From Gimibacter soli (GTDB taxonomy: Bacteria; Pseudomonadota; Alphaproteobacteria; Sphingomonadales; Kordiimonadaceae): a stretch of DNA of 64,000 nt. Position numbers and translations under genes: made by a program. The DNA lies in NCBI RefSeq assembly GCF_028463845.1, contig NZ_CP116805.1:2046001-2110000 (forward strand), written 5' to 3'. Shown here one piece after another: positions 1 to 64,000 of this stretch. How positions within the stretch are numbered: position 1 is the stretch's first letter; each line of letters begins with the position of its first letter. Below the pieces are notes generated by a model, which searched no databases, had not been told where the DNA came from, and saw only the letters and a program-made list of their open reading frames with translations.

Positions 1-1
1 T

Positions 2-199
2 TCGACCTGCCACATGATCATCGACAAGGCCTGGTACGGGAAACTGCCTGAGGCGTCCCACGAGGAAGAAGAGATGCTCGACCTCGCGCCCGGGCTTAGC
101 TCCACCTCGCGGCTCGGCTGTCAGGTGGAGCTGGTGGATGATCTGGACGGCATCACCGTGCGCCTGCCCAAATCCACGCGGAACATGATGGGCTTCTGA
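2..199 (+). CDS. [2Fe-2S] ferredoxin, C-terminal part (cut by the window edge)
   Basis: The frame is open from the first bases (Ser-Thr-Cys-His) to a TGA at 197-199, so the gene begins outside the window. The STCHMIID segment holds the last Cys of the usual C-x5-C-x2-C cluster loop, LGCQVEL gives the fourth ligand, and the end TVRLPKSTRNMMGF resembles adrenodoxin/Isc-type ferredoxins. This family passes electrons one at a time, commonly for Fe-S cluster assembly or to P450-type partners in the cytoplasm. An internal ATG at 14 would remove a cluster ligand and is not the start. The gene converges on dnaB across a palindromic repeat. The exact subfamily cannot be fixed from 65 residues. Confidence 0.85.
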   Translation, partial: STCHMIIDKAWYGKLPEASHEEEEMLDLAPGLSSTSRLGCQVELVDDLDGITVRLPKSTRNMMGF

Positions 200-206
200 A
201 ACTTAC

Positions 207-283
207 CCGTCATGCCGGGCTTGACCCGGCATCCGGCGACGCATGCAGCCGGCATGGACCCCGGATCAGGTCCGGGGTGACGG
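207..283. repeat. Imperfect inverted repeat of the alphaproteobacterial intergenic palindrome type
   Basis: The left arm (207-234) and right arm (256-283) are imperfect reverse complements, beginning CCGTCATGCCGGG and ending CGGGGTGACGG around a short loop. Each arm is itself partly palindromic (CCGGG-CTTGA-CCCGG). Elements built on GTCATnCCGGnnTTGATCCGG are common between genes in Alphaproteobacteria. It lies between two convergent genes, where it could act as a bidirectional terminator. I saw no second copy in this window. Confidence 0.6.
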
Positions 284-299
284 AATTCAGTCAGGCGGC

Positions 300-1829
300 T
301 TACTCGAAGCGCTCCGGCAGATGGTCTTCGTCCACAAGGTCGCTGAAGCGGGTAACTTCCTTGTCGAAGCGAAGGTGAACGGTGCCCACGGGGCCGTGAC
401 GCTGCTTGCCGATGATACATTCGGCGCGGCCATACAGCTGCTCCATCTCGGCGCGCCATTGCAGCATCTTTTCCTGATCGGATTCGGACGGTTTGTCCTT
501 CTCCTTGTAGTATTCCTCACGGAACACGAACATCACCATATCGGCGTCCTGCTCGATCGAGCCGGATTCCCTAAGGTCCGAAAGCATCGGGCGCTTGTTC
601 TCGCGGCTTTCCACAGTACGAGAGAGCTGCGACAGGGCGATGACCGGTACATGAAGTTCCTTGGCCAGCGCCTTCAGGCCGCGGGTGATTTCCGATACTT
701 CCTGCACCCGGCTTTCGCCGCCGCCCTTGGCAGTACCGCGCAGGAGCTGCAGGTAATCGACGATCACAAGGCCTAGGTTATGCTGGCGCTTCAGGCGGCG
801 TGCGCGCGTGCGCAGGCCCGCGATGGAAAGCGCAGGCGTGTCGTCGATGAACAGGGGCACGTCTTCAAGCTCGATCGCCGCGCGGGCGATAGCCTCGAAC
901 TGTTCTTTCGTCAGCTTGCCTTGCCGCATGGCGTGCGACTGGATCGTGTCATGACCCTGATAGTGCAGGTTGGCGCGGTCGGAAAGCACCCGGGCGGCCA
1001 GCTGGTCAGCCGACATCTCGAGGCTGAAGAAGCCGACAACGGCGCCCTTCGAACGGCTCATGTCCGCGCCTGCCACCTTGTCGTCCGCATAACGCTTGGC
1101 TGCGTTGAAGGCGATGTTGGTGGCAAGGGCGGTTTTACCCATGGCGGGGCGGCCAGCGAGGATCACAAGGTCCGAGTTGTGAAGGCCGCCGATCTGGTCG
1201 TTCAGCTTCGTCAGGCCCGTGGTCACCCCGGAAAGGCTGTCGGGGTCCTGATAGGCGCTTTTGATATTCTCTACCGCCTTCTGCAGTGCGCGATAGAAAG
1301 GTTGCGACCCGGATTCGGCTTGCCCGAGCTCGGCAAGGTCAAAGAGGCGCTTTTCGGCTTCGGCGATCTGCTCCGTGGCTTCGGCATCGACCTCGGCGTC
1401 ATAGGCATCGATCACCATCTGCTCGCCGATCTGAATGAGCGCCCGCCGGGTGGCAAGGTCATAGATCGTGCGGCCGTAATCTTCGGCGTTGATGATGGTG
1501 GCTGCAGACGCCGCGAGGCGCACCAGATACTGCGCGCCGCCAACGTCGGCCAGGGCCTCGTCATGCTCGAAATAGGGCTTCAGCTTCACGGGGTCGGCGA
1601 TCTGGTTCTTGTCCATCAGCTTCAGGATGGACAGATAGATGCGCCCGTGGACGGGCTCGTAGAAATGGTCTGGGAGCAGGAAGTCCTGCACCTTCTGCAC
1701 GGCCTCGTTATTCACAAGAATGGCCCCCAACAGGGCTTGCTCGGCTTCCAGATTGTGTGGTGGCTGCCGGTAGCTCAGACCCGTCTCATTCTCGTTTTCG
1801 GCTGCGCGTGTGGTACGAAGAACTTCCAT
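300..1829 (-). CDS. dnaB: Replicative DNA helicase DnaB
   Basis: 509 residues, close to the usual 470-510. DnaB is the hexameric 5'-3' helicase that unwinds the chromosome ahead of the replisome. The N-terminal primase-interacting domain starts around PPHNLEAEQALLGAIL. The RecA-like C-terminal domain carries Walker A GRPAMGKTA with Lys232, the Walker B region LVIVDYLQLL, and the DLRESGSIEQDADMVMF segment diagnostic of the family. No intein or insertion is visible. It is the last gene of the minus-strand rpsF-rpsR-rplI-dnaB run, but a terminator and about 270 bases separate it from rplI, so it probably also has its own promoter. Confidence 0.97.
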   Translation of the reverse strand: MEVLRTTRAAENENETGLSYRQPPHNLEAEQALLGAILVNNEAVQKVQDFLLPDHFYEPVHGRIYLSILKLMDKNQIADPVKLKPYFEHDEALADVGGAQYLVRLAASAATIINAEDYGRTIYDLATRRALIQIGEQMVIDAYDAEVDAEATEQIAEAEKRLFDLAELGQAESGSQPFYRALQKAVENIKSAYQDPDSLSGVTTGLTKLNDQIGGLHNSDLVILAGRPAMGKTALATNIAFNAAKRYADDKVAGADMSRSKGAVVGFFSLEMSADQLAARVLSDRANLHYQGHDTIQSHAMRQGKLTKEQFEAIARAAIELEDVPLFIDDTPALSIAGLRTRARRLKRQHNLGLVIVDYLQLLRGTAKGGGESRVQEVSEITRGLKALAKELHVPVIALSQLSRTVESRENKRPMLSDLRESGSIEQDADMVMFVFREEYYKEKDKPSESDQEKMLQWRAEMEQLYGRAECIIGKQRHGPVGTVHLRFDKEVTRFSDLVDEDHLPERFE

Positions 1830-2040
1830 GCTCCCAGTAAGGGCCCCCCTAAGCCAGTCTGTGCGGTCTCTCAGGGAGGGGAAGCAGGCAAGGCTTCCGA
1901 AGGCTCATTCCCAGTGCCGCTCGTTCGTGTGGCGGGCACCATAGCGGGCAGGGCAAGGTAGCGGTATCGCTATTTTCCGGTTGCCCCCGTTATTCAATCC
2001 ACAGGTGGGTAACTATGGGGATAACTTTTTAAGGACGGGC

Positions 2041-2069
2041 AAAAGAAAAGGCGGCCCGAAGACCGCCTT
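2041..2069 (-). terminator. Intrinsic terminator after rplI
   Basis: Arms AAGGCGG (2048-2054) and CCGCCTT (2063-2069) flank an 8-base loop. Read on the minus strand, the stem is followed by TTCTTTT. It lies 30 bases beyond the rplI stop codon and separates the ribosomal genes from dnaB. Confidence 0.75.
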
Positions 2070-2098
2070 CCTTGAATTTCGGTTGAAACCGGTCAGCC

Positions 2099-2683
2099 TC
2101 AGGCTTCGGCCTCTTCGCCTTCTTCGGCAGCTTCTTCAGCGGCTTCTTCTTCGAAGGCCTCTTCGTAAGCTTCTTCGTCGTCGAAGTCGTCGTTCGCGAC
2201 AACAGCCGAGCCGGTCGAGAACTGAACGTCAGCTTCGTCAGCCGAGCGAGCGATGTTGACAACCACTTTCACGCTGACTTCAGCGTGCAGGCGGATTGCA
2301 ACTTCATGCAGGCCGATCGTTTTGATCGCGCGGTCGAGAACAACCTGGCTACGGTTGATCTTGCCACCGGCGTCAGCAACGGCTTCTGCAATGTCGCGGC
2401 TCGAAACCGAACCGTAAAGCTGGCCGGATTCGCCAGCTGCACGGATCATGATGACCTTGAGGTCAGCCATGCCGGTAGCAGCAGCTTCGGCATCCTTGCG
2501 GCGAGCAAGGTTGTCAGCTTCCAGCTGGGCTTTCTGGGCTTCGTAGAACTTCTTGTTGGCAGCAGTGGCGCGGAGCGCTTTTTTCTGCGGCAGCAGGAAG
2601 TTACGGGCGAAGCCGTCCTTCACGGTGACGATCTGGCCCATCTGGCCGAGCTTTTCAACGCGCTCGAGGAGAATCACTTGCAT
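2099..2683 (-). CDS. rplI: 50S ribosomal protein L9
   Basis: 194 residues. The N-terminal L9 domain is clear: [16 protein letters not shown], then [17 protein letters not shown], a long connecting helix, and a C-terminal domain. L9 binds 23S rRNA at the L1-stalk base and affects frame maintenance. The usual length is about 150 residues; the surplus is a tail after residue 165 made almost wholly of Asp, Glu and Ala. The gene follows rpsR by 20 bases and is probably co-transcribed with rpsF and rpsR. The DUF2232 membrane-protein gene found between rpsR and rplI in many alphaproteobacteria is absent here. Confidence 0.97.
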
Positions 2684-2703
2684 CGTATCTGCTCCTCTGG
2701 TGC

Positions 2704-2937
2704 TTACTGAACCACGAAGGGCAGCAGCGCGATTTGACGGGCGCGCTTGATGGCCTTGGCGAGTTCACGCTGTTTCTTGGCCGAAACCGCGGTGATGCGG
2801 CTCGGAACGATCTTGCCACGCTCAGAGACGTACTTCTGGAGAAGTTTTACGTCTTTGTAGTCGATGGACTGTGCATTCTCGCCGGAGAACGGGCAGCTCT
2901 TGCGGCGACGGAAAAACGGACGACGTGCAGCGGCCAT
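2704..2937 (-). CDS. rpsR: 30S ribosomal protein S18
   Basis: 77 residues, the normal length. Family features are the basic start [15 protein letters not shown], the core [19 protein letters not shown] and the end [14 protein letters not shown]18 forms a heterodimer with S6 on the 30S platform. Its ATG overlaps the rpsF TGA by one base, so the two partners are translationally coupled. Confidence 0.98.
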
Positions 2938-3392
2938 CAGAATTGCTCCCTTTTCTCACCACGGCCTTCACGGCCGCCACGGTCTTCACGGGGACCACGA
3001 TCTTCGCGCGGACCACGGGGGCCGTCGAAGTCACGGCCGCCTTCACGCGGGCCACGACGTTCTTTGTCGGCTTTGGTGCGCAGAACGATCGACTGGCCTT
3101 CTTCGAGGGCGTCGACGCGGATGGTCATGTAACGGATGACGTCTTCATGCAGGCGCGCCTGACGCTCCAGCTCGGCAATCGCCTTGTGGGGTGCGTCGAG
3201 GTTAAGGAGCACATAGTGGCCCTTACGGTTTTTCTTGATGCGGTACTGCAGATTCTTGAGGCCCCAATATTCGTTCTTGGTGACCTTGCCGCCGTTGTCC
3301 TCGACAATTTTCGAGAAATCGGCGGTCATGCTTTCCACTTGGGCGGCGCTAACATCTTGCCGCGCAATGAAAACATGCTCGTAAAAAGCCAT
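2937..3392 (-). CDS. rpsF: 30S ribosomal protein S6 with an Arg/Gly-rich tail
   Basis: 151 residues. The S6 fold covers roughly residues 1-100 ([50 protein letters not shown]). The last 40 residues are a low-complexity tail with three GPRE-type repeats, rich in Arg, Gly, Asp and Glu. S6 lengths vary at this end in many bacteria, and in Escherichia coli the end is modified by glutamate addition; whether that occurs here is unknown. It is the first gene of the operon, with a promoter about 100 bases upstream. Confidence 0.97.
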
Positions 3393-3495
3393 GTCTCACT
3401 CCTTTTGCTGATCGCTTGCCAGCCACAATGACTGACACCTCCAGCTTTCTTGCGATGTGCCCCGAACTTGCGAAGTAGAGGAATCGGGACGCGCC

Positions 3496-3524
3496 TCTAT
3501 ACTCTCGGGGGCTGGGGGAATCAA
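3496..3524 (-). promoter_or_regulatory. Candidate sigma70-type promoter for rpsF-rpsR-rplI
   Basis: On the minus strand, TTGATT (-35, 3524-3519), a 17-base spacer and TATAGA (-10, 3501-3496) face rpsF. The predicted leader is close to 100 bases, long enough for autoregulatory structure. An S6:S18-binding leader is known in other bacteria, but I cannot demonstrate its motif here. Confidence 0.55.
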
Positions 3525-3651
3525 CCCCGGATCGGCGGAATCCCGAGATTTCTGCCAAAAGGCTTGCAAGGCTCTGCTGGCCTGTGGCACTCCGGCCCCA
3601 TACATACGCCAAACGGCCAGCGTTCCGTAGCGGCATTTCGAGGGGATGAAT

Positions 3652-4590
3652 ATGACACGCGCACTCGTCTTTCCGGGGCAGGGCAGCCAGTTCATCGGCA
3701 TGGGCAAAGCGCTCGCCGAAGCTGAAACCGCCGCCCGTCTCGTTTTCGAAGAAGTTGATGACGCGCTCGGCCAGAAACTGTCGGCCCTGATGTGGGAAGG
3801 CAGCGAGGACGACCTGAAGCTCACCGAAAACACCCAGCCGGCCCTGATGGCGGTTTCAATGGCGGTTATCCGCGTCCTTGAAGCCGGCGGCAAGAAGGTT
3901 GATGCGATCGCAAGCCATGTGGCAGGCCACAGCCTTGGCGAATATTCGGCGCTGGCGGCGGCTGGTGCCTTCACGCTGGCAGATACCGCTCGGCTTCTGA
4001 AGCTGCGCGGGCAGGCCATGCAGCGCGCAGTACCCGTGGGCGAGGGCGCGATGGCGGCGATTCTTGGTCTTGACCTTGATGCGGTAAAAGCCGTGTGCGC
4101 GGAGGCCGCTGAAGGCCAGGTTGTGGTTGCGGCCAATGATAACGCCGATGGCCAGATCGTGATTTCCGGCCACAAGGCAGCGGTTGAGCGCGGCATCGAG
4201 ATCGCCAAGGCAAAAGGCGCCAAACGCGGCCTTCTGCTGCCCGTCTCTGCCCCCTTCCATTGCCCGCTGATGAAACCTGCAGCCGACGAAATGGCCGCAG
4301 CGCTTGCGGACATTACCATCGAGCGCCCCTCGGTGCCGGTTATTGCCAACGTGCTCGCCGCCCCCATTAGCGAACCTTCCGGTATTCGCACCCTGCTTGT
4401 CGATCAGGTGACGGGTGCGGTGCGCTGGCGCGAATCCATGGCGTCGCTCCGCTCGTTGGGTGTGACCGAGGTTGTGGAAGCCGGCGCCGGCAAGGTGCTC
4501 TCAGGTCTCGTCAAGCGGATCGATAAGGATCTCGCCACGGTCAACCTGCAGGAACCTGCCGACATTGAAGCCTTCGCGGCGACGCTTTGA
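3652..4590 (+). CDS. fabD: Malonyl-CoA:ACP transacylase
   Basis: 312 residues from this ATG. The enzyme moves malonyl groups from CoA to acyl carrier protein, supplying every elongation round. It has the GQGSQ motif near residue 10, the nucleophile Ser94 in [10 protein letters not shown], and His203 in [11 protein letters not shown]. An ATG six bases earlier (3646) touches the GAGGGG ribosome-binding site, so 3652, spaced six bases from it, is the better start and matches the family N-terminus ([13 protein letters not shown]). fabG follows 20 bases downstream. The gene diverges from the rpsF operon. Confidence 0.97.
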
Positions 4591-4610
4591 TCCTTAGGAA
4601 AGGGACAGAA

Positions 4611-5348
4611 ATGTTTGATCTGACGGGCAAGAAGGCCCTTGTAACGGGTGCGACCGGCGGTATCGGCGAAGCGATTGCTGCCGCCCTCCATGCTGCTGGT
4701 GCTGAAGTGGCCATTTCGGGCACCCGCGCTGAAAAGCTGGAAGAGCTGAAAGCCAAGCTCGGTGACCGCGTTCATGTGATTCCCGCCAACCTTTCGGATC
4801 GGGCGAGCGTTGACGCGCTGGCGACTTCCGCGCAGGAAGCCATGGGCGGCGTCGATATCCTTGTGAACAATGCCGGCATCACCCGTGACGGCCTTGCCAT
4901 GCGCATGAAGGACGACGACTGGGACAGCGTGATGCAGGTGAACCTCGAATCCGCGTTCCGCCTGTCGAAAGCCATGCTGCGCCCGATGATGAAAGCGCGC
5001 TTCGGCCGTATCGTCAATATCACCTCGGTGGTGGGCGTTACCGGCAACCCCGGCCAGTGCAATTACGCCGCCTCGAAAGCGGGCCTTATCGGTATGTCCA
5101 AATCGCTGGCTCAGGAAGTGGCAAGCCGCGGCATCACGGTCAATTGCGTGGCCCCCGGGTTCATCGTCACCCCGATGACCGACGCGCTGAATGATGACCA
5201 GAAAAAAGCCATTACCGACGGCATCCCGGCGGGCACCCTTGGCACGCCCGAGGATATCGCCGCAGCTGTCCTCTATCTCGCAAGCCCGGAATCAGGCTAT
5301 GTGACCGGCCAGACGCTGCATGTGAACGGCGGCATGGCCATGATCTAA
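4611..5348 (+). CDS. fabG: 3-oxoacyl-ACP reductase
   Basis: 245 residues. It is a short-chain dehydrogenase that reduces 3-oxoacyl-ACP to 3-hydroxyacyl-ACP with NADPH. Visible features are the nucleotide-binding TGATGGIGEA, the NNAG motif (LVNNAGITRDG), and the catalytic Ser139, Tyr152 and Lys156. The frame is open back to 4587, but the AGGAAAGGGA site just upstream and the family N-terminus (MFDLTGKKALVTG) place the start at 4611. Its position after fabD and before acpP identifies it as FabG rather than another reductase. Confidence 0.97.
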   Translation: MFDLTGKKALVTGATGGIGEAIAAALHAAGAEVAISGTRAEKLEELKAKLGDRVHVIPANLSDRASVDALATSAQEAMGGVDILVNNAGITRDGLAMRMKDDDWDSVMQVNLESAFRLSKAMLRPMMKARFGRIVNITSVVGVTGNPGQCNYAASKAGLIGMSKSLAQEVASRGITVNCVAPGFIVTPMTDALNDDQKKAITDGIPAGTLGTPEDIAAAVLYLASPESGYVTGQTLHVNGGMAMI

Positions 5349-5469
5349 AGGGGTCTGGCCAAGGCCTGATCCCAGTGCCGTGATTTCGCCAACTCGCGCT
5401 TCTCAAACCCGGGAAACTGTGTTACGAGCAGCCCGGTACGGCGTCAAACGGCAGGAAACCGCCGCTGTC

Positions 5470-5499
5470 TTGAAGTTTAAGGACAGGGTGCCATATAGG
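5470..5499 (+). promoter_or_regulatory. Candidate promoter for acpP
   Basis: TTGAAG (5470-5475), an 18-base spacer and TATAGG (5494-5499) lie 65 bases ahead of acpP in the 215-base fabG-acpP gap. Separate transcription of acpP is reasonable because carrier protein is needed in far larger amounts than the enzymes. Confidence 0.45.
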
Positions 5500-5563
5500 G
5501 AAAGCATGGACTATCATGGTCCGGACCGACCCAAATCGGTGTTAGAAACTGAGGAAATGAAAC

Positions 5564-5797
5564 ATGAGCGAAATCGCCGACAAGGTGAAAAAGATCGTCG
5601 TTGAGCACCTGGGTGTGGACGAAGACAAAGTAACCGATACCGCCAGCTTCATCGATGATCTTGGCGCTGACAGCCTCGACACCGTCGAACTGGTCATGGC
5701 GTTTGAAGAAGAGTTCGGCATCGAGATTCCGGACGACGCTGCCGAGAAAATCCAGACCGTCAAGGACGCGATCGATTTCATCAGCGCCAACGCTTGA
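5564..5797 (+). CDS. acpP: Acyl carrier protein
   Basis: 77 residues, acidic, a standard ACP. The phosphopantetheine attachment site is Ser37 in [13 protein letters not shown] carries the growing acyl chain between the Fab enzymes and also feeds lipid A synthesis. A GAGGAAATGAAAC stretch precedes the ATG. A strong terminator follows at once, which isolates it from fabF as a short transcript. Confidence 0.98.
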
Positions 5798-5813
5798 CGC
5801 TGATCAGGTTTGA

Positions 5814-5858
5814 AAGAGGCAACAGCCGGGCCGAACGGGTTAGGCTGTTGCCTTTTTT
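5814..5858 (+). terminator. Intrinsic terminator after acpP
   Basis: Perfect 11-base arms AGGCAACAGCC (5817-5827) and GGCTGTTGCCT (5843-5853) are followed by six T (5853-5858). Confidence 0.9.
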
Positions 5859-5919
5859 GTTTCTGCGCTATGGTGGGCCCCACCAGATTTAAGGCGCATC
5901 AGGATTTGAGGGAATTCAG

Positions 5920-7191
5920 ATGAGACGTGTCGTTGTAACCGGTATGGGCATGGTGTCGCCGCTGGCGACCGGTGTTGAAAAAACGTGGGATAGCCTCGTT
6001 GCAGGCAAATCGGCAGCCACCCGGATCACCAAGTTTGAAGTGACCGATCTTCCTTGCCAGATCGGCTGTGAAGTTGTGCACGGCGACGGTTCGGGCCGCA
6101 CCTTCAATCCGGACGACTGGATGGCGCCGAAAGACCAGCGCCGCGTCGATCCTTTCATTCTTTACGGCATGGCAGCTGCGACCCAGGCGGTCGAGGATGC
6201 CGGCTGGGCTGACGTGAGCGAAGAGGAAAAAATCCGCACCGGCGTGATGATTGGTGCCGGCATTGGCGGCCTGCAATGGATCGCCGAAACCTCGCTCGTT
6301 CTCAATGAACGTGGCCACCGCAAGGTGAGCCCGCACTTTATCGCCGGTTCGATCATCAACCTCGTTTCCGGCAACCTGTCGATCAAGTACGGCTTCAAGG
6401 GCCCGAACCACTCGGTGGTGACCGCCTGCGCGACCGGCACGCACGCCATTGGCGATGCGGCCCGCCTGATTGCGCTTGATGATGCCGACGTAATGATTGC
6501 GGGCGGTGCCGAGGCTTCGGTCTGCGCTATTGCTTATGCCGGCTTCAGCCAGGCTCGCGCGCTGGCCACCGCGTTCAACGACACGCCTGAAAAGGCATCG
6601 CGCCCCTGGGATCAGGACCGCGACGGTTTCGTGATGGGTGAAGGTGCCGGTGTGGTAGTCCTTGAGGAGCTCGAGCACGCCAAGAAACGCGGCGCCAAGA
6701 TTTACGGCGAAGTGATCGGCTATGGCATGTCGGGCGACGGTTATCACGTCACCGCACCGGCCCCCGATGGCTCGGGCGGCTACCGTGCGATGGAAGCCGC
6801 GATCAAGCGCGCCGGCATCGCAGCGGGCGACATCGACTATATCAACGCCCATGGCACCTCGACGCCGCTTGGTGACGAGATCGAGTTTGGCGCTGTGAAG
6901 CGCCTTCTGGGTGACGCGGCTGGCAAGGTTGCCATGTCCTCCACCAAGTCGGCCATCGGCCACCTTCTGGGGGCAGCAGGCGCTGTGGAAGCCATCTTCT
7001 CGCTGCAGGCAATCAACAAGGGTGTCGTTCCGCCGACCCTGAACCTCGATAACCCGGCCGAATCGTGCACGGGCATCAATCTGGTGCCGCACACGGCGCA
7101 GGAGAAGAAGGTGAAGATTGCCCTGTCGAACTCGTTCGGCTTTGGCGGCACCAACGCCTCGATCATCGTGCGCGCCTACGAAGGCGACTGA
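5920..7191 (+). CDS. fabF: 3-oxoacyl-ACP synthase II
   Basis: 423 residues. The condensing enzyme elongates acyl-ACP with malonyl-ACP. The thiolase-fold triad is Cys170 (VVTACATGTHAIGD), His311 (NAHGTSTPLGD) and His348 (SAIGHLLGAAG), matching FabF and FabB; the C-terminal FGFGGTNAS loop is also present. Placement directly behind acpP is typical of FabF. A GC-rich hairpin follows, then mltG. Confidence 0.97.
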   Translation: MRRVVVTGMGMVSPLATGVEKTWDSLVAGKSAATRITKFEVTDLPCQIGCEVVHGDGSGRTFNPDDWMAPKDQRRVDPFILYGMAAATQAVEDAGWADVSEEEKIRTGVMIGAGIGGLQWIAETSLVLNERGHRKVSPHFIAGSIINLVSGNLSIKYGFKGPNHSVVTACATGTHAIGDAARLIALDDADVMIAGGAEASVCAIAYAGFSQARALATAFNDTPEKASRPWDQDRDGFVMGEGAGVVVLEELEHAKKRGAKIYGEVIGYGMSGDGYHVTAPAPDGSGGYRAMEAAIKRAGIAAGDIDYINAHGTSTPLGDEIEFGAVKRLLGDAAGKVAMSSTKSAIGHLLGAAGAVEAIFSLQAINKGVVPPTLNLDNPAESCTGINLVPHTAQEKKVKIALSNSFGFGGTNASIIVRAYEGD

Positions 7192-7201
7192 TCCAATCAG
7201 A

Positions 7202-7236
7202 ACACGCCGCGGGGAAAATGCCCCCCCGCGGCGTGT
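7202..7236 (+). terminator. GC-rich hairpin after fabF
   Basis: Perfect 13-base arms (7202-7214 and 7224-7236) with core CGCCGCGGGG form a very stable stem. Only a mixed TCTTCCTTTC run follows, so termination may be partial, and mltG starts 21 bases later. Confidence 0.65.
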
Positions 7237-7257
7237 CTTCCTTTCGGGAAAGTACGG

Positions 7258-8232
7258 ATGTTTCTGAAGCTTCTGCGGCTTGCAGGCTTTCTGGTCCTAT
7301 TTCTCGTCATCATCGGTGGCGTGCTTGGTGCCGCGCTTTCGCGCGTGATGATGCTGCCATCAGCCAATAGCCAAAACGAATATGTCTATCTGGCCCCCGG
7401 CCAAGGTGTGCTGCGCGCCGCTTATCTCAGCGCGGATGCCGCCCGCAGCTGGCAGGTGCGGAACATCGTGCTGGTCGCTGGCGTGATGGGCATCGAACGC
7501 CAGCTGAAAGCCGGCGAATATGAGCTGAAGCCCGGCACGCGGCTCGTGGACCATCTGATGGCCATGCGCGACGGCGACACATTCAAGCGTCGCGTGGCGG
7601 TGCCTGAAGGCCTTTCAAGCGCGCAGGTCATCTCGCTCATCAAAGATGCCTTCGGGCTGGAACTTGAAGGGCTGACGGAACCCGCCGAGGGCAGCCTTCA
7701 GCCGGATACATGGTTTTACGAGCGCGGCGACAAGGCCACCGCCCTGGTCGCGCGCATGCAAGCAGCACAAGCGGTCTTCCTGAAAGAGGCGTGGGAGACC
7801 CGCGCGCCGGGATTGCCGCTGAGGAGCCCGGAAGAAGCCTTGGTCCTTGCTTCGATTGTCGAGAAGGAGACCGGTGTGGCGAGCGAGCGACCTTTGGTGG
7901 CTGCTGTTTTCGTCAACCGCCTGAAGAAGGGTATGCGCCTGCAATCGGACCCGACCGTCGTTTACGGCGTGAATGGCGGCCAGCCGCTTGGCCGTGCGAT
8001 CCGCAAAAGCGACCTCGCCGCCGAAAATCCCTATAATACCTATGTGATCAATGGCTTGCCGCCCACGCCCATCGCCAATCCGGGGCGCGATACGATCAGG
8101 GCAGTGCTTGATCCGGCGCCTGTCGACTATCTGTATTTTGTGGCAGATGGCACGGGCGGGCATGCCTTTGCCCGCACCCATGACCAGCATTTGAAGAATG
8201 TGGCTGCGTGGCGCCGTGTGAGCCAGCGCTGA
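7258..8232 (+). CDS. mltG: Endolytic murein transglycosylase (YceG-like)
   Basis: 324 residues. MltG cleaves nascent glycan strands in the periplasm and is thought to set where peptidoglycan chains end. One N-terminal membrane segment (residues 5-27) anchors it. The YceG domain contains the catalytic Glu202 in ASIVEKETG, followed by LQSDPTVVYG and the NPYNTY/GLPPTPIANPG motifs. The gene commonly sits between fabF and yicC/gmk in alphaproteobacteria, and the order is kept here. Confidence 0.94.
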   Translation: MFLKLLRLAGFLVLFLVIIGGVLGAALSRVMMLPSANSQNEYVYLAPGQGVLRAAYLSADAARSWQVRNIVLVAGVMGIERQLKAGEYELKPGTRLVDHLMAMRDGDTFKRRVAVPEGLSSAQVISLIKDAFGLELEGLTEPAEGSLQPDTWFYERGDKATALVARMQAAQAVFLKEAWETRAPGLPLRSPEEALVLASIVEKETGVASERPLVAAVFVNRLKKGMRLQSDPTVVYGVNGGQPLGRAIRKSDLAAENPYNTYVINGLPPTPIANPGRDTIRAVLDPAPVDYLYFVADGTGGHAFARTHDQHLKNVAAWRRVSQR

Positions 8233-8300
8233 ACCGTTTTCGCTTTTCTGTATTGTCCAAGCCGGTATAGTGCCCCGCTATCCCATGATGGAGTGACCCC

Positions 8301-9188
8301 ATGAACCTGATGAGCATGACAGGATTTGCCCGCGCCAGCGGCGAAGGCCTTGGCTACCGCTGGGTCGTGGAGGCAAAAAGCGTCAATGCCAAGGGGCTGG
8401 AGGTTCGGGTCAAGCTGCCGGGAACGCTCGATTCCATCGATATCGAACTGAAGCGCCGCGCCGGCCTGATGCTGAAGCGCGGCACGCTTTTTGTGAATAT
8501 CAACCTTGATCGCGGGGAGGCCTCTGAAGGCTTCTCGATCAATGAGGAGCGCCTGGCGGCGCTTGTTGCCCTTGCGGGCCGCTATGACGGCACCAAGGGG
8601 GTGGCGCCGGCACGGCTCGACGGCCTTCTGATGGTGCGCGGTGTGATCGACTTTGCGGACGAGGCACCGGACGGCGATACGCTTGATGCGCTCGGGAATG
8701 CGGTCCTTGCAAGCGTGGATGAGGCGCTGAAGGCGCTTGTTGAGGCACGCAGCGATGAAGGCGGCCGGCTCGCCATGGTGCTGGCGACCCAGCTGGATGA
8801 TATCACACGCCTGACGGGTGAGGCTGAAACGCTGGCGAACGACCGGACGGAGCAGATGATTACCCGCTTCAAGGGGCAGGTAGAAAAGATGCTTGGCGGC
8901 GAGAAGCCTGTGGCGGACGAACGGCTGGCGCAGGAGATTGTCCTGTTGGCCGTAAAAGCCGATATCCGCGAAGAGCTCGACAGACTGGGGAGCCATATCG
9001 AGGAAGCCCGCCGTCTGATGGCTGATGAAGGCCCGGTTGGCCGCAGGCTCGATTTCCTGTGCCAAGAATTCAACCGCGAGGCCAACACGCTTTGCTCCAA
9101 ATCCGGCGACACGGCACTGACCCGTGTGGGCGTTGAACTGAAGACGGTGATCGATCAGTTCCGCGAGCAAATCCAGAATATCGAATAA
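8301..9188 (+). CDS. yicC: YicC family endoribonuclease-like protein
   Basis: 295 residues. Family features are the start SMTGFARASG, the VNAKGLEVRVKLPG segment and the C-terminal DUF1732 domain ending in GVELKTVIDQFREQIQNIE. YicC of Escherichia coli has been reported as an endoribonuclease affecting small-RNA turnover; the role here is inferred from the family. A GGAG sits eight bases before the ATG. It is followed closely by gmk, its usual neighbour. Confidence 0.93.
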   Translation: MNLMSMTGFARASGEGLGYRWVVEAKSVNAKGLEVRVKLPGTLDSIDIELKRRAGLMLKRGTLFVNINLDRGEASEGFSINEERLAALVALAGRYDGTKGVAPARLDGLLMVRGVIDFADEAPDGDTLDALGNAVLASVDEALKALVEARSDEGGRLAMVLATQLDDITRLTGEAETLANDRTEQMITRFKGQVEKMLGGEKPVADERLAQEIVLLAVKADIREELDRLGSHIEEARRLMADEGPVGRRLDFLCQEFNREANTLCSKSGDTALTRVGVELKTVIDQFREQIQNIE

Positions 9189-9216
9189 TTAATGTACTTG
9201 ATGAGATAAAATAAAT

Positions 9217-9867
9217 ATGTCGCTGAAAAACCTTGAAAAACGTCGTGGTGTAATGCTCGTTCTTTCGTCGCCCTCAGGTGCCGGGAAAACAACCCTGACG
9301 CGGCGTCTTTTGGAGAATGATCCGCAGATTGTCAGCTCGGTTTCAGCCACCACCCGGGAAGCCCGCCCGGGCGAAGTGCACGGCAAGGACTATTTCTTCA
9401 TCAGCCATGACCGCTTCAAGGATATGGTCGACAATAGCGAGTTTCTTGAGCATGCCAACGTGTTCGACAATCGCTATGGCACGCCGCGCGGCCCGGTGAT
9501 GGAAGCGCTGAAAAGCGGCAAGGACATCATTTTCGATATCGACTGGCAGGGCACCCAGCAGCTGGCAGAAAGTGCTGCGGACGATCTCGTTCGTGTCTTC
9601 ATCCTGCCGCCGTCGATTGGCGACCTTGAAAAGCGCCTGCGCAGCCGTGCACAGGATAGCGACGCCGTGGTCGAGAAGCGCATGGCGCGCTCGGCGGACG
9701 AAATCAGCCACTGGTCGGAATATGACTATGTGCTGGTGAATGACAATGTCGACGCCACGTTCCAGAAGCTTGTGCATATTCTGGAAGCCGAGCGCCTGAA
9801 GCGCCGCCGCCGGATTGGCTTGTCGGACTTTGCCCGCGAGCTGATGGAAGAGGGCCGCAAGCGCTGA
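9217..9867 (+). CDS. gmk: Guanylate kinase
   Basis: 216 residues. It phosphorylates GMP to GDP with ATP. The P-loop SSPSGAGKTTL lies at residues 17-27, followed by the GMP-binding TTREARPGEVHGKDYFF and the IDWQGTQQL segment. The ribosome-binding site is poor (GAGATAAAATAAAT), so expression may depend on the upstream yicC transcript. It converges on rsmA with only 22 bases between the stop codons. Confidence 0.97.
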   Translation: MSLKNLEKRRGVMLVLSSPSGAGKTTLTRRLLENDPQIVSSVSATTREARPGEVHGKDYFFISHDRFKDMVDNSEFLEHANVFDNRYGTPRGPVMEALKSGKDIIFDIDWQGTQQLAESAADDLVRVFILPPSIGDLEKRLRSRAQDSDAVVEKRMARSADEISHWSEYDYVLVNDNVDATFQKLVHILEAERLKRRRRIGLSDFARELMEEGRKR

Positions 9868-9889
9868 CTCTTTATGCGTGACGCGCCGC

Positions 9890-10762
9890 TCAGGCGCCGC
9901 GCAGGCTATTTGCTTTCATCTCTGCATAGATTTTCGTAAGCCGCACGAAATCGGCCACGCTCAGCGTTTCGGCGCGTGCGGTGGGGTCGATCCCTGCGGC
10001 TTCCAGCAGCGGCTCGGGCGGCACCGGCAGACCTTTGAGGCTGGCGCGCAGCATCTTGCGGCGCTGGTTGAAGGCGCGCTCCACCACCAGTTCGAGATCC
10101 GCAAGCCTGACCGTGGGATCAAGCGGCGCTCCCGGCACATAATGGATGATGGCGCTTGTCACCTTTGGGGGCGGCGTGAAAGCGGCGGCCGGCACGTTGA
10201 AGGCGATCTTTGCCTTGCCGCGCCACTGCGCCAGTACCGACAGGCGACCGTAAGCCTTGCTGCCGGGGGCTGCCACGATCCGTTCGGCAACCTCACGCTG
10301 GAACATCAGGGTCAGTGATTTGTAGAAGGGCGGCCATGTTTCCTGCGTCAACCAGCGGATCAGCAGCATGGTGCCGACATTATAGGGCAGGTTTGACGCG
10401 ATATGGATATCTTCGCCGGGCGCGGCGGCAAGGGCCGCGGGCTCGTCGATTGTCATCGCGTCGCCTTCGATCACACTCAGGCGGCCATCAAAGGCATTGC
10501 TGATGTCGGCAAGGGCGGGCAGGCAGCGACGGTCCATTTCCACCGCGACAACCCGCTTGGCGCCTTCGGTGAGAAGGGCGCGGGTCAGGCCGCCGGGGCC
10601 GGGGCCAACCTCATAGACGACGGCATTGGAAAGATCGCCGGCCACCCGGGCGATGCGCCCGGTGAGGTTGAGGTCCAGCAGGAAGTTCTGCCCGAACGAC
10701 TTTTTGGCCCGCAGTTCATACTTGTTGATGACCTCGCGCAAGGGCGGCAGGGCGTCAGCCAT
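9890..10762 (-). CDS. rsmA: 16S rRNA dimethyladenosine transferase
   Basis: 290 residues from the ATG at 10762. RsmA dimethylates two adjacent adenines near the 3' end of 16S rRNA late in 30S assembly. SAM-binding motif I is [14 protein letters not shown], the catalytic NLPYN motif follows, and the N-terminal [11 protein letters not shown] is diagnostic. The frame is open 48 bases further upstream, but 10762 matches family length and overlaps the pdxA stop by eight bases (ATGGCTGA), which indicates coupling. Confidence 0.96.
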
Positions 10763-11801
10763 TTGCGGCCTCCCGTGTTGCCATCGCGGCGGCTTCGCGG
10801 ATGGCGGCAAGCATGCTGTCGGTGCGGGCCTTGCCGGTGCCGGCGAGGCTCAGCGCTGTTCCATGGTCGGGCGAGGTGCGGATGATCGGCAGCCCGAGCG
10901 TGATATTGACCCCGCCGTAGAAATCGAGCGTCTTGAGCGGCACAAGGGCCTGATCGTGATACATGCAGAGCGCCGCGTCATACCCTGCACGGGCGTCGGC
11001 ATGGAACATCGTATCTGCGGCATGCGGACCGGTGACGGCAATGCCTGCATCCTCAAGCGCCCAGATGGCCGGCTGGATATGGGTGCCTTCCTCGATCCCC
11101 AGCGCGCCGCCTTCACCGGCGTGCGGGTTGAGGGCTGCAATGGCGATGCGCGGTGCCTCGATGCCGAAGCGGACCTTCAGGTCGTGGGCGGCGGTGAGGC
11201 CGGCATGCACGATGGCGGCACTTGTCAGTTTCGCAGGCACATCCTTCAAGGCCATATGGATCGTCACCGGGATAACCCGAAGCCCTTCGGTTGCGAGCAT
11301 CATCACGGCGTCCGATGCCGGTAATCCAAGCCGTTCGGCCAGATATTCCGTATGGCCGGGGGCTGTGAAGCCGGCGGCATAGAGCGCCGATTTCTGGATC
11401 GGGCAGGTGACAATGCCTGCGACCTTGCCTTGCGAGGCAAGCTCAACGGCTGCGTCTATGGCGGCAATAACCGTGGGGGCGCTTGCCGGGCCAATCACTC
11501 CGGGCGTGACTTGCTTCAGGGCAGGGCCTGCCTTCAATACCGGAATGGCCTTGGCGAAAACGGCTGTGGCTTCTGCCGGGTCATCAATTTCTGTAACAGG
11601 CAGCTCGGCATCATAGGCCAGAAGCGCGGACTTGCAGCCGATGAAGGCGAAGGCAGGCAGGGCGAGCGCCTTGCGGTCCTTCCACAGGCGCACGACAAGC
11701 TCCGGCCCCACCCCCGCAGGCTCCCCCATGGTGATGGCAAGCGGCAGGGGGTCTTTCAAGATATCACCGATAGTCGATGATCGATTTGCGGCGAATGTCA
11801 C
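10755..11801 (-). CDS. pdxA: 4-hydroxythreonine-4-phosphate dehydrogenase
   Basis: Up to 348 residues. PdxA oxidises 4-phosphohydroxy-threonine in the DXP-dependent pyridoxal phosphate pathway. Family motifs are [22 protein letters not shown] and [16 protein letters not shown]. The start is uncertain: the longest form uses GTG at 11801 inside the surA end, while a TTG at 11759, just past the surA stop, gives [14 protein letters not shown] and fits the family N-terminus better. Neither has a clear ribosome-binding site, so translation probably depends on coupling to surA. Confidence 0.93.
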
Positions 11802-13038
11802 GCAGATAGCGGCGGGCCATCATGGACAGGCGCTGCTGTTCGATCTGGTCATAGATCGCATCGAATTGCGGTTCTTCCACCTCGGGTTCGCGGCTGTCGC
11901 ACAGGATCAGCACACGCCAGCCATCCGACATCTTCTGCAGCGTCGTGGCCTGACCGATTTCGAGCTTCTCGACCTCGCCGCGCACTTCCGGCTGAATGTC
12001 ACGAATACGCAGAAGGCCAACTTCCGGCGGCATGTCGGCACCGGATTCATCCACATAGCGGGAAACCGCACCGCACGACGTGGCTTCCTTATGGAGGTTG
12101 TTTGCAATCAGTTCAAAGCGGGCAACAGCATCGGCGTCCGCGAGCTTTTCCTGGCTGAGGCCGATCTGGCGCAGGCTGACCTGCGCATCCAGCGGATCTG
12201 CGGTCAGCACGCGGCGGCGGTCGCGCAGGGCAAGGATCAGGTAACCCCCGGCGGTCCGCACAGGGTCAGCAACCTCACCAACGCCCACGTTCTCGATAGC
12301 GGCGGCCTGGTTCCTGTCCATGTCGTCAGCCGTCAGCCAGCCGAGGTCGCCGCCAACGGCAGCGGAGGACGAAGCCGAGAGCTGCTGGGCGATTTCGGGG
12401 AAGGATGCGCCGCCACGGATACGGGAAACCAGTTCTTCGGCGGTGGCCTTCACGCTTGCTTCCTGCTCGGGCGAGTCGACCAGAAGGACGATCTCGGCAA
12501 GGCGCAGCTCGAATTTGCCCTTGTTGTCATAGATGCGCTTGATGGAGGCCTCGACTTCCTCGTCAGACACGCTGACGAAAGCGCCCATCCGGCCCTGCAC
12601 AAGGCGGGACCAGACGATTTCGGCTTCCATCTGTTCCATCATCGTCTTCTTGCTGGATCCGATGTTGGCGAGAGCCTGCTCGAACTGTTCCGGGGTTTGC
12701 CCCATGCCTTGCGAACGGCGGGCAAAATAGCTTTCAAGTTCAGCGTCGCTGATCTCGAGCTCGAATTGCTTGGCTTCCTGGATTTCGAGCTTCTCGTCGA
12801 CCATCGAGCGGATGACCTGCTCGCGCACACGCAGGAATTCCTCCTCGGTGCGGATGCCGCCGGAAATCGCGATCACGAGGCGCAGGCGCTGGTCGATATC
12901 GAAGGAAGTGATGGGTTCGTCGTTGACCAGAACCTCAACGCTGTTCAGCGCCTGCTGGGCAGACACCGGCTGGATGGCACACAGGCATCCGGCGAGGGCC
13001 AGAATGCCGTTCTTCCAGCTTTTGAAAGAGGTTGTCAT
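11764..13038 (-). CDS. surA: SurA-like periplasmic chaperone/peptidyl-prolyl isomerase
   Basis: 424 residues from ATG 13038, which has an AGGGAAG site in front; the frame is open to an ATG at 13065. A signal peptide ends at VSA-QQ around residue 27. The SurA N-terminal domain begins at SVEVLVNDEPIT and contains RSMVDEKLEIQEAK. Parvulin-type domains follow; FPEIAQQLSASSS and GGDLGWLTADDM are typical. SurA escorts unfolded outer-membrane proteins, including LptD, through the periplasm, and it is encoded between lptD and pdxA as in many proteobacteria. Confidence 0.94.
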   Translation of the reverse strand: MTTSFKSWKNGILALAGCLCAIQPVSAQQALNSVEVLVNDEPITSFDIDQRLRLVIAISGGIRTEEEFLRVREQVIRSMVDEKLEIQEAKQFELEISDAELESYFARRSQGMGQTPEQFEQALANIGSSKKTMMEQMEAEIVWSRLVQGRMGAFVSVSDEEVEASIKRIYDNKGKFELRLAEIVLLVDSPEQEASVKATAEELVSRIRGGASFPEIAQQLSASSSAAVGGDLGWLTADDMDRNQAAAIENVGVGEVADPVRTAGGYLILALRDRRRVLTADPLDAQVSLRQIGLSQEKLADADAVARFELIANNLHKEATSCGAVSRYVDESGADMPPEVGLLRIRDIQPEVRGEVEKLEIGQATTLQKMSDGWRVLILCDSREPEVEEPQFDAIYDQIEQQRLSMMARRYLRDIRRKSIIDYR

Positions 13039-13124
13039 ACGCTTCCCTGTATTCTTTACCGTCATCGAAGTCTTTCTTCCCGCCCTTTAACGACTGACCT
13101 TGTAGTCGGTTTCCGATGGCACGA

Positions 13125-15290
13125 CTAGCCCAAATTCTTCAGCTTCAGCCGGAACAGGATCGAGGTGCCGGGGTCAATATCGCGGTCCCGCGTGTAGGTT
13201 TTCCGGAGCGTGGTCGAGAATTCAACGCATTCGTCACGGTAGCCAAGGCCGATATCATATTCGACCCCGTCCCAGCCGTTTGTCAGGTTCTGGATGATCG
13301 ATCCATAGAGGCGCCACTCGTCCGTAATCCCATAGTGGGCCGTGGCGCGAAGCTCCTCGCGGTCCTCACGGTCATCCAGTTCGAACTGTGCGAGGCCACG
13401 GTCGAGATTGAGGTAACCGACCGTGATCGCGCTTTTGGTGCCGCCGACGCGCAGGCTCACCTCGTTGCGGCGGAGCGCCAGCGAGCTTTCATCCATGCGG
13501 AAGGCATGCTGGATATCAAGCCAGTCCTTGTAGCTGACAAGCGTCCGCACCACGATATCCGATACATCACCTTCAAGGCCGGTGCCTTCGTCAAACTCGG
13601 TGCCGTCGCCCGTCAGGCGGTAGGCTTGGCCGACAAGCACATGGCTCAGCCAGTCGCTGCTTTCATAGCGCCAGCGCATGCCGGCAGTGACACGCGAGCC
13701 TTCTTCCCAGAGGTCATAGCCCGAAGCACGCTCAGCCGAGAAGATGTTCAGCTCGTTCAGTTCGAAGGCGCGGCTGTCCTCGTTCACCAGATCCAGCGGC
13801 GAGCCGCGCGCCGGCGACAGGGTGACCTCAAGGATCGGCTCCAGCACGTGGGTGCCATGAGCGCCGTAGCGCACCAGCGGATAGGTGGCGCTGCCGGTGA
13901 TGCGGGAAAGTCCGCGGAACGTGGTGCCGCCGTCCCCGCCGAAGTCCGGGTCGTCCGGTTCGGATGCGTCGGTGATATAATAGGCGTCACCGCGAATGAG
14001 CGCGTCGGCATCGAAGACAAAGCCGCTATCGGCAATCCAGCGCCGGCGCCAGTTGCCGGAAATCGACAGGCGGTTCGTATCCAGCCCGTCCGTCCGCTGC
14101 AGCATCAGGGCATTGGCCTTCAGGCTGACCGTGCCACCGATCGGCACCGCGTCGGTTACATATTCCGCCTGCAGGAGCGGCAGTACGAAGCCGGTCTTGC
14201 CGGAGATATCTTCCTGCCGCAGGCCCTGGAAGGCCATGGCGCTGGCCGCCACATAGGAGCGCCCGAAGAAGCCTTCGAAGCTATAATCGCTGATCAGAGT
14301 ATCGACCTTCGAGAAGTCATAGCGGCGCAGATAGGTATCGTCCGACGCCCAGTTGACCTGATAGGTCGAGCGCCAGTTGCTGTCGTGCTGGAAGCGGCCT
14401 TCTGACGAGAAGTGGCCGCGCACGGTGTTTTCGCCGGTGTCGACGCCATTTTCGTCAAAATCGTTGGCAGGCGTCGCGCTGCCGCTGATCTCGAACTGGC
14501 CGATGCCGACATGCTGGCGGTATTCAGCGGCGAGGATCGCGCCTTCCTTCGAGGTCAGGATCGGGGTCAGGGTCGCATCGATGCTGGGCGTGAAAACCTG
14601 ATAATAGGGGAAGGCAGCAACGACGCCGAGTTCCTTGGTGGTTTTCAGGTCCGGCGGCAGGAGGCCGCTGGCGCGTTCCTGCTCAGGATCAGGATGCGAG
14701 AAATAGGGGGTCCAGAGGACAGGCACACCCAGCACCTCAAGACGCGCATCGCGGTAAGTGAGGCGCTTCTTGCCAGCGTCATGCACCACTTCCACGGCCT
14801 TGATCTGCCAAAGCGGCGGGCGACTGTCGCCTTCGCACACCTTGCAGGGGCTGAAGACAGCGAGGTCCAGTTCCGTGCGGCCTGTGGTTTCGTCATGCAT
14901 CGCGCTTTTGGCGGCGACCTGTGCACCGTCCGCGAGCAACAGCCGGATATCCTCGACAAAGGCACGTTTCAGGTTGTCGGTCAGTTCGATCTGCGGTGCG
15001 ACGATCCGGTTGCCATCCTTCATCGTCAGCGTGACCGCGCCGTGGGCGCTCGCATTGCCGGTCTTCTCGCTGTAGCGGATTTCACCGGCCTCCAGCACCA
15101 TGCCTTCATGTACCAGCTTCACGCGGCCAAGTGCGCGGGCTTCGCCGGTGTCCGCGTCATAGGTCAGGAGATCGGCACTCAGCTCCACCTCGCCCTTTTC
15201 CTGCGCGAAGGCGGGAGAGGTGAGGATGCTGCCTGCCAGAAGGCTGGCGGCAAAAGCCGATCGTGAGAAAACTGTGCGGATGGCAGGCAA
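13125..15290 (-). CDS. lptD: LPS-assembly outer-membrane protein LptD
   Basis: 721 residues. LptD forms the beta-barrel that inserts lipopolysaccharide into the outer leaflet. The signal peptide ends at AFA-QE (about residue 29). The OstA-like jellyroll domain follows (SADLLTYDADTG, GRVKLVHEG, IRYSEKTG), then CKVC and the long barrel. The C-terminal DECVEFS segment supplies a Cys that could pair with the N-terminal pair, as in known LptD disulphides. lptF and lptG, often beside pepA and lptD in this class, are not here. Confidence 0.95.
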   Translation of the reverse strand: MPAIRTVFSRSAFAASLLAGSILTSPAFAQEKGEVELSADLLTYDADTGEARALGRVKLVHEGMVLEAGEIRYSEKTGNASAHGAVTLTMKDGNRIVAPQIELTDNLKRAFVEDIRLLLADGAQVAAKSAMHDETTGRTELDLAVFSPCKVCEGDSRPPLWQIKAVEVVHDAGKKRLTYRDARLEVLGVPVLWTPYFSHPDPEQERASGLLPPDLKTTKELGVVAAFPYYQVFTPSIDATLTPILTSKEGAILAAEYRQHVGIGQFEISGSATPANDFDENGVDTGENTVRGHFSSEGRFQHDSNWRSTYQVNWASDDTYLRRYDFSKVDTLISDYSFEGFFGRSYVAASAMAFQGLRQEDISGKTGFVLPLLQAEYVTDAVPIGGTVSLKANALMLQRTDGLDTNRLSISGNWRRRWIADSGFVFDADALIRGDAYYITDASEPDDPDFGGDGGTTFRGLSRITGSATYPLVRYGAHGTHVLEPILEVTLSPARGSPLDLVNEDSRAFELNELNIFSAERASGYDLWEEGSRVTAGMRWRYESSDWLSHVLVGQAYRLTGDGTEFDEGTGLEGDVSDIVVRTLVSYKDWLDIQHAFRMDESSLALRRNEVSLRVGGTKSAITVGYLNLDRGLAQFELDDREDREELRATAHYGITDEWRLYGSIIQNLTNGWDGVEYDIGLGYRDECVEFSTTLRKTYTRDRDIDPGTSILFRLKLKNLG

Positions 15291-15327
15291 GGGGACGATC
15301 CGTGATAGTCAGGTCATATTCGTTTTG

Positions 15328-15356
15328 GTGATACCGGCTTGATGCTGTCGCTGCAA
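15328..15356 (-). promoter_or_regulatory. Candidate promoter for lptD-surA-pdxA-rsmA
   Basis: On the minus strand, TTGCAG (15356-15351), 17 bases and TATCAC (15333-15328) lie 38 bases before the lptD ATG. The rest of the 279-base lptD-pepA gap shows no gene; the pepA promoter was not resolved. Confidence 0.45.
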
Positions 15357-15569
15357 TGAAGAAGCGAAGCAAGGGCGTCACCACAGCCCTAAAATGTGGC
15401 TTTTTTGGCGGTGGGGACGAAAAGGGCGCTGCCATGCCCTTGCCAAGACGTGGCTTTGGGGGCATCTAGTAACCTGTCTCCCGGCACCAGAACAGGGTGT
15501 CCAGCCTTGACCGGTGGCCCTTGCCGCCGCACGGAAGCCGGGCCAACCGACAATCGGGACGAGGAATTC

Positions 15570-17036
15570 ATGCAAGTCAGATTCGAAACAGTCGCCATGC
15601 CCAAAACCGGCGCCGTGGTGTTTTTCGTGGAAAAGGATAAAGGCCTGACCGGTCTCGCCGCCGAGGCGGACAAGGCATCGGGCGGGCAGCTTGCCAAGGC
15701 CATCAAGCTCGGCCGCTTTGAAGGCGCCAAGGGTGCAACGCTTGATGTTGTGGCGCCGGCCGGCCTTGACGCAGACCGTGTGTTGCTTGTGGGTCTCGGC
15801 GAAGTGGACAAGCTGACGGAAGCCGACAAGGTGGAGCTTGGCGGTGCCATCACTGCAGCCCTCGCCATGAGCGGCAGCGACACTGCGACGGCGATTGTCG
15901 AAAATGCAGCTGTTTGCCCCGTGGCGCTGGCCGAAGGCGCCGAGCTTCGCAGCTACCGCTTCGACAAATATCGCACCAAAGAGCCCGAGGCCAAGAAACC
16001 GACCCTGAAGGCGATTGTGGTTGCCACCAAGGACGGCGACGCTGCGGCCCGCTTCGCAGCGCGCGCCAAGGTGATCGAAGGCGTTTTCTGCACGCGTGAT
16101 CTGGTGTCCGAACCCGCGAACATCCTGTATCCGGAATCGTTTGCCAACCGCATCAAGGAACTGACGTCGCTTGGCGTTGAGGTTGAAGTGCTGGGTGAAG
16201 CCGAGATGCAGAAGCTTGGCATGAATGCGCTTCTTGCCGTGGGGCAGGGCTCGGTCAAGGAATCGCAGCTTGTTGTCATGCGCTGGAACGGCGGCAAGAA
16301 GGGCGAGCAGCCCATTTCCTTCATCGGCAAGGGCGTGACCTTCGACACCGGCGGCATCTCGCTGAAGCCCGGCGAAGGCATGGAGCAGATGAAGTGGGAC
16401 ATGGGCGGTGCAGGCACCGTCGTGGGCCTCATGAAAGCGCTGGCCGGCCGCAAGGCGAAGGCGAATGTCGTCGCGGTTGTCGGCCTTGTCGAGAACATGC
16501 CGTCGGGTGACGCGCAGCGCCCCGGCGACGTGGTCACCTCCATGTCCGGCCAGACGATCGAGGTGCTGAACACCGACGCAGAAGGTCGCCTCGTCCTTTG
16601 TGATGCCATGTGGTACACGCAGGAACGCTTCAAACCGCGCTTCATGATCGATCTTGCAACCCTCACGGGTGCCATCATCATTTCTCTGGGGCATGAACAT
16701 GCCGGTGTCTTCTCGTCGTCGGACGAGCTTGCCGATCAGCTTTCGAAAGCCGGCTATGCAACGGGCGACAAGACCTGGCGCCTGCCGCTTCACGACAATT
16801 ACGACAAGATGATCAACTGCCCGACGGCCGACATGAAAAACATCGGCGGCCGCGCGGCTGGCTCCATCACCGCCGCCCAGTTCCTGAAGCGCTTCACGAA
16901 CGATGTGCCGTGGGCCCATATCGATATCGCCGGGACCGTCTGGTCCGACAAAGACCTGCCGCTCGCTGAAAAAGGCGGCACGGGTTACGGTGTACGCCTT
17001 CTCGACCGCTTCGTTGCGGACAATTACGAAGGCTGA
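15570..17036 (+). CDS. pepA: Leucyl aminopeptidase (cytosol aminopeptidase, M17)
   Basis: 488 residues. This hexameric two-metal enzyme removes N-terminal residues from peptides. Active-site features are Lys254 in GKGVTFDTGGISLKPG, the MKWDMGGAGTV metal-ligand segment, and NTDAEGRLVL with Glu338 and Arg340. The frame is open back to 15396, but GAGGA at 15561-15565 and the normal family length fix the start at 15570. holC follows after five bases, an arrangement widely conserved in proteobacteria. Confidence 0.96.
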   Translation: MQVRFETVAMPKTGAVVFFVEKDKGLTGLAAEADKASGGQLAKAIKLGRFEGAKGATLDVVAPAGLDADRVLLVGLGEVDKLTEADKVELGGAITAALAMSGSDTATAIVENAAVCPVALAEGAELRSYRFDKYRTKEPEAKKPTLKAIVVATKDGDAAARFAARAKVIEGVFCTRDLVSEPANILYPESFANRIKELTSLGVEVEVLGEAEMQKLGMNALLAVGQGSVKESQLVVMRWNGGKKGEQPISFIGKGVTFDTGGISLKPGEGMEQMKWDMGGAGTVVGLMKALAGRKAKANVVAVVGLVENMPSGDAQRPGDVVTSMSGQTIEVLNTDAEGRLVLCDAMWYTQERFKPRFMIDLATLTGAIIISLGHEHAGVFSSSDELADQLSKAGYATGDKTWRLPLHDNYDKMINCPTADMKNIGGRAAGSITAAQFLKRFTNDVPWAHIDIAGTVWSDKDLPLAEKGGTGYGVRLLDRFVADNYEG

Positions 17037-17041
17037 CGCAT

Positions 17042-17491
17042 ATGGCGGAGATCCGCTTCTATCATCTGCAGCGCCAGACGCTTGAGGAAGCCCTTCCGAA
17101 GCTGATGGAACGCGTGCAGGAGGCGGGTCTCCGCGCCGTTATCAAGGTGCCGGGGCGAACGCACCTCGATACGCTCGACAAGATGCTTTGGGATTATGAC
17201 CCCGGCAGTTTTCTCGCGCATGACAAGGAAGGCTGCAAGCATGCCGACATGCAGCCCTTCTACCTGACGACCGGCGACGAGGTGCCGAACGGCGCCAGCG
17301 TGCTGGTGCTGGTCGATGCCGTCGATCCGCCCGCCGAGCTTGGCTTCGACCGCTGCCTTTATATGTTCGATGGTCGCGATATGGCCATCGTTGAAAAGGC
17401 CCGCGCCCAGTGGAAGACCTTCAAGGATATGGGGGCGGAAATGAGCTATTGGCAGCAGGGTGAGCGTGGCGGCTGGGAGAAAAAGGCATGA
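17042..17491 (+). CDS. holC: DNA polymerase III chi subunit
   Basis: 149 residues. HolC links the clamp loader to SSB. The N-terminus IRFYHLQRQTLEEALPKLM and the DYDPGSFLAHDKEG, YLTTGDEVPNGA and LYMFDGRD segments match the chi family. It starts five bases after the pepA stop, and its own stop overlaps the ATG of the acetyltransferase gene by four bases, so pepA, holC and that gene are probably one operon. Confidence 0.94.
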   Translation: MAEIRFYHLQRQTLEEALPKLMERVQEAGLRAVIKVPGRTHLDTLDKMLWDYDPGSFLAHDKEGCKHADMQPFYLTTGDEVPNGASVLVLVDAVDPPAELGFDRCLYMFDGRDMAIVEKARAQWKTFKDMGAEMSYWQQGERGGWEKKA

Positions 17492-17961
17492 CCACGCCCC
17501 AGAGGATCGACCATCCCTCGCTTCCCTATGTTCTGAGCTTCGATGCTGCCGATCTTGATTTCACCCGCATGCATCCCTGGTACGCCGAGGAAGCTTACTG
17601 GTGCAAAGGCATCGCGCTGGAAAAGCTGACCAAGGCTTTCCTCAATTCCCTTTCCGTTGGCCTTTATGAGAAATCGGCGTCGGGGCTTCGGCAAGTTGGC
17701 GCGGGACGTGCCATCACTGACCGGGCGACCTTTGCCTATCTTGCTGATGTCTTTCTGGCAGATGAAGCGCGCGGGCAGGGGCTTGGCGAATGGATGGTGG
17801 CAACGCTTCTGGCACACCCGGACCTTGCCGACCAGCGCCGCCAGCTGCTGGCGACATCCAACATGCACGCCCTTTACGCCAAGTTTGGCTTCACCGCGCT
17901 GTCGAAGCCGGAAATCCTGATGGAAAAGGTCAGCGCCGCGCTGAAGGCCGCACTGACCTGA
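17488..17961 (+). CDS. GNAT family N-acetyltransferase
   Basis: 157 residues. The acetyl-CoA-binding motif A region is visible: FAYLADVFLADEARGQGLG (R/Q-x-x-G-x-G type), followed by LLATSNMHALYAKFGFTAL, the usual end of the fold. The substrate cannot be told from sequence. It overlaps holC by four bases and converges on the DUF417 gene with four bases between the stops. Confidence 0.88.
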   Translation: MTTPQRIDHPSLPYVLSFDAADLDFTRMHPWYAEEAYWCKGIALEKLTKAFLNSLSVGLYEKSASGLRQVGAGRAITDRATFAYLADVFLADEARGQGLGEWMVATLLAHPDLADQRRQLLATSNMHALYAKFGFTALSKPEILMEKVSAALKAALT

Positions 17962-17965
17962 TCCT

Positions 17966-18802
17966 TCATGCTTTTTCAGGCAGCAGCAGGATTGTGCCTG
18001 CCAACAGCAACAGATCTTTCAGCAGAAACTGGCCGCCGGAGCCAAGATACGGGAAGCCAGCGCTTGTCCATGCCGGGTCGAAGCTTGCGAGAAAGCTGAG
18101 CGTGACGACGAAGGTGGCCGCACAAGCAAGGAGGCCGAGGCGGAAGAGACCCTTGTTCCACCAGGCGCCGGTCAGAAGGATGACGGTCACCAGTTCCAAG
18201 ACACCGATCACATTGGATGCCCCTTGGTCGCTGAAATAAGGGACGAGCCACCAGTTGAATACCGGGCTGGTGGACAGAAGCGGCGCAATGCCTGCCGCCT
18301 CGGGGCCTGTGAATTTCATCCCGCCGATCCATACGAGTACAAGCAGTAGCCCACCGAGCATGAAGCTGTGGGCTGCGCGGTGCTGTTGCAGGACATAAAG
18401 GCAAAGCCCGGCAATCGTCGCGTATTTCAGGATACTTTGCCCCGACCCGATGGCGGGAAAGCCGCCGAGGCTGTCGTCCCACACCGGATTGGTGAAGAGA
18501 AGACTGAGCGCCCCGAGCGAGATCAGCAGCAGGATGGTGGCGCCTGCTTTGCGAGTGCGTCCTGCCAACAGGAGGAGGGCGCCAAGCGCTTGTGCGGCGC
18601 CAAGGGCGATGGCCACGCTCTCACTGTTCAGGCTCCTTCCGGAAAGGGAGGTATGACCCGTCAGCCAGCGGGCGACAATCGGCGTGGCCGTGCCCGTCAG
18701 ATTCATGGCGGCGAACCACAGGAAGACGATTGCCAGTGACCCCACGGCGATACGTTGGCGGGTGGCCACGTCCGGCGAATAGTGAACGAGAGAACTGATC
18801 AT
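17966..18802 (-). CDS. Tandem DUF417 (YkgB/RclC-like) membrane protein
   Basis: 278 residues, hydrophobic, about eight membrane segments. It resembles the DUF417 family, whose member RclC belongs to the reactive-chlorine resistance operon of Escherichia coli. The signature FPYLGSGGQFLLKDLLLLAG near the end recurs in degenerate form near residue 120 (FPAIGSGQSILKYATIAG), so the protein looks like two family units fused head to tail. Single-unit members are about 160-200 residues. No rclA or rclB homologue is adjacent. It is divergent from the siderophore receptor, with which it may share regulation. Function unknown. Confidence 0.75.
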   Translation of the reverse strand: MISSLVHYSPDVATRQRIAVGSLAIVFLWFAAMNLTGTATPIVARWLTGHTSLSGRSLNSESVAIALGAAQALGALLLLAGRTRKAGATILLLISLGALSLLFTNPVWDDSLGGFPAIGSGQSILKYATIAGLCLYVLQQHRAAHSFMLGGLLLVLVWIGGMKFTGPEAAGIAPLLSTSPVFNWWLVPYFSDQGASNVIGVLELVTVILLTGAWWNKGLFRLGLLACAATFVVTLSFLASFDPAWTSAGFPYLGSGGQFLLKDLLLLAGTILLLPEKA

Positions 18803-18982
18803 GTCCTGAACCCCTTGAAGGACGATTGGCTGGCGCCATAAGCCGTGAACTCTGCGATCACATCAACTCAAGTATAGGTCATCTTTCGCGAGCCTCAGAG
18901 GGTTGCACGGGCCGGGCGTGGGGCGCGCAAACAGGGTGGTCATTGAAATTTCATGGAATTCTGCATTTCTTACCTTGTAATT

Positions 18983-19001
18983 AAGAATGACTAGCATTAT
19001 C
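18983..19001. promoter_or_regulatory. Fur-box-like operator upstream of the TonB receptor
   Basis: Read on the minus strand, the 19 bases match GATAATGATAATCATTATC at 15 positions (seen: GATAATGCTAGTCATTCTT). The site is 25 bases before the receptor ATG, where a repressor would block transcription. GAGGAG precedes that ATG. Confidence 0.65.
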
Positions 19002-19026
19002 AGACTCCGCGAAGAGGAGATCGCCC

Positions 19027-21168
19027 ATGTTTGAAAATCATCATCAGCGCCGTCTGGCGCGCATTCTTGGTCTGTCTGTCGCGGCGTCCGCGCTCCTGGC
19101 CACTCCGGCCCTGTCTGCAACCTATGCCGCCGGCGACGATGTGGAGGAGATCATTGTCTCCGGCCGCGCGCAGACGCTTTACCGTGTTTCGGAAACGAGC
19201 GTTGTGCGCGGTGCTGCTGACCCGCTTGATATCCCGCAGTCCGTAACCGTGCTGAATGCCGCGCTGATCGCCGACCAGGGCGCGCGTGACATGACGGACC
19301 TTTACCGCAACATCGCCGGTATCTCGACCTTCAGCTATTCGGGCGTCACTTTCCGTGGCTTCCGTCAGGATCAGGTCTTTTACGACAATCTGCGCGGCAA
19401 CCCCTTCATCGCCTTCTCGGTACCGAAGCTGTTCAATATCGAGCGGGTCGAGGTCCTCAAGGGTCCAGCCGGCATGCTTTATGGCCCCGGCGAGCCGGGC
19501 GGTCTGATCAACTATGTGACCAAGGTACCGACCGAGGAACTGGCCGCGAGCGCGAGCCTGACGGGCGGCAATTACGACCGCTATGGTGCAGCCGGCGATG
19601 TTTCGGGCGCGCTGAACAAGAGCGAGACGATCCTTGGCCGGGTGGGTGCCTTCTATGAAAGCATGAAGCCCTTCCGCAATAACACGAAGGACACGTCGCT
19701 CATCCTTGATGGTGGTCTTACCTTCAAGCTTGGTGAAAGCGCGCGCCTCATCACGCAAGTCAGCCATTATGACCAGGACATGCAGGCCGCCCGCTTGCGC
19801 GGCGTGCCGGTGGACGACAACGGCGATTTCCTTGCCGACCGCGGCTGGAACACCAACGAAGCCAGCGACTTCCTCGACCTGAAAGCCACGGTGCTGCAAT
19901 CCCGCCTGCTGGGCGAGGTATCGGACGGCTGGAGCTATGAGCTTGCCGTGCGCTATTTCGATGCGAACGAGCGGCAGCAGTATCACGAGGCACGCGGCCT
20001 TGTGGATACGGACGACGACGGCGTGGTTGATGCCTCGCGCCGCGAACTGCGCGATCAGGAACGCAACACCATGGGCCTCACCATCGCGGCCTCTAGCGTG
20101 ATCAACAAGCCGCTTTTCGGGCTCGATAACACCATCCTCGTGGGTGGGGACTATTACCGCGAGGATTCGGACTTCTGGGGCCGCACGGTGCCGAACGTCG
20201 AAATCCCGCTCCTCAGCCTCAATAATCCGGTCTACGGCCAGTCAGGCGCGTCCTTCTATGATCTTGACAGCTATACCTTGCGCAGCACGGAATCGCGGCT
20301 GACCCGCACCGGCATCTATCTGCAGGACCAGTTGAGCCTGACCGATAATCTCATCCTGATCGCCGGTGTGCGCTACGACGACTTCAAGGACGAAGACCTG
20401 CTTGGTGACAGCGGCTTTTCGGATGGTGACTGGGCGCTGCGTGGCGGTGTGATCTACAAGCCCGTTGACGGCCTTTCCTTCTATGCCAGCTGGTCGGAGA
20501 GCTTCGAGCCGCAGTCCATTTCCTCGCAAAGCGAGCTTGCCGGCGGGCCTTTCAGCCCGATGACCGGCAGCCAGATCGAGGGCGGCGTGAAGTTTGACCT
20601 GTTCAACGGTCGCCTGCAGGGCGGTGCTGCCATCTATCAGATCAAGCGCCAGAATATGCTGCAGGTGGACCCGAACGGGGACGAGAGCGACGGCGTTGCC
20701 GACTTCTCGACAATCGGCGAGGTGACGAGCGAAGGCTTCGAGGTGGAGCTTGTAGCCGACCTGACCGATGCCTGGGTGCTGACGGCCAACTATGGCTATA
20801 ACGATGCCCGCATCACCCGCACCGTGCCGGGCGGTACCTTCACGAATGCTGTGGGCGACCGTTTTGCCAACGCACCGAAGCATCAGGCAGGCCTCTGGAC
20901 CCGCTATGAAGTTGCCTCGATCAACACGACCTTCGCCGCCGGCATGGAATATGTGGGCGAACGGGTCAGTATTGAAGGCCAGCCGGTTAATCCCTATACG
21001 ATCTTCGATGCCTCGATCATCTACAAGTTCAGCGAAGAGCTCGATGTGATGCTGCGTGCCGACAATATCTTCGACAAGAAATATGCTGCATCGGGCTTCA
21101 TCGCGCGTACCGGCCACTTCCCGGGCGAGCCGCGCACGGTGTTTGTCGAACTGCGCTGGAAGCTCTGA
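19027..21168 (+). CDS. TonB-dependent siderophore receptor
   Basis: 713 residues. A signal peptide ends at ALSA (about residue 31), followed by a TonB-box-like EEIIVSG. The plug domain contains LDIPQSVTVLNAALI and ERVEVLKGPAGMLYGPGEPGGLINYVTK, typical of the FhuA/FpvA group; a 22-strand barrel follows and ends RTVFVELRWKL. These receptors import ferric siderophores through the outer membrane using TonB energy. The ligand is not predictable. A PepSY membrane gene starts six bases after the stop, and a Fur-like box lies just upstream, which supports iron-starvation control. Confidence 0.95.
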   Translation: MFENHHQRRLARILGLSVAASALLATPALSATYAAGDDVEEIIVSGRAQTLYRVSETSVVRGAADPLDIPQSVTVLNAALIADQGARDMTDLYRNIAGISTFSYSGVTFRGFRQDQVFYDNLRGNPFIAFSVPKLFNIERVEVLKGPAGMLYGPGEPGGLINYVTKVPTEELAASASLTGGNYDRYGAAGDVSGALNKSETILGRVGAFYESMKPFRNNTKDTSLILDGGLTFKLGESARLITQVSHYDQDMQAARLRGVPVDDNGDFLADRGWNTNEASDFLDLKATVLQSRLLGEVSDGWSYELAVRYFDANERQQYHEARGLVDTDDDGVVDASRRELRDQERNTMGLTIAASSVINKPLFGLDNTILVGGDYYREDSDFWGRTVPNVEIPLLSLNNPVYGQSGASFYDLDSYTLRSTESRLTRTGIYLQDQLSLTDNLILIAGVRYDDFKDEDLLGDSGFSDGDWALRGGVIYKPVDGLSFYASWSESFEPQSISSQSELAGGPFSPMTGSQIEGGVKFDLFNGRLQGGAAIYQIKRQNMLQVDPNGDESDGVADFSTIGEVTSEGFEVELVADLTDAWVLTANYGYNDARITRTVPGGTFTNAVGDRFANAPKHQAGLWTRYEVASINTTFAAGMEYVGERVSIEGQPVNPYTIFDASIIYKFSEELDVMLRADNIFDKKYAASGFIARTGHFPGEPRTVFVELRWKL

Positions 21169-21174
21169 GCGTAA

Positions 21175-22380
21175 ATGGCCAAAGGGCGTTCCATATGGTG
21201 GCTTGTTCACCACTGGGCGGGGATGAAAGTCAGCCTGTTCCTGACCTTCATCCTCGCCACCGGGACGCTCGCTGTATTGTCGGCTGAAATCGACTGGCTG
21301 ATCCATCCCGAAATGCGGGTGGAAAGCCGGGAGGGGCCGGTTGCGAGCTGGGGTGAGCTTGTGGTGGCAGGGCTTGCCGCTGCCCCCGAAGGCGCCCGGC
21401 TTGAACGCATCAGCGAACCGCGCGACCCGTGGTTTGCGGCTGAAATGATGATTGTGGACGCGGGCGGCAATCGCCAGCGCATTTTCATCGATCCCTGGAC
21501 GACCGAAGTGCAGGGCATCCTGCCGTGGTTCAACGCCCAGCGGCTGTTCCGGGAACTGCACCGCCACCTGATGCTGCCGGTGAAAATCGGCTTGCCCTTC
21601 GTGGGCATTCTTTCGCTGCCGCTGCTGGCCTCGGTGATCACGGCCTTCGTTGTTTATAAACGCTGGTGGCGCGGCTTCTTCAAATGGCCGGCAAGCCCCG
21701 GCGCAAAGCGCGGCAGCCCGCGCCGATTCTATGGCGACCTGCACCGGCTGGCAGGCGTGTGGAGCCTGTGGTTCGTGCTCGTCATCGGCCTTACCGGGCT
21801 CTGGTATCTTGTGGAATGGGGCGGCGGCAACGCGCCACAGCCCGAGCGCCCGGCGGAGATACTGCCCACTATCGAACAGATCGATGCCGTAACGCTCGAC
21901 GCGGCCATTGCTGCCGTGAAGGCCGATTATCCAGCGCTTCGCATTACGTCGATCTATTTTCCTGAAGGCAAACCCGGGGGGCTTGTCGTGATGGGGCAGG
22001 CGGATGCAATACTTGTTCGCGAACGGGCGAATGCTGTGCTCATCGATCCCGCCACCCCGCGTGTGGTACAGCGCCTGCGCGGTGAGGACCTGACCCTCCA
22101 CCAGCGTATCAGCGAAGCGGCTGACCCGCTGCATTTTGGCACTTTCGGCGGCTTCTGGGTGCGGCTTTTGTGGTTCTTCTTCGGGATGCTGCTGACGCTT
22201 CTGGCGGTGACAGGTATTCTGATTTACGCCCGGCGGCTGGCGCCGAAGGCCTCAGTGGCCGAGACTGCACCCGGCACGCTCATGCGGATGTGGGTGGCGA
22301 TGGGGCCTTTCGCCTGGCCGTCTGCCGCGCTTTGCAGCATCGGCCTCGCGATGGCGGCAGCGAATATCGCAGCCGGCTGA
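21175..22380 (+). CDS. PepSY-associated membrane protein (PiuB-like)
   Basis: 401 residues. Four membrane segments are visible (about 15-35, 140-160, 190-212, 325-350), with FYGDLHRLAGVWSLWF in the third and a start (IWWLVHHWAGMKVSLFLTF) typical of the PepSY_TM family. Such proteins are often encoded directly behind siderophore receptors, and several have been proposed or shown to reduce ferric siderophores. The conserved His residues in HHWAG, ELHRHL and LHRLAG could ligate haem. Six bases separate it from the receptor, so they are almost certainly one transcript. Confidence 0.9.
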   Translation: MAKGRSIWWLVHHWAGMKVSLFLTFILATGTLAVLSAEIDWLIHPEMRVESREGPVASWGELVVAGLAAAPEGARLERISEPRDPWFAAEMMIVDAGGNRQRIFIDPWTTEVQGILPWFNAQRLFRELHRHLMLPVKIGLPFVGILSLPLLASVITAFVVYKRWWRGFFKWPASPGAKRGSPRRFYGDLHRLAGVWSLWFVLVIGLTGLWYLVEWGGGNAPQPERPAEILPTIEQIDAVTLDAAIAAVKADYPALRITSIYFPEGKPGGLVVMGQADAILVRERANAVLIDPATPRVVQRLRGEDLTLHQRISEAADPLHFGTFGGFWVRLLWFFFGMLLTLLAVTGILIYARRLAPKASVAETAPGTLMRMWVAMGPFAWPSAALCSIGLAMAAANIAAG

Positions 22381-22383
22381 GGG

Positions 22384-24279
22384 TCAGCCTGCGGCCTCCA
22401 CCGCGCTATCATAGGCTTCCTGCGCCTCGAGCCACGCCATTTCAGCGTCTTCCAGCAGGGCTTTCTGCTTGGCGAGGTCAACCTGAAGTGCTGTGACCTT
22501 GGCGGTCGCGGCGGCGTCCTGGCTGGCGTAAAGGGCAGGGTTCCCGAGCTTTTCTTCAAGGTTGGCCACCAGCGCAGAGAGCTTCTCGACTTTCGCCTCG
22601 GCGCGCTCGGCTTCGCGGCGCAGGGGGGCGAGCTTCAGGCGGATATCGGCGGCGGCCTGCCGCTGGGCCTTGCGGCTGCTGTCGGATTTGTCCGTTTTGT
22701 CGGCCCTGTCGCCGCCGCGTTCCTTCAACAGGTGGATGCGGTAGTCGGCAAGATCGCCCTCAAAACGCTTCACATCGCCTTTTTCCACGAGCCAAAGCCG
22801 GTCAGCGCAGGCTTCTAGCAAGTGGCGGTCGTGGCTGATCAGCACCACGGCACCATCGAAATCGTTGATGGCATGGATCAGCGCTTCGCGGCTGTCGACA
22901 TCAAGGTGGTTCGTCGGCTCGTCAAGGATCAGCAGCTGCGGTGCGTCGAAGGTGCAAACAGCGAACATCAGCCGCGCCTTTTCGCCGCCCGAGAGCGATT
23001 CGATGGAACGGTCGGCTTTGTCGGCACCGAAGCCGAAGCTGCCGAGGCGGGCGCGTACCTTGCTTTCAATCGCGTCCGGCATCAGCTTCTTCATCTGATC
23101 CAGAGGCGTCGATTTCGGGTTCAGTTCATCCAGCTGATGCTGCGCGAAATAGCCGACCTTCAGCACCTTTGATTTGCGGCAGGTGCCATCCATGGGGGCA
23201 AGCCGGCCGGACAGGAGCTTTGCGAAGGTCGATTTGCCGTTGCCGTTGGCACCGAGTAGCGCGATCCGGTCATCCATATCGACGCGGAGATCAAGCTTTT
23301 TCAGGATCGGATGATCGACCTCATAGCCGACCGAGGCGCCCTCAAGCGCGATCAGCGGCGAGGAAAGCGGTTCGGGGTTCGGGAACCGGAAGGGGATGGT
23401 TTCGGACGTTGCCATCGTGGCGATGGGCTGCATCTTTTCCAAGAGTTTCAGCCGACTTTGCGCCTGCTTGGCTTTCGAAGCCTTGGCCTTGAAACGGTCG
23501 ACAAAGGCCTGAATATGGCGGCGCTCGGCTTCCTGCTTCGATTTCAGCGCAGCTTGCCGCTCCATCTTCTCGGCGCGGAGCTGCTCGAACCGGTCATAGC
23601 CGCCCGTGTAGATATTCAGCTTGCCGCCCTCAAGATGGACGATATGGCCGACAGCGTTATTGAGAAGATCCCGGTCGTGGCTGACGATCAGCACGGTGTA
23701 GGGATAGCTTTTCAGGAATGTCTCCAGCCAGATTACGCCTTCGAGGTCGAGATAGTTGGTCGGCTCGTCGAGGAGCAACAGGTCAGGCTCGTTGAAAAGA
23801 ACGCAGGCGAGTGCCACCCGCATCCGCCAGCCGCCCGAATAGCTTGAACAGGGCCGCGCCTGGGCCTCTTCGTCAAAACCGAGCCCCTTCAGGATCGTGG
23901 CGGCGCGGGCGTTTGCCGTGTGGGCGCTGATATCGGCAAGGCGCGTGTGGATTTCGGCAATCCGGTGCGGGTCTGTCGCTGTCAGGGCCTCGGCCTCGAG
24001 CGACACCAGCTCCTTGTTCGACTGGATCACGGTGTCGAGCAGGCTTTGCGGGCCGCCGGGCGCTTCCTGCCCTACGTGGCCGAGCCGCGCGGAGGGGCGC
24101 ACCTTCACCTCACCCGTTTCCGGCGAAAGCTCGCCAAGGATCATCTTCAGGAGCGTCGATTTGCCGGCACCGTTCGGCCCCACAAGGCCAACCTTGTGGC
24201 CGGCGGGCACAACAACGGTGGCCTGATCGATCAGGAGGCGGTCGCCAATACGGTATGTTATGTCGGTGATATGCAGCAT
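22384..24279 (-). CDS. ABC-F family ATPase (YheS-like)
   Basis: 631 residues, two ABC domains and no membrane segment, as in ribosome-acting ABC-F proteins. Domain 1: GPNGAGKST, signature YSGGWRMRVAL, Walker B LLLLDEPTNYLDLE. Linker with KASKAKQAQSRLK, the charged arm characteristic of the YheS group. Domain 2: GANGNGKST, LSGGEKARLMF and LLILDEPTNHLDVD. A C-terminal coiled coil spans roughly 540-625. The open frame reaches 24315, but ATG 24279 (MLHITDITYRIGD) aligns with the family start. The likely role is rescue of ribosomes at difficult sequences; resistance activity is not implied. Confidence 0.94.
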   Translation of the reverse strand: MLHITDITYRIGDRLLIDQATVVVPAGHKVGLVGPNGAGKSTLLKMILGELSPETGEVKVRPSARLGHVGQEAPGGPQSLLDTVIQSNKELVSLEAEALTATDPHRIAEIHTRLADISAHTANARAATILKGLGFDEEAQARPCSSYSGGWRMRVALACVLFNEPDLLLLDEPTNYLDLEGVIWLETFLKSYPYTVLIVSHDRDLLNNAVGHIVHLEGGKLNIYTGGYDRFEQLRAEKMERQAALKSKQEAERRHIQAFVDRFKAKASKAKQAQSRLKLLEKMQPIATMATSETIPFRFPNPEPLSSPLIALEGASVGYEVDHPILKKLDLRVDMDDRIALLGANGNGKSTFAKLLSGRLAPMDGTCRKSKVLKVGYFAQHQLDELNPKSTPLDQMKKLMPDAIESKVRARLGSFGFGADKADRSIESLSGGEKARLMFAVCTFDAPQLLILDEPTNHLDVDSREALIHAINDFDGAVVLISHDRHLLEACADRLWLVEKGDVKRFEGDLADYRIHLLKERGGDRADKTDKSDSSRKAQRQAAADIRLKLAPLRREAERAEAKVEKLSALVANLEEKLGNPALYASQDAAATAKVTALQVDLAKQKALLEDAEMAWLEAQEAYDSAVEAAG

Positions 24280-24323
24280 GGGCGCGGCTCTAGCACGGCC
24301 AAAGGCCTTGCGCAACGGGGGGC

Positions 24324-24352
24324 TTGTGGCTTTCGGAAACGGACGCTATAAG
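24324..24352 (+). promoter_or_regulatory. Candidate promoter for ndk
   Basis: TTGTGG (24324-24329), a 17-base spacer and TATAAG (24347-24352) precede ndk, predicting a leader of about 40 bases. The ABC-F gene is divergent. Confidence 0.6.
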
Positions 24353-24398
24353 GCCGCGAACCGATTCTTATCCCCGTCCAGAAATAAGGAATTTCAAG

Positions 24399-24821
24399 AT
24401 GGCCGTGCAACGCACTTTCTCGATCATCAAGCCGGATGCCACCAACCGCAACCTGACTGGCGCCGTTAACGCCAAGCTCGAAGCCGCTGGCCTGCGCATT
24501 GTTGCCCAGAAACGCATCCAGATGACCCAGAAACAAGCCGAGACCTTCTACGCTGTTCACAGCGCGCGTCCCTTCTTCGGCGAACTCGTCGAGTTCATGA
24601 CCTCGGCTCCGGTCGTTGTTCAGGTTCTCGAAGGCGAAGACGCCGTTGCCAAGAACCGCGAAGTGATGGGCGCCACCAACCCGTCGGAAGCCGCTGAAGG
24701 CACCATCCGCAAAGAGTTCGCGCTGTCGATCGGCGAAAACTCGGTACACGGTTCGGATTCGGCCGAGAACGCAGCAATCGAAATCGCCCAGTTCTTCGCT
24801 GGTAACGAAATCGTCGGCTAA
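24399..24821 (+). CDS. ndk: Nucleoside diphosphate kinase
   Basis: 140 residues. It equilibrates NTP and NDP pools through a phosphohistidine, His117 in ENSVHGSDS. The N-terminus [16 protein letters not shown] and the [12 protein letters not shown] segment are family hallmarks. The frame runs upstream to 24324, but AAGGA at 24386-24390 and the family start favour 24399. It is monocistronic, with its own promoter and a strong terminator. Confidence 0.98.
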
Positions 24822-24845
24822 TCCCTTCAGGGACTGCCGAAACGG

Positions 24846-24877
24846 AAAGGCCGGTCATTTGACCGGCCTTTTTGTTT
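24846..24877 (+). terminator. Intrinsic terminator after ndk (and facing purN)
   Basis: Perfect 12-base arms AAAGGCCGGTCA (24846-24857) and TGACCGGCCTTT (24860-24871), then TTGTTTT. The A-rich left flank may let it also stop transcripts from purN on the other strand. Confidence 0.88.
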
Positions 24878-25534
24878 TCAGTTGATGGCGGGGCTTGTGG
24901 CCGCCGAGATATTCAACTCGACGCCGTCCCCGTAAACCACGCGGCCATCTTCCACCATCACCTTGCCTTCGGCGATCAGGCGGACGATTGCGGGGTAGAG
25001 CCGGTGTTCCTGCACCTGGATACGGGCGGCGAGGGTTTCGACTGTGTCACCCGGCAGCACCGGTACCACGGCCTGCGCGATGATCGGGCCGTTGTCGAGG
25101 TCCGGGCGCACATAATGGAGCGTGCAGCCGGCGAAACGCACGCCATCGGCAATCGCGCGGGCGTGGGTATCAAGGCCGCGGTAGGCGGGCAGGAGGCTGG
25201 GGTGGATATTGATCATCCGGTCGTGCCAGCGTTCGATAAACTTATCCGAAAGGATGCGCATGAAACCGGCAAGGCAGATGAATTCCGCCCCCGCTTCCGT
25301 CAGTTTTTCATGCATCGCATCGTCGAAAGCCTCGCGGCAATCGAAATCCTTGTGGCTGATAGTGGCGACAGGAATGCCGGCGGCCTCGGCGCGGGCAATG
25401 CCGCCCGCTGCCGCCTTGTTCGAAATGACGAGGGCGATTTCAGCCGGATAGTCGGCGCGTGCGCAGGCATCGATCAGCACCTGAAGATTGGTGCCGGACC
25501 CCGATATCAGGACGCCGAGCTTCAGCTTCGCCAT
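24878..25534 (-). CDS. purN: Phosphoribosylglycinamide formyltransferase
   Basis: 218 residues. PurN transfers a formyl group from 10-formyl-THF to GAR, the third step of purine synthesis. Seen: LGVLISGSGTNLQ at the N-terminus, the catalytic Asn-His pair in INIHPSLLPAYRG, and the Asp in VRPDLDNGPII. The open frame extends upstream through purM in another frame; ATG 25534 aligns with the family start and lies eight bases after the purM stop. purM-purN is a conserved pair. Confidence 0.97.
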   Translation of the reverse strand: MAKLKLGVLISGSGTNLQVLIDACARADYPAEIALVISNKAAAGGIARAEAAGIPVATISHKDFDCREAFDDAMHEKLTEAGAEFICLAGFMRILSDKFIERWHDRMINIHPSLLPAYRGLDTHARAIADGVRFAGCTLHYVRPDLDNGPIIAQAVVPVLPGDTVETLAARIQVQEHRLYPAIVRLIAEGKVMVEDGRVVYGDGVELNISAATSPAIN

Positions 25535-25542
25535 TGCCTGTG

Positions 25543-26646
25543 TCAGCCCGTGGTGAGGGCGGACCAGTCGGCCGCTTCGCCCCAGGTGCCGGCCTTGCCG
25601 GTGACAAGGCAAGTGGGCTTCTCTTCGCCCTTCACGACCTTGCCGATGATGACGGCGTCTTCGCCTTCGGCTTTCAGAAGCGCGACGGCTGCGTCGGCAT
25701 TCTCGGGCGCCACAACAGCTACCATGCCGATGCCGCAGTTGAAGGTGCGGGCCATTTCCGACGCGCGGATATTGCCTTCGCCCTGCAGCCACGAAAAGAG
25801 CGGGGAAAGGGTCCATGCGCCGCTGTCGATCACGGCCTGTGTGCCTTTCGGCAGCACGCGGGGGACGTTTTCAGTGAAGCCGCCGCCGGTGATGTGCGCC
25901 AGCGCCTTCACATAGCCGGCGCGAACGCCCTTGAGGCAGCTTTTCACATAAATCCTGGTCGGTGCGATCAGCGCTTCGCCGAGCGTGCGGCTGGCGTCGA
26001 ACGGTGCCTTGTCGGCATATTTGTAGCCCTTGTCGCCCACAATGCGGCGCACCAGCGAATAGCCGTTCGAGTGAACGCCCGAAGAGGCGAGGCCGATGAG
26101 GATATCGCCTTCAGCAACGGTTGAGCCGTCGATCATGGTGCCGCGCTCGGCCGCGCCCACGGCGAAACCGGCAAGGTCATAATCCTTGTCATGGTACATG
26201 CCGGGCATTTCGGCAGTTTCACCGCCCACAAGGGCCGCGCCAGCCTGACGGCAGCCTTCGGCGATACCGGCGACGACGGCCGTCATCTGCTTCACATCCA
26301 GTTTGCCGGTCGCCATATAATCGAGGAACAGAAGCGGCTCGGCGCCTTGTACCACCAGATCGTTGACGCACATGGCGACAAGGTCGATCCCGACCGTGTC
26401 ATGGAGCCCCGCATCAATCGCGACCTTCAGCTTGGTGCCGACGCCGTCCGTGGCCGCCACAAGGATCGGATCGTTGAAGCCCGCAGCGCGCAGGTCAAAC
26501 AGGCCGCCGAAGCCGCCAAGGTCGGGGTTCGAGCCCGGGCGCGCGGTCGATTGCGCCAGCGGCTTGATATTGTCGACAAGCGCTTCACCCGCATCGATAT
26601 CGACGCCGGCATCTTTATAGGTATAAGACTGTTTCGTATCGCTCAC
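25543..26646 (-). CDS. purM: Phosphoribosylformylglycinamidine cyclo-ligase
   Basis: 367 residues from GTG 26646. PurM closes the imidazole ring to form AIR using ATP. Family motifs are [27 protein letters not shown]-type loop ([13 protein letters not shown]), [13 protein letters not shown] and [16 protein letters not shown]. The frame has an ATG at 26691 and a TTG at 26697, but GTG 26646 has GGAAG seven bases ahead and matches the family N-terminus. The shared divergent promoter region at 26707-26756 probably drives purM-purN. Confidence 0.96.
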
Positions 26647-26706
26647 GGCTGGGCTTCCGTTCGTTCGAGGGCGTGTTGTGCCAGCGGCCATATCCAAGGC
26701 TTGGGG

Positions 26707-26756
26707 CTGGCAATCGATCTTTGCGGCGTTATAGTGTCGCCAGCGCGGATATGAAA
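26707..26756. promoter_or_regulatory. Face-to-face promoters sharing one -10 core (purM and the DUF2066 gene)
   Basis: Plus strand: CTGGCA (26707-26712), 17 bases, TATAGT (26730-26735). Minus strand: TATAAC (26733-26728) with a weak -35 (TTTCAT at 26756-26751, 17 bases). Both -10 hexamers use the same self-complementary TATA at 26730-26733, so polymerase could bind in either direction. Only one orientation could be occupied at a time. Confidence 0.5.
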
Positions 26757-26819
26757 GGGCTTATGTACAGGATTTTCAAGAGAGCGGCGAGCCTGATGAC
26801 AGGGCAGGTGAGGGCAGCA

Positions 26820-27911
26820 ATGCGCCTTCCGGCCCTTGGTCTTGTGCTCATGCTGGGTGCGTGGTTGCCGGCAACGGCTGAAGACGGCCTTGAAACCCTT
26901 TTCATGATTCGCGACGTGGAGGTGGATGAAACCGCCCGCGATGCCCTGCGTGCCCGCGAACAGGCCCTGCGCGTTGCCGAAGATAAGGCATGGGACAAGG
27001 TCATCGACAAGCTGACGCGCGTTGATGACCGCGACAAGTTGCCGCCGCTGTCCTTCGAGGAGCGCCGCCGCTATGTGAGCGGGATCGAGGTCCTGAAAGA
27101 ACAGGCCTCCAGCAACCGCTATGTGGCGAGCCTCAATGTGCGGTTCGAACCGGAACTGATGATCCGCCTGTTTACCGAGAACGGCGTCGGCCATGTGCTG
27201 TCGCTCGGGCAGCCGCTTCTGGTATTGCATGGCCATACGCGCGGTATTTTCACCCATTTCCTGAGCGAGGACGCGACGCTTCTGGCCGCTCGCGATAGGG
27301 TCGACTGGGTGAACCGCCTGCGCCCCTATATCTGGCCGGCGGCGACGGAAGCCGAACGCGAAAGCTTCTCATGGCGGCAGATTGTCAGCGGCAATCAGGC
27401 GCATATGGCGCCGCACCTGCGCAGCTACGGCGTGCCCCGCGGTCTTGTGATCCAGAGCAGCTGGACAGAACGCGACGGCATGGGTTCGCTCGCCTTCCGC
27501 GCCTATGAAAGCGACGGCACGGAAGAACTGCTGTCGGGCGTCACCGAAAAGCCGGTGGGCCCAAAGGCCGAGGAAGACGCGATTGCCGAAATGTATGACG
27601 CCATCATCGGCGTCGAGGAAAAGGCATGGCGGCAAAGCCAGTTGGTGGACGCGGGTGCGACCGGCTCGATTGAGGCTGATGTGGCGGCAGAGCGGATCGA
27701 AACGTTGCTCGAGATCGAGCGGCGGCTCGACCGAGTCACGCTTGTCACTGCGCATCGCCGCCTGACGCTTGCCTTGCCGCTCAGCCGTATCGCGCTTGAT
27801 TTCGCGGGGCGCGAGGAACAACTGATTGTCGCCATGAAGCAGGTGGGGCTTGAATTCGTGGGCGAGGGCGAAAGCCGCCGGATCACCCTCACCGGTGCAG
27901 GAAGGGAATGA
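26820..27911 (+). CDS. DUF2066 domain-containing secreted protein
   Basis: 363 residues from ATG 26820. Upstream ATGs in frame (26751, 26763, 26796) are possible, but 26820 has AGGTGAGGG five bases ahead and gives a compact signal peptide (MRLPALGLVLMLGAWLPATA) followed by the mature EDGLETLFMIRDVEVDE. The ARDALRAREQALRVAEDKA segment is typical of DUF2066. The function is unknown. The gene is conserved upstream of perM and hda in proteobacteria, and its stop overlaps the perM ATG (ATGA). Confidence 0.85.
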   Translation: MRLPALGLVLMLGAWLPATAEDGLETLFMIRDVEVDETARDALRAREQALRVAEDKAWDKVIDKLTRVDDRDKLPPLSFEERRRYVSGIEVLKEQASSNRYVASLNVRFEPELMIRLFTENGVGHVLSLGQPLLVLHGHTRGIFTHFLSEDATLLAARDRVDWVNRLRPYIWPAATEAERESFSWRQIVSGNQAHMAPHLRSYGVPRGLVIQSSWTERDGMGSLAFRAYESDGTEELLSGVTEKPVGPKAEEDAIAEMYDAIIGVEEKAWRQSQLVDAGATGSIEADVAAERIETLLEIERRLDRVTLVTAHRRLTLALPLSRIALDFAGREEQLIVAMKQVGLEFVGEGESRRITLTGAGRE

Positions 27912-29041
27912 CCATGACGCTGTCGCGCTGGCTGTGGATCGGCGGATTTCTGCTGCTGATCGGGTTCCTGTATCTGACGAAAGGCATTCTCTTGCCGTTC
28001 GTCATCGGGCTTGCCATTGCCTATCTGATGGACCCTGTAGCCGACCGGCTGGAAGCGATGAAAGTGCCACGCGGCATCGGTGCGGCCATCGTGATTGCCG
28101 TCTTCTTCCTCGCCGTCATCGGCATTCTTCTGGCCTTCTGGCCGCTTCTGCAGTCGCAGCTTGCCAACATGTCGGAAAAACTGCCGGCGACGCTCGCCAA
28201 CTTCCGGCCGTGGCTCAATGGCATGCTCGCCGACCTGTCGGACCGTTTCGGGTTTGCCGTGCCGACCGATGTGGAAGGGGTCCTTTCCGGCGTCAGCGCC
28301 GATATTCTCGCCAAGGTGCGGGACAGTGCAGTGAAGCTTGTCTCGGGCGGGATCGCCTTCTTCAATATCATGGGGATGGTGCTGATTTCACCGGTTGTTG
28401 CCTATTATCTGCTGCGCGACTGGGACCTGATCGTCGCCCGGATCGATAGCTGGCTGCCGCGCCATGTGGCGCCCGACGTGCGCGAACAGGCCGCGAAGAT
28501 CGATCAGGTTTTGGCCGGCTTTGTGCGCGGGCAAGTTTCCGTCAGCCTGTCGATGGGGGTGATTTTCGCCATCGGCTGGGCGCTCGTCGGGCTTGATTAT
28601 GCACTCGTGCTCGGCCTTCTTGGTGGCATCCTTGGCATCATTCCCTTTGTCGGTGCCTTCCTGACAGCGCTTGTCGCGTTCGTGCTGGCCATCGGCCAGT
28701 GGGGCTTCGATCCGCTGCATCTGGCGCTTGTGGCCGGTGTGTTTGTCTTCGGGCAGATCATGGAAGGATCGTTCCTGACCCCGCGTTTTGTGGGCGACCG
28801 GGTCGGCCTTCATCCCGTATGGGTGCTGTTTGCCGTGTTTGCGGGCGGCGAGGTGATGGGCTTTGTTGGCGTGCTCGTGGCGCTGCCGCTGGCGGCGGCC
28901 ATCGCCGTGCTTGTGCGCTATGCCATCGAGCGCTATCTCGACCATTATGAACTGCACCCGGTTGCGGTGAATGAAGAACCCAGCCCCGCAGCCCTCGAGA
29001 CCATCTCGGAAGACGACCGTGAGCCGCCAGTTACCCCTTGA
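27908..29041 (+). CDS. AI-2E family transporter / PerM-like permease
   Basis: 377 residues with about eight membrane segments. The N-terminal pair (WIGGFLLLIGFLYLTKGI, AAIVIAVFFLAVIG) and the C-terminal block with LLGGILGIIPFVGAF, GQIMEGSFLTPRFVG and GLHPVWVLFAVFAGGEVMGFVGV define the family. Members have been linked to export of small molecules or Na+/H+ exchange; the substrate here is unknown. It overlaps the DUF2066 gene by four bases, and its tail contains the ribosome-binding site and start of hda. Confidence 0.9.
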   Translation: MTMTLSRWLWIGGFLLLIGFLYLTKGILLPFVIGLAIAYLMDPVADRLEAMKVPRGIGAAIVIAVFFLAVIGILLAFWPLLQSQLANMSEKLPATLANFRPWLNGMLADLSDRFGFAVPTDVEGVLSGVSADILAKVRDSAVKLVSGGIAFFNIMGMVLISPVVAYYLLRDWDLIVARIDSWLPRHVAPDVREQAAKIDQVLAGFVRGQVSVSLSMGVIFAIGWALVGLDYALVLGLLGGILGIIPFVGAFLTALVAFVLAIGQWGFDPLHLALVAGVFVFGQIMEGSFLTPRFVGDRVGLHPVWVLFAVFAGGEVMGFVGVLVALPLAAAIAVLVRYAIERYLDHYELHPVAVNEEPSPAALETISEDDREPPVTP

Positions 29042-29687
29042 TCTGACCCATTCCGCGAGCTTCGACCTGGCCGATTTCATGGTGTCGTCGATCAACCGGC
29101 AGGCCTTCGACATGATCGCCGGCTGGCCGGATTGGCCAGCGCATGCCGTGGCACTGGTGGGGCCCGCAGGCTGCGGCAAGACGCATCTCGGGGCCGCGTG
29201 GGCCACAATCAGCGATGCGGTCAGGGCCGAACCCGGCATGGCGCCCGAGAGCATCAAGGCAGGTGCGCCTGTACTGATCGAGGATGCCGACAGGGCAGGG
29301 TTCGATGACACGCTGCTGTTCCACCTGTTCAACTGGACGCGGGAGACCGGCGGGCGCATCCTTTTCACCGCGCGGACGGCGCCGACGCGCTGGCCGGTGA
29401 CGCTGCCGGACCTGAAATCGCGGCTCGCCACCGTGCCCGTGATGGCCATCGAGGCGCCAGACGATGACCTCTTGCGCATGATCGTCACAAAACTCTTTTC
29501 TGATCGGCAGTTGCAGGTCGATCCTGCAGTGATAGACTATATGATGTTGCGGATGGATCGTTCGTTCGACGGGGCACGGCAGCTGGTGGCGGCAATGGAT
29601 GCGCGCTCGCTGGCTGGAAAGCGCGAGATTACCAAGCATCTCGCCCGCGAATGCCTGGACGAGCTGTCTGTCGCAAAAGAGTCATAA
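29019..29687 (+). CDS. hda: DnaA-like regulatory protein Hda/HdaA
   Basis: 222 residues from GTG 29019, which has GGAAG six bases before it; an in-frame ATG at 28971 is less likely. The N-terminus SRQLPLDL is a beta-clamp-binding motif, as in Hda, which with the loaded clamp stimulates ATP hydrolysis by DnaA and blocks re-initiation. The AAA+ Walker A is GPAGCGKTHL, followed by PVLIEDAD and a sensor region with RSFDGARQLVAAMDARSL. It overlaps perM by 23 bases. Location between perM and ppk is the alphaproteobacterial arrangement. Confidence 0.92.
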   Translation: MSRQLPLDLTHSASFDLADFMVSSINRQAFDMIAGWPDWPAHAVALVGPAGCGKTHLGAAWATISDAVRAEPGMAPESIKAGAPVLIEDADRAGFDDTLLFHLFNWTRETGGRILFTARTAPTRWPVTLPDLKSRLATVPVMAIEAPDDDLLRMIVTKLFSDRQLQVDPAVIDYMMLRMDRSFDGARQLVAAMDARSLAGKREITKHLARECLDELSVAKES

Positions 29688-29743
29688 AGGCGGGTTACTG
29701 GATCGGGATGGTTTGAGCCGGTCCAGCCGCAAAGGAGCCTTCG

Positions 29744-31987
29744 ATGGCAGACGATATCGCAAGCGACGCGTCGGTGAACCCGATCCGGCAGCCCGAGGCT
29801 GCGCCGGAAGGGGCGGGCGGCATGCCGTCCCGTGAGGATATCGTCGGCTGTATTGCGGCGCTGACACCCCATGACAAATATCTGAACCGCGAGCTTAGCT
29901 GGCTGAAGTTCAACATGCGGGTGTTGGAGGAGGCGGAAAACTGCCGTCATCCGCTGCTGGAGCGTGTGCGCTTCCTGTCGATTTCCGGCGGGAACCTTGA
30001 TGAATTCTACATGGTTCGTGTGGCGGGCCTGAAGCAGCAAAGCGACATGGGCGTTCAGGTGCGCTCGGAAGACGGGCTGACACCGGCCCAGACGCTGGCG
30101 CGCGTTGTCGATTATGCCGAACAGCTGATGGACAAGCAGCAGGAGGTCTGGGCGACACTCAGGCGCGAGCTGCGCGAATCCGGTATCATGCTCTTGGACC
30201 GCGGCGAGGTGACGGCGACCGATAAGGAATGGATCGAAAGCTATTTCCTTGAAACCGTTTTTCCGCTGCTGACGCCCATCGCGGTTGATCCCGCACATCC
30301 GTTCCCCTTCATCCCGAACTTCGGCTTCACGATGGTGCTGCAGCTGGCGCGCAAGAGCGACAACCGCGAGATGGTTGCGCTGCTGCCGGTGCCGCAGCAT
30401 GTGCCGCGCTTTATCCGTGTGCCGGGCGAAGGCGTGCGCTTCATTTCCATCGAACACATGCTGACGCTTTTCTTCGATCAGCTGTTCCCGGGCTACCGGG
30501 TCGATGGCGACGGTATGTTCCGCGTCATCCGCGACAGCGATATGGAGATCGAGGACGAGGCCGAAGATCTGGTCCGCGTTTTCGAAAGCGCGCTGAAGCG
30601 TCGCCGCCGCGGTCGGGTGATCCGGCTGAAGGTGGAAAGCGATATGCCGGAAGGCCTGCGCAATCTGGTGATTTCGCGCCTCGATGCCGATGCCGATTCG
30701 GTTGTCATGTTCGATGGGGTCCTTGGCATCAAGGATATATCCGAACTGATCGTCGACGATTTCCCGGACCTGAAGTTCAAGCCCTACAATCCGCGCTTCC
30801 CGGAACGCGTGAAGGATTTTGGTGGCGATATCTTCAAGGCGATTGCGGCGAAAGACTTCGTTGTCCATCACCCCTATGAAAGCTTCGATGTCGTCCACCA
30901 GTTCCTGGTGCAGGCGGCGAACGACCCGGACGTGGTGGCGATCAAGCAGACGCTGTACCGTGCCGGTTCGCAGTCGCAGATCATCAATGCGCTGATCCGC
31001 GCGGCTGAAAACGGCAAGTCCGTAACGGCAGTGGTGGAGCTGAAAGCGCGTTTCGATGAAGAGCAGAATATCAAATGGGCGCGCGATCTGGAGCGCGCTG
31101 GCGTGCATGTTGTTTATGGCTTCATCGACCTGAAGACCCACGCCAAGGTTTCGATGGTGGTGCGACGCGAAGGGGGCAGGCTCCGGTCCTATGTCCACTT
31201 CGGCACCGGCAACTATCACCCGATCACCGCCAAGATTTATACCGACACATCCTTCTTCTCGGCCGATCAGGCGCTGGCGCGCGACGCCAACAAGATGTTC
31301 AATTATCTGACCGGCTATATCGAGCCCACCTCGCTTGAAAAGCTGGTGCTTTCGCCCTTCATGATGCGGTCGCACCTGAAGAAGTTGATCGACCGCGAGA
31401 TCGAGTTTGCACGCAACGGCAAGAAAGGCGCGATCTGGATCAAGGTCAATTCGCTCCTCGATCCCGCGATCATCGACAAGCTTTACGAAGCCTCGATGAA
31501 CGGCGTGCAGGTGGATATCATCGCACGCGGCATTTGTACGCTGCGGCCCGGCATTCCGGGGCTTTCCGATAATATCCGCGTGAAATCCATCGTTGGCCGT
31601 TTCCTTGAGCATTCGCGCATCTGCGTATTTGGCAATGGGCACGGCTTGCCGTCGCGCTATGCGAAGGTCTATATCTCTTCCGCTGACTGGATGCCTCGCA
31701 ACTTCGACCGCCGCGTCGAAACGCTGGTGCCGATCGAGAACCCGACGGTGCTGGAGCAGATCATGAGCCAGATCATCGCTGCCAACCTGAAGGACAATGT
31801 GCAGTCCTGGACGATGCGGGCTGACGGCTCCTATATCCGTGTCCGGCCGGAAGAGGGCGAAGAGCCTTTCGCCTGCCACGATTATTTCATGAAAAGCCCG
31901 TCCATGTCTGGCAGGGGGACGGCCTTCACGCGGGAGCGGATCATGCCGCTTGTCACCTACGATCCCGCGGATAAAGAGGATATCTGA
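29744..31987 (+). CDS. ppk: Polyphosphate kinase 1
   Basis: 747 residues. PPK1 makes polyphosphate from ATP reversibly. The N domain has [18 protein letters not shown] and [17 protein letters not shown]. The two catalytic His are expected at His466 ([10 protein letters not shown], the phosphorylated residue) and His623 ([13 protein letters not shown]). The FGTGNYHP and [11 protein letters not shown] motifs are intact. AAGGAG precedes the ATG. ppx follows after three bases, so synthesis and hydrolysis of polyphosphate are co-expressed. Confidence 0.97.
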
Positions 31988-31990
31988 TAT

Positions 31991-33490
31991 ATGACAGAGA
32001 CTTACGCCGAGGCGAAAAGCTATATCGCAGTTATCGATATCGGCTCGAATTCGGTGCGCCTTGTCGTTTTCTCCGGTCTTTGCCGTGTGCCGGATACCGT
32101 TTTCAACGAAAAGATCATGTGCGGGCTGGGTAGTGCCATCGGCACCACCGGCAGCATGAGCGAGGAATCGGTTGAGCTTGCCATCTCCACGCTGAAGCGC
32201 TACCGCGCACTCTGCGATCAGATGGGGGTGGGCGAGATTGTCTCGCTGGCCACCGCCGCTGTGCGGGACGCTGGCAACGGTGAGGACTTCGTCCGTCGGG
32301 TGAAAGAAGAGTGCCGGCTTGATATCCAGGTGATCGAAGGGCCGGAAGAGGCCCGTCTTTCCGCGCTTGGGGTGCTTTCGGGTGAGCCTTCAGCCAAAGG
32401 CGTGATTGGCGACCTTGGTGGTGGCTCGCTGGAACTGGTGCGCATCCATGACGGCGACGCGTTCGAGCGCCGCAGCCTTGAAAAAGGCCCGCTCAGGCTG
32501 ATGAGCAAGTTTGGCGACGACATGCGCGCCATGCGCCAGCATGTGAAAAACTCGCTGATGGAGGTCGAGTGGCTTGATCACCGCGAGGGCGATTCCTTCT
32601 ATCTCGTCGGCGGCGCATGGCGGAACATCGCGCGGCTGATGATGAAGGAACAATCGAACCCGCTGCCGATCCTGCAGGGTTACCGTGCAGCTGGCAGCGA
32701 AATGGCAGCCTTCTGCGACCGCCTTGCCATGCTGCGCCCGGCCGATATCCCGTTTGGCGACCTTCTCAATGAACGCCGCCGTCAGGTGATCCCGGTGGCG
32801 GCGATGATCCTGCGTGAGGTGCTGCGGGTGCTGCGGCCACGCTATGTGATCGTGTCCTCGTTCGGCCTGCGCGAAGGTGTGCTGTTTGACCGGTTGACCC
32901 CTGAAAAACGTGCCGAGGACCCGTTCCTTTATAGCTGCCGTCATCTGGCGGAAGAACGCTGCCGCTTTACCGAGCATGCCGACATCCTGTTCGACTGGAC
33001 CCGACCGCTGTTCAGGTCCGGCGATACCGAGCGCGATGTGGACCGCGAGATGCTGCATATGGCCACGTGTCTGCTCAGTGATGTGGCTTGGCGCGGCCAC
33101 CCGGATTTCCGCGCGGAAAAAGCGGTTGAGACCGTCCTACATGGCAATTTTGTTGGCGTCACGCACCGGGAGCGGGCCTATGTTGCCCTCGCGCTCAATC
33201 AGGCTTATGGCGCACCGCTCAATGTGCCGCATGTGGCTGGCGTGCTGCAGTTCCTGAAGGTGGAGGAAATCCACGAGGCGCGGGTGATGGGGGCCGCACT
33301 CCGGCTTGCCCAGCGTCTGTCCGGCGGTGCGGCGGATGCCCTGAAGCTTTCAAGCCTGACCATTGCGCGTGGCAAGATCGTGCTGAGCGTGCCGAAGTCG
33401 CAGTCGGAAATCGCCAACGATGTGGTGTTCAAGCGGCTGCTGCAGCTTGGCCAGCTTCTGGGCCGTCAGGCGACAATCCAGACGGTTTGA
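31991..33490 (+). CDS. ppx: Exopolyphosphatase / guanosine pentaphosphatase (Ppx/GppA)
   Basis: 499 residues. The actin-like ATPase fold is seen in VIDIGSNSVRLVVF, ATAAVRDAGNGEDFVRRV, VIEGPEEARLSALG and GDLGGGSLELV. Family enzymes remove terminal phosphate from polyphosphate or pppGpp; which one dominates cannot be read from sequence. It lies three bases behind ppk. Its C-terminal helical domain contains an HD-like region with FVGVTHRERAYVALAL. Confidence 0.94.
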   Translation: MTETYAEAKSYIAVIDIGSNSVRLVVFSGLCRVPDTVFNEKIMCGLGSAIGTTGSMSEESVELAISTLKRYRALCDQMGVGEIVSLATAAVRDAGNGEDFVRRVKEECRLDIQVIEGPEEARLSALGVLSGEPSAKGVIGDLGGGSLELVRIHDGDAFERRSLEKGPLRLMSKFGDDMRAMRQHVKNSLMEVEWLDHREGDSFYLVGGAWRNIARLMMKEQSNPLPILQGYRAAGSEMAAFCDRLAMLRPADIPFGDLLNERRRQVIPVAAMILREVLRVLRPRYVIVSSFGLREGVLFDRLTPEKRAEDPFLYSCRHLAEERCRFTEHADILFDWTRPLFRSGDTERDVDREMLHMATCLLSDVAWRGHPDFRAEKAVETVLHGNFVGVTHRERAYVALALNQAYGAPLNVPHVAGVLQFLKVEEIHEARVMGAALRLAQRLSGGAADALKLSSLTIARGKIVLSVPKSQSEIANDVVFKRLLQLGQLLGRQATIQTV

Positions 33491-33515
33491 TTGGCTTCGT
33501 GGGCTGAAAAGAGAA

Positions 33516-33536
33516 GAGGGGGCTTTGTGCCCCCTC
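33516..33536. terminator. Bidirectional hairpin between ppx and rnd
   Basis: Perfect arms GAGGGGGC (33516-33523) and GCCCCCTC (33529-33536), loop TTTGT. The right arm contains part of the rnd stop codon. T runs are weak on both sides. Confidence 0.55.
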
Positions 33537-34701
33537 AGTCATATTCTTCTTCGAAAAGCTCGACCACGTCGATGTCGCCTTTTCGGGCGGTGAGGCCGAG
33601 GGTGCCTTTCATCAGCTTTTCAGCATCGGCACCGAAAATCTCGTAGCGCCAGCCATGCATGGCTTTGAAATCGACCTTGTCAGGCTCCGACGCCCAGGCT
33701 TCAAGCTCTTGCGCCGAGGCAACCATACGCGGTGCCACGCGGGCTTCGTCGCATTTGATCTTCAGGAGAACCTTCAGAAGGTCGGCCATCGGCGGGGTTG
33801 CTGGGCGCGGCTTGGCCTTTTCGATATGCGGCAGGTCGTCTTCGCTCATCTTCATGGCGCGGTCGACCGCCGAGAGAAGGGCTGCACCACCCTTGGAGCG
33901 ACCGAAGCCTTTCGGCAGACCGCGGATTTTCTCCAGCGCTTCCTCGCTCATCGGCGGGTGCGCGGCGATTTCAAGGATGGTTTCATCCTTGGCGATGCGG
34001 CTGCGCGGCATATCGCGTTCCTGCGCCTGCACTTCGCGCCACGCACACAGTTCCTTGACAATGCCAAGGAAACGGGGCTTCGAGGTGCGAACCTTGAGGC
34101 GGAGCCAGGCTTCGTCAGGCTCGGTCTTGTAGAGGTTCGGGTCCATCAGGGCCTGCATCTCTTCTTCAACCCACGCACCACGGCCGGTGTCGGCCAGTTC
34201 TTTCGACAGCTTGCGGTAAATCTTGCGCAGGTGGGTTACGTCCCCCAGCGCATAATGCAGCTGCGTATCGGTGAGCGGACGACGCGACCAGTCGGTATAG
34301 CGGGCCGACTTGTCGAGGCTCGCCCGCGCCAGTTTCTGCACCAGCGTCTCATAGCCAACCGACTCGCCGAAGCCACAAACCATGGCGGCAATCTGGGTAT
34401 CGAACACAGGGCGGGGCAGGTCACCCGACAGGAGATAGAAAATCTCCAGATCCTGACGGCAGGCGTGAAGCACCTTGACGACATTGGTGTCGGCCATCAG
34501 CTCAAAGAAGGCGGCGAGGTCCATGCCGTCGGCCAGCGGATCGATGGCGTGCGCGCCGTGATCGTCCGCAACCTGAATGAGGCAGAGTTTCGGATAATAG
34601 GTATGGTCGCGCAGGAATTCTGTATCGACCGTGATGAATTCAGCTTTTTTCCACTCGTCGCACAATGCGGCCAGCGCTTCAGTACTCGTAATCGGCTGCA
34701 T
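33535..34701 (-). CDS. rnd: Ribonuclease D
   Basis: 388 residues from ATG 34701. RNase D is a 3'-5' exonuclease that trims tRNA precursors. DEDD exonuclease motifs: TVDTEFLRDHTYYPKLCLIQ, HACRQDLEIFYLL and YALGDVTHLRKIY; an HRDC-type domain follows (KDETILEIAAHPP, LEKIRGLPKGFGRSKG). The frame continues upstream to a GTG at 34758, but GGAAG five bases before 34701 and the family N-terminus (MQPITSTEALAALC) support the shorter form. It is divergent from aspS. Confidence 0.95.
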   Translation of the reverse strand: MQPITSTEALAALCDEWKKAEFITVDTEFLRDHTYYPKLCLIQVADDHGAHAIDPLADGMDLAAFFELMADTNVVKVLHACRQDLEIFYLLSGDLPRPVFDTQIAAMVCGFGESVGYETLVQKLARASLDKSARYTDWSRRPLTDTQLHYALGDVTHLRKIYRKLSKELADTGRGAWVEEEMQALMDPNLYKTEPDEAWLRLKVRTSKPRFLGIVKELCAWREVQAQERDMPRSRIAKDETILEIAAHPPMSEEALEKIRGLPKGFGRSKGGAALLSAVDRAMKMSEDDLPHIEKAKPRPATPPMADLLKVLLKIKCDEARVAPRMVASAQELEAWASEPDKVDFKAMHGWRYEIFGADAEKLMKGTLGLTARKGDIDVVELFEEEYD

Positions 34702-34819
34702 GCCTGCTTCCATTAAAGTTACAGGGTTTGTCATACACAGCTTTTTCGTGTCCGTCACGCCTTCTATGGATGTTGCGCGCCTGAGCGCAGCATAAGGGAC
34801 CTCTCGCGCGTGCGGGGTC

Positions 34820-34848
34820 TTGACAATAGGGGGCTTTCATGCGCTTTT
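34820..34848 (+). promoter_or_regulatory. Weak candidate promoter for aspS
   Basis: A perfect TTGACA (34820-34825) lies 87 bases before aspS, but the hexamer 17 bases on (GCTTTT, 34843-34848) is a poor -10. It is listed for the -35 match only. Confidence 0.3.
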
Positions 34849-34911
34849 GCGCCAAAATCACAGGCCCTTTTAGGGCCACGCCGATCTATCCTGAAACAAG
34901 GACCGTCTGAC

Positions 34912-36690
34912 ATGCACGCCTACCGTTCCCATACCTGTAACGCGCTCCGCGCCGCTGACGTCGGGCAGACCGTCCGCATCGCCGGCTGGGTTCACCGCAA
35001 GCGCGACCATGGCGGCCTCCTGTTCATCGACCTTCGCGATAACTATGGCATCACCCAGTGCGTGTTCGATACCGATAGCGCCGCTTTCAAGGACGCCGAA
35101 GGCGTTCGCGCTGAAAGCGTCATCTCGGTCACCGGTCGGGTAAAGCAGCGTACGGCTGAGACCGTGAATGCCGACCTGCCGACCGGCGAGATCGAGCTTT
35201 ATATCGACACGATGGAAGTGCTGTCGGCAGCGGCTGAACTGCCGATGCCGGTGTTTGGCGATACCGAATATCCCGAAGACATCCGCCTGAAGTACCGCTT
35301 CCTCGACCTTCGCCGCGAGCGCCTGCACAAGAATATCCTTCTGCGCGCCGGTGTGATCTCGAGCCTGCGTCGCCGAATGACCGAAGAAGGCTTCACCGAA
35401 TTCCAGACCCCGATCCTGACGGCTTCGAGCCCTGAGGGCGCGCGCGACTTCCTGGTGCCTGCGCGCCAGCATCCGGGTAAGTTCTACGCGCTGCCACAGG
35501 CGCCCCAGCAGTTCAAGCAGCTGATCATGGTGTCGGGCTTCGACAAATATTTCCAGATCGCGCCTTGCTTCCGCGATGAAGACGCCCGCGCTGATCGTAG
35601 CCCCGGCGAATTCTACCAGCTCGATATCGAGATGAGCTTCGTGACGCAGGATGATGTGTTCGCAGCGATCGAGCCCGTGCTCGTCGGCGTGTTCAAGGAA
35701 TTCTCCACGAAGAAGATCACCGAAGCGCCGTTCCCGCGTATCCCTTACAAGGAATCGATGCTGAAGTACGGCAACGACAAGCCGGACCTTCGCAACCCCA
35801 TCGAAATCCAGGACGTGACGGAAATCTTCCGGAACTCCGGTTTCGGCATCTTCGCCAAGATGGTGGATGCAGGCTCGGTCGTCCGCGCGATCCCGGCACC
35901 GGGTGCCGGCACCCAGCCCCGTTCCTTCTTCGACAAGGCGAACGACTGGGCAAAACGCGAAGGCTATGCCGGGATGGGCTATGCCAACTTCAAGGACGGC
36001 GAAGCCGGCGGCCCGATTGCCAAGAACCTTGGCGACGAGCGCGTGAAGCAGCTGGTGAACCAGCTGAACCTCGGCCCCAATGATGGTGTCTTCTTCGTTT
36101 GCGACAAGGAAGCCGGTGCTGCGAAGCTCGCTGGCCTTGCCCGCACGAAAGTGGGCGAAGACCTTGGCCTTATCGACAAGGGCGAGTTCAAATTCTGCTG
36201 GATCGTCGACTTCCCGATGTTCGAATATAACGAGGATGAGAAGAAGATCGATTTCTCGCACAACCCGTTCTCGATGCCGCAAGGCGGGATGGACGCGCTC
36301 CTCAATCAGGATCCGCTCACCATCAACGCCTTCCAGTATGACATCGTCTGCAACGGCGTGGAGCTCTCGTCGGGTGCCATCCGAAACCACCGTCCGGAAG
36401 TCATGATCAAGGCCTTCGAGATTGCGGGCTACGACCAGTCGGTCGTGGAAAGCAAATTCGGCGGCATGCTGAACGCCTTCAAATACGGCGCCCCGCCGCA
36501 CGGTGGCCTTGCCCCGGGCGTGGACCGCATGGTGATGCTGCTGGCCGACGAGCCGAACATCCGCGAGGTCATCCTCTTCCCGATGAACCAGAAGGCGGAA
36601 GACCTGATGATGCAGGCGCCAAGCACGGTCGAGCCGAGGCAGCTCCGCGAGCTGCATATCCGCACGGTCGAGCCGGCGAAGAAAGACTGA
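34912..36690 (+). CDS. aspS: Aspartyl-tRNA synthetase (possibly non-discriminating)
   Basis: 592 residues, the bacterial class II type. OB-fold anticodon domain [22 protein letters not shown]; motif 2 in [24 protein letters not shown] insertion near residues 290-410; motif 3 [13 protein letters not shown]. His33 in KRDHGG is the residue seen in non-discriminating bacterial AspRS, whereas discriminating enzymes such as that of Escherichia coli have Leu there, so this enzyme may also charge tRNA-Asn for GatCAB. The open frame runs to 34810; AAGGA and family alignment fix 34912. Confidence 0.96.
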
Positions 36691-36702
36691 CGAAACGAAG
36701 AC

Positions 36703-36726
36703 AGGGGCCCGCACGCGCGGGCCTCT
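36703..36726 (+). terminator. GC hairpin between aspS and guaA
   Basis: AGGGGCCCGC (36703-36712) pairs with GCGGGCCTCT (36717-36726) with one G-U. No T run follows, so it may attenuate rather than stop transcription. Confidence 0.5.
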
Positions 36727-36770
36727 CCCATTAGAAGTCCTCTCAGACAGGAACACGGGGAACCGAACCT

Positions 36771-38318
36771 ATGAACGACAAGATTCTCATCCTCGATTTC
36801 GGGTCGCAAGTGACCCAGCTGATCGCCCGCCGGGTTCGTGAAGCCGGCGTCTACTGCGAGATCGTCCCCTTCAACAAGGCGGACGAGGTGCTGGACACCT
36901 TCGGCGCTGCCGGCGTGATCCTTTCAGGCGGCCCGGCGAGCGTGACCCACAGCGATACGCCGCGTGCACCCGAACGGCTCTGGACCATGGGCCTGCCGGT
37001 CCTTGGTATCTGTTACGGCCAGCAGACGATGGTGGCCCAGCTCGGTGGCAGCGTCACGGCGTCCGACCATCAGGAATTTGGCCGCGCCTTCGTGGATGTG
37101 AAAGCCGGCTGCGCGCTTTTCGATGGCGTCTGGAAAGTTGGCGACCGCGAGCAGGTGTGGATGAGCCACGGCGACCATGTGGACCGCCTGCCGGAAGGCT
37201 TCGAAGTCATCGCCACCAGCGAAGGCGCACCCTTTGCGGCTGTTGCTGATGAAGCCCGCCGTTTCTATGCCGTTCAGTTCCACCCCGAAGTGGCGCACAC
37301 CCCGCACGGCGCTGCCCTGATCCAGAATTTCGTCAAAGGCATTTGCGGCCTCAAGGGCGACTGGACGATGGCCAGCTTCCGCGACACCAAGATCCGCGAA
37401 ATCCGCGAACAGGTGGGCGATGCCAAGGTTATCTGCGGCCTTTCAGGCGGCGTCGACAGCTCGGTTGTGGCAGTTCTGTTGCATGAAGCCATCGGCGACC
37501 AGTTGACCTGCGTGTTCGTTGATCACGGCCTGATGCGCCTTGGCGAGGCCGATCAGGTGGTGAGCCTGTTCCGCGAGCATTATCACATCAACCTGATCCA
37601 CAAGGACGCCAGCGACCTGTTCCTTGGTGAACTCGCCGGCGTCACTGACCCGGAAGTGAAGCGCAAGACCATCGGCAAGCTTTTCATCGACGTGTTCGAG
37701 GAAGAAGCCAAGAAGGTCGGTGGCGCCAAGTTCCTGGCGCAGGGCACGCTTTACCCGGATGTGATCGAATCCGTTTCCTTCATTGGCGGCCCGTCGGTCA
37801 CCATCAAGTCACACCACAATGTAGGCGGCCTGCCGGAGCGGATGGACCTGAAACTTGTCGAGCCGCTTCGTGAGCTGTTCAAGGATGAAGTCCGCGCCCT
37901 TGGCCGCGAGCTTGGCCTGCCGGAAACCTTCGTCGGCCGTCACCCGTTCCCAGGGCCCGGCCTTGCGATCCGCATCCCCGGCGAGATCACCCGCGAGAAG
38001 TGCGATATCCTCCGCAAAGCCGATGCCGTCTATCTTGAAGAAATCCGCAACGCCGGGCTTTATGACGCCATCTGGCAGGCCTTCGCCGTTCTGCTGCCGG
38101 TGAAAACCGTGGGCGTGATGGGCGACGCGCGGACCTATGATTATGTCTGTGCGCTCCGTGCCGTGACCTCAACCGATGGCATGACCGCCGACTATTATCC
38201 CTATCCGCACGATTTCCTCGGCCGGGTCGCCACCCGCATCATCAACGAGGTGCGCGGCGTGAATCGGATCGTTTACGACATCACCTCGAAACCCCCGGGA
38301 ACCATCGAGTGGGAGTGA
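36771..38318 (+). CDS. guaA: GMP synthase (glutamine-hydrolysing)
   Basis: 515 residues. It converts XMP to GMP. The class I glutamine amidotransferase domain has Cys81 in [10 protein letters not shown] and FHPEVAHT; the ATP-pyrophosphatase domain has the P-loop [12 protein letters not shown]; the dimerisation domain ends in the canonical PPGTIEWE. It follows aspS after 80 bases with a leaky-looking hairpin between, and ends at a strong terminator. Confidence 0.98.
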
Positions 38319-38343
38319 GGCCTGTCGCTCATTCGTGACCATT

Positions 38344-38374
38344 GAAACGCCCCGCTGACGTGCGGGGCGTTTTC
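38344..38374 (+). terminator. Intrinsic terminator after guaA
   Basis: GAAACGCCCCGC (38344-38355) pairs with GCGGGGCGTTTTC (38362-38374), giving a GC-rich stem ending in T residues, 26 bases after the guaA stop. Confidence 0.88.
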
Positions 38375-38408
38375 ATTTCTGGCAGGTCGGCTACAAGCCT
38401 GTGCCTAG

Positions 38409-38427
38409 ATTGCACTTTAATTGCACT
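38409..38427. promoter_or_regulatory. Two ATTGCACT direct repeats one helical turn apart, upstream of panB
   Basis: ATTGCACT occurs at 38409-38416 and 38420-38427, an 11-base period, followed by a third partial TGCAC. Such spacing suits a protein bound on one face of the helix. No regulator can be named. Confidence 0.3.
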
Positions 38428-38550
38428 GCACAAAATGCGACAAATTACCGGCAAACAGTGATTGCAGGCTCGCATCCGTGTGAGAAAGCCCTGCAGTCAT
38501 GATAGAATATGCGGCGCTGCCGCAAAGTCCGGAAGTGAAAGGGAACGATC

Positions 38551-39402
38551 ATGTCGACGACCCCGCAAGACCTGCATGTGGATGCGCGCCCGGCGCGCGC
38601 CCTGACGGCGAAGGAAATCATGGCCCGCAAGGGTGGCACGCCCATCGTGTGCCTGACGGCCTATGTAACGCCCATGGCGGCGCGGCTCGACAAGCATTGC
38701 GACCTTCTCCTCGTCGGCGACAGCGTGGGCATGGTGCTTTACGGCATGGAATCGACCCTGAGCGTTACGATTGAGGACATGATCCGTCATGGCCGGGCAG
38801 TCACCCGCGGCGCCAAGCGCGCCATGGTCGTGGTCGATATGCCGTTCGGCACCTATGAGGAATCGAAGGAACAGGCGTTTCGTAACGCCGCCCGCATCCT
38901 TTCGGAAACGGGGGCAGCTGCCGTCAAGCTCGAAGGCGGGGTGGAAATGGCGGAAACCGTGCGCTTCCTCGTCAGTCGCGGGATTCCGGTGCTCGGCCAT
39001 GTGGGCCTGATGCCGCAAGCGGTGCATACGAATGGCGGCTACGGCGCGCGTGGCCGTACGGTTGATGAGTGGAAGCCGATCATTGATGACGGCAAGGCGA
39101 TTGCCGAGGCTGGGGCTTTTGCTGTTGTTCTTGAAGGCGTTGCGGAGCCCTTGGCCCGCAAGATCACTGATGAAATACCGGTGCCGGTGATCGGGATCGG
39201 CGCGTCCAACGCCTGCGACGGCCAAATTCTGGTGACCGAAGACATGATGGGCCTGTTTGCCATCAATCCGAAGTTCGTGAAGCGCTTTGCCGAGATTGGC
39301 AATGCCATCGAAAGCGCCATCGAGGCTTACGCTGGCGAAGTGCGCAACCGTACCTTCCCGGGCGAGGAACATACCTACAAGATGCGCGGCGCCAACGCCT
39401 GA
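38551..39402 (+). CDS. panB: 3-methyl-2-oxobutanoate hydroxymethyltransferase
   Basis: 283 residues. PanB adds a hydroxymethyl group from 5,10-methylene-THF to 2-oxoisovalerate, the first committed step of pantothenate and CoA synthesis. Visible family segments are [49 protein letters not shown] and the catalytic Glu region [12 protein letters not shown]. panC is not adjacent. AAGGGAACG precedes the ATG. Confidence 0.97.
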
Positions 39403-39409
39403 GAACAGG

Positions 39410-39835
39410 CTATTCGGCGAGGGCAGGCGAGAAGGGTAGCGGCGCCAGCGTCATATCGGTGATGCCGTTGACGAACTTGCCGTGCCGGGCGCCCGTCTCG
39501 CGCTTGATGGCTTTCCATTCGGTATCGTCCATGAAGCGGGTCCAGGCGGCTTTCATCGTCATCTCGTCCTGCCAGTCCAGCAGGTAAACGAACTGGAGCT
39601 TACCGTCGGGCGAGCGGGATTCCCACATGGCGCGGATGTTGAAGCCATAGCGCTTCATGATCCGCGCGGCGTGATCGCGGAACCTGTCGTTGAAGGCGGT
39701 GCGATTCTCTTCCGGGATTTCATAGATCCGGAGCTGCTGGATATGGCCGCTGAACATCGGTTCTGCAGCGGCAACCGTGGCCACAGGGCTGGCCAGCAGA
39801 ACAAGGCTGGTGGCGGCGGCGAGTGCAAGGCGCAT
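39410..39835 (-). CDS. NIPSNAP-domain protein with signal peptide
   Basis: 141 residues from ATG 39835, which has GGAGGAAG ten bases ahead; the frame is open upstream to 39904. A signal peptide (MRLALAAATSLVLLASPVATVAAA) precedes a single ferredoxin-like NIPSNAP domain: QLRIYEIPEENRTAFNDRF, then RYGFNIRAMWES and FVYLLDWQDEMTMKAAWTRF. Family members are small dimeric alpha/beta-barrel proteins of mostly unknown role; a secreted version suggests a periplasmic function. It converges on panB. Confidence 0.82.
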   Translation of the reverse strand: MRLALAAATSLVLLASPVATVAAAEPMFSGHIQQLRIYEIPEENRTAFNDRFRDHAARIMKRYGFNIRAMWESRSPDGKLQFVYLLDWQDEMTMKAAWTRFMDDTEWKAIKRETGARHGKFVNGITDMTLAPLPFSPALAE

Positions 39836-40098
39836 GGGTTGCTTCCTCCCTTTTGACGTACCCCAACGCGGGCTACCACAGCGCGCGAGGAACGAGAATT
39901 CCACTTGCGGCGAAAAGGGCCGTCCGTGCGATGAAAAGCTTGCCGAAAAAACACCACAATCGGCTGGTGTCTTCGCGTTTGCTTCCTTCGGCGGCTTTGG
40001 CTATGGTAGCCGCCGATTGAGGGGCCTCAGGCCCTGTCATAACAATGATATTATCCCGCCGCCGGGGTTCTGGCGGCCCAAACACTGGGGAGTTAGGT

Positions 40099-40851
40099 GT
40101 GTCGGACCAGAATCCCGATCTCGTCTTTCAGGAAGTCGATGAGGAGCTGCGCCGGGCGCGGATGAACGCGCTGTGGAAGGCTTACGGCAAATATATCATT
40201 GCCGGTGCCGTGCTGATCGTGCTGCTCGTTGCCGGACGGGAAGGCTGGCGCGCCTATGTGCACAGCCAGGAAGAAGCACAGTCGACCGTGTTCGGCGCCG
40301 CTTCGAAGGCCGCCGACAAAGCCCTGCAGGATGGCGGCAGCCCGCTCACCGTGTGGCAGGAAGCCATGCCGCAATTGAAGGGCGGTTATGAAGCCCTCGC
40401 CGGCTTGCGTGCGGCAGGCGTTGCCCTGTCGGAAGGCGAGACGGACGCTGCGCTTGAAGCCTATGCCGCCGTTGAAGCCTCAGACGCTGATATCAGCCTC
40501 AAGGAACTGGCCTCGCTGCTTGCAGCCATGGTGCAGGTTTCCCACAAGGGTGACCTTGATGGCGCTCGTTCGCGCCTGTCAGGCCTGGTTGGCCATGAGC
40601 ATCCCTGGAGCCATTCGGCACAGGAACAACTGGCGCTTCTCGACCTGCGCGCCGGTGACCTCGACAGCGCGTCCTCGCGCTTCTCGTCGCTTGCAAACGA
40701 TAGCGAAACGCCGCAGTCGATCCGCAGCCGCGCCAGCGAATTCAGCCGCATGATCAGCGCGCGTCAGGCCGCAGCTGCTCCGGCAGAAGAAGAAACCGAA
40801 GCAGCCCCTGCTGCCGCAGAAGAAGCTGCCACCGAAGGAGAGGCTCAATGA
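40099..40851 (+). CDS. YfgM-like tetratricopeptide membrane protein
   Basis: 250 residues from GTG 40099, with GGGGAG six bases ahead; the frame is open to an ATG at 40045 that would add a disordered leader. One membrane segment (about 32-52, YIIAGAVLIVLLVAG) follows a short charged N-terminus; the TPR-like periplasmic part runs to about 225; an Ala/Glu tail closes it. In Escherichia coli YfgM associates with PpiD and the SecYEG translocon. Its stop overlaps the bamB ATG by four bases, and yfgM-bamB-der is a conserved order. Confidence 0.87.
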   Translation: MSDQNPDLVFQEVDEELRRARMNALWKAYGKYIIAGAVLIVLLVAGREGWRAYVHSQEEAQSTVFGAASKAADKALQDGGSPLTVWQEAMPQLKGGYEALAGLRAAGVALSEGETDAALEAYAAVEASDADISLKELASLLAAMVQVSHKGDLDGARSRLSGLVGHEHPWSHSAQEQLALLDLRAGDLDSASSRFSSLANDSETPQSIRSRASEFSRMISARQAAAAPAEEETEAAPAAAEEAATEGEAQ

Positions 40852-42191
40852 CACGTACTTCGAGCCTCCTTGGCCGCATCATCATGGTCGCGGCCGCCGC
40901 TTCGCTCGTTGCGGCCTGCTCGGGCGGTGGCAACAAGAAGCCCAAGAACAAGTATGACGACGAAGGCAGGGAGCGCGTATCCGTCCTGAGCTCGACCCAG
41001 CTTCTGGACGCAGACGAGGCGCTCTCCGGCATCACCGTGACGCTGCCGCGTGCCTACCGCAACCTCAACTGGGCGCAGCCCGGCGGGAACGAAGCGCATC
41101 TGCCCCAGCACCTGGAAGTCGGCGAAACGCTTTCGCGGGCCTGGACCCGTTCGATCGGCCGCGGCAACCAGGATTACGAGCGCATGGTCTCGTCGCCGGT
41201 TGCGGCCGAGGGTAAAGTCTTTGCCGTCGATTCCCGTGGCAACGTGGCCGCGGTTTCGCTCTCCGACGGTTCGCCGCTCTGGACCGCTGAAATCCGCAGC
41301 GAAGAGCGCAGCGATGTCGGCTTCGGCGGCGGCGTTACTTATGCGGGTGGCGTTGTCTATGCGACGTCCGGCTATGGTTTCGTAGTAGCCCTTGATCCGA
41401 ACACAGGCGCGGAGCGCTGGCGGTATGACGCGGGCGTGCCTTTCCGCGGTGCACCGAGCGTAACGGCTGGCCGCGTGATCGCGGTCACCCACGATAATCG
41501 CATCGTAGCCCTGAATATCGACAATGGCACCCTTGTCTGGGATCAGGTCGGTATCGCTGAAAGCGCCGGTATGCTGGGTGCTGCAACGCCGGCCTCTGAC
41601 GGACAAACCGTTGTGGCGGCGCTGTCGTCGGGCGAATTGATGGCCATGCGCGCCGGTAACGGCCGTATCGTGTGGCAGGATGCCCTGACGGCCTCGCAGC
41701 GTCTCACCCCGCTTGCAACGCTTGCTGACGTTGACGCCCATCCGGTGATCGACCGCGGCAAGGTCTATGCTGTCAGCCACGCCGGTACGATGGTTGCTAT
41801 CGACATGCGGTCGGGCGAGCGGTCGTGGGAAACCGACATTGCTTCGGTTTCCATGCCGTGGATTGCGGGTAACTTCGCTTTCATCACCACCATCGATGGG
41901 CAAGTGGCCTGTATCGCCCTCGGCGATGGCCGCGTGCGCTGGGTGGCGCAGCTGCAGCGCTTCACCAATCAGGAAAAGCGCAAGGGCCTGATCCACTGGA
42001 ATGGCCCGGTGCTGGCGGGTGACCGCCTGCTTGTGGCCTCGAGCCACGGCTATCTTGTAAGCGTTTCGCCCTATTCCGGCGACGTGCTGAGTGCCACCGA
42101 ACTGCCGGCTGGCGTCACCACCGATGCAATCGTGGTGGATGGCACCTATATTGTGATTACCAATGACGGAAAGCTGGTAGCCTACCGCTGA
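40848..42191 (+). CDS. bamB: Outer-membrane assembly lipoprotein BamB
   Basis: 447 residues. The lipobox LVAAC puts the acylated Cys at residue 24. The rest is a PQQ-like eight-bladed propeller with repeats such as VFAVDSRGNVAAVS, GFVVALDPNTGAERWRYDAG and LVAYR at the end. BamB is a periplasmic scaffold of the BAM complex that folds barrels such as LptD (encoded at 13125-15290). It is 35 bases before der. Confidence 0.94.
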   Translation: MTRTSSLLGRIIMVAAAASLVAACSGGGNKKPKNKYDDEGRERVSVLSSTQLLDADEALSGITVTLPRAYRNLNWAQPGGNEAHLPQHLEVGETLSRAWTRSIGRGNQDYERMVSSPVAAEGKVFAVDSRGNVAAVSLSDGSPLWTAEIRSEERSDVGFGGGVTYAGGVVYATSGYGFVVALDPNTGAERWRYDAGVPFRGAPSVTAGRVIAVTHDNRIVALNIDNGTLVWDQVGIAESAGMLGAATPASDGQTVVAALSSGELMAMRAGNGRIVWQDALTASQRLTPLATLADVDAHPVIDRGKVYAVSHAGTMVAIDMRSGERSWETDIASVSMPWIAGNFAFITTIDGQVACIALGDGRVRWVAQLQRFTNQEKRKGLIHWNGPVLAGDRLLVASSHGYLVSVSPYSGDVLSATELPAGVTTDAIVVDGTYIVITNDGKLVAYR

Positions 42192-42226
42192 GAGGCGGTG
42201 GCCCCGGCCATCCTGGATAGAAATAG

Positions 42227-43681
42227 ATGACCTTTACCCTTGCCATTGTGGGCCGCCCCAATGTCGGCAAATCGACGCTTTTCAACCGTCTGGCTGGAAA
42301 GCGTCTTGCCATTGTAGATGACACGCCGGGCGTGACGCGCGACCGCCGGATGGCGGAAGGCCGCATTGCCGACCTCGAGTTTCGCCTGATCGATACGGCG
42401 GGCCTTGAAGAAGGCGATCCGGGCTCGCTTTCCGACCGGATGCGCAAGCAGACCGAAGCCGCGATCGAGGAAGCCGACGTGGCGATCCTTCTGTATGACG
42501 CCCGCGTTGGCCTGACCACGATGGACGAGCATTTCGCCAAGCTGCTGCGCCGCTCAAAAACGCCGATCATCCTTGCCGCCAACAAGTGCGAGGGAAAATT
42601 CATCCAGCAGGGCATCTATGAAGCCTATGCGCTCGGTATGGGTGACCCTATCGCGCTGTCGGCCGAGCACGGCGAAGGCCTCGGCGACCTTTATCAGGCG
42701 CTTGTCGAGACGCTGCAGGAAATCGGCATCGATCCGCATGCCGAGGAAGAGATCGACGAAGAAGCCGAGCGTCGCGCGCGGGAAGCCAATACTGGCCCCG
42801 AAGAAGGCGACCTGAATTACGAGTTCGAGGACCCCGAAGACGAGGACGAGGAAGTAAAGCCCTTGCGCCTTGCCATCGTCGGGCGCCCGAACGCCGGCAA
42901 ATCGACGCTCATCAATGAACTGATCGGCGAAGACCGTATGATCACAGGGCCGGAGGCTGGCCTCACCCGCGATTCTATCGGCGTCGATTGGGAATGGGAC
43001 GGGCTTCCCGTTCGCATTTACGATACGGCGGGCCTGCGCAAGCAAGCCAGAATCAGCGAAAAGCTCGAGAAACTGTCGGTCGCCGATACGATGCGCGCCA
43101 TCCAGTTTGCCGAAGTTGTTGTGTTGCTGCTCGATGCCGAGCTTGGCGTTGAAAAGCAGGACCTGAAAATCGCCGAACGCGTGGTCGAGGAAGGCCGTGC
43201 GCTTCTGATCGTGCTCAACAAATGGGATGCGGTCGAGAACCGGCTGGAAGTGCAGCGTGCCTTCGAGGATGCGCTGACCCGCAGCCTGCCGCAGATCAAG
43301 GGCGTGAAAACGGTGACCCTGTCGGCGCTGACCGGCAAGGGCCTGCAACGCCTGATGCCGGCGGTTGAGGAAGTCTATGAAATCTGGAACGCCCGTGTGC
43401 CTACGGCGGCGTTCAACCGCTGGCTCCATGAGAAGCTCGAAAAGCACCCGGCACCTTCGGTGAATGGTCGTCGCATCAAGATGCGGTACGGTGCCCAGAT
43501 CAAGACCCGTCCGCCGACCTTCGCGATCTTCTGCAACCTGCCGGACGATGTGCCGGACAGCTATGTCCGTTATCTTGAGAACGAGCTGCGCCGCGACTTT
43601 GACCTGCCGGGCGTTCCGCTTCGTTTCATCATGAAGGGCAGCGCGAACCCCTACGAAGGCCGTCGCCGCAAGAACAAGTAA
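42227..43681 (+). CDS. der: GTPase Der (EngA)
   Basis: 484 residues. Der has two tandem G domains and acts in 50S maturation. G1 motifs are GRPNVGKST (residues 9-17) and GRPNAGKST (about 218-226), with DTAGLEEGD and DTAGLRKQA as G3 and NKWDA as the second G4 motif. The C-terminal KH-like domain ends in GVPLRFIMKGSANPYEGRR. An acidic stretch (EFEDPEDEDEEVK) links the G domains. The GGATAG site before the ATG suggests it is translated off the bamB transcript. Confidence 0.97.
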   Translation: MTFTLAIVGRPNVGKSTLFNRLAGKRLAIVDDTPGVTRDRRMAEGRIADLEFRLIDTAGLEEGDPGSLSDRMRKQTEAAIEEADVAILLYDARVGLTTMDEHFAKLLRRSKTPIILAANKCEGKFIQQGIYEAYALGMGDPIALSAEHGEGLGDLYQALVETLQEIGIDPHAEEEIDEEAERRAREANTGPEEGDLNYEFEDPEDEDEEVKPLRLAIVGRPNAGKSTLINELIGEDRMITGPEAGLTRDSIGVDWEWDGLPVRIYDTAGLRKQARISEKLEKLSVADTMRAIQFAEVVVLLLDAELGVEKQDLKIAERVVEEGRALLIVLNKWDAVENRLEVQRAFEDALTRSLPQIKGVKTVTLSALTGKGLQRLMPAVEEVYEIWNARVPTAAFNRWLHEKLEKHPAPSVNGRRIKMRYGAQIKTRPPTFAIFCNLPDDVPDSYVRYLENELRRDFDLPGVPLRFIMKGSANPYEGRRRKNK

Positions 43682-43691
43682 GCCCCGTGAA

Positions 43692-43719
43692 TTGACGCGG
43701 CTGCGGGTTCGCCTATAGT
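43692..43719 (+). promoter_or_regulatory. Promoter placed for leaderless transcription of the ABC importer operon
   Basis: TTGACG (43692-43697), a 16-base spacer and TATAGT (43714-43719). The ATG of the next gene is at 43726, six bases after the -10, so transcription would begin at or within one or two bases of the start codon. No Shine-Dalgarno sequence is present. Confidence 0.65.
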
Positions 43720-43725
43720 GGCGGC

Positions 43726-44682
43726 ATGAAAGCCCTTGTTGCAGCACTGATATTCAGCTTCTTCACCTTGCCGGCGCTGGCCGGTGAGGCGCGCACCGCC
43801 ATCACCTTCGCGACCGACTGGAAAGCGCAGGCCGAACATGGCGGCTTCTATCAGGCGTTGGCCCAAGGCTATTACCGCGACGCAGGCCTTGATGTGACGA
43901 TCCGTCCCGGCGGGCCGCAGGTTGACCTGCCACGGCTGATGGCGGCTGGTGCCCTTGATGTCGTGATGGCGTCGAATGGCTTCCAGCCTTATAACCTCGC
44001 TGCGGCAGGCGTACCTGTGAAGGTACTGATGGCAGCCTTCCAGAAGGACCCGCAGGTGCTGATGGTGCACCCTGATGTAGCCGCCGCCGAGATCGCTGAC
44101 CTTAAAGGGCGGCCCATCTTCATTTCAGATAGCGCGATTTCCACCTTCTGGCCGTGGCTGAAGGCCCGCTTTGCGTTCGAGGACCGGCAGATCCGCAAAT
44201 ATGGTTATTCGCTCGGCCCGTGGCTCGCCAATCCGGGCAGTGTGCAGGAAGGCTATCTGTCGTCCGAGCCCTATAGCGCCACGATTGCGGGGATCGAGCC
44301 GAAAGTCTTCCTGTTCGCCGATGCCGGTTATCCGGGCTATGCCGCCATGGTTATGGTGCGGGACGACTATTTGAAAGGCAATGAAGCCGCCATGCGCGCC
44401 TTCGTGCAGGCCAGCATCCGCGGATGGCAGGACTATATCCACGGCGACCCGGCAGCGGGCAACGCGCTGATCCTGAAGGATAACCGCGAAATGACGCCCG
44501 AACTGCTAACCTACGCCGGAAAAGCCATGCGCGAGCGCGGCATCGTGGGCGAGGGTGATATGGTCGGTACCATGACAGCCGAGCGCTGGGTGCAGTTCTA
44601 CAGCGAAATGAGCGAGCTTGGCATTCTGCCGCAAGGGTTGGACCCTGCCAGCGTCTACCGGCTGGATTTCGCCCGGCCATGA
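43726..44682 (+). CDS. ABC transporter substrate-binding protein (NMT1/THI5-like)
   Basis: 318 residues with a signal peptide (MKALVAALIFSFFTLPALA). The NMT1/THI5 fold is evident in ITFATDWKAQAEHGGFYQALAQ, YYRDAGLDVTIRPGG, DVVMASNGFQ and YLSSEPYSATIAG. ThiY-type members bind pyrimidine precursors of thiamine; others bind taurine, nitrate or riboflavin-related compounds. The substrate is open, and I see no TPP riboswitch in the 44 bases upstream. Its stop overlaps the ATPase ATG by four bases. Confidence 0.88.
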   Translation: MKALVAALIFSFFTLPALAGEARTAITFATDWKAQAEHGGFYQALAQGYYRDAGLDVTIRPGGPQVDLPRLMAAGALDVVMASNGFQPYNLAAAGVPVKVLMAAFQKDPQVLMVHPDVAAAEIADLKGRPIFISDSAISTFWPWLKARFAFEDRQIRKYGYSLGPWLANPGSVQEGYLSSEPYSATIAGIEPKVFLFADAGYPGYAAMVMVRDDYLKGNEAAMRAFVQASIRGWQDYIHGDPAAGNALILKDNREMTPELLTYAGKAMRERGIVGEGDMVGTMTAERWVQFYSEMSELGILPQGLDPASVYRLDFARP

Positions 44683-45395
44683 TCAGGGTCGATAATGTCC
44701 GCTTCGGGTACGGGAATGCGGCGCTGGTGCTGGACGGGGTAAGCCTGAGTGTAGCGCCGGGTGAGATGGTCGCGCTGGTCGGGCCTTCCGGATGCGGTAA
44801 ATCCACACTGTTGCGGCTGGTCGCCGGGTTGGAGGTGCCGTCTGCGGGCAGCGTTACGCGAGGCGAAGGCGCTGAAACCGGCTTCGTGTTCCAGTCTCCA
44901 GCCCTGCTGCCCTGGAAAAAGGTTCGGGCGAATGTCGCGCTGCCGCTGGAACTGGCGGGCAAGCCAGATACGGCTGCTGTGCAGGCCTGCCTCGACGCGG
45001 CTGGCATCGGTGATCTTGGTGACCGCTATCCGGCAAGCCTGTCGGGCGGGCAGGCGATGCGGGTTTCCATTGCGCGTGCTTTGGTCACTGCACCAGACAT
45101 CCTTCTGTTTGACGAACCCTTCGCAGCACTGGATGAGATAATTCGTTTTCATCTCAATGACCTGATTCTGGGTCTTAAAGTATCGCGCAAATTCGCGAGC
45201 CTCTTTGTCACCCACAGCCTGTATGAAGCCGCCTATCTCGCTGACCGCATTCTTGTGATGGGGAAAGGGCGGTTTCTGGGGCAGGTGGTGCCGGGGATCG
45301 ATCCGGCCCTAGGCCCCAAGGATCGTCGGGCGGCGCCCGAGCTTGCTGCCGCCGTCAGCGCCATGCAGGGCTGGCTTGAGGAGGCGGTGGCATGA
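44679..45395 (+). CDS. ABC transporter ATP-binding protein
   Basis: 238 residues. Walker A GPSGCGKST (about 35-43), Q-loop VFQSPALLPW, signature LSGGQAMRVSIARAL, Walker B ILLFDEPFAALDE and the switch His in VTHSLYEAAYLADR are all intact. The SsuB/TauB/ThiZ-like form fits the neighbouring NMT1-type binding protein. It overlaps both neighbours by four bases (ATGA), so the three genes form a tightly coupled operon. Confidence 0.93.
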   Translation: MIRVDNVRFGYGNAALVLDGVSLSVAPGEMVALVGPSGCGKSTLLRLVAGLEVPSAGSVTRGEGAETGFVFQSPALLPWKKVRANVALPLELAGKPDTAAVQACLDAAGIGDLGDRYPASLSGGQAMRVSIARALVTAPDILLFDEPFAALDEIIRFHLNDLILGLKVSRKFASLFVTHSLYEAAYLADRILVMGKGRFLGQVVPGIDPALGPKDRRAAPELAAAVSAMQGWLEEAVA

Positions 45396-46168
45396 AGCTG
45401 CGCATCCTTGCCCCCGTCCTTTCGCTCATCATCGCCATCATCGCATGGGAAGCGGGCGTCGCGCTGACCGGTGTTTCCAAATTCATCCTGCCGCCGCCAT
45501 CGGCGATTGGCGCTGAACTTATCGGCAGTATTCCCGAATTCGCGACGTCTGCTGCCTTCACGCTGAAAATCACCCTTCTGGCGCTTGCTGCCGCCCTTGT
45601 GACCGGGCTGGTGCTGGCTTTTCTGTTCTCGCTATCCGGCTTTATCGAGGCAGCCCTCAGCCCGATTGCCGTCATCCTGCAGGTGACGCCTATTGTGGCG
45701 GTGGCACCCCTTATCCTGATTTGGGTCGGGATTGATCACGTTGAGCGCGCACTGGTCATCATCGCGTGGCTTGCGGCTTTCTTCCCGATCCTTGCGACAC
45801 TGACGAGCGGCCTGAAAGCCGTCGATCCGGCGCTTGCCGATCTGTTTCGGCTGTATAAGGCAACACCATGGCAGCGCTTCAGTCGGCTGGTGGTGCCGAC
45901 GGCACTGCCTTACTTGTTTGCCGGGCTTCGGGTCGGCAGCGGGCTCGCGCTGATCGGCGCTGTGGTGGCCGAATTTGTTGCGGGCTCGGGCGAGGCTGCG
46001 GGCCTTGCCTGGCGCATCCTTGAAGCTGGCAACCGGCTGCAGGTCGAACGGCTATTCGTCGGCCTTGTCTGGCTCATTGGCATGGGGGTCGCGCTTTACT
46101 ACAGCGTCGGGGCCGCCGAGCGATTCCTCATGAAGGCGCAGCGCGTCGACAAGGGTGCCCTGCATTGA
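45392..46168 (+). CDS. ABC transporter permease (BPD type)
   Basis: 258 residues, six membrane segments. The EAA loop facing the ATPase is around LADLFRLYKATPWQRFSRLVVPTALPYLFAG (spanning about 147-180). The last membrane segment (LFVGLVWLIGMGVALYYSV) and the following basic tail lie within the region that also encodes the end of the globin on the other strand: the two genes overlap by 117 bases tail to tail. Confidence 0.92.
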   Translation: MKLRILAPVLSLIIAIIAWEAGVALTGVSKFILPPPSAIGAELIGSIPEFATSAAFTLKITLLALAAALVTGLVLAFLFSLSGFIEAALSPIAVILQVTPIVAVAPLILIWVGIDHVERALVIIAWLAAFFPILATLTSGLKAVDPALADLFRLYKATPWQRFSRLVVPTALPYLFAGLRVGSGLALIGAVVAEFVAGSGEAAGLAWRILEAGNRLQVERLFVGLVWLIGMGVALYYSVGAAERFLMKAQRVDKGALH

Positions 46169-46546
46169 CCTGATCTTGCGGTTCCCGAGGATTGCGTCTT
46201 CAAGATTCCAGGCCAGCATCATGATTTCAGCGACCAATGCAGGCGTGTGGCCGCATTCCCTGAGCGCAGCTTCAAGGTTCGTCATCGTATGGCTGAAATG
46301 GTCGTGATTGAGGCCGTGGTCCCGCACCAGATGTGCGTGCGATTCCTGCAGATAGAAGGCGACACCGGTGGTTTGGCCACAGAACAGCATGGTCAACAGG
46401 CTGCGCTGCATCTGCTGGATGCGGGGTAGTTTGGCGTTGGAAAAGAAGGGCCGGGTGACCGGATCTTCCAGTTGTTTGCGGTAGAAAAGATCAATGATCT
46501 TGTCGAGCGACTCCTGGTCCCCCAACCGGTCAAGAATGGTCAGCAT
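46052..46546 (-). CDS. Truncated haemoglobin-like protein with a C-terminal extension
   Basis: 164 residues. The first 120 resemble group 1 truncated globins: IIDLFYRKQLEDP gives the B10 Tyr22, TRPFF follows, and SHAHLVRDHGLNHDHF aligns with the proximal-His region, making His70 the likely haem ligand. The rest (127-164) is a hydrophilic tail that lies wholly antisense to the permease gene. Such globins bind O2 or NO, but the role here is unknown. It is divergent from haem A synthase. Confidence 0.8.
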   Translation of the reverse strand: MLTILDRLGDQESLDKIIDLFYRKQLEDPVTRPFFSNAKLPRIQQMQRSLLTMLFCGQTTGVAFYLQESHAHLVRDHGLNHDHFSHTMTNLEAALRECGHTPALVAEIMMLAWNLEDAILGNRKIRSMQGTLVDALRLHEESLGGPDAVVKRDPHANEPDKADE

Positions 46547-46607
46547 AAGCTTTCCCCATATACCCTATCTTCCCATAAGGCGCTGGAATTATGGGTGCCT
46601 CCGTTGG

Positions 46608-46635
46608 TTGTGTCAAATAAAACGCTCGCTAAAAT
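46608..46635 (+). promoter_or_regulatory. Weak candidate promoter for ctaA
   Basis: TTGTGT (46608-46613), 16 bases and TAAAAT (46630-46635) lie 72 bases before the ctaA ATG in the globin-ctaA gap. The -10 is good and the -35 poor. Confidence 0.35.
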
Positions 46636-46707
46636 TGTATTCAAATTCGACCCGAGGGGTGGTCGATTGCGCTTGCCCGCCGTGTGAATTGCCGGTAGCA
46701 AACCAAC

Positions 46708-47745
46708 ATGAACCAAAGTGCTGCTGATAAGAATTCCCGTGCCGTCGGCTATTGGCTGATGGCCGTTGCCGCTATCGTTTTCATCATGGTTGTGGTGGGC
46801 GGGATCACGCGCCTCACCGAATCCGGCCTTTCCATCGTGCGGTGGGAGCCCGTGACCGGCGCCTTGCCGCCGCTGACGGATGAGGCGTGGAAAGCCGAGT
46901 TCCAGATGTATCAGGAAAGCCCTGAATACAAGCTGAAGAATGCCGGCATGAGCCTTGAGGATTTCAAGGACATCTATTTCTGGGAATGGCTGCACCGGAA
47001 CATCGGCCGTTTCATCGGCCTTGCCTATTTCCTGCCGCTTGTCTGGTTCTGGGGACGGGGGCATATCCCCGAAGGATTGAAACCCCGGCTGGTCGTGCTG
47101 TTCCTTCTGGGCGGCGCACAGGGGGCGATGGGCTGGTACATGGTAATGTCGGGCCTTGTAGACGAGCCATCGGTCAGCCACTACCGGCTGACAGCGCACC
47201 TGAGCCTTGCCCTGCTGCTGTTTGCGCTTTTGTTCTGGACCGGCCTTTCGCTGCTGCGGCCGCGCCGGCAGGAAGCGCCAAAGGGGTTGAAGATACTTAC
47301 CCATATCAGCATGACCATACTGGTGCTGCAGATCGTCATGGGGGCGCTCGTTGCCGGGCTGAAGGCAGGCTATATCTTCAATACATGGCCGCTGATGGGT
47401 GACAGTTTCGTGCCGAGCGTGCTTCTGGATATGGAGCCCGTGTGGCGCAATTTCCTTGATAACGCCGTAACCGTGCAGTTCGATCACCGGATTGGCGCCT
47501 ATATACTGGCAGCACTTGCACTGGTCATCGGTGTGCGGGCGTGGGCGCAGGGCGGGCTTGTCCGTCAGGCGGGCGCCTTTGTGCTACTCACCGTTTTCGC
47601 CCAGATTGTGCTGGGCATTGTGATGCTGCTTGCCGAGGTGCCGGTTCACCTTGGTGCGGCGCACCAGGGCGGCGGGGTTGTTGTACTCGCCGCGTTTCTC
47701 AATCTGATGCATGTGATGCGAAAGGGGGCAGGGGATGCAGGATGA
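46708..47745 (+). CDS. ctaA: Haem A synthase (CtaA/COX15)
   Basis: 345 residues, eight membrane segments. CtaA oxidises the haem O methyl group to a formyl, giving haem A for aa3-type oxidases. Conserved His sites are seen in WEWLHRNIGRFIG, YRLTAHLSLAL, VQFDHRIGAYIL and HLGAAHQGGG; GGITRLTESGLSIVRWEPVTG is the family N-terminal signature. The ribosome-binding site is weak. It overlaps cutA by 11 bases. ctaB and the oxidase genes are not nearby. Confidence 0.95.
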   Translation: MNQSAADKNSRAVGYWLMAVAAIVFIMVVVGGITRLTESGLSIVRWEPVTGALPPLTDEAWKAEFQMYQESPEYKLKNAGMSLEDFKDIYFWEWLHRNIGRFIGLAYFLPLVWFWGRGHIPEGLKPRLVVLFLLGGAQGAMGWYMVMSGLVDEPSVSHYRLTAHLSLALLLFALLFWTGLSLLRPRRQEAPKGLKILTHISMTILVLQIVMGALVAGLKAGYIFNTWPLMGDSFVPSVLLDMEPVWRNFLDNAVTVQFDHRIGAYILAALALVIGVRAWAQGGLVRQAGAFVLLTVFAQIVLGIVMLLAEVPVHLGAAHQGGGVVVLAAFLNLMHVMRKGAGDAG

Positions 47746-48076
47746 GGATATCGTCCAGATCTATATGACAACCGATAGCGAGGATGTGGCGATCCATATC
47801 GCCACCACGCTCGTGAATGAACGCCTGATCGCCTGCGCCAATCTTACGAGCGGTACGCGGTCGATCTATCGCTGGGACGGCGCCATCCGGCTCGACCGCG
47901 AAATTACCATCATCATGAAGACGGTCAAATCCAGCGCCGAGGCGGCAGTCGCCCGCGCCAACGAGCTGCATACCTACGAAGTCCCCTGCATCGTCACCCT
48001 TGATGTAACGGGCGGCCATGCCGAGTATCTGAAGTGGGTGCGTGAGCAGACGGTGCCGGTGGCGGTTGGCTCCTGA
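47735..48076 (+). CDS. cutA: Divalent-cation tolerance protein CutA
   Basis: 113 residues, the usual length. CutA1 forms very stable PII-like trimers in the cytoplasm; a role in copper or other metal tolerance has been proposed but is not settled. Seen: VNERLIACANLTSGTRSIYRW, REITIIMKTVKSS and HTYEVPCIVTLDV, which are family hallmarks. It starts inside the end of ctaA. Confidence 0.93.
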   Translation: MQDEDIVQIYMTTDSEDVAIHIATTLVNERLIACANLTSGTRSIYRWDGAIRLDREITIIMKTVKSSAEAAVARANELHTYEVPCIVTLDVTGGHAEYLKWVREQTVPVAVGS

Positions 48077-48083
48077 CGACCGG

Positions 48084-49223
48084 TCAGGGCAGCCACAGAT
48101 TATAGATCGCGCCGGTGTCTGCACCGGCTGATCCTGTGTGCAGGGCGCCATCCGTGACGATCAGTGCGTGGCCGTCGCCTTTCAGCTCCCAGATATTGCC
48201 CTTCAGGAACACATTCATCCCCCAGCGGATATTGTGGGCGGTCGCTTGCGCGGGCAGGGCATATTTCTGCCATGCTTCGCCTTCGCTGATACGGCCAACA
48301 TCGGCGCGCCATGCGTCGCTTTCCGGCGTGTCATTCACATAGCCACCCCAGGGCGCGTCCCACGGGCCGGTAAGGAACGAGGGGACGAGCAGCAGGTCAG
48401 CACCCTGATCGGCGACGGCCTTGGTGGCATCCTCGAACCAGCTGTCGGCGCAGACAAGCACACCGACGGTGCGGCCCGCCGCCTTGAATACGGGTAGGAG
48501 GTCCGGTCGTCCCTTGGCGGTAAAGCCGACTTCGCTCGGGATCGGGTGGATCTTGCGCACGGCGTCTTCCATCGGCTTGCCATCGGGGCCGAACATGAAG
48601 GACGCGTTGTAAAGCGGTCCGTGGCCATAGGAGAGGGCGTCGTCGTCATAGATGCCGGCAGTCATCAGGAGCGTGGAGCCGGCGACGATATGAACGCCGT
48701 AATCACGCGCCAGCCGCCCGAAGATTTCGCCTGTCATGGCGGCCACATCCCCGGCACGGCTGCGGAATACGGCTGCAGCGGCGCGGTCGGCATCATGGAA
48801 AAGATAATAGTTTTTCAGGAAGGATGGCAGGTTCCAGGCAATGATCGGGACCATCGCACTGGCGGTGGAGCCTGCCTTGAGCACCCGTGGCTTCTGATCC
48901 GCCGCGATAAGCCATGTGCCGATATGTTCGGGGAAAAGCACGATCGTATTGGCGCCAAGCCAGCCACGCGACCGGGCCGCGTCCAGATAGCCGCGAAGCT
49001 TGGCTTCAAACCGTTCGGGTGTGGCGTAATCGAGCGTTTCCATGAAGGGCTCGATACCGACCACATTGCCAGTGGCGCCTGCTTCCGGGCCATAGCTTTC
49101 CGCGACAGAGAGATGCAGTTCGGGTGGTGTGTCGAGGTCGAGCGGCAGCCCCGGCCAGTAAAGGAAGGCAAGGACTGCCGCAATCAGGAAGGCGGCAGAA
49201 AGAAGGAGCCGCCGCAAGATCAT
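48084..49223 (-). CDS. Membrane-anchored carbon-nitrogen hydrolase (nitrilase superfamily)
   Basis: 379 residues. An N-terminal membrane segment (residues 4-22) places the enzyme domain in the periplasm. The Glu-Lys-Cys triad is Glu99 (VLFPEHIGTW), Lys224 (VRKIHPIPSE) and Cys258 (GVLVCADSWFED). Family enzymes cleave or transfer amide or nitrile groups. It is too short and has too few membrane segments to be Lnt, the apolipoprotein acyltransferase. It overlaps the reductase gene by four bases and lies downstream of it. The substrate is unknown. Confidence 0.85.
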   Translation of the reverse strand: MILRRLLLSAAFLIAAVLAFLYWPGLPLDLDTPPELHLSVAESYGPEAGATGNVVGIEPFMETLDYATPERFEAKLRGYLDAARSRGWLGANTIVLFPEHIGTWLIAADQKPRVLKAGSTASAMVPIIAWNLPSFLKNYYLFHDADRAAAAVFRSRAGDVAAMTGEIFGRLARDYGVHIVAGSTLLMTAGIYDDDALSYGHGPLYNASFMFGPDGKPMEDAVRKIHPIPSEVGFTAKGRPDLLPVFKAAGRTVGVLVCADSWFEDATKAVADQGADLLLVPSFLTGPWDAPWGGYVNDTPESDAWRADVGRISEGEAWQKYALPAQATAHNIRWGMNVFLKGNIWELKGDGHALIVTDGALHTGSAGADTGAIYNLWLP

Positions 49224-50236
49224 TCGTCAGCGACCTTGACGATCTGTTTGCCGAAATTCTTGCCTTTCAGCATGTCGATGAAGGCGGTCGGTGCATTCTC
49301 GAGGCCCTCGACCACGCTTTCGCGGTATTTAAGCTTGCCTTCCTGCAGCCACTTGGCGCCAACACCAATCCACTCGCGGCAGAGGTCAGGATAATTGACG
49401 ACAATGAAGCCTTGCATCTTGATGCTGCGGCCGACGAGCAGCACAAGGTTGCGCGGGCCAGCCGGCATTTCGTCGACCGTCAGGTTATAGTCGGCAATCA
49501 TGCCGCAAAGGGCGATGCGACCGTTGAAATTCATCATATTGATGACAGCTTCGAGCATCGGTCCGCCGACATTCTCGAAGTAGACATCGATGCCTTTCGG
49601 GTTGGCGGCCTTGACGGCGGCGAACAGGTTCTTTTCGGTCTTGTAGTTGAAGGCGGCGTCGAAGCCGAGCTCGTCCTTAAGATAGGCAACCTTCGCGTCG
49701 TCACCGGCGGAGCCTGCTACATGGCAGCCCATGTTCTTGGCGATCTGGCCGACGACCTGACCGACAGCACCGGAGGCCGCCGACACATAGACATTGTCGC
49801 CTTCCTTCATGTCTGCAATGCCCTTGAGGCCGACCCATGCGGTCATGCCCGGCATGCCGAGGATGCCGAGATAAAAGGAAAGGGGAGCAAGCTTCGGGTC
49901 AACCGGATTGAAGCCGGTGCCGTCGGTAACCTGATAGTTGGCCCACGCGCCCATACCGGTCAGGTACGTGCCCGCCGGGAACTTGCCGCCGTTCGATTCC
50001 TCGACACGCACAACGATGCCGCCAACGCAGGCTTCACCCAGTTTCCACGGGTCGGCATAGCTTTTGGCGTCATTCATGCGGCCGCGCATATAAGGGTCGA
50101 CCGACAGATACAGCGTTTTCACGAGCATCTGGCCCGGCCCGGGCGAGGGCATGTCTGCTTTCACATGCTCGAAATTGTCGGGCGTTACCCACCCGGTCGG
50201 GCGGCTTTTCAGGCGAATCTGATGGTTTGCCGTCAT
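49220..50236 (-). CDS. NADP-dependent oxidoreductase (CurA / PTGR-type MDR)
   Basis: 338 residues. A zinc-free medium-chain reductase: the N-terminal domain has RPTGWVTPDNFEHV and LYLSVDPYMRGRM; the nucleotide-binding region is VSAASGAVGQVVGQIAKNMG; DVYFENVGGPMLEAV follows. Relatives reduce the double bond of enones such as curcumin, prostaglandins or alkenals with NADPH. The 14-base palindrome 24 bases upstream suggests repressor control. The nitrilase-family gene follows, overlapping by four bases. Confidence 0.9.
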   Translation of the reverse strand: MTANHQIRLKSRPTGWVTPDNFEHVKADMPSPGPGQMLVKTLYLSVDPYMRGRMNDAKSYADPWKLGEACVGGIVVRVEESNGGKFPAGTYLTGMGAWANYQVTDGTGFNPVDPKLAPLSFYLGILGMPGMTAWVGLKGIADMKEGDNVYVSAASGAVGQVVGQIAKNMGCHVAGSAGDDAKVAYLKDELGFDAAFNYKTEKNLFAAVKAANPKGIDVYFENVGGPMLEAVINMMNFNGRIALCGMIADYNLTVDEMPAGPRNLVLLVGRSIKMQGFIVVNYPDLCREWIGVGAKWLQEGKLKYRESVVEGLENAPTAFIDMLKGKNFGKQIVKVADE

Positions 50237-50259
50237 CGGCGTGTCTCCCTCTCTTTACT

Positions 50260-50273
50260 GCACCAGCTGGTGC
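50260..50273. promoter_or_regulatory. Perfect palindrome, probable operator of the CurA-like gene
   Basis: GCACCAGCTGGTGC is a perfect 14-base inverted repeat lying 24 bases upstream of the minus-strand reductase ATG. TetR- or MarR-type repressors bind such sites and often control enone reductases. No regulator gene is adjacent. Confidence 0.55.
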
Positions 50274-50353
50274 GGAAATCCCCTTGAGGGGAGAATAGGA
50301 GGGCTTTTGCCGGGCTGCAAGCAGGGAAAAGTATAGGAAAATATGGGGTATTT

Positions 50354-50366
50354 AATTACCGTAATT
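50354..50366. promoter_or_regulatory. AT-rich palindrome in the CurA-rplM gap
   Basis: AATTAC-C-GTAATT forms a perfect 13-base inverted repeat within the AT-rich patch 50330-50400, which stands out from the GC-rich surroundings. It is about 60 bases upstream of the rplM promoter, where an activator or UP-element could act. Confidence 0.35.
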
Positions 50367-50418
50367 TTAAGTCATTGAATTTGCTATATTAAAAAACGCG
50401 ATAGCCGATAAATGGCCG

Positions 50419-50446
50419 TTGACAGCCGCAAGTTTCCGCCTATATT
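50419..50446 (+). promoter_or_regulatory. Promoter of rplM-rpsI
   Basis: Perfect TTGACA (50419-50424), a 16-base spacer and TATATT (50441-50446). It is the clearest sigma70-type promoter of the window, and predicts a leader of about 70 bases. Confidence 0.78.
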
Positions 50447-50465
50447 GCGCCTCCATAACGAAACC

Positions 50466-50505
50466 GGGCGTCTACGGGCGCCCAAAGTGTAACCCGGATA
50501 TCCGG
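50466..50505 (+). promoter_or_regulatory. Structured 5' leader of rplM-rpsI
   Basis: Two inverted repeats lie between the promoter and rplM: GGGCG (50466-50470) with CGCCC (50479-50483), and the perfect palindrome CCGGATATCCGG (50494-50505), which ends 17 bases before the ATG. Autogenous control by L13 is known in Escherichia coli; a similar leader is inferred. Confidence 0.4.
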
Positions 50506-50522
50506 AACCGAGGTCCATTGCG

Positions 50523-50981
50523 ATGAAAACCTATTCCGCAAAACCTTCGGAGATCGAAAAGAAGTGGGTTGTGGTTGATGCCGAAGGCGTCGTCCTCGGC
50601 CGCCTGGCACAAGCCATCGCCGTCGTTCTCCGTGGCAAGAACAAGCCGACCTACACCCCGCACATGGATTGCGGTGACAATGTCATCGTGATCAATGCCG
50701 AGAAGGTGAAGCTCACCGGCAAGAAGCTCTCCGACAAAGTTTACTATTATCACACCGGTCACCCCGGCGGGATCAAAGGCCAGACTGCTGGCGAGATCCT
50801 CGGCGGTCGTTTCCCGGAGCGCGTGGTTGAGAAAGCTGTCGAGCGCATGATCCCCCGTGGCCCGCTTGGCCGCCAGCAAATGCGCAATCTGCGCGTTTAT
50901 GCCGGCGCTGAGCATCCGCATGCCGGGCAAGAGCCGACTGTGCTCGATGTCGGCGCGATGAATCCCAAGAACAAGAGGTAA
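50523..50981 (+). CDS. rplM: 50S ribosomal protein L13
   Basis: 152 residues. L13 is an early assembly protein of the 50S subunit. Family segments: [52 protein letters not shown] and [20 protein letters not shown]. rpsI follows five bases later, the universal bacterial arrangement. Confidence 0.98.
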
Positions 50982-50986
50982 GCGCC

Positions 50987-51472
50987 ATGGCCGAACAAAA
51001 AGCCACGCTTCAGGATCTGAAGGAAATCACCGGCGACGCAGCTGTTGTCGAAGGTGCTGTCGAGCGCAAGCGCGTTGTAGACGCCCAAGGCCGTTCCTAC
51101 GCAACCGGCAAGCGTAAAGACGCTGTTGCCCGCGTATGGATCAAGCCGGGCAGCGGTAAAGTTACCGTCAACGACCGCGACCAGGAAGTCTACTTCGCCC
51201 GTCCGACCCTGCGTCTGATCGTTGATCAGCCGTTCCAGGTGACGAACCGCGCGAAACAGTATGACGTGATCGCAACCGTCTCCGGCGGCGGCCTCTCGGG
51301 CCAGGCCGGTGCAGTGAAGCACGGCATCTCGATCGCTCTGCAGCTTGCCGAGCCCGAGCTGCGCGGCGCGCTGAAGTCGGCTGGCTTCCTGACCCGCGAC
51401 AGCCGCGTTGTTGAACGGAAAAAGTACGGCAAGGCAAAAGCCCGTCGTTCGTTCCAGTTCTCGAAGCGCTAA
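50987..51472 (+). CDS. rpsI: 30S ribosomal protein S9
   Basis: 161 residues, longer than the usual 130 by an N-terminal extension of about 35 residues. The core contains [20 protein letters not shown] and [15 protein letters not shown], and the basic tail ends in [11 protein letters not shown], which reaches the P-site tRNA in known structures. The end residues are intact. A strong terminator follows. Confidence 0.98.
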
Positions 51473-51496
51473 GCGACGCTGGTACAAATCATTCGG

Positions 51497-51526
51497 AAAG
51501 GCCGCCTTCGGGTGGCCTTTTCTTTT
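51497..51526 (+). terminator. Intrinsic terminator after rpsI
   Basis: AAAGGCCGCC (51497-51506), tetraloop TTCG, GGTGGCCTTT (51511-51520), then TCTTTT. Confidence 0.9.
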
Positions 51527-51603
51527 GTGGGCGGCGCTTGCCGCCCCAAACCCTTTGTGCGAGAGTTGCCGCCTCCTTAACCATGATGATGGGGGTCGGA
51601 CTC

Positions 51604-53565
51604 ATGCGTTATCTTGTGATCACCGCAGCACTCGCCGGCATGCTTGCCGGTTGCGACAAGCCGGACGCGCCCAAGGCGCCGGACGCCAAACCCGAAGCGC
51701 CGGCTGAAGTGGCTGCACCCTTCCGCACCTATACGGCGGAAGAACTCTTTAAAAGCACGGCAGTGGTGGCAGCAGCCCCGGCTGGCTTTGCCTTCTCGCC
51801 CGATGGCAGCAAAGTGCTGATGACCAGCGACGAAAGCGGCGCTTTCTCGGTTTATGCCGTCGATATTGCCTCGGGCACGCAGGAGCGGCTGACGACACCC
51901 GAGGGCAACTCACACTTTGCCGACAGCTATTTCCCGGCGGACGGACGCATCCTTTTCCATGCCGACAAGGGCGGCGACGAGCTTGACCATATCTGGGTCC
52001 GCGAGGAAGACGGCAGCGTCAAGGACCTGACAGCAACCGAAAACACCAAGGCGTCGTTCGGAGGCTGGTCCGCTGATGGCAGCGCCTTCTATGTGCTGAC
52101 CAACGAGCGCGACCCCAAGGCATTTGACCTTTACCGCTATGCTGCGAGCGACTATGCCCGCACGCTTGTGTTCCAGAATGACGATGCGCTTGATGTCTCG
52201 GCGATGAGCCGCGACGGTCGCTGGCTGGCCTTCACCCGACCGCGGACCAGTGCCGATTCCGATATTCTGGTGGCGGACCTGACGGCTGAAAAGCCCGAGC
52301 TGAAACTGATCAGCGAGCATGAAGGCAATATCAGCTATGGCGTTTATGCCTTCACGCCCGATAGCGCGAAACTCATTTACGCCACCGACGAACACGGCGA
52401 GTGGAACGAGGCCTGGTCCTACGATCTCGCGACTGGCGAGAAGGCACCCTATATCGCCGCCGACTGGGATGTTTCCTTCGTCGATTTCTCCGCCACCGGC
52501 GCCTATCGCTACAGTGGCATCAACGAAGATGCAGTGACCCGCGTGACGGTCGAAAATATCGCGACCGGTGAAAAGATTGCCCTGAGCGGCTTGCCGGCAG
52601 GTGACCTTGCCAGTGTGCGCTTCTCGAAGGACGACAGCCGCATTGCCTTCATGGTGGATAGCGCCAAATCGCCGCGCGATCTCTATGTCGCCGATCTGGC
52701 AACCGGTGAGGCGAAGGTGCTGACCCACGCCATGAACCCGGCGGTGGACCCGTCCCATCTGGTGGAGCCGACGGTCGTTCGCTATGCAAGCTTCGACGGA
52801 ACCGAAATTCCGTCGATCCTTTACAAGCCGCAACAGGCGAGCGCCGAAAACAAGGTGCCGGCCATCGTGTTCGTCCATGGCGGGCCGGGCGGCCAAACGC
52901 GGGTCGGCTACAGCGGCATGATCCAGCATCTGGTCAATCATGGCTATGCGGTACTTGGTGCCAACAATCGGGGATCGTCGGGCTACGGCAAGAGCTTCTT
53001 CCATATGGATGACAAGCGCCACGGTGAGGGCGACCTGCAGGATATCGTCTGGGGCCGCAAATATCTGGAAAGCCTCGACTGGGTTGATGGTGACCGCGTT
53101 GCCATTGTTGGCGGCTCCTACGGCGGCTTCATGGTGGCAGCGGCCCTCGCGTTTGAGCCCGATGCGTTCGATGCAGGCATCAACATCTTCGGTGTCACCA
53201 ACTGGGTACGTACGTTGAAATCGATCCCGCCGTGGTGGGAGAGCTTCAAGGAAGCCCTTTATGACGAGATGGGTGATCCGGCGACTGACGAGGAACGCCA
53301 CCGCCGCATCTCGCCCCTGTTCCATGCCGCCAATATCACCAAACCGCTTCTGGTGGTGCAGGGGGCCAATGACCCCCGCGTGCTGCAGGTGGAAAGCGAC
53401 GAACTGGTGGCGGCTGTGCGCGCCAATGGTGTGCCGGTGGATTATCTGCTGTTCCCGGATGAAGGGCACGGCTTCCTGCGCAAGGAAAACCGCGTGGCGG
53501 CATCTGAACGCTATGTCACCTTCCTTGACCAGTATCTGAAGGGCAAGGAAGCCGCCGCCGAATAG
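51604..53565 (+). CDS. Lipoprotein S9 family serine peptidase (prolyl oligopeptidase type)
   Basis: 653 residues from ATG 51604; ATGs at 51583-51589 are alternatives. The lipoprotein signal MRYLVITAALAGMLAGC places it on a membrane facing the periplasm. The N-terminal beta-propeller (AGFAFSPDGSKVLMTSDESG and similar repeats) is followed by the alpha/beta hydrolase domain with Ser505 (GGSYGGFMV), Asp590 (GANDPRVLQ) and His622 (DEGHGFLRKE). Such enzymes cleave short peptides, often after proline; specificity cannot be read here. The gene stands alone between two terminators. Confidence 0.92.
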   Translation: MRYLVITAALAGMLAGCDKPDAPKAPDAKPEAPAEVAAPFRTYTAEELFKSTAVVAAAPAGFAFSPDGSKVLMTSDESGAFSVYAVDIASGTQERLTTPEGNSHFADSYFPADGRILFHADKGGDELDHIWVREEDGSVKDLTATENTKASFGGWSADGSAFYVLTNERDPKAFDLYRYAASDYARTLVFQNDDALDVSAMSRDGRWLAFTRPRTSADSDILVADLTAEKPELKLISEHEGNISYGVYAFTPDSAKLIYATDEHGEWNEAWSYDLATGEKAPYIAADWDVSFVDFSATGAYRYSGINEDAVTRVTVENIATGEKIALSGLPAGDLASVRFSKDDSRIAFMVDSAKSPRDLYVADLATGEAKVLTHAMNPAVDPSHLVEPTVVRYASFDGTEIPSILYKPQQASAENKVPAIVFVHGGPGGQTRVGYSGMIQHLVNHGYAVLGANNRGSSGYGKSFFHMDDKRHGEGDLQDIVWGRKYLESLDWVDGDRVAIVGGSYGGFMVAAALAFEPDAFDAGINIFGVTNWVRTLKSIPPWWESFKEALYDEMGDPATDEERHRRISPLFHAANITKPLLVVQGANDPRVLQVESDELVAAVRANGVPVDYLLFPDEGHGFLRKENRVAASERYVTFLDQYLKGKEAAAE

Positions 53566-53571
53566 GCAATG

Positions 53572-53601
53572 GGCGGAGGAGGGGATAACCTTTCCTCCGC
53601 C
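53572..53601 (+). terminator. Terminator after the S9 peptidase gene
   Basis: GGCGGAGGA (53572-53580) pairs with TCCTCCGCC (53593-53601), followed by TTTCCTT. Confidence 0.6.
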
Positions 53602-53667
53602 TTTCCTTGAAGCCGCCCACATTTCGTGAGAGGCTTGAAGCTGCAACATTTTCTCGGGGGAACGAGG

Positions 53668-54009
53668 ATGGATTTCAAGACATCGCTGCAAACCTGCTTC
53701 AACAAATTTCTGGTGATCGAGGGCCGTGCCCGTCGCTCGGAAGCCTGGTGGTTCTATCTTTTCTGCTTTGTAGCCAGCATTGTGCTGTCGCTGGTTTCAA
53801 GCGCGCTGCACTGGCTGTTCAGCATCGCGACGCTGGTGCCCACAATCACTGTCGGTATCCGCCGGCTGCAGGATACCGGCAAAAGCGGCTGGTGGCTGCT
53901 TCTGTCTTTTGTGCCGGTCGTTGGCTGGATCGCCGTGATCATCCTGCTGGCATTGCCCGGCACTCCTGGCCCCAATGAATATGGGGAAGACCCGACCATG
54001 GCCGCCTGA
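53668..54009 (+). CDS. DUF805 small membrane protein
   Basis: 113 residues from ATG 53668, which has GAGG directly ahead; the frame is open to 53626. Two or three membrane segments. DUF805 hallmarks: GRARRSEAWWFYLF near the start and RRLQDTGKSGWWLLLSFVPVVG in the middle, ending LPGTPGPNEYGEDP. The function of the family is unknown. Confidence 0.88.
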   Translation: MDFKTSLQTCFNKFLVIEGRARRSEAWWFYLFCFVASIVLSLVSSALHWLFSIATLVPTITVGIRRLQDTGKSGWWLLLSFVPVVGWIAVIILLALPGTPGPNEYGEDPTMAA

Positions 54010-54044
54010 GGCCTGAGTTAAAAATCTGAGGAAAGACGAATAAG

Positions 54045-54476
54045 ATGAATGTTCTTGGTAAAATCGTGCTCGGCTCCATCGTCGCGGGCTTGGCCTTTGG
54101 TTCCGTGGCGGCAAGCGACAGGACGCCCTCGAAGCCGGATGCGAAGGTCTATTTCATTTCGCCCGCTGACGGCGACAAGGTTGCCAGCACCTTTGTGGTG
54201 CGCTTCGGCCTTTCGGGCATGGGCGTGGCGCCTGCAGGCATTGAAAAGGAAGGTACGGGCCACCATCACCTGATCATCGATGCGCCTTTGCCGCCGTTCG
54301 ACGAGAATATTCCGATGGATGAAAACCATGTCCATTTCGGTGGCGGGCAAACCGAGGTGACGGTGACGCTGCCGGCTGGCAAGCATACGCTGCAGCTGCT
54401 TCTGGCAGACCAGAACCATATCCCGCACGATCCGCCGGTCTATTCCCAGCAGATCACCGTGACGGTGGCTGACTGA
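54045..54476 (+). CDS. DUF4399 periplasmic protein
   Basis: 143 residues with a signal peptide (GSIVAGLAFGSVAAS). The DUF4399 domain has FISPADGDKVASTFVVRFG, the His cluster EGTGHHHLIID, then ENHVHFGGGQTEV and LPAGKHTLQLLLADQNHIPH. The many His residues suggest metal binding, but no function is established for the family. Its end overlaps the convergent flavoprotein gene by 23 bases. Confidence 0.85.
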   Translation: MNVLGKIVLGSIVAGLAFGSVAASDRTPSKPDAKVYFISPADGDKVASTFVVRFGLSGMGVAPAGIEKEGTGHHHLIIDAPLPPFDENIPMDENHVHFGGGQTEVTVTLPAGKHTLQLLLADQNHIPHDPPVYSQQITVTVAD

Positions 54477-55710
54477 GCCACCTGACCGCACCAGACCCGG
54501 CGGCCCTGCCGGTGGCCATCGAGGCCGTCAGCAGGTAGCCGCCCGTTGGTGCCTCCCAATCGAGCATCTCGCCCGCTGCGAACACGCCGGGCCTCACCAT
54601 CAGCATATAGTTTTCATCAAGCGCATCTCGCCGGATGCCGCCTGCTACGCTGATTGCCTCGGCAATCGGGCGCGTGCCGGTAACATGCAGGGGCAGGGCC
54701 TTGATGAGGCGCGCGAGCTGCACTGCATCCTGCATGGTGTCCTTTGAAGTAAGCATCTTCAGGAGGCCAAGCTTGACCGGCGACAGGCCGAGCGAGCCCT
54801 GAAGGAACGAGGAAAGCGATTTCTTGGAAGATCGCCGACCGAGGGCTTGCCTGAGGGCATCCTCGCTGCGGTCGGGCGCAAGGTCCAGCAGCAGAGGCGT
54901 TGCCGGGTTTCGTTCGATCGCATCACGCAAGGCGGCGGAGACCGCATAGATGGCGCTGCCCTCTATCCCCCGCTCGCTCACCACAAATTCACCGCGCACA
55001 CTGGTGTCGCCCACGCCGAGACGCACCGGTTTGACCGGTTCACCCGCAAACCGCGCGATAAAGCCAGGATCCCAATCAACGGTAAAACCGCAATTGGCTG
55101 GGCGGAAGGGCGCGACGGCATCGGGCAATAGCTTGGCCCATGCGCCGTCCGACCCAAGCCGTGGCCAGCTGGCGCCACCCATGGCTAGGACGGTCGCGGC
55201 GGCACTTACCTGCCTGTCGCCATGGGGTGTGCTGAAGATCAGCCGCCCGTCGCCTGACCACCCGGTGAATGCGTGCCGGAACTGGAAATCAACACCGAGG
55301 TCACGCAACTGTGCGAGCCAGACGCGCAGGAGCGGGGCGCCCTTCATGACGATAGGAAAGACGCGGCCGGAGGAGCCGACAAAAGTTTCAACGCCCAGCC
55401 CATTGCACCAAGCGATCAGGTCCGACGGCGTGAAGGCATCTAGGGCCGGTTTCAGCCAGTCGCCGGCTTCTGCGAAGCGTGTGGTGAAGCTTTCATAGGG
55501 TTCGCTGTGGGTGATGTTGAGCCCGCTTTTGCCCGCCATCAGGAATTTGCGGCCGGCGGACGGCTTGGCGTCATAAATGGTGACGAGATGGCCGGCACTT
55601 GCCAGCATTTCGGCAGCCATCAGTCCGGCGGGGCCAGCCCCGACCACGGCAACGCGCTTGCCACTTCTCGCCTCTGCAACCATTTGATCCGCAACCGTTT
55701 GATTAGCCAT
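54454..55710 (-). CDS. BaiN/TIGR03862-type flavoprotein
   Basis: 418 residues from ATG 55710; GTG 55734 and ATG 55683 are alternatives. The FAD-binding Rossmann motif VVGAGPAGLMAAEML lies near residue 22, with AGRKFLMAGKSGLNITHSEP, ATVLAMGGASWPRLGSDG and the C-terminal GVFAAGEMLDWEAPTGGYLL, all hallmarks of the HI0933/BaiN group. Some relatives reduce steroid double bonds in gut bacteria; most are uncharacterised. A TATAAG lies nine bases before 55710 on the minus strand and could give a very short leader. Confidence 0.88.
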   Translation of the reverse strand: MANQTVADQMVAEARSGKRVAVVGAGPAGLMAAEMLASAGHLVTIYDAKPSAGRKFLMAGKSGLNITHSEPYESFTTRFAEAGDWLKPALDAFTPSDLIAWCNGLGVETFVGSSGRVFPIVMKGAPLLRVWLAQLRDLGVDFQFRHAFTGWSGDGRLIFSTPHGDRQVSAAATVLAMGGASWPRLGSDGAWAKLLPDAVAPFRPANCGFTVDWDPGFIARFAGEPVKPVRLGVGDTSVRGEFVVSERGIEGSAIYAVSAALRDAIERNPATPLLLDLAPDRSEDALRQALGRRSSKKSLSSFLQGSLGLSPVKLGLLKMLTSKDTMQDAVQLARLIKALPLHVTGTRPIAEAISVAGGIRRDALDENYMLMVRPGVFAAGEMLDWEAPTGGYLLTASMATGRAAGSGAVRWLSQPPSR

Positions 55711-55765
55711 CCAGCGCCGCTTATAAGAAAGCACCAGTCAGAATACTATAGGGAAGGAAGGCGCC

Positions 55766-56110
55766 GTGCCGCATCTCATTGCTGAATATTCACGGGAAAT
55801 CGAGCAATCGGCCGATATCAAGGCGGTGGTGCGCCTGCTGCACGACAGCGCCATGGAAAGCGGGCTTTTCACTGCGTCATCGATCAAGACACGTGCGGTG
55901 CCGGTTGATCATGCCCTTGTCGGCGGCAAGGAAGGCAATTTCATGCATGTGACCGTGCACCTGTATAAGGGCCGGACGACCGAGCAGAAACTGGCCCTGA
56001 CCGAGCTTTTGCTGCAGCGCCTTGCCAGCCTGAAGCTTCCCCTGAACAGCCTCAGCATCGATGCCATCGACACCGACAAGGATGTCTATGTGAAAATCGA
56101 AGATGCCTGA
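55766..56110 (+). CDS. 5-carboxymethyl-2-hydroxymuconate isomerase-like protein (HpcD family)
   Basis: 114 residues from a GTG with GGAAGG ahead. CHMI enzymes are tautomerases that use the N-terminal proline after Met removal as base; Pro2 is present (MPHLIAEYS). Other family matches are SGLFTASSIKTRAV and NFMHVTVHLYKGR. None of the other homoprotocatechuate-pathway genes is nearby, so the substrate may differ. It overlaps the glycerate kinase start by eight bases. Confidence 0.82.
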   Translation: MPHLIAEYSREIEQSADIKAVVRLLHDSAMESGLFTASSIKTRAVPVDHALVGGKEGNFMHVTVHLYKGRTTEQKLALTELLLQRLASLKLPLNSLSIDAIDTDKDVYVKIEDA

Positions 56111-57281
56111 TCAGCCGGTCGATTGGCCCGCGCATGTACGGGCGCTTTATAAAACTGTGACCTCCGCGGCGGAACCCGGTCGCCTGACCGCAGCGAACCT
56201 GCCGGACGACAACGCCTTTGCTGGCATCCGGATCGTCGCGCTTGGCAAGGCAGCGGTGCGCATGGCGCGGGCGGCGGAAGAAGCCTATGCCGGGCACAGG
56301 GATGTTTCTGGCGTCGTTATCGCGAAATCAGACGAGGGCTGGTTGCCTTCGCGTCTTCGCTTCATGCCGGGGTCGCATCCGGTGCCGGACGAGCGCTCGC
56401 TGGCGGCGGGTGAGGCAGCACTTCAGGTTGCGGCAGGGGCTGGCCCCGATGACCTGTTCCTTGTGCTATTGTCGGGCGGCGGTTCGGCACTTGCGGTTGC
56501 CCCTGCCCACGGCGTGACGCTTGCCGACAAGCAGGCAGCGGTGAAGGCCCTTCTGGCCTCGGGCGCACCGATTGACGAAATCAACGCCAAGCGGCGGCAG
56601 ATGTCCCGTCTCAAGGGCGGCGGGCTTGCCCGTGCGGCGCACAGGGCGCGGGAAATTGTCACGCTGGCCTTGTCGGATGTCGTCGGCGACGATCCGGCTA
56701 CCATCGCCTCCGGCTCCACATGGCTTGGCCATGATGACAAGTCGGCCCGCTACGAGCTGATTGGCAGTGGCCGCACCGGGCTTGATGCCGCCACGGCCTA
56801 TGCCACCGCGCAAGGCTGGGATGTGATCGATTGGGGTGATGCGGTCACAGGCGATGTACGTGTGGTGGTGAGGGACCATGCAGCAAAGTTTCGTGCTTTG
56901 CAGGCTGAAATCACCAAGCCGGCGCTCGTTATCTCGGGCGGGGAGGTGACGTCAACTTTGCCGGAGCATGCCGGTGCGGGTGGCCCCAATCAGGATTATG
57001 CACTGAGCCTGATGGTGGCATTGGAGGAGGCAGGCGGCATCTTTGGTGTCGCCTTCGATACAGACGGCTGCGACGGCATCGGCGGCGGCGCTGGTGGCTG
57101 GTTCACACCTGAAAGTCTGGCGGACGCCCGTGCGAAGAGCCTTGATCCAATTGCCAGCCTGAAGGCCTATGCGAGCCTCGATTTTCTGGCGGCCCTTGGA
57201 ACCCAGATCCCGGAGGCGGCAAGCGGCACCAATATCAATGACTTCCGCGCGGTTCTGTTATTGCCTCTCACCAAGGACTGA
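56103..57281 (+). CDS. Glycerate 2-kinase (GckA/TtuD, MOFRL family)
   Basis: 392 residues. It phosphorylates D-glycerate to 2-phosphoglycerate. The N-terminal DUF4147 domain holds IVALGKAAVRMARAAE, VLLSGGGSALAVAP and INAKRRQMSRLKGGGLA; the MOFRL domain ends the protein with GVAFDTDGCDGIGGGAGGWF and TNINDFRAVLL. Length is slightly below the usual 420-430. It is coupled to the preceding isomerase-like gene. Confidence 0.93.
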   Translation: MPDQPVDWPAHVRALYKTVTSAAEPGRLTAANLPDDNAFAGIRIVALGKAAVRMARAAEEAYAGHRDVSGVVIAKSDEGWLPSRLRFMPGSHPVPDERSLAAGEAALQVAAGAGPDDLFLVLLSGGGSALAVAPAHGVTLADKQAAVKALLASGAPIDEINAKRRQMSRLKGGGLARAAHRAREIVTLALSDVVGDDPATIASGSTWLGHDDKSARYELIGSGRTGLDAATAYATAQGWDVIDWGDAVTGDVRVVVRDHAAKFRALQAEITKPALVISGGEVTSTLPEHAGAGGPNQDYALSLMVALEEAGGIFGVAFDTDGCDGIGGGAGGWFTPESLADARAKSLDPIASLKAYASLDFLAALGTQIPEAASGTNINDFRAVLLLPLTKD

Positions 57282-57364
57282 CACATATGTGAGGTGACCG
57301 TGGGGCCTGCTGCACGGTAAGAGAGAAAACCGAACGTCAATCGCCAAGGGGAGTTGTTGAGCGG

Positions 57365-59452
57365 ATGTTTGCCGGTTTCAGGAAATCACTGTTGGCTTTG
57401 GCTGTGCTGGCGGGGGGCGCACCGTCGGCGCTTGGTGCTGAAGTTTCGCTCGCCGAAAGCCACAGCAGCGCAACCCTCCTGACCGCCGCCGATAGCGTGG
57501 CGCCCGGCGATGCAGTGCGGCTTGGTTTCCGGATCGCGCCGCGCGACCACTGGCATAGCTATTGGCTCAATCCCGGCGACAGCGGCCAGACGACCATCCT
57601 GGACTGGGGCCTGCCCGAAGGCGTCACGGTTTCCGCACCCGATTATCCGGTGCCCGGCAAGCTGCCGGTCGGGCCCCTGATGAATTATGGCTATGACGGC
57701 GAAGCCACCATCCTGATGACGCTCGCGGTGCCGAAGGAATTTGCCGGCAGCGAGGTGAAGATCGGCCTCGATGCTGAATGGCTGGTGTGCGAAATCGAGT
57801 GTGTGCCGCAAATGGGCCGCTTCGATATCACGTTGCCGGTTGGCGCATCGACGGTGCAGGGCGTCGATGCCGCAACAATCCGTACAGCCGAAAGCAAACT
57901 CCCTGAGCCCGCATGGTGGGATAGCCGCGTTGCCCTTGAAGGCGATACCGCCACAATCCTGACCGTGATGATGAGCGAGGAAGAAGCGGCCGAGGTCACC
58001 GACGCTTATTTCTATCCTGCCAGCGAAGGTGTGGTGGATTATGCCGCCCCGCAAACGTTCAAGGCAGGAGCCGAAGGCTTGACGCTAACCCTGCAGCGCA
58101 GCGCCGGCGCACCGCGCCCTGAAACGGGCAGGGGCATCCTCACGCTGTCGCTTGTCGACGGTACATCGCTCGCCATGATGCTGGATGCGGACCTCGCGGC
58201 TGCGCCAGCGCCCGAAACTGCTTCTGCGCCTGCTGTGATTGCTGACGCCATGCCGCTTTGGCAGGCCGCGCTTTTCGCGCTTCTGGGTGGCCTCGTCCTC
58301 AACCTTATGCCCTGCGTCTTCCCGATCCTGTCGCTCAAGGCCTTTTCGCTCGCCAAATGCGCGGGCAAGGCCGATGCGCATCACCGGATAGAAGGGCTGG
58401 CCTACACGGCTGGTATCCTGACCACTTTCCTCGGCATTGCAGGCGTCTTGCTGGCCCTGCGGGCTGGGGGCGCCGCAATCGGCTGGGGCTTCCAGTTGCA
58501 GGAGCCGATCTTCGTTGCCCTGATGGCCATGCTGATGCTGGTGCTGGGGCTGTCGCTTGCGGGGCTCGTCAATATCAGCACCGGCCTTGAAGGCGCGGGG
58601 CAGGGTCTTGCGGCTTCCGGCGGGGCCAAGGGCGCCTATTTCACCGGCGTGCTGGCCACCCTTGTTGCCACGCCCTGCACGGCACCCTTCATGGGGCCGG
58701 CTGTGGGCTTCGCGCTCACCCAGTCTGCCGCGATCGGACTCATCACCTTCCTGATGCTTGGTCTTGGCATGGCGCTGCCATTCCTTGTGCTGTGCTTCAG
58801 CCCTGCGGCCATGAAACGCCTGCCGAAGCCCGGCCCCTGGATGAATGTCTTCAAGGAAGCGCTGGCCTTCCCGATGTTCGCAACGGCACTTTGGCTTGTT
58901 TATGTATTCAGCCAGCAGACCGGTATTCCGGCAACTTTCGGGCTCTTGCTCGCCATGCTCGTTCTTGCCTTCGCGCTCTGGATCTGGCGGACAGGCAGCA
59001 GAGGCTTCGTGCGCGGCCTTGCGCTCGCTACCGGCGCCGTCAGCCTTGCGCTTGTTGTCTGGACATCCGGCGCACGGGTGGAGCCAAAAGTTGCAGAGGG
59101 CGATAGCACGGTTGCTTATAGCGCAGCGGCGCTTGACGGATTACTCGCCGATGGCGGGCCTGTTTTCGTCTATTTCACCGCCGACTGGTGCATCACCTGC
59201 AAGGTGAACGAACGTGTGGCGCTTGACCGCGACGACACGCAGGCACTGATCGCCGAGCGTGGCATCAAGGTGGTGAAGGGCGACTGGACCAACCGGAATG
59301 CTGAAATTGCTGCGGTGCTCGCGGCCCATGGCCGGGCCGGTGTGCCGCTTTATCTTTTCTACCCTGCAGGTGTGCGCAACCCGATTGTGCTGCCTGAAAT
59401 TCTGACCCCCGGCGGCTTGCAGGATGTGCTCGCTGGCCGCCAAACCAGCTGA
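57365..59452 (+). CDS. DsbD/ScsB-type protein-disulphide reductase
   Basis: 695 residues. After a signal peptide (ending LGA) comes a periplasmic domain with Cys142 and Cys146 (VCEIECVPQ). The membrane domain has eight segments and the redox pair Cys317 (MPCVFPIL) and Cys438 (ATPCTAPFM). The C-terminal thioredoxin-like domain has Cys609 and Cys612 (ADWCITCKVNE). Electrons pass from cytoplasmic thioredoxin through these three pairs to periplasmic acceptors. The N-terminal domain resembles ScsB more than classical DsbD. The redoxin gene 20 bases downstream is a probable partner. Confidence 0.92.
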   Translation: MFAGFRKSLLALAVLAGGAPSALGAEVSLAESHSSATLLTAADSVAPGDAVRLGFRIAPRDHWHSYWLNPGDSGQTTILDWGLPEGVTVSAPDYPVPGKLPVGPLMNYGYDGEATILMTLAVPKEFAGSEVKIGLDAEWLVCEIECVPQMGRFDITLPVGASTVQGVDAATIRTAESKLPEPAWWDSRVALEGDTATILTVMMSEEEAAEVTDAYFYPASEGVVDYAAPQTFKAGAEGLTLTLQRSAGAPRPETGRGILTLSLVDGTSLAMMLDADLAAAPAPETASAPAVIADAMPLWQAALFALLGGLVLNLMPCVFPILSLKAFSLAKCAGKADAHHRIEGLAYTAGILTTFLGIAGVLLALRAGGAAIGWGFQLQEPIFVALMAMLMLVLGLSLAGLVNISTGLEGAGQGLAASGGAKGAYFTGVLATLVATPCTAPFMGPAVGFALTQSAAIGLITFLMLGLGMALPFLVLCFSPAAMKRLPKPGPWMNVFKEALAFPMFATALWLVYVFSQQTGIPATFGLLLAMLVLAFALWIWRTGSRGFVRGLALATGAVSLALVVWTSGARVEPKVAEGDSTVAYSAAALDGLLADGGPVFVYFTADWCITCKVNERVALDRDDTQALIAERGIKVVKGDWTNRNAEIAAVLAAHGRAGVPLYLFYPAGVRNPIVLPEILTPGGLQDVLAGRQTS

Positions 59453-59472
59453 TCAACGAAGGAGAGACTGTC

Positions 59473-60078
59473 ATGATCCGTTTTGCACCGGTTTTGTTGT
59501 CGATTGCCGCCTTCACGCTCCCCGCGCTTGCCGCGCCCGAGGTGGGCAAGCTCGCGCCTGCTTTCACCGGGACGGATACCACCGGGGCCACCATCAGCCT
59601 TGCCGACCTGAAGGGCAAGCCGGTGATTCTTGAGTGGACGAACCACGAATGCCCCTATGTGAAAAAGCATTATGAGGGCGAGAATATGCAGCGGCTGCAG
59701 GCCGAATTCGCCGAGAAGGGTGCCGTCTGGCTGACCGTGATTTCCTCGGCCCCCGGCACGCAGGGCAATGTGGATGCTGCTGCCGCCGACAAGCTGACCG
59801 CTGACCGTGGTGCGTCACCCGCTCATGTGCTGCTGGACGAGGCTGGCACCATTGGCCGCGCCTACGAGGCCCGCACCACACCGCATATGTTCCTGATCGA
59901 TGAGGCAGGCGTGCTGCAATATATGGGCGCGATCGACGACAAGCCTTCGGCCAATATCAAGACGCTGGAAGGCGCCCACAATTATGTGGAAGCCGCATGG
60001 GATGCCGTGAAAGCCGGCAAGGCGGCTGATCCGGCCTCCACCAAGCCTTATGGCTGCTCGGTGAAATACGAGGGCTGA
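59473..60078 (+). CDS. Periplasmic redoxin (AhpC/TSA-like)
   Basis: 201 residues. A signal peptide (ending ALA) precedes a peroxiredoxin-like fold: LAPAFTGTDTTGATISLADLKGKPV, then the active-site region TNHECPYVKKHYEG with a single Cys near residue 60, and TPHMFLIDEAGVLQYMGAID. A second Cys sits near the end (PYGCSVKYEG). It may be a peroxidase or a thiol carrier reduced by the neighbouring DsbD/ScsB protein. GGAGAG precedes the ATG. Confidence 0.86.
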   Translation: MIRFAPVLLSIAAFTLPALAAPEVGKLAPAFTGTDTTGATISLADLKGKPVILEWTNHECPYVKKHYEGENMQRLQAEFAEKGAVWLTVISSAPGTQGNVDAAAADKLTADRGASPAHVLLDEAGTIGRAYEARTTPHMFLIDEAGVLQYMGAIDDKPSANIKTLEGAHNYVEAAWDAVKAGKAADPASTKPYGCSVKYEG

Positions 60079-60111
60079 GGCCACTGCGGGCCATATGAAT
60101 CGTTAACAGGC

Positions 60112-60139
60112 TTGCGCCTGCCTCGAACCACGGTAAGAT
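60112..60139 (+). promoter_or_regulatory. Candidate promoter for motA
   Basis: TTGCGC (60112-60117), 16 bases and TAAGAT (60134-60139) lie 38 bases before the motA ATG. It looks like a housekeeping promoter; no flagellar sigma28 or sigma54 motif was seen. Confidence 0.4.
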
Positions 60140-60177
60140 ACCGTCAGATTTCGGATTTTCAGGGCAGGCGCTGATTC

Positions 60178-61050
60178 ATGTTTCTGTTCATCGGGCTGAT
60201 TGTTGTATTTGTGATGGTGTTCGGCGGCTTCATGATGGCCGGCGGCAAGTTCGACATCATCCTTCACGCAGCCCCCCACGAACTTGTCACCATCTTCGGT
60301 GGGTCGCTTGGCGCCTTCATCATCGCCAACTCGACCCGCGTGATGAAACAAGGTGCCGCAGCCTTCGGCAAGGTGATCAAGGGACCGACCTGGAAGGCCG
60401 AGGACTATAAAGACCTCCTGTGCCTGATGTTCATCCTGGTGAAGACGATCCGCTCCAAGGGCGTCGTGGCCGTTGAAGCCCATATCGAAAACCCGCACGA
60501 ATCGAAAATCTTCCAGAATTTCCCGAAGATCGCGCATGACCATCATGTGGTCGATTTCATCTGCGATTATGTGCGCATGATGACGATGAACTTCGAGGAT
60601 CCGAACCAGATGGAAGACGCGATGAACGCGGACCTCGACAAGCACCATAAGGAAGAGCACGAGGCACAGCACGCACTGCAGACGATGGCCGACGGCCTGC
60701 CGGCAATCGGTATCGTGGCCGCAGTGCTTGGTATCATCAAGACCATGGCCTCCATTTCGGAGCCCGTTGAAATCCTTGGTGCGATGGTGGGCGGTGCGCT
60801 TGTTGGTACCTTCCTCGGTATTTTCCTGTCGTACCTGATGATCGCGCCCGTGGCTGGGCGTTACCACCAGATCCTTTTCGAGGACGGCCACTTCATGAAT
60901 CTCGTGAAGGTCATTCTGGTAGGCCACCTGCAGGGCAACGCCCCGCAGATTTCCGTGGAACTGGGCCGACGAGCCGTGCCGAGCCACCTGATGTGCACCT
61001 TCATCGAGCTTGAAGAAGCCATCGCAAATCTGCCGCCGGATCTTTCCTGA
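60178..61050 (+). CDS. motA: Flagellar motor stator protein MotA
   Basis: 290 residues, four membrane segments (two near the start, two around 180-225). MotA forms the proton channel with MotB and turns the rotor. Family hallmarks are RSKGVVAVEAHIENPHESKIF, MADGLPAIGIVAAVLGIIKTM with the conserved channel Pro, and the C-terminal LELEEAIANLPP-like end. No motB or other flagellar gene is in the window, which is unusual, although alphaproteobacteria may keep motA and motB apart. Confidence 0.95.
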   Translation: MFLFIGLIVVFVMVFGGFMMAGGKFDIILHAAPHELVTIFGGSLGAFIIANSTRVMKQGAAAFGKVIKGPTWKAEDYKDLLCLMFILVKTIRSKGVVAVEAHIENPHESKIFQNFPKIAHDHHVVDFICDYVRMMTMNFEDPNQMEDAMNADLDKHHKEEHEAQHALQTMADGLPAIGIVAAVLGIIKTMASISEPVEILGAMVGGALVGTFLGIFLSYLMIAPVAGRYHQILFEDGHFMNLVKVILVGHLQGNAPQISVELGRRAVPSHLMCTFIELEEAIANLPPDLS

Positions 61051-61114
61051 CGGGCAATGACAGGGTCGGCATAGCTGGCACCGGTTCCAGAGTAGAAGCA
61101 ATCCCCGGGAAGGG

Positions 61115-61131
61115 CCGGCCAATTTGGCCGG
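61115..61131. promoter_or_regulatory. Palindrome upstream of argC
   Basis: CCGGCCAA-T-TTGGCCGG is a perfect 17-base inverted repeat 32 bases before the argC ATG. It could be an operator or the stem of a small leader hairpin. It does not resemble an ARG box. Confidence 0.4.
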
Positions 61132-61162
61132 TTGTCCCATATATAAGTTACGGAGCAAGAAA

Positions 61163-62284
61163 ATGGATAAGAAGCTGCGCGTCGGTGTCCTTGGTGCCAG
61201 CGGCTATACAGGCGCCGATCTCATCAGGCTGCTCGTGTGCCACCCGAATGCAGAGATTGTGCTGCTGACCGCCGAGCGAAAGGCTGGCCAGTCGATCGAA
61301 TCCGTTTTCCCGCACCTTGGCGGCTACGGCTTGCCGGACCTGATCTCGCTTGACGATGTCGAATGGCCCGCGGTTGAGCTGGACGTGGTGTTCTGCGCGC
61401 TGCCGCATGCGACGAGCCAGGAAGTGATCAAGGGCCTGCTGCATTCGGTGAAGCACAGCATCCTTGAAGAGCTGGTGGCCGAAAGCCCGTCCTCGCTCGC
61501 GGATCGTATTCAGGGCGAGGTGAAAGTGATCGACCTGTCGGCGGATTTCCGGCTACGCAACACCGAAACCTATGGCGAATGGTATGGACGTGCCCACCAG
61601 GCGACCGAGCTGCAGACCAAAGCCGTTTACGGCTTGCCGGAACTGTACCGGGAAGCGGTCGAGAAGGGGGCGCTGGTGGCGTGCCCCGGCTGCTATCCGA
61701 CGGCTGCCCTCCTTGCGCTGGTGCCGCTGTTGCGCGCGGGCCTTATCGAGGCCGAAGATATCATCATCGATGCCAAATCGGGTGTTTCTGGCGCTGGCCG
61801 CAGCCTGAAGGAATCGAACCTTTTTGTGGAAGTCGCGGAAGCCATGCATCCCTACGGCGTTGGCCATCACCGCCACATGCCGGAAATCGAGCAGGAACTG
61901 GGCGTGGCTGCCGGCAAGCCGGTGACCATCAGCTTCACGCCGCATCTGGTGCCGATGAACCGGGGCGAGCTTGAAACCATCTATGTACGCCTGAAGGACG
62001 GCGTCAGCGCCGATGACCTGCGCGCCCACTGGATGGATGTTTACGACCTCGCGCCGTTTGTGCAGGTGATGGAAAAGGGCGGCATGCCTTCGACCCGTGC
62101 GGTGCGCGGCTCCAACCGTTGCTCGCTTGGTGTATTCGAGGACCGCATGCCGGGCCGGGCGATCCTCGTGTCCGCCATCGACAATCTGGTCAAGGGCTCA
62201 TCCGGGCAGGCGATCCAGAATATGAACCTGATGTTCGGGCTGGATGAGACGACCGGCCTGATGCAGGCGCCGATGTTCCCGTGA
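61163..62284 (+). CDS. argC: N-acetyl-gamma-glutamyl-phosphate reductase
   Basis: 373 residues. ArgC makes N-acetylglutamate semialdehyde with NADPH, the third step of arginine synthesis. Motifs: VGVLGASGYTGADLIRLL for NADP, Cys177 in CPGCYPTAALLAL, and the catalytic His region HHRHMPEIEQEL. The frame is open to 61124, but GGAG nine bases before 61163 and MDKKLRVGVLGASG fit the family. Its stop overlaps the GTG of the next gene (GTGA). Confidence 0.96.
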   Translation: MDKKLRVGVLGASGYTGADLIRLLVCHPNAEIVLLTAERKAGQSIESVFPHLGGYGLPDLISLDDVEWPAVELDVVFCALPHATSQEVIKGLLHSVKHSILEELVAESPSSLADRIQGEVKVIDLSADFRLRNTETYGEWYGRAHQATELQTKAVYGLPELYREAVEKGALVACPGCYPTAALLALVPLLRAGLIEAEDIIIDAKSGVSGAGRSLKESNLFVEVAEAMHPYGVGHHRHMPEIEQELGVAAGKPVTISFTPHLVPMNRGELETIYVRLKDGVSADDLRAHWMDVYDLAPFVQVMEKGGMPSTRAVRGSNRCSLGVFEDRMPGRAILVSAIDNLVKGSSGQAIQNMNLMFGLDETTGLMQAPMFP

Positions 62285-62862
62285 CGCCCCTGTACCGCGA
62301 AACCGATTGCGGCGGGCGGCTTACCCCCTATATGGGGCGCTGGCCCGTTGTGGATGACAGCGCCTTCGTCTTCCACGGGGCACAGGTGATCGGTGACGTT
62401 GAAATCGCCGCGAACGTCAGCATCTGGCACAATTGCGTGCTTCGGGGTGACGTCAATCATATCCGCATTGGCGAGCGCACCAATATCCAGGACGGCACGG
62501 TCATCCATGTCAGCACCCGCACCCACCCGACCATCATCGGGCGGGATGTGCTCGTCGGGCACAAGGTGATGCTGCATGCCTGCACACTGGAAGACCATGC
62601 CTTTGTGGGGATGAGCGCGATCGTGATGGATAATGCCCGCGTCTGCACCGATGGCATGCTGGCGGCGGGCGCGATGCTCACACCCGGCAAGACGGTAGGT
62701 TCGGGGGAACTTTGGGCCGGATCACCCGCCAAATTCATGCGCGCCGTGACACCCGAGGAGACCCTGCGGAACCGCAAGATGGCGGCGCACTATCACCGGC
62801 TGGCCGAACAGCACAGGATGGACGCGCTGGGACGACCGCACGACTTGCCGGCTTATCCGTGA
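62281..62862 (+). CDS. Gamma-carbonic anhydrase-like hexapeptide protein
   Basis: 193 residues from GTG 62281, overlapping argC by four bases; ATG 62332 is an alternative. The left-handed beta-helix repeats are clear: VSIWHNCVLRGDVNHIRIGERTNIQDG, then IIGRDVLVGHKVMLHACTLED. His residues in VIHVSTRTHP, VGHKV and MLHAC match the metal sites of gamma-class carbonic anhydrases. Many members are inactive or act on other substrates. Coupling to argC has no clear metabolic reason. Confidence 0.88.
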   Translation: MTPLYRETDCGGRLTPYMGRWPVVDDSAFVFHGAQVIGDVEIAANVSIWHNCVLRGDVNHIRIGERTNIQDGTVIHVSTRTHPTIIGRDVLVGHKVMLHACTLEDHAFVGMSAIVMDNARVCTDGMLAAGAMLTPGKTVGSGELWAGSPAKFMRAVTPEETLRNRKMAAHYHRLAEQHRMDALGRPHDLPAYP

Positions 62863-62871
62863 GGCAAAAGA

Positions 62872-62897
62872 AAAAGGGCCGGATTTCCGGCCCTTTT
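62872..62897. terminator. Intrinsic terminator (convergent, probably bidirectional)
   Basis: Perfect 12-base arms AAAAGGGCCGGA (62872-62883) and TCCGGCCCTTTT (62886-62897), loop of two bases, with A residues on one side and T residues on the other. It lies between convergent genes. Confidence 0.88.
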
Positions 62898-62920
62898 GTT
62901 TGTCTCTGCTATCTGTCAGA

Positions 62921-63499
62921 TCAGAAGGCGAGGCCGTGGGTCTGGCCGACCATGCAAAGCAGCATCGGGATCGACAGCATCGTGTTGGTGCGGCTGAAGA
63001 GCATCGCGGTGCGGGCTGCTTTCGGCTTCAGGGCCGGATCGGCCTCAACGATGCCGAGGGCGATTTTCTGGTTCGGCCAGATGACGAACCAGACGTTGAA
63101 CCACATCACGATGGCCATCCACATGCCGATGCCGATGACGCGGAAGCCTTCGGCAAGCGTCAGGGCCTGAACCAGATAGGGGCCGATAAGCCACAGGCCG
63201 CTCAGGAGCGTGAACATAGCGCCCCAGCGGAACCAGAAGAGGGCAGCCGGCGCGATATGCTTGCCGACAGCGGGTTTCAGCTCGTCCGGGATCGACGGCA
63301 TGGTCGGAATCTGGACGAAGTTGAAGTACCACAGAAGCCCGATCCACATCACGCCCGCCAGAACATGGACATAACGCGCGAAAGTATAGTGATCGAAGCC
63401 GATATTGGCGAAGCCGCCGGTGGCGGCTGCGAGTACGATCAGCGCCAGCACGAAACCGGTAATGACCGTGTTCGGCAATGACTGCAGAATTTTCCCCAT
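62921..63499 (-). CDS. PuuD-like membrane protein without cytochrome domain
   Basis: 192 residues, about five membrane segments. It matches the membrane part of the urate hydroxylase PuuD family (FARYVHVLAGVMWIGLLWYFNFVQIP, then ALFWFRWGAMFTLLSGLWL and MWMAIVMWFNVWFVIWPNQK). In characterised PuuD this part is followed by a cytochrome c domain, which is absent here. The conserved His residues (about 42 and 45) may bind haem. No purine-degradation gene is nearby, so a urate role is doubtful. GGGGGA precedes the ATG. Confidence 0.78.
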   Translation of the reverse strand: MGKILQSLPNTVITGFVLALIVLAAATGGFANIGFDHYTFARYVHVLAGVMWIGLLWYFNFVQIPTMPSIPDELKPAVGKHIAPAALFWFRWGAMFTLLSGLWLIGPYLVQALTLAEGFRVIGIGMWMAIVMWFNVWFVIWPNQKIALGIVEADPALKPKAARTAMLFSRTNTMLSIPMLLCMVGQTHGLAF

Positions 63500-63534
63500 T
63501 GAATAGTCCCCCTAGACATACGATTAGAAGACCC

Positions 63535-63563
63535 ATGGTAAACCCAACGTAGGGGCTTCTCAA
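63535..63563 (-). promoter_or_regulatory. Candidate promoter for the PuuD-like gene
   Basis: On the minus strand, TTGAGA (63563-63558), 17 bases, TACCAT (63540-63535). It lies 36 bases before the ATG. Confidence 0.4.
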
Positions 63564-63595
63564 GAAGGAAGTCTGAAGGGCTCGGCTTCAAGCGT

Positions 63596-64000
63596 ATGAT
63601 ACTTCAAGAAAAAACTGCGGGCGATATCGCGGGGGCACTGGAAAGCTGCCGTACGCTTGTGGAATCGCACGATCACGACCGCTATGTGATGGCGCTTTTC
63701 GCGCCGTCCGGCCTGCAGCCACAGCTTTTCGCCCTTCTCGCCTGCAACCATGAAATCGCCAAGACTCGGGAAAGCGTGTCCGACCCGATGATCGGCGAAA
63801 TCCGCCTGCAATGGTGGCAGGAAGCGATTGAAGGGCTGATTGTCGGTGAGGGCAGGGAGCATCCGGTGGTAACGGGGCTCGCTACAGTCAAGGACCTGTC
63901 AGCCATCGCGCCGCTGCTGTTCAGCCTGATCGAGGCACGCCGCAGCGACCTTGACGAGATCGGCCTTGCCGACTTTTTGGCGCTTCAGGCCTACACGGCT
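63596..64000 (+). CDS. Squalene/phytoene synthase family protein, N-terminal part (cut by the window edge)
   Basis: 135 codons are open to the window end. The start MILQEKTAGDIAGALESC is followed by DHDRYVMALFAPSG, LLACNHEIAKTRESV and IGEIRLQWWQEAIEG, a pattern shared by the short squalene/phytoene synthase-like proteins related to mitochondrial NDUFAF6, a complex I assembly factor. True synthases join two prenyl diphosphates using DxxxD motifs; these are not seen in the part present, which favours the NDUFAF6-like group. It is divergent from the PuuD-like gene. Confidence 0.8.
   Translation, partial: MILQEKTAGDIAGALESCRTLVESHDHDRYVMALFAPSGLQPQLFALLACNHEIAKTRESVSDPMIGEIRLQWWQEAIEGLIVGEGREHPVVTGLATVKDLSAIAPLLFSLIEARRSDLDEIGLADFLALQAYTA

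Follow-up and report, generated by a model that had tools for sequence, protein, structure and literature searches.

A 117-base convergent overlap between a truncated haemoglobin gene and an ABC transporter permease gene in Gimibacter soli

Convergent genes can come to overlap when one of them loses its stop codon. One survey describes stop-codon loss as a source of convergent overlaps, with lengths above 100 bases, and in the portion of it that we draw on gives the phase (123:321) a 33% share of those convergent overlaps that exceed 4 bases (PMC2174442). A second survey, in its treatment of convergent overlaps longer than 60 bases, regarded 54 of 178 as potentially genuine, most of these being shared only among very close species (PMC2478687), and the moving of stops is discussed as a route to convergent overlaps in a passage of a third paper (PMC4161906). 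The locus described here is like the long stop-mutation overlaps in the relevant parts of the first two surveys (PMC2174442, PMC2478687): it is convergent, in phase (123:321), with one gene longer at its 3' end than its orthologues, and confined to close species. It is unlike the overlaps in those same parts in that one and the same locus shows both a tail-less and a tail-bearing state, each of the two genes has a later end, and the tail is split into a conserved and a variable portion. The overlap is of an ordinary kind, probably a stop-loss convergent overlap, and an instructive example of it; having both states at one locus together with a split tail makes it a little uncommon.

Chlamydomonas THB11 is reportedly a group 1 truncated haemoglobin with a C-terminal extension. 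The protein studied here likewise joins a 2/2 globin core to extra C-terminal residues; unlike the extension of THB11, these residues are encoded antisense to another gene and occur in one genus only. A literature search for a truncated hemoglobin with an antisense overlapping gene gave none among the matches listed. The case is a clean worked example of how the opposite strand can supply a protein with a new C-terminal end. It illustrates why such extensions may often be harmless in GC-rich genomes, where the antisense frame in register holds few stops and turns a membrane helix into a hydrophilic chain. Our understanding of truncated haemoglobins or of ABC permeases is unchanged by the overlap.

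The overlapping genes

The window, the whole stretch of 64,000 nucleotides that was analysed, comes from a Gimibacter soli genome assembled as a single contig of 3.59 Mb. Its features at this locus are collected in Table 1. A preliminary description had proposed that the globin and permease genes share a 117-base convergent overlap, with the last 38 globin residues (127–164) read antisense to the permease end; the ORFs and their coordinates agree with both statements. The overlap takes in these residues and the stop on the globin side. Each permease triplet, when reverse-complemented, is a globin triplet, and permease position 3 lies opposite globin position 1 throughout. Homologues were found for both frames, each of which is a genuine gene.

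Table 1. Features of the globin–permease locus, in window coordinates
Feature	Position	Strand	Remarks
NMT1/THI5-like substrate-binding protein gene, same transporter	43726..44682	plus	profile match
ABC transporter ATPase gene, same transporter as permease	44679..45395	plus	profile match
ABC transporter permease gene	45392..46168	plus	ORF of 258 aa; stop TGA 46166-46168; Pfam BPD_transp_1 3.6e-21
Convergent overlap, codons in register	46052..46168	both	117 bases, both stops included; same in P. caeni
Group 1 truncated haemoglobin gene	46052..46546	minus	ORF of 164 aa; stop TAG 46052-46054
Distal globin tail	46055..46129	minus	residues 140-164; opposite permease's last hydrophobic stretch; hydrophilic; 12/25 residues differ between species; pLDDT about 40
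Proximal globin tail	46130..46168	minus	residues 127-139; opposite permease's last 12 codons and stop
Sigma-70-like promoter ahead of globin, TTGACA-17-CATAAT	46588..46616	minus	putative; 11/12 consensus matches, consensus match only; same in P. caeni
Haem A synthase gene ctaA (COX15)	46708..47745	plus	next gene on permease strand; profile match

By family profile and predicted 2/2 globin fold, the globin ORF is a group 1 truncated haemoglobin. It matched Pfam Bac_globin at 25.8 bits (cut-off 21), and in phmmer searches cyanoglobins and THB1 were its best solved relatives. Foldseek placed the structure model closest to the cyanoglobin 2hz2, with a TM-score of 0.84 by target length. The proximal histidine of the class was found at H70, which is invariant in a five-sequence alignment and pairs with the histidine of the cyanoglobin stretch 'EAHKELV'; we take this residue to be F8. 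The permease is a general member of the BPD_transp_1 family. It was not recognised as an SsuC/TauC/NtrB-type protein at NCBIfam equivalog level, its best match scoring 82.8 bits where the cut-off is 295.

The tail begins beyond the globin core. The Pfam match stops at residue 118, the alignment with the best solved relative reaches residue 122, and confidence in the model is below 50 from residue 124 onward, in keeping with the earlier proposal that the fold ends near residue 120.

A sequencing or assembly error that deleted the globin stop could also have produced such a long frame, an outcome that the preliminary description had named as one that would undo its proposal, and the discussion of long overlaps in annotated genomes in PMC2478687 judged most of them to be misannotations. 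Against this, the sister species Pseudokordiimonas caeni (LB-31), sequenced independently and the one further member of the genus among the genomes searched, has the same 117-base overlap in the same phase, and both of its proteins are equal in length to those of the window. The two species differ by 12% in DNA over 11.7 kb. Moreover, convergent gene ends are independent of start-codon calls. The shared overlap and protein lengths in P. caeni exclude a sequencing slip as the origin of the long globin, and we give practically no weight to an artefact.

Distribution and length of the tail

Tails were counted where a globin ran more than 9 residues past model position 123. Among 33 distinct globin ORFs from the order, two were found with a tail by this measure, both of them in this genus; the 33 are the loci of the order that were taken in, weaker globin matches having been left out. 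When the tail alone served as query, 2 of 96 relatives matched. The same query against 385 genomes of the class, a sample without P. caeni, gave a convincing match in the window's own genome alone (E 3e-25), the next match being at E 0.009. A scan of genome contigs returned three loci, none beyond those already found, and a plasmid search for the globin returned four records, which are distant group 1 globins, none with the tail. These counts support the view, put forward in the preliminary description, that the tail is overprinted coding; it would have been gained later, at the level of the genus. The tail-less state of 31 of the 33 globins, together with the tail-only searches of 96 relatives and 385 class genomes, rules out an old globin trait.

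In two other members of the family (G021 and G020) the globin gene has the same neighbours in convergent order, and the globins are tail-less and end at the permease end. The G021 globin, of 127 residues, overlaps the permease gene by the 4 bases CTAG, which hold the TAG of each strand; the G020 globin, of 123 residues, is separated from the permease gene by a 6-base gap. Relatives thus include both a barely overlapping and a non-overlapping orthologous pair, which is a mark of stop-loss overlaps. Whether the tail occurs only beside this neighbour had been proposed as a check, and the association holds in one direction: both carriers have the permease, and no tail occurs elsewhere among the 33 globins. 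It fails in the other: with these same neighbours, G021 and G020 lack the tail, and having the permease beside the globin is therefore insufficient for a tail. In a fifth related globin locus (G024) the gene sits between der and ctaA and the transporter is absent.

The permease of the two tail-bearing species also ends later, about 6 alignment columns past its orthologues in G021 and G020, so both gene ends have moved. The ancestral stop is placed from relatives that are only about 50% identical or less and that have diverged at the junction; both genes end later here, and the register differs from that of G021.

The length of the tail needs no special cause, because the register is kept open for at least 38 codons from the permease stop in 10 of 23 orthologous permeases. 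In nine neighbourhood genes, in-register antisense stops make up 0 to 1.2% of codons, and stops in the other two registers 1.3 to 6.6%. A tail of this size would be expected after loss of the globin stop in this register, and its length does not go beyond chance as judged from these frames. Setting the two tail-bearing species aside, the register is open equally long or longer in 8 of 21 tail-less orthologues, which rules out tail length as a sign of selection.

Conserved and variable parts of the tail

Constraint was gauged from one species pair, the window and P. caeni. They differ at 14 of the 39 overlap codons; 13 of these 14 differences change the globin and 7 change the permease. The differences in the globin are unevenly spread: none of the 12 residues at 127–138 differs, and 13 of the 26 at 139–164 do, against 6 of 126 in the core. 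Permease third positions opposite globin residues 127–139 (permease codons 247–259) are likewise unchanged at all 13 codons, compared with 96 of 220 changed elsewhere (Fisher P 0.0009). A version of the test that considered codon degeneracy gave P 0.0014 against the permease background and 0.003 against permease and ATPase together. The two proximal codons that changed both alter the permease; in the globin one is silent and the other exchanges His for Gln. In the distal part (permease codons 221–246) third positions changed at 9 of 26 codons, which is not a reduction (P 0.41), and each of the 12 changed codons alters the globin. On this comparison only residues 127–138 look constrained, and most of the tail (139–164) shows no such sign.

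Permease amino-acid changes were also more frequent within the overlap (46055–46168), at 7 of 39 codons compared with 9 of 220 outside (P 0.004). This excess could come from relaxed constraint at the permease C-terminus or from give-and-take between the frames.

It is very unlikely that selection maintains all 38 tail residues as a functional element, such as one for binding a partner or for oligomerisation. Tail length and stop codon are the same in both species, as are the last five residues (KADE at 161–164 and, in the proline region before it, residue 159), which would fit such a role. The divergence of residues 139–164 relative to the core speaks against it, as do the ordinary rate of change at the facing permease third positions, the altered globin at every changed distal codon, and the lack of the tail in all other globins examined.

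A less easily dismissed alternative, though still an unlikely one, is that no part of the tail is constrained and that the proximal stretch stayed unchanged by chance or because divergence is low locally. The evidence is a single pairwise comparison, in which the boundary at residue 138/139 was first seen in the data and the unchanged run was counted from the permease stop. The same two-species alignment holds 14 to 17 identical runs of at least 47 bases, most of them in other genes. Five of the nine genes, this pair left aside, also hold windows of 13 codons in which no third position changed: der (20 of 473 windows), the binding protein gene (20 of 307), ctaA (12 of 334), an alcohol-dehydrogenase-like gene (7 of 327) and a nitrilase-like gene (1 of 368), the last two names being judged from the ORF sequences. 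Weighing on the other side, the proximal stretch is the sole such window among 247 in the permease gene, and there is none among 227 in the ATPase gene; cutA also has none among 102. The run counted from the stop keeps its low P values with degeneracy considered, and the proximal changes fall on the permease, one of them sparing the globin altogether.

RNA structure was considered as a cause of the conserved proximal stretch. The overlap and its proximal half, each folded on both strands, did no better than shuffled sequences (z 0.43, 1.34, 1.30 and 1.04), which gives no hint of an RNA element there. A search of window positions 41500–50000 with Rfam at gathering scores found no riboswitch or other known RNA.

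We consider it likely that the tail arose by loss of a stop codon, followed by retention of a short C-terminal helix and toleration of a hydrophilic spacer. Originally the globin and permease genes would have met end to end, an arrangement still seen in two other genera or lineages of the family. Loss of the globin's ancestral stop would date to the ancestor shared by the two species known from the genus. Reading would then have run into the permease antisense, in a stop-poor register, and the new globin end would have come 38 codons on, at a permease CTA leucine codon, where an in-register antisense stop is met for the first time. The two frames pair at position 2, and hydrophobic permease codons are therefore read as hydrophilic ones: across the overlap the hydropathies of permease and antisense residues have a correlation of −0.84, with a mean of −0.87 for the antisense residues and +0.71 for the permease. 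The outcome would be a soluble, probably disordered and presumably harmless tail. Residues 127–138 would since have been retained, probably because they lengthen the final globin helix, and the remaining 26 residues would be a tolerated by-product shaped by the permease. The structure model has a helix at 123–142 and coil beyond, both at low confidence (below 50 for the helix), and this low-confidence prediction matches the order of a conserved and then a variable tail part. The tail is presumably translated.

A variant of this origin, to which we assign only a small probability, would have the two genes overprint each other in stages. Convergent stops lying in one tetranucleotide, CTAG as in G021, would have been lost together, each protein gaining a tail on the other; the proximal globin piece would have been kept as a new helix with the rest left free, and the antisense globin gene would tie its transcript to the ABC–ctaA operon.

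Gene order and a possible role as RNA

A permease orthologue followed by ctaA was found in 23 of 29 family genomes. The two genes are 38–82 bases apart at 17 of these 23 loci; four loci have an antisense globin gene between them, and two have another ORF. The spacer between permease and ctaA (window 46169–46707) is a slot whose gene content varies across the family through gain or loss. At one locus (G013, L079, positions 890–1483) it holds a convergent DUF6151 gene that overlaps the permease gene by the 4 bases TTAA, which include both stops, the same end-to-end arrangement as that of the globin in G021. At another (G026, L072, positions 1080–1460) it holds a 126-aa ORF on the permease strand with no Pfam match.

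The locus is like the noncontiguous operons or excludons set out in the part of PMC7154746 that we draw on, in that the globin gene runs counter to permease and ctaA, which share a strand; the ends converge, and nothing terminator-like lies between them. It is unlike the systems described in that part in that the globin is absent from the slot in most relatives. An antisense gene inside a same-strand gene run is what the globin represents, and by this arrangement a noncontiguous operon of the ABC genes and ctaA with an antisense globin gene is possible.

The overlap might then matter as RNA, either through a convergent duplex cut by RNase III or through an antisense globin transcript within a noncontiguous operon running from the ABC genes through ctaA and cutA. 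The close same-strand spacing of permease and ctaA at most of the 23 loci and the antisense globin in four would suit such a role. So would the window itself, where scans blind to Rho-dependent termination saw no terminator-like site between permease and ctaA, and there are precedents for the arrangement in the portion of PMC7154746 cited above. P. caeni has one weak terminator-like match, on the minus strand in the globin–ctaA spacer. Yet the tail-less relatives G021 and G020 keep the gene order although their genes do not overlap at length; the order therefore does not depend on a long overlap, and the shuffle-level folding on either strand also argues against a role as RNA. On balance we think it improbable that the overlap matters in this way. 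Regulation of both genes by a 117-base duplex, as first suggested, is not supported so far; the idea draws on the order of the genes and on there being no terminator-like sites between them.

The window's genome has a second, distant globin (G000:C1:751355-751699, E 3.8e-5) in a 151-aa open frame, and it has a counterpart in P. caeni.
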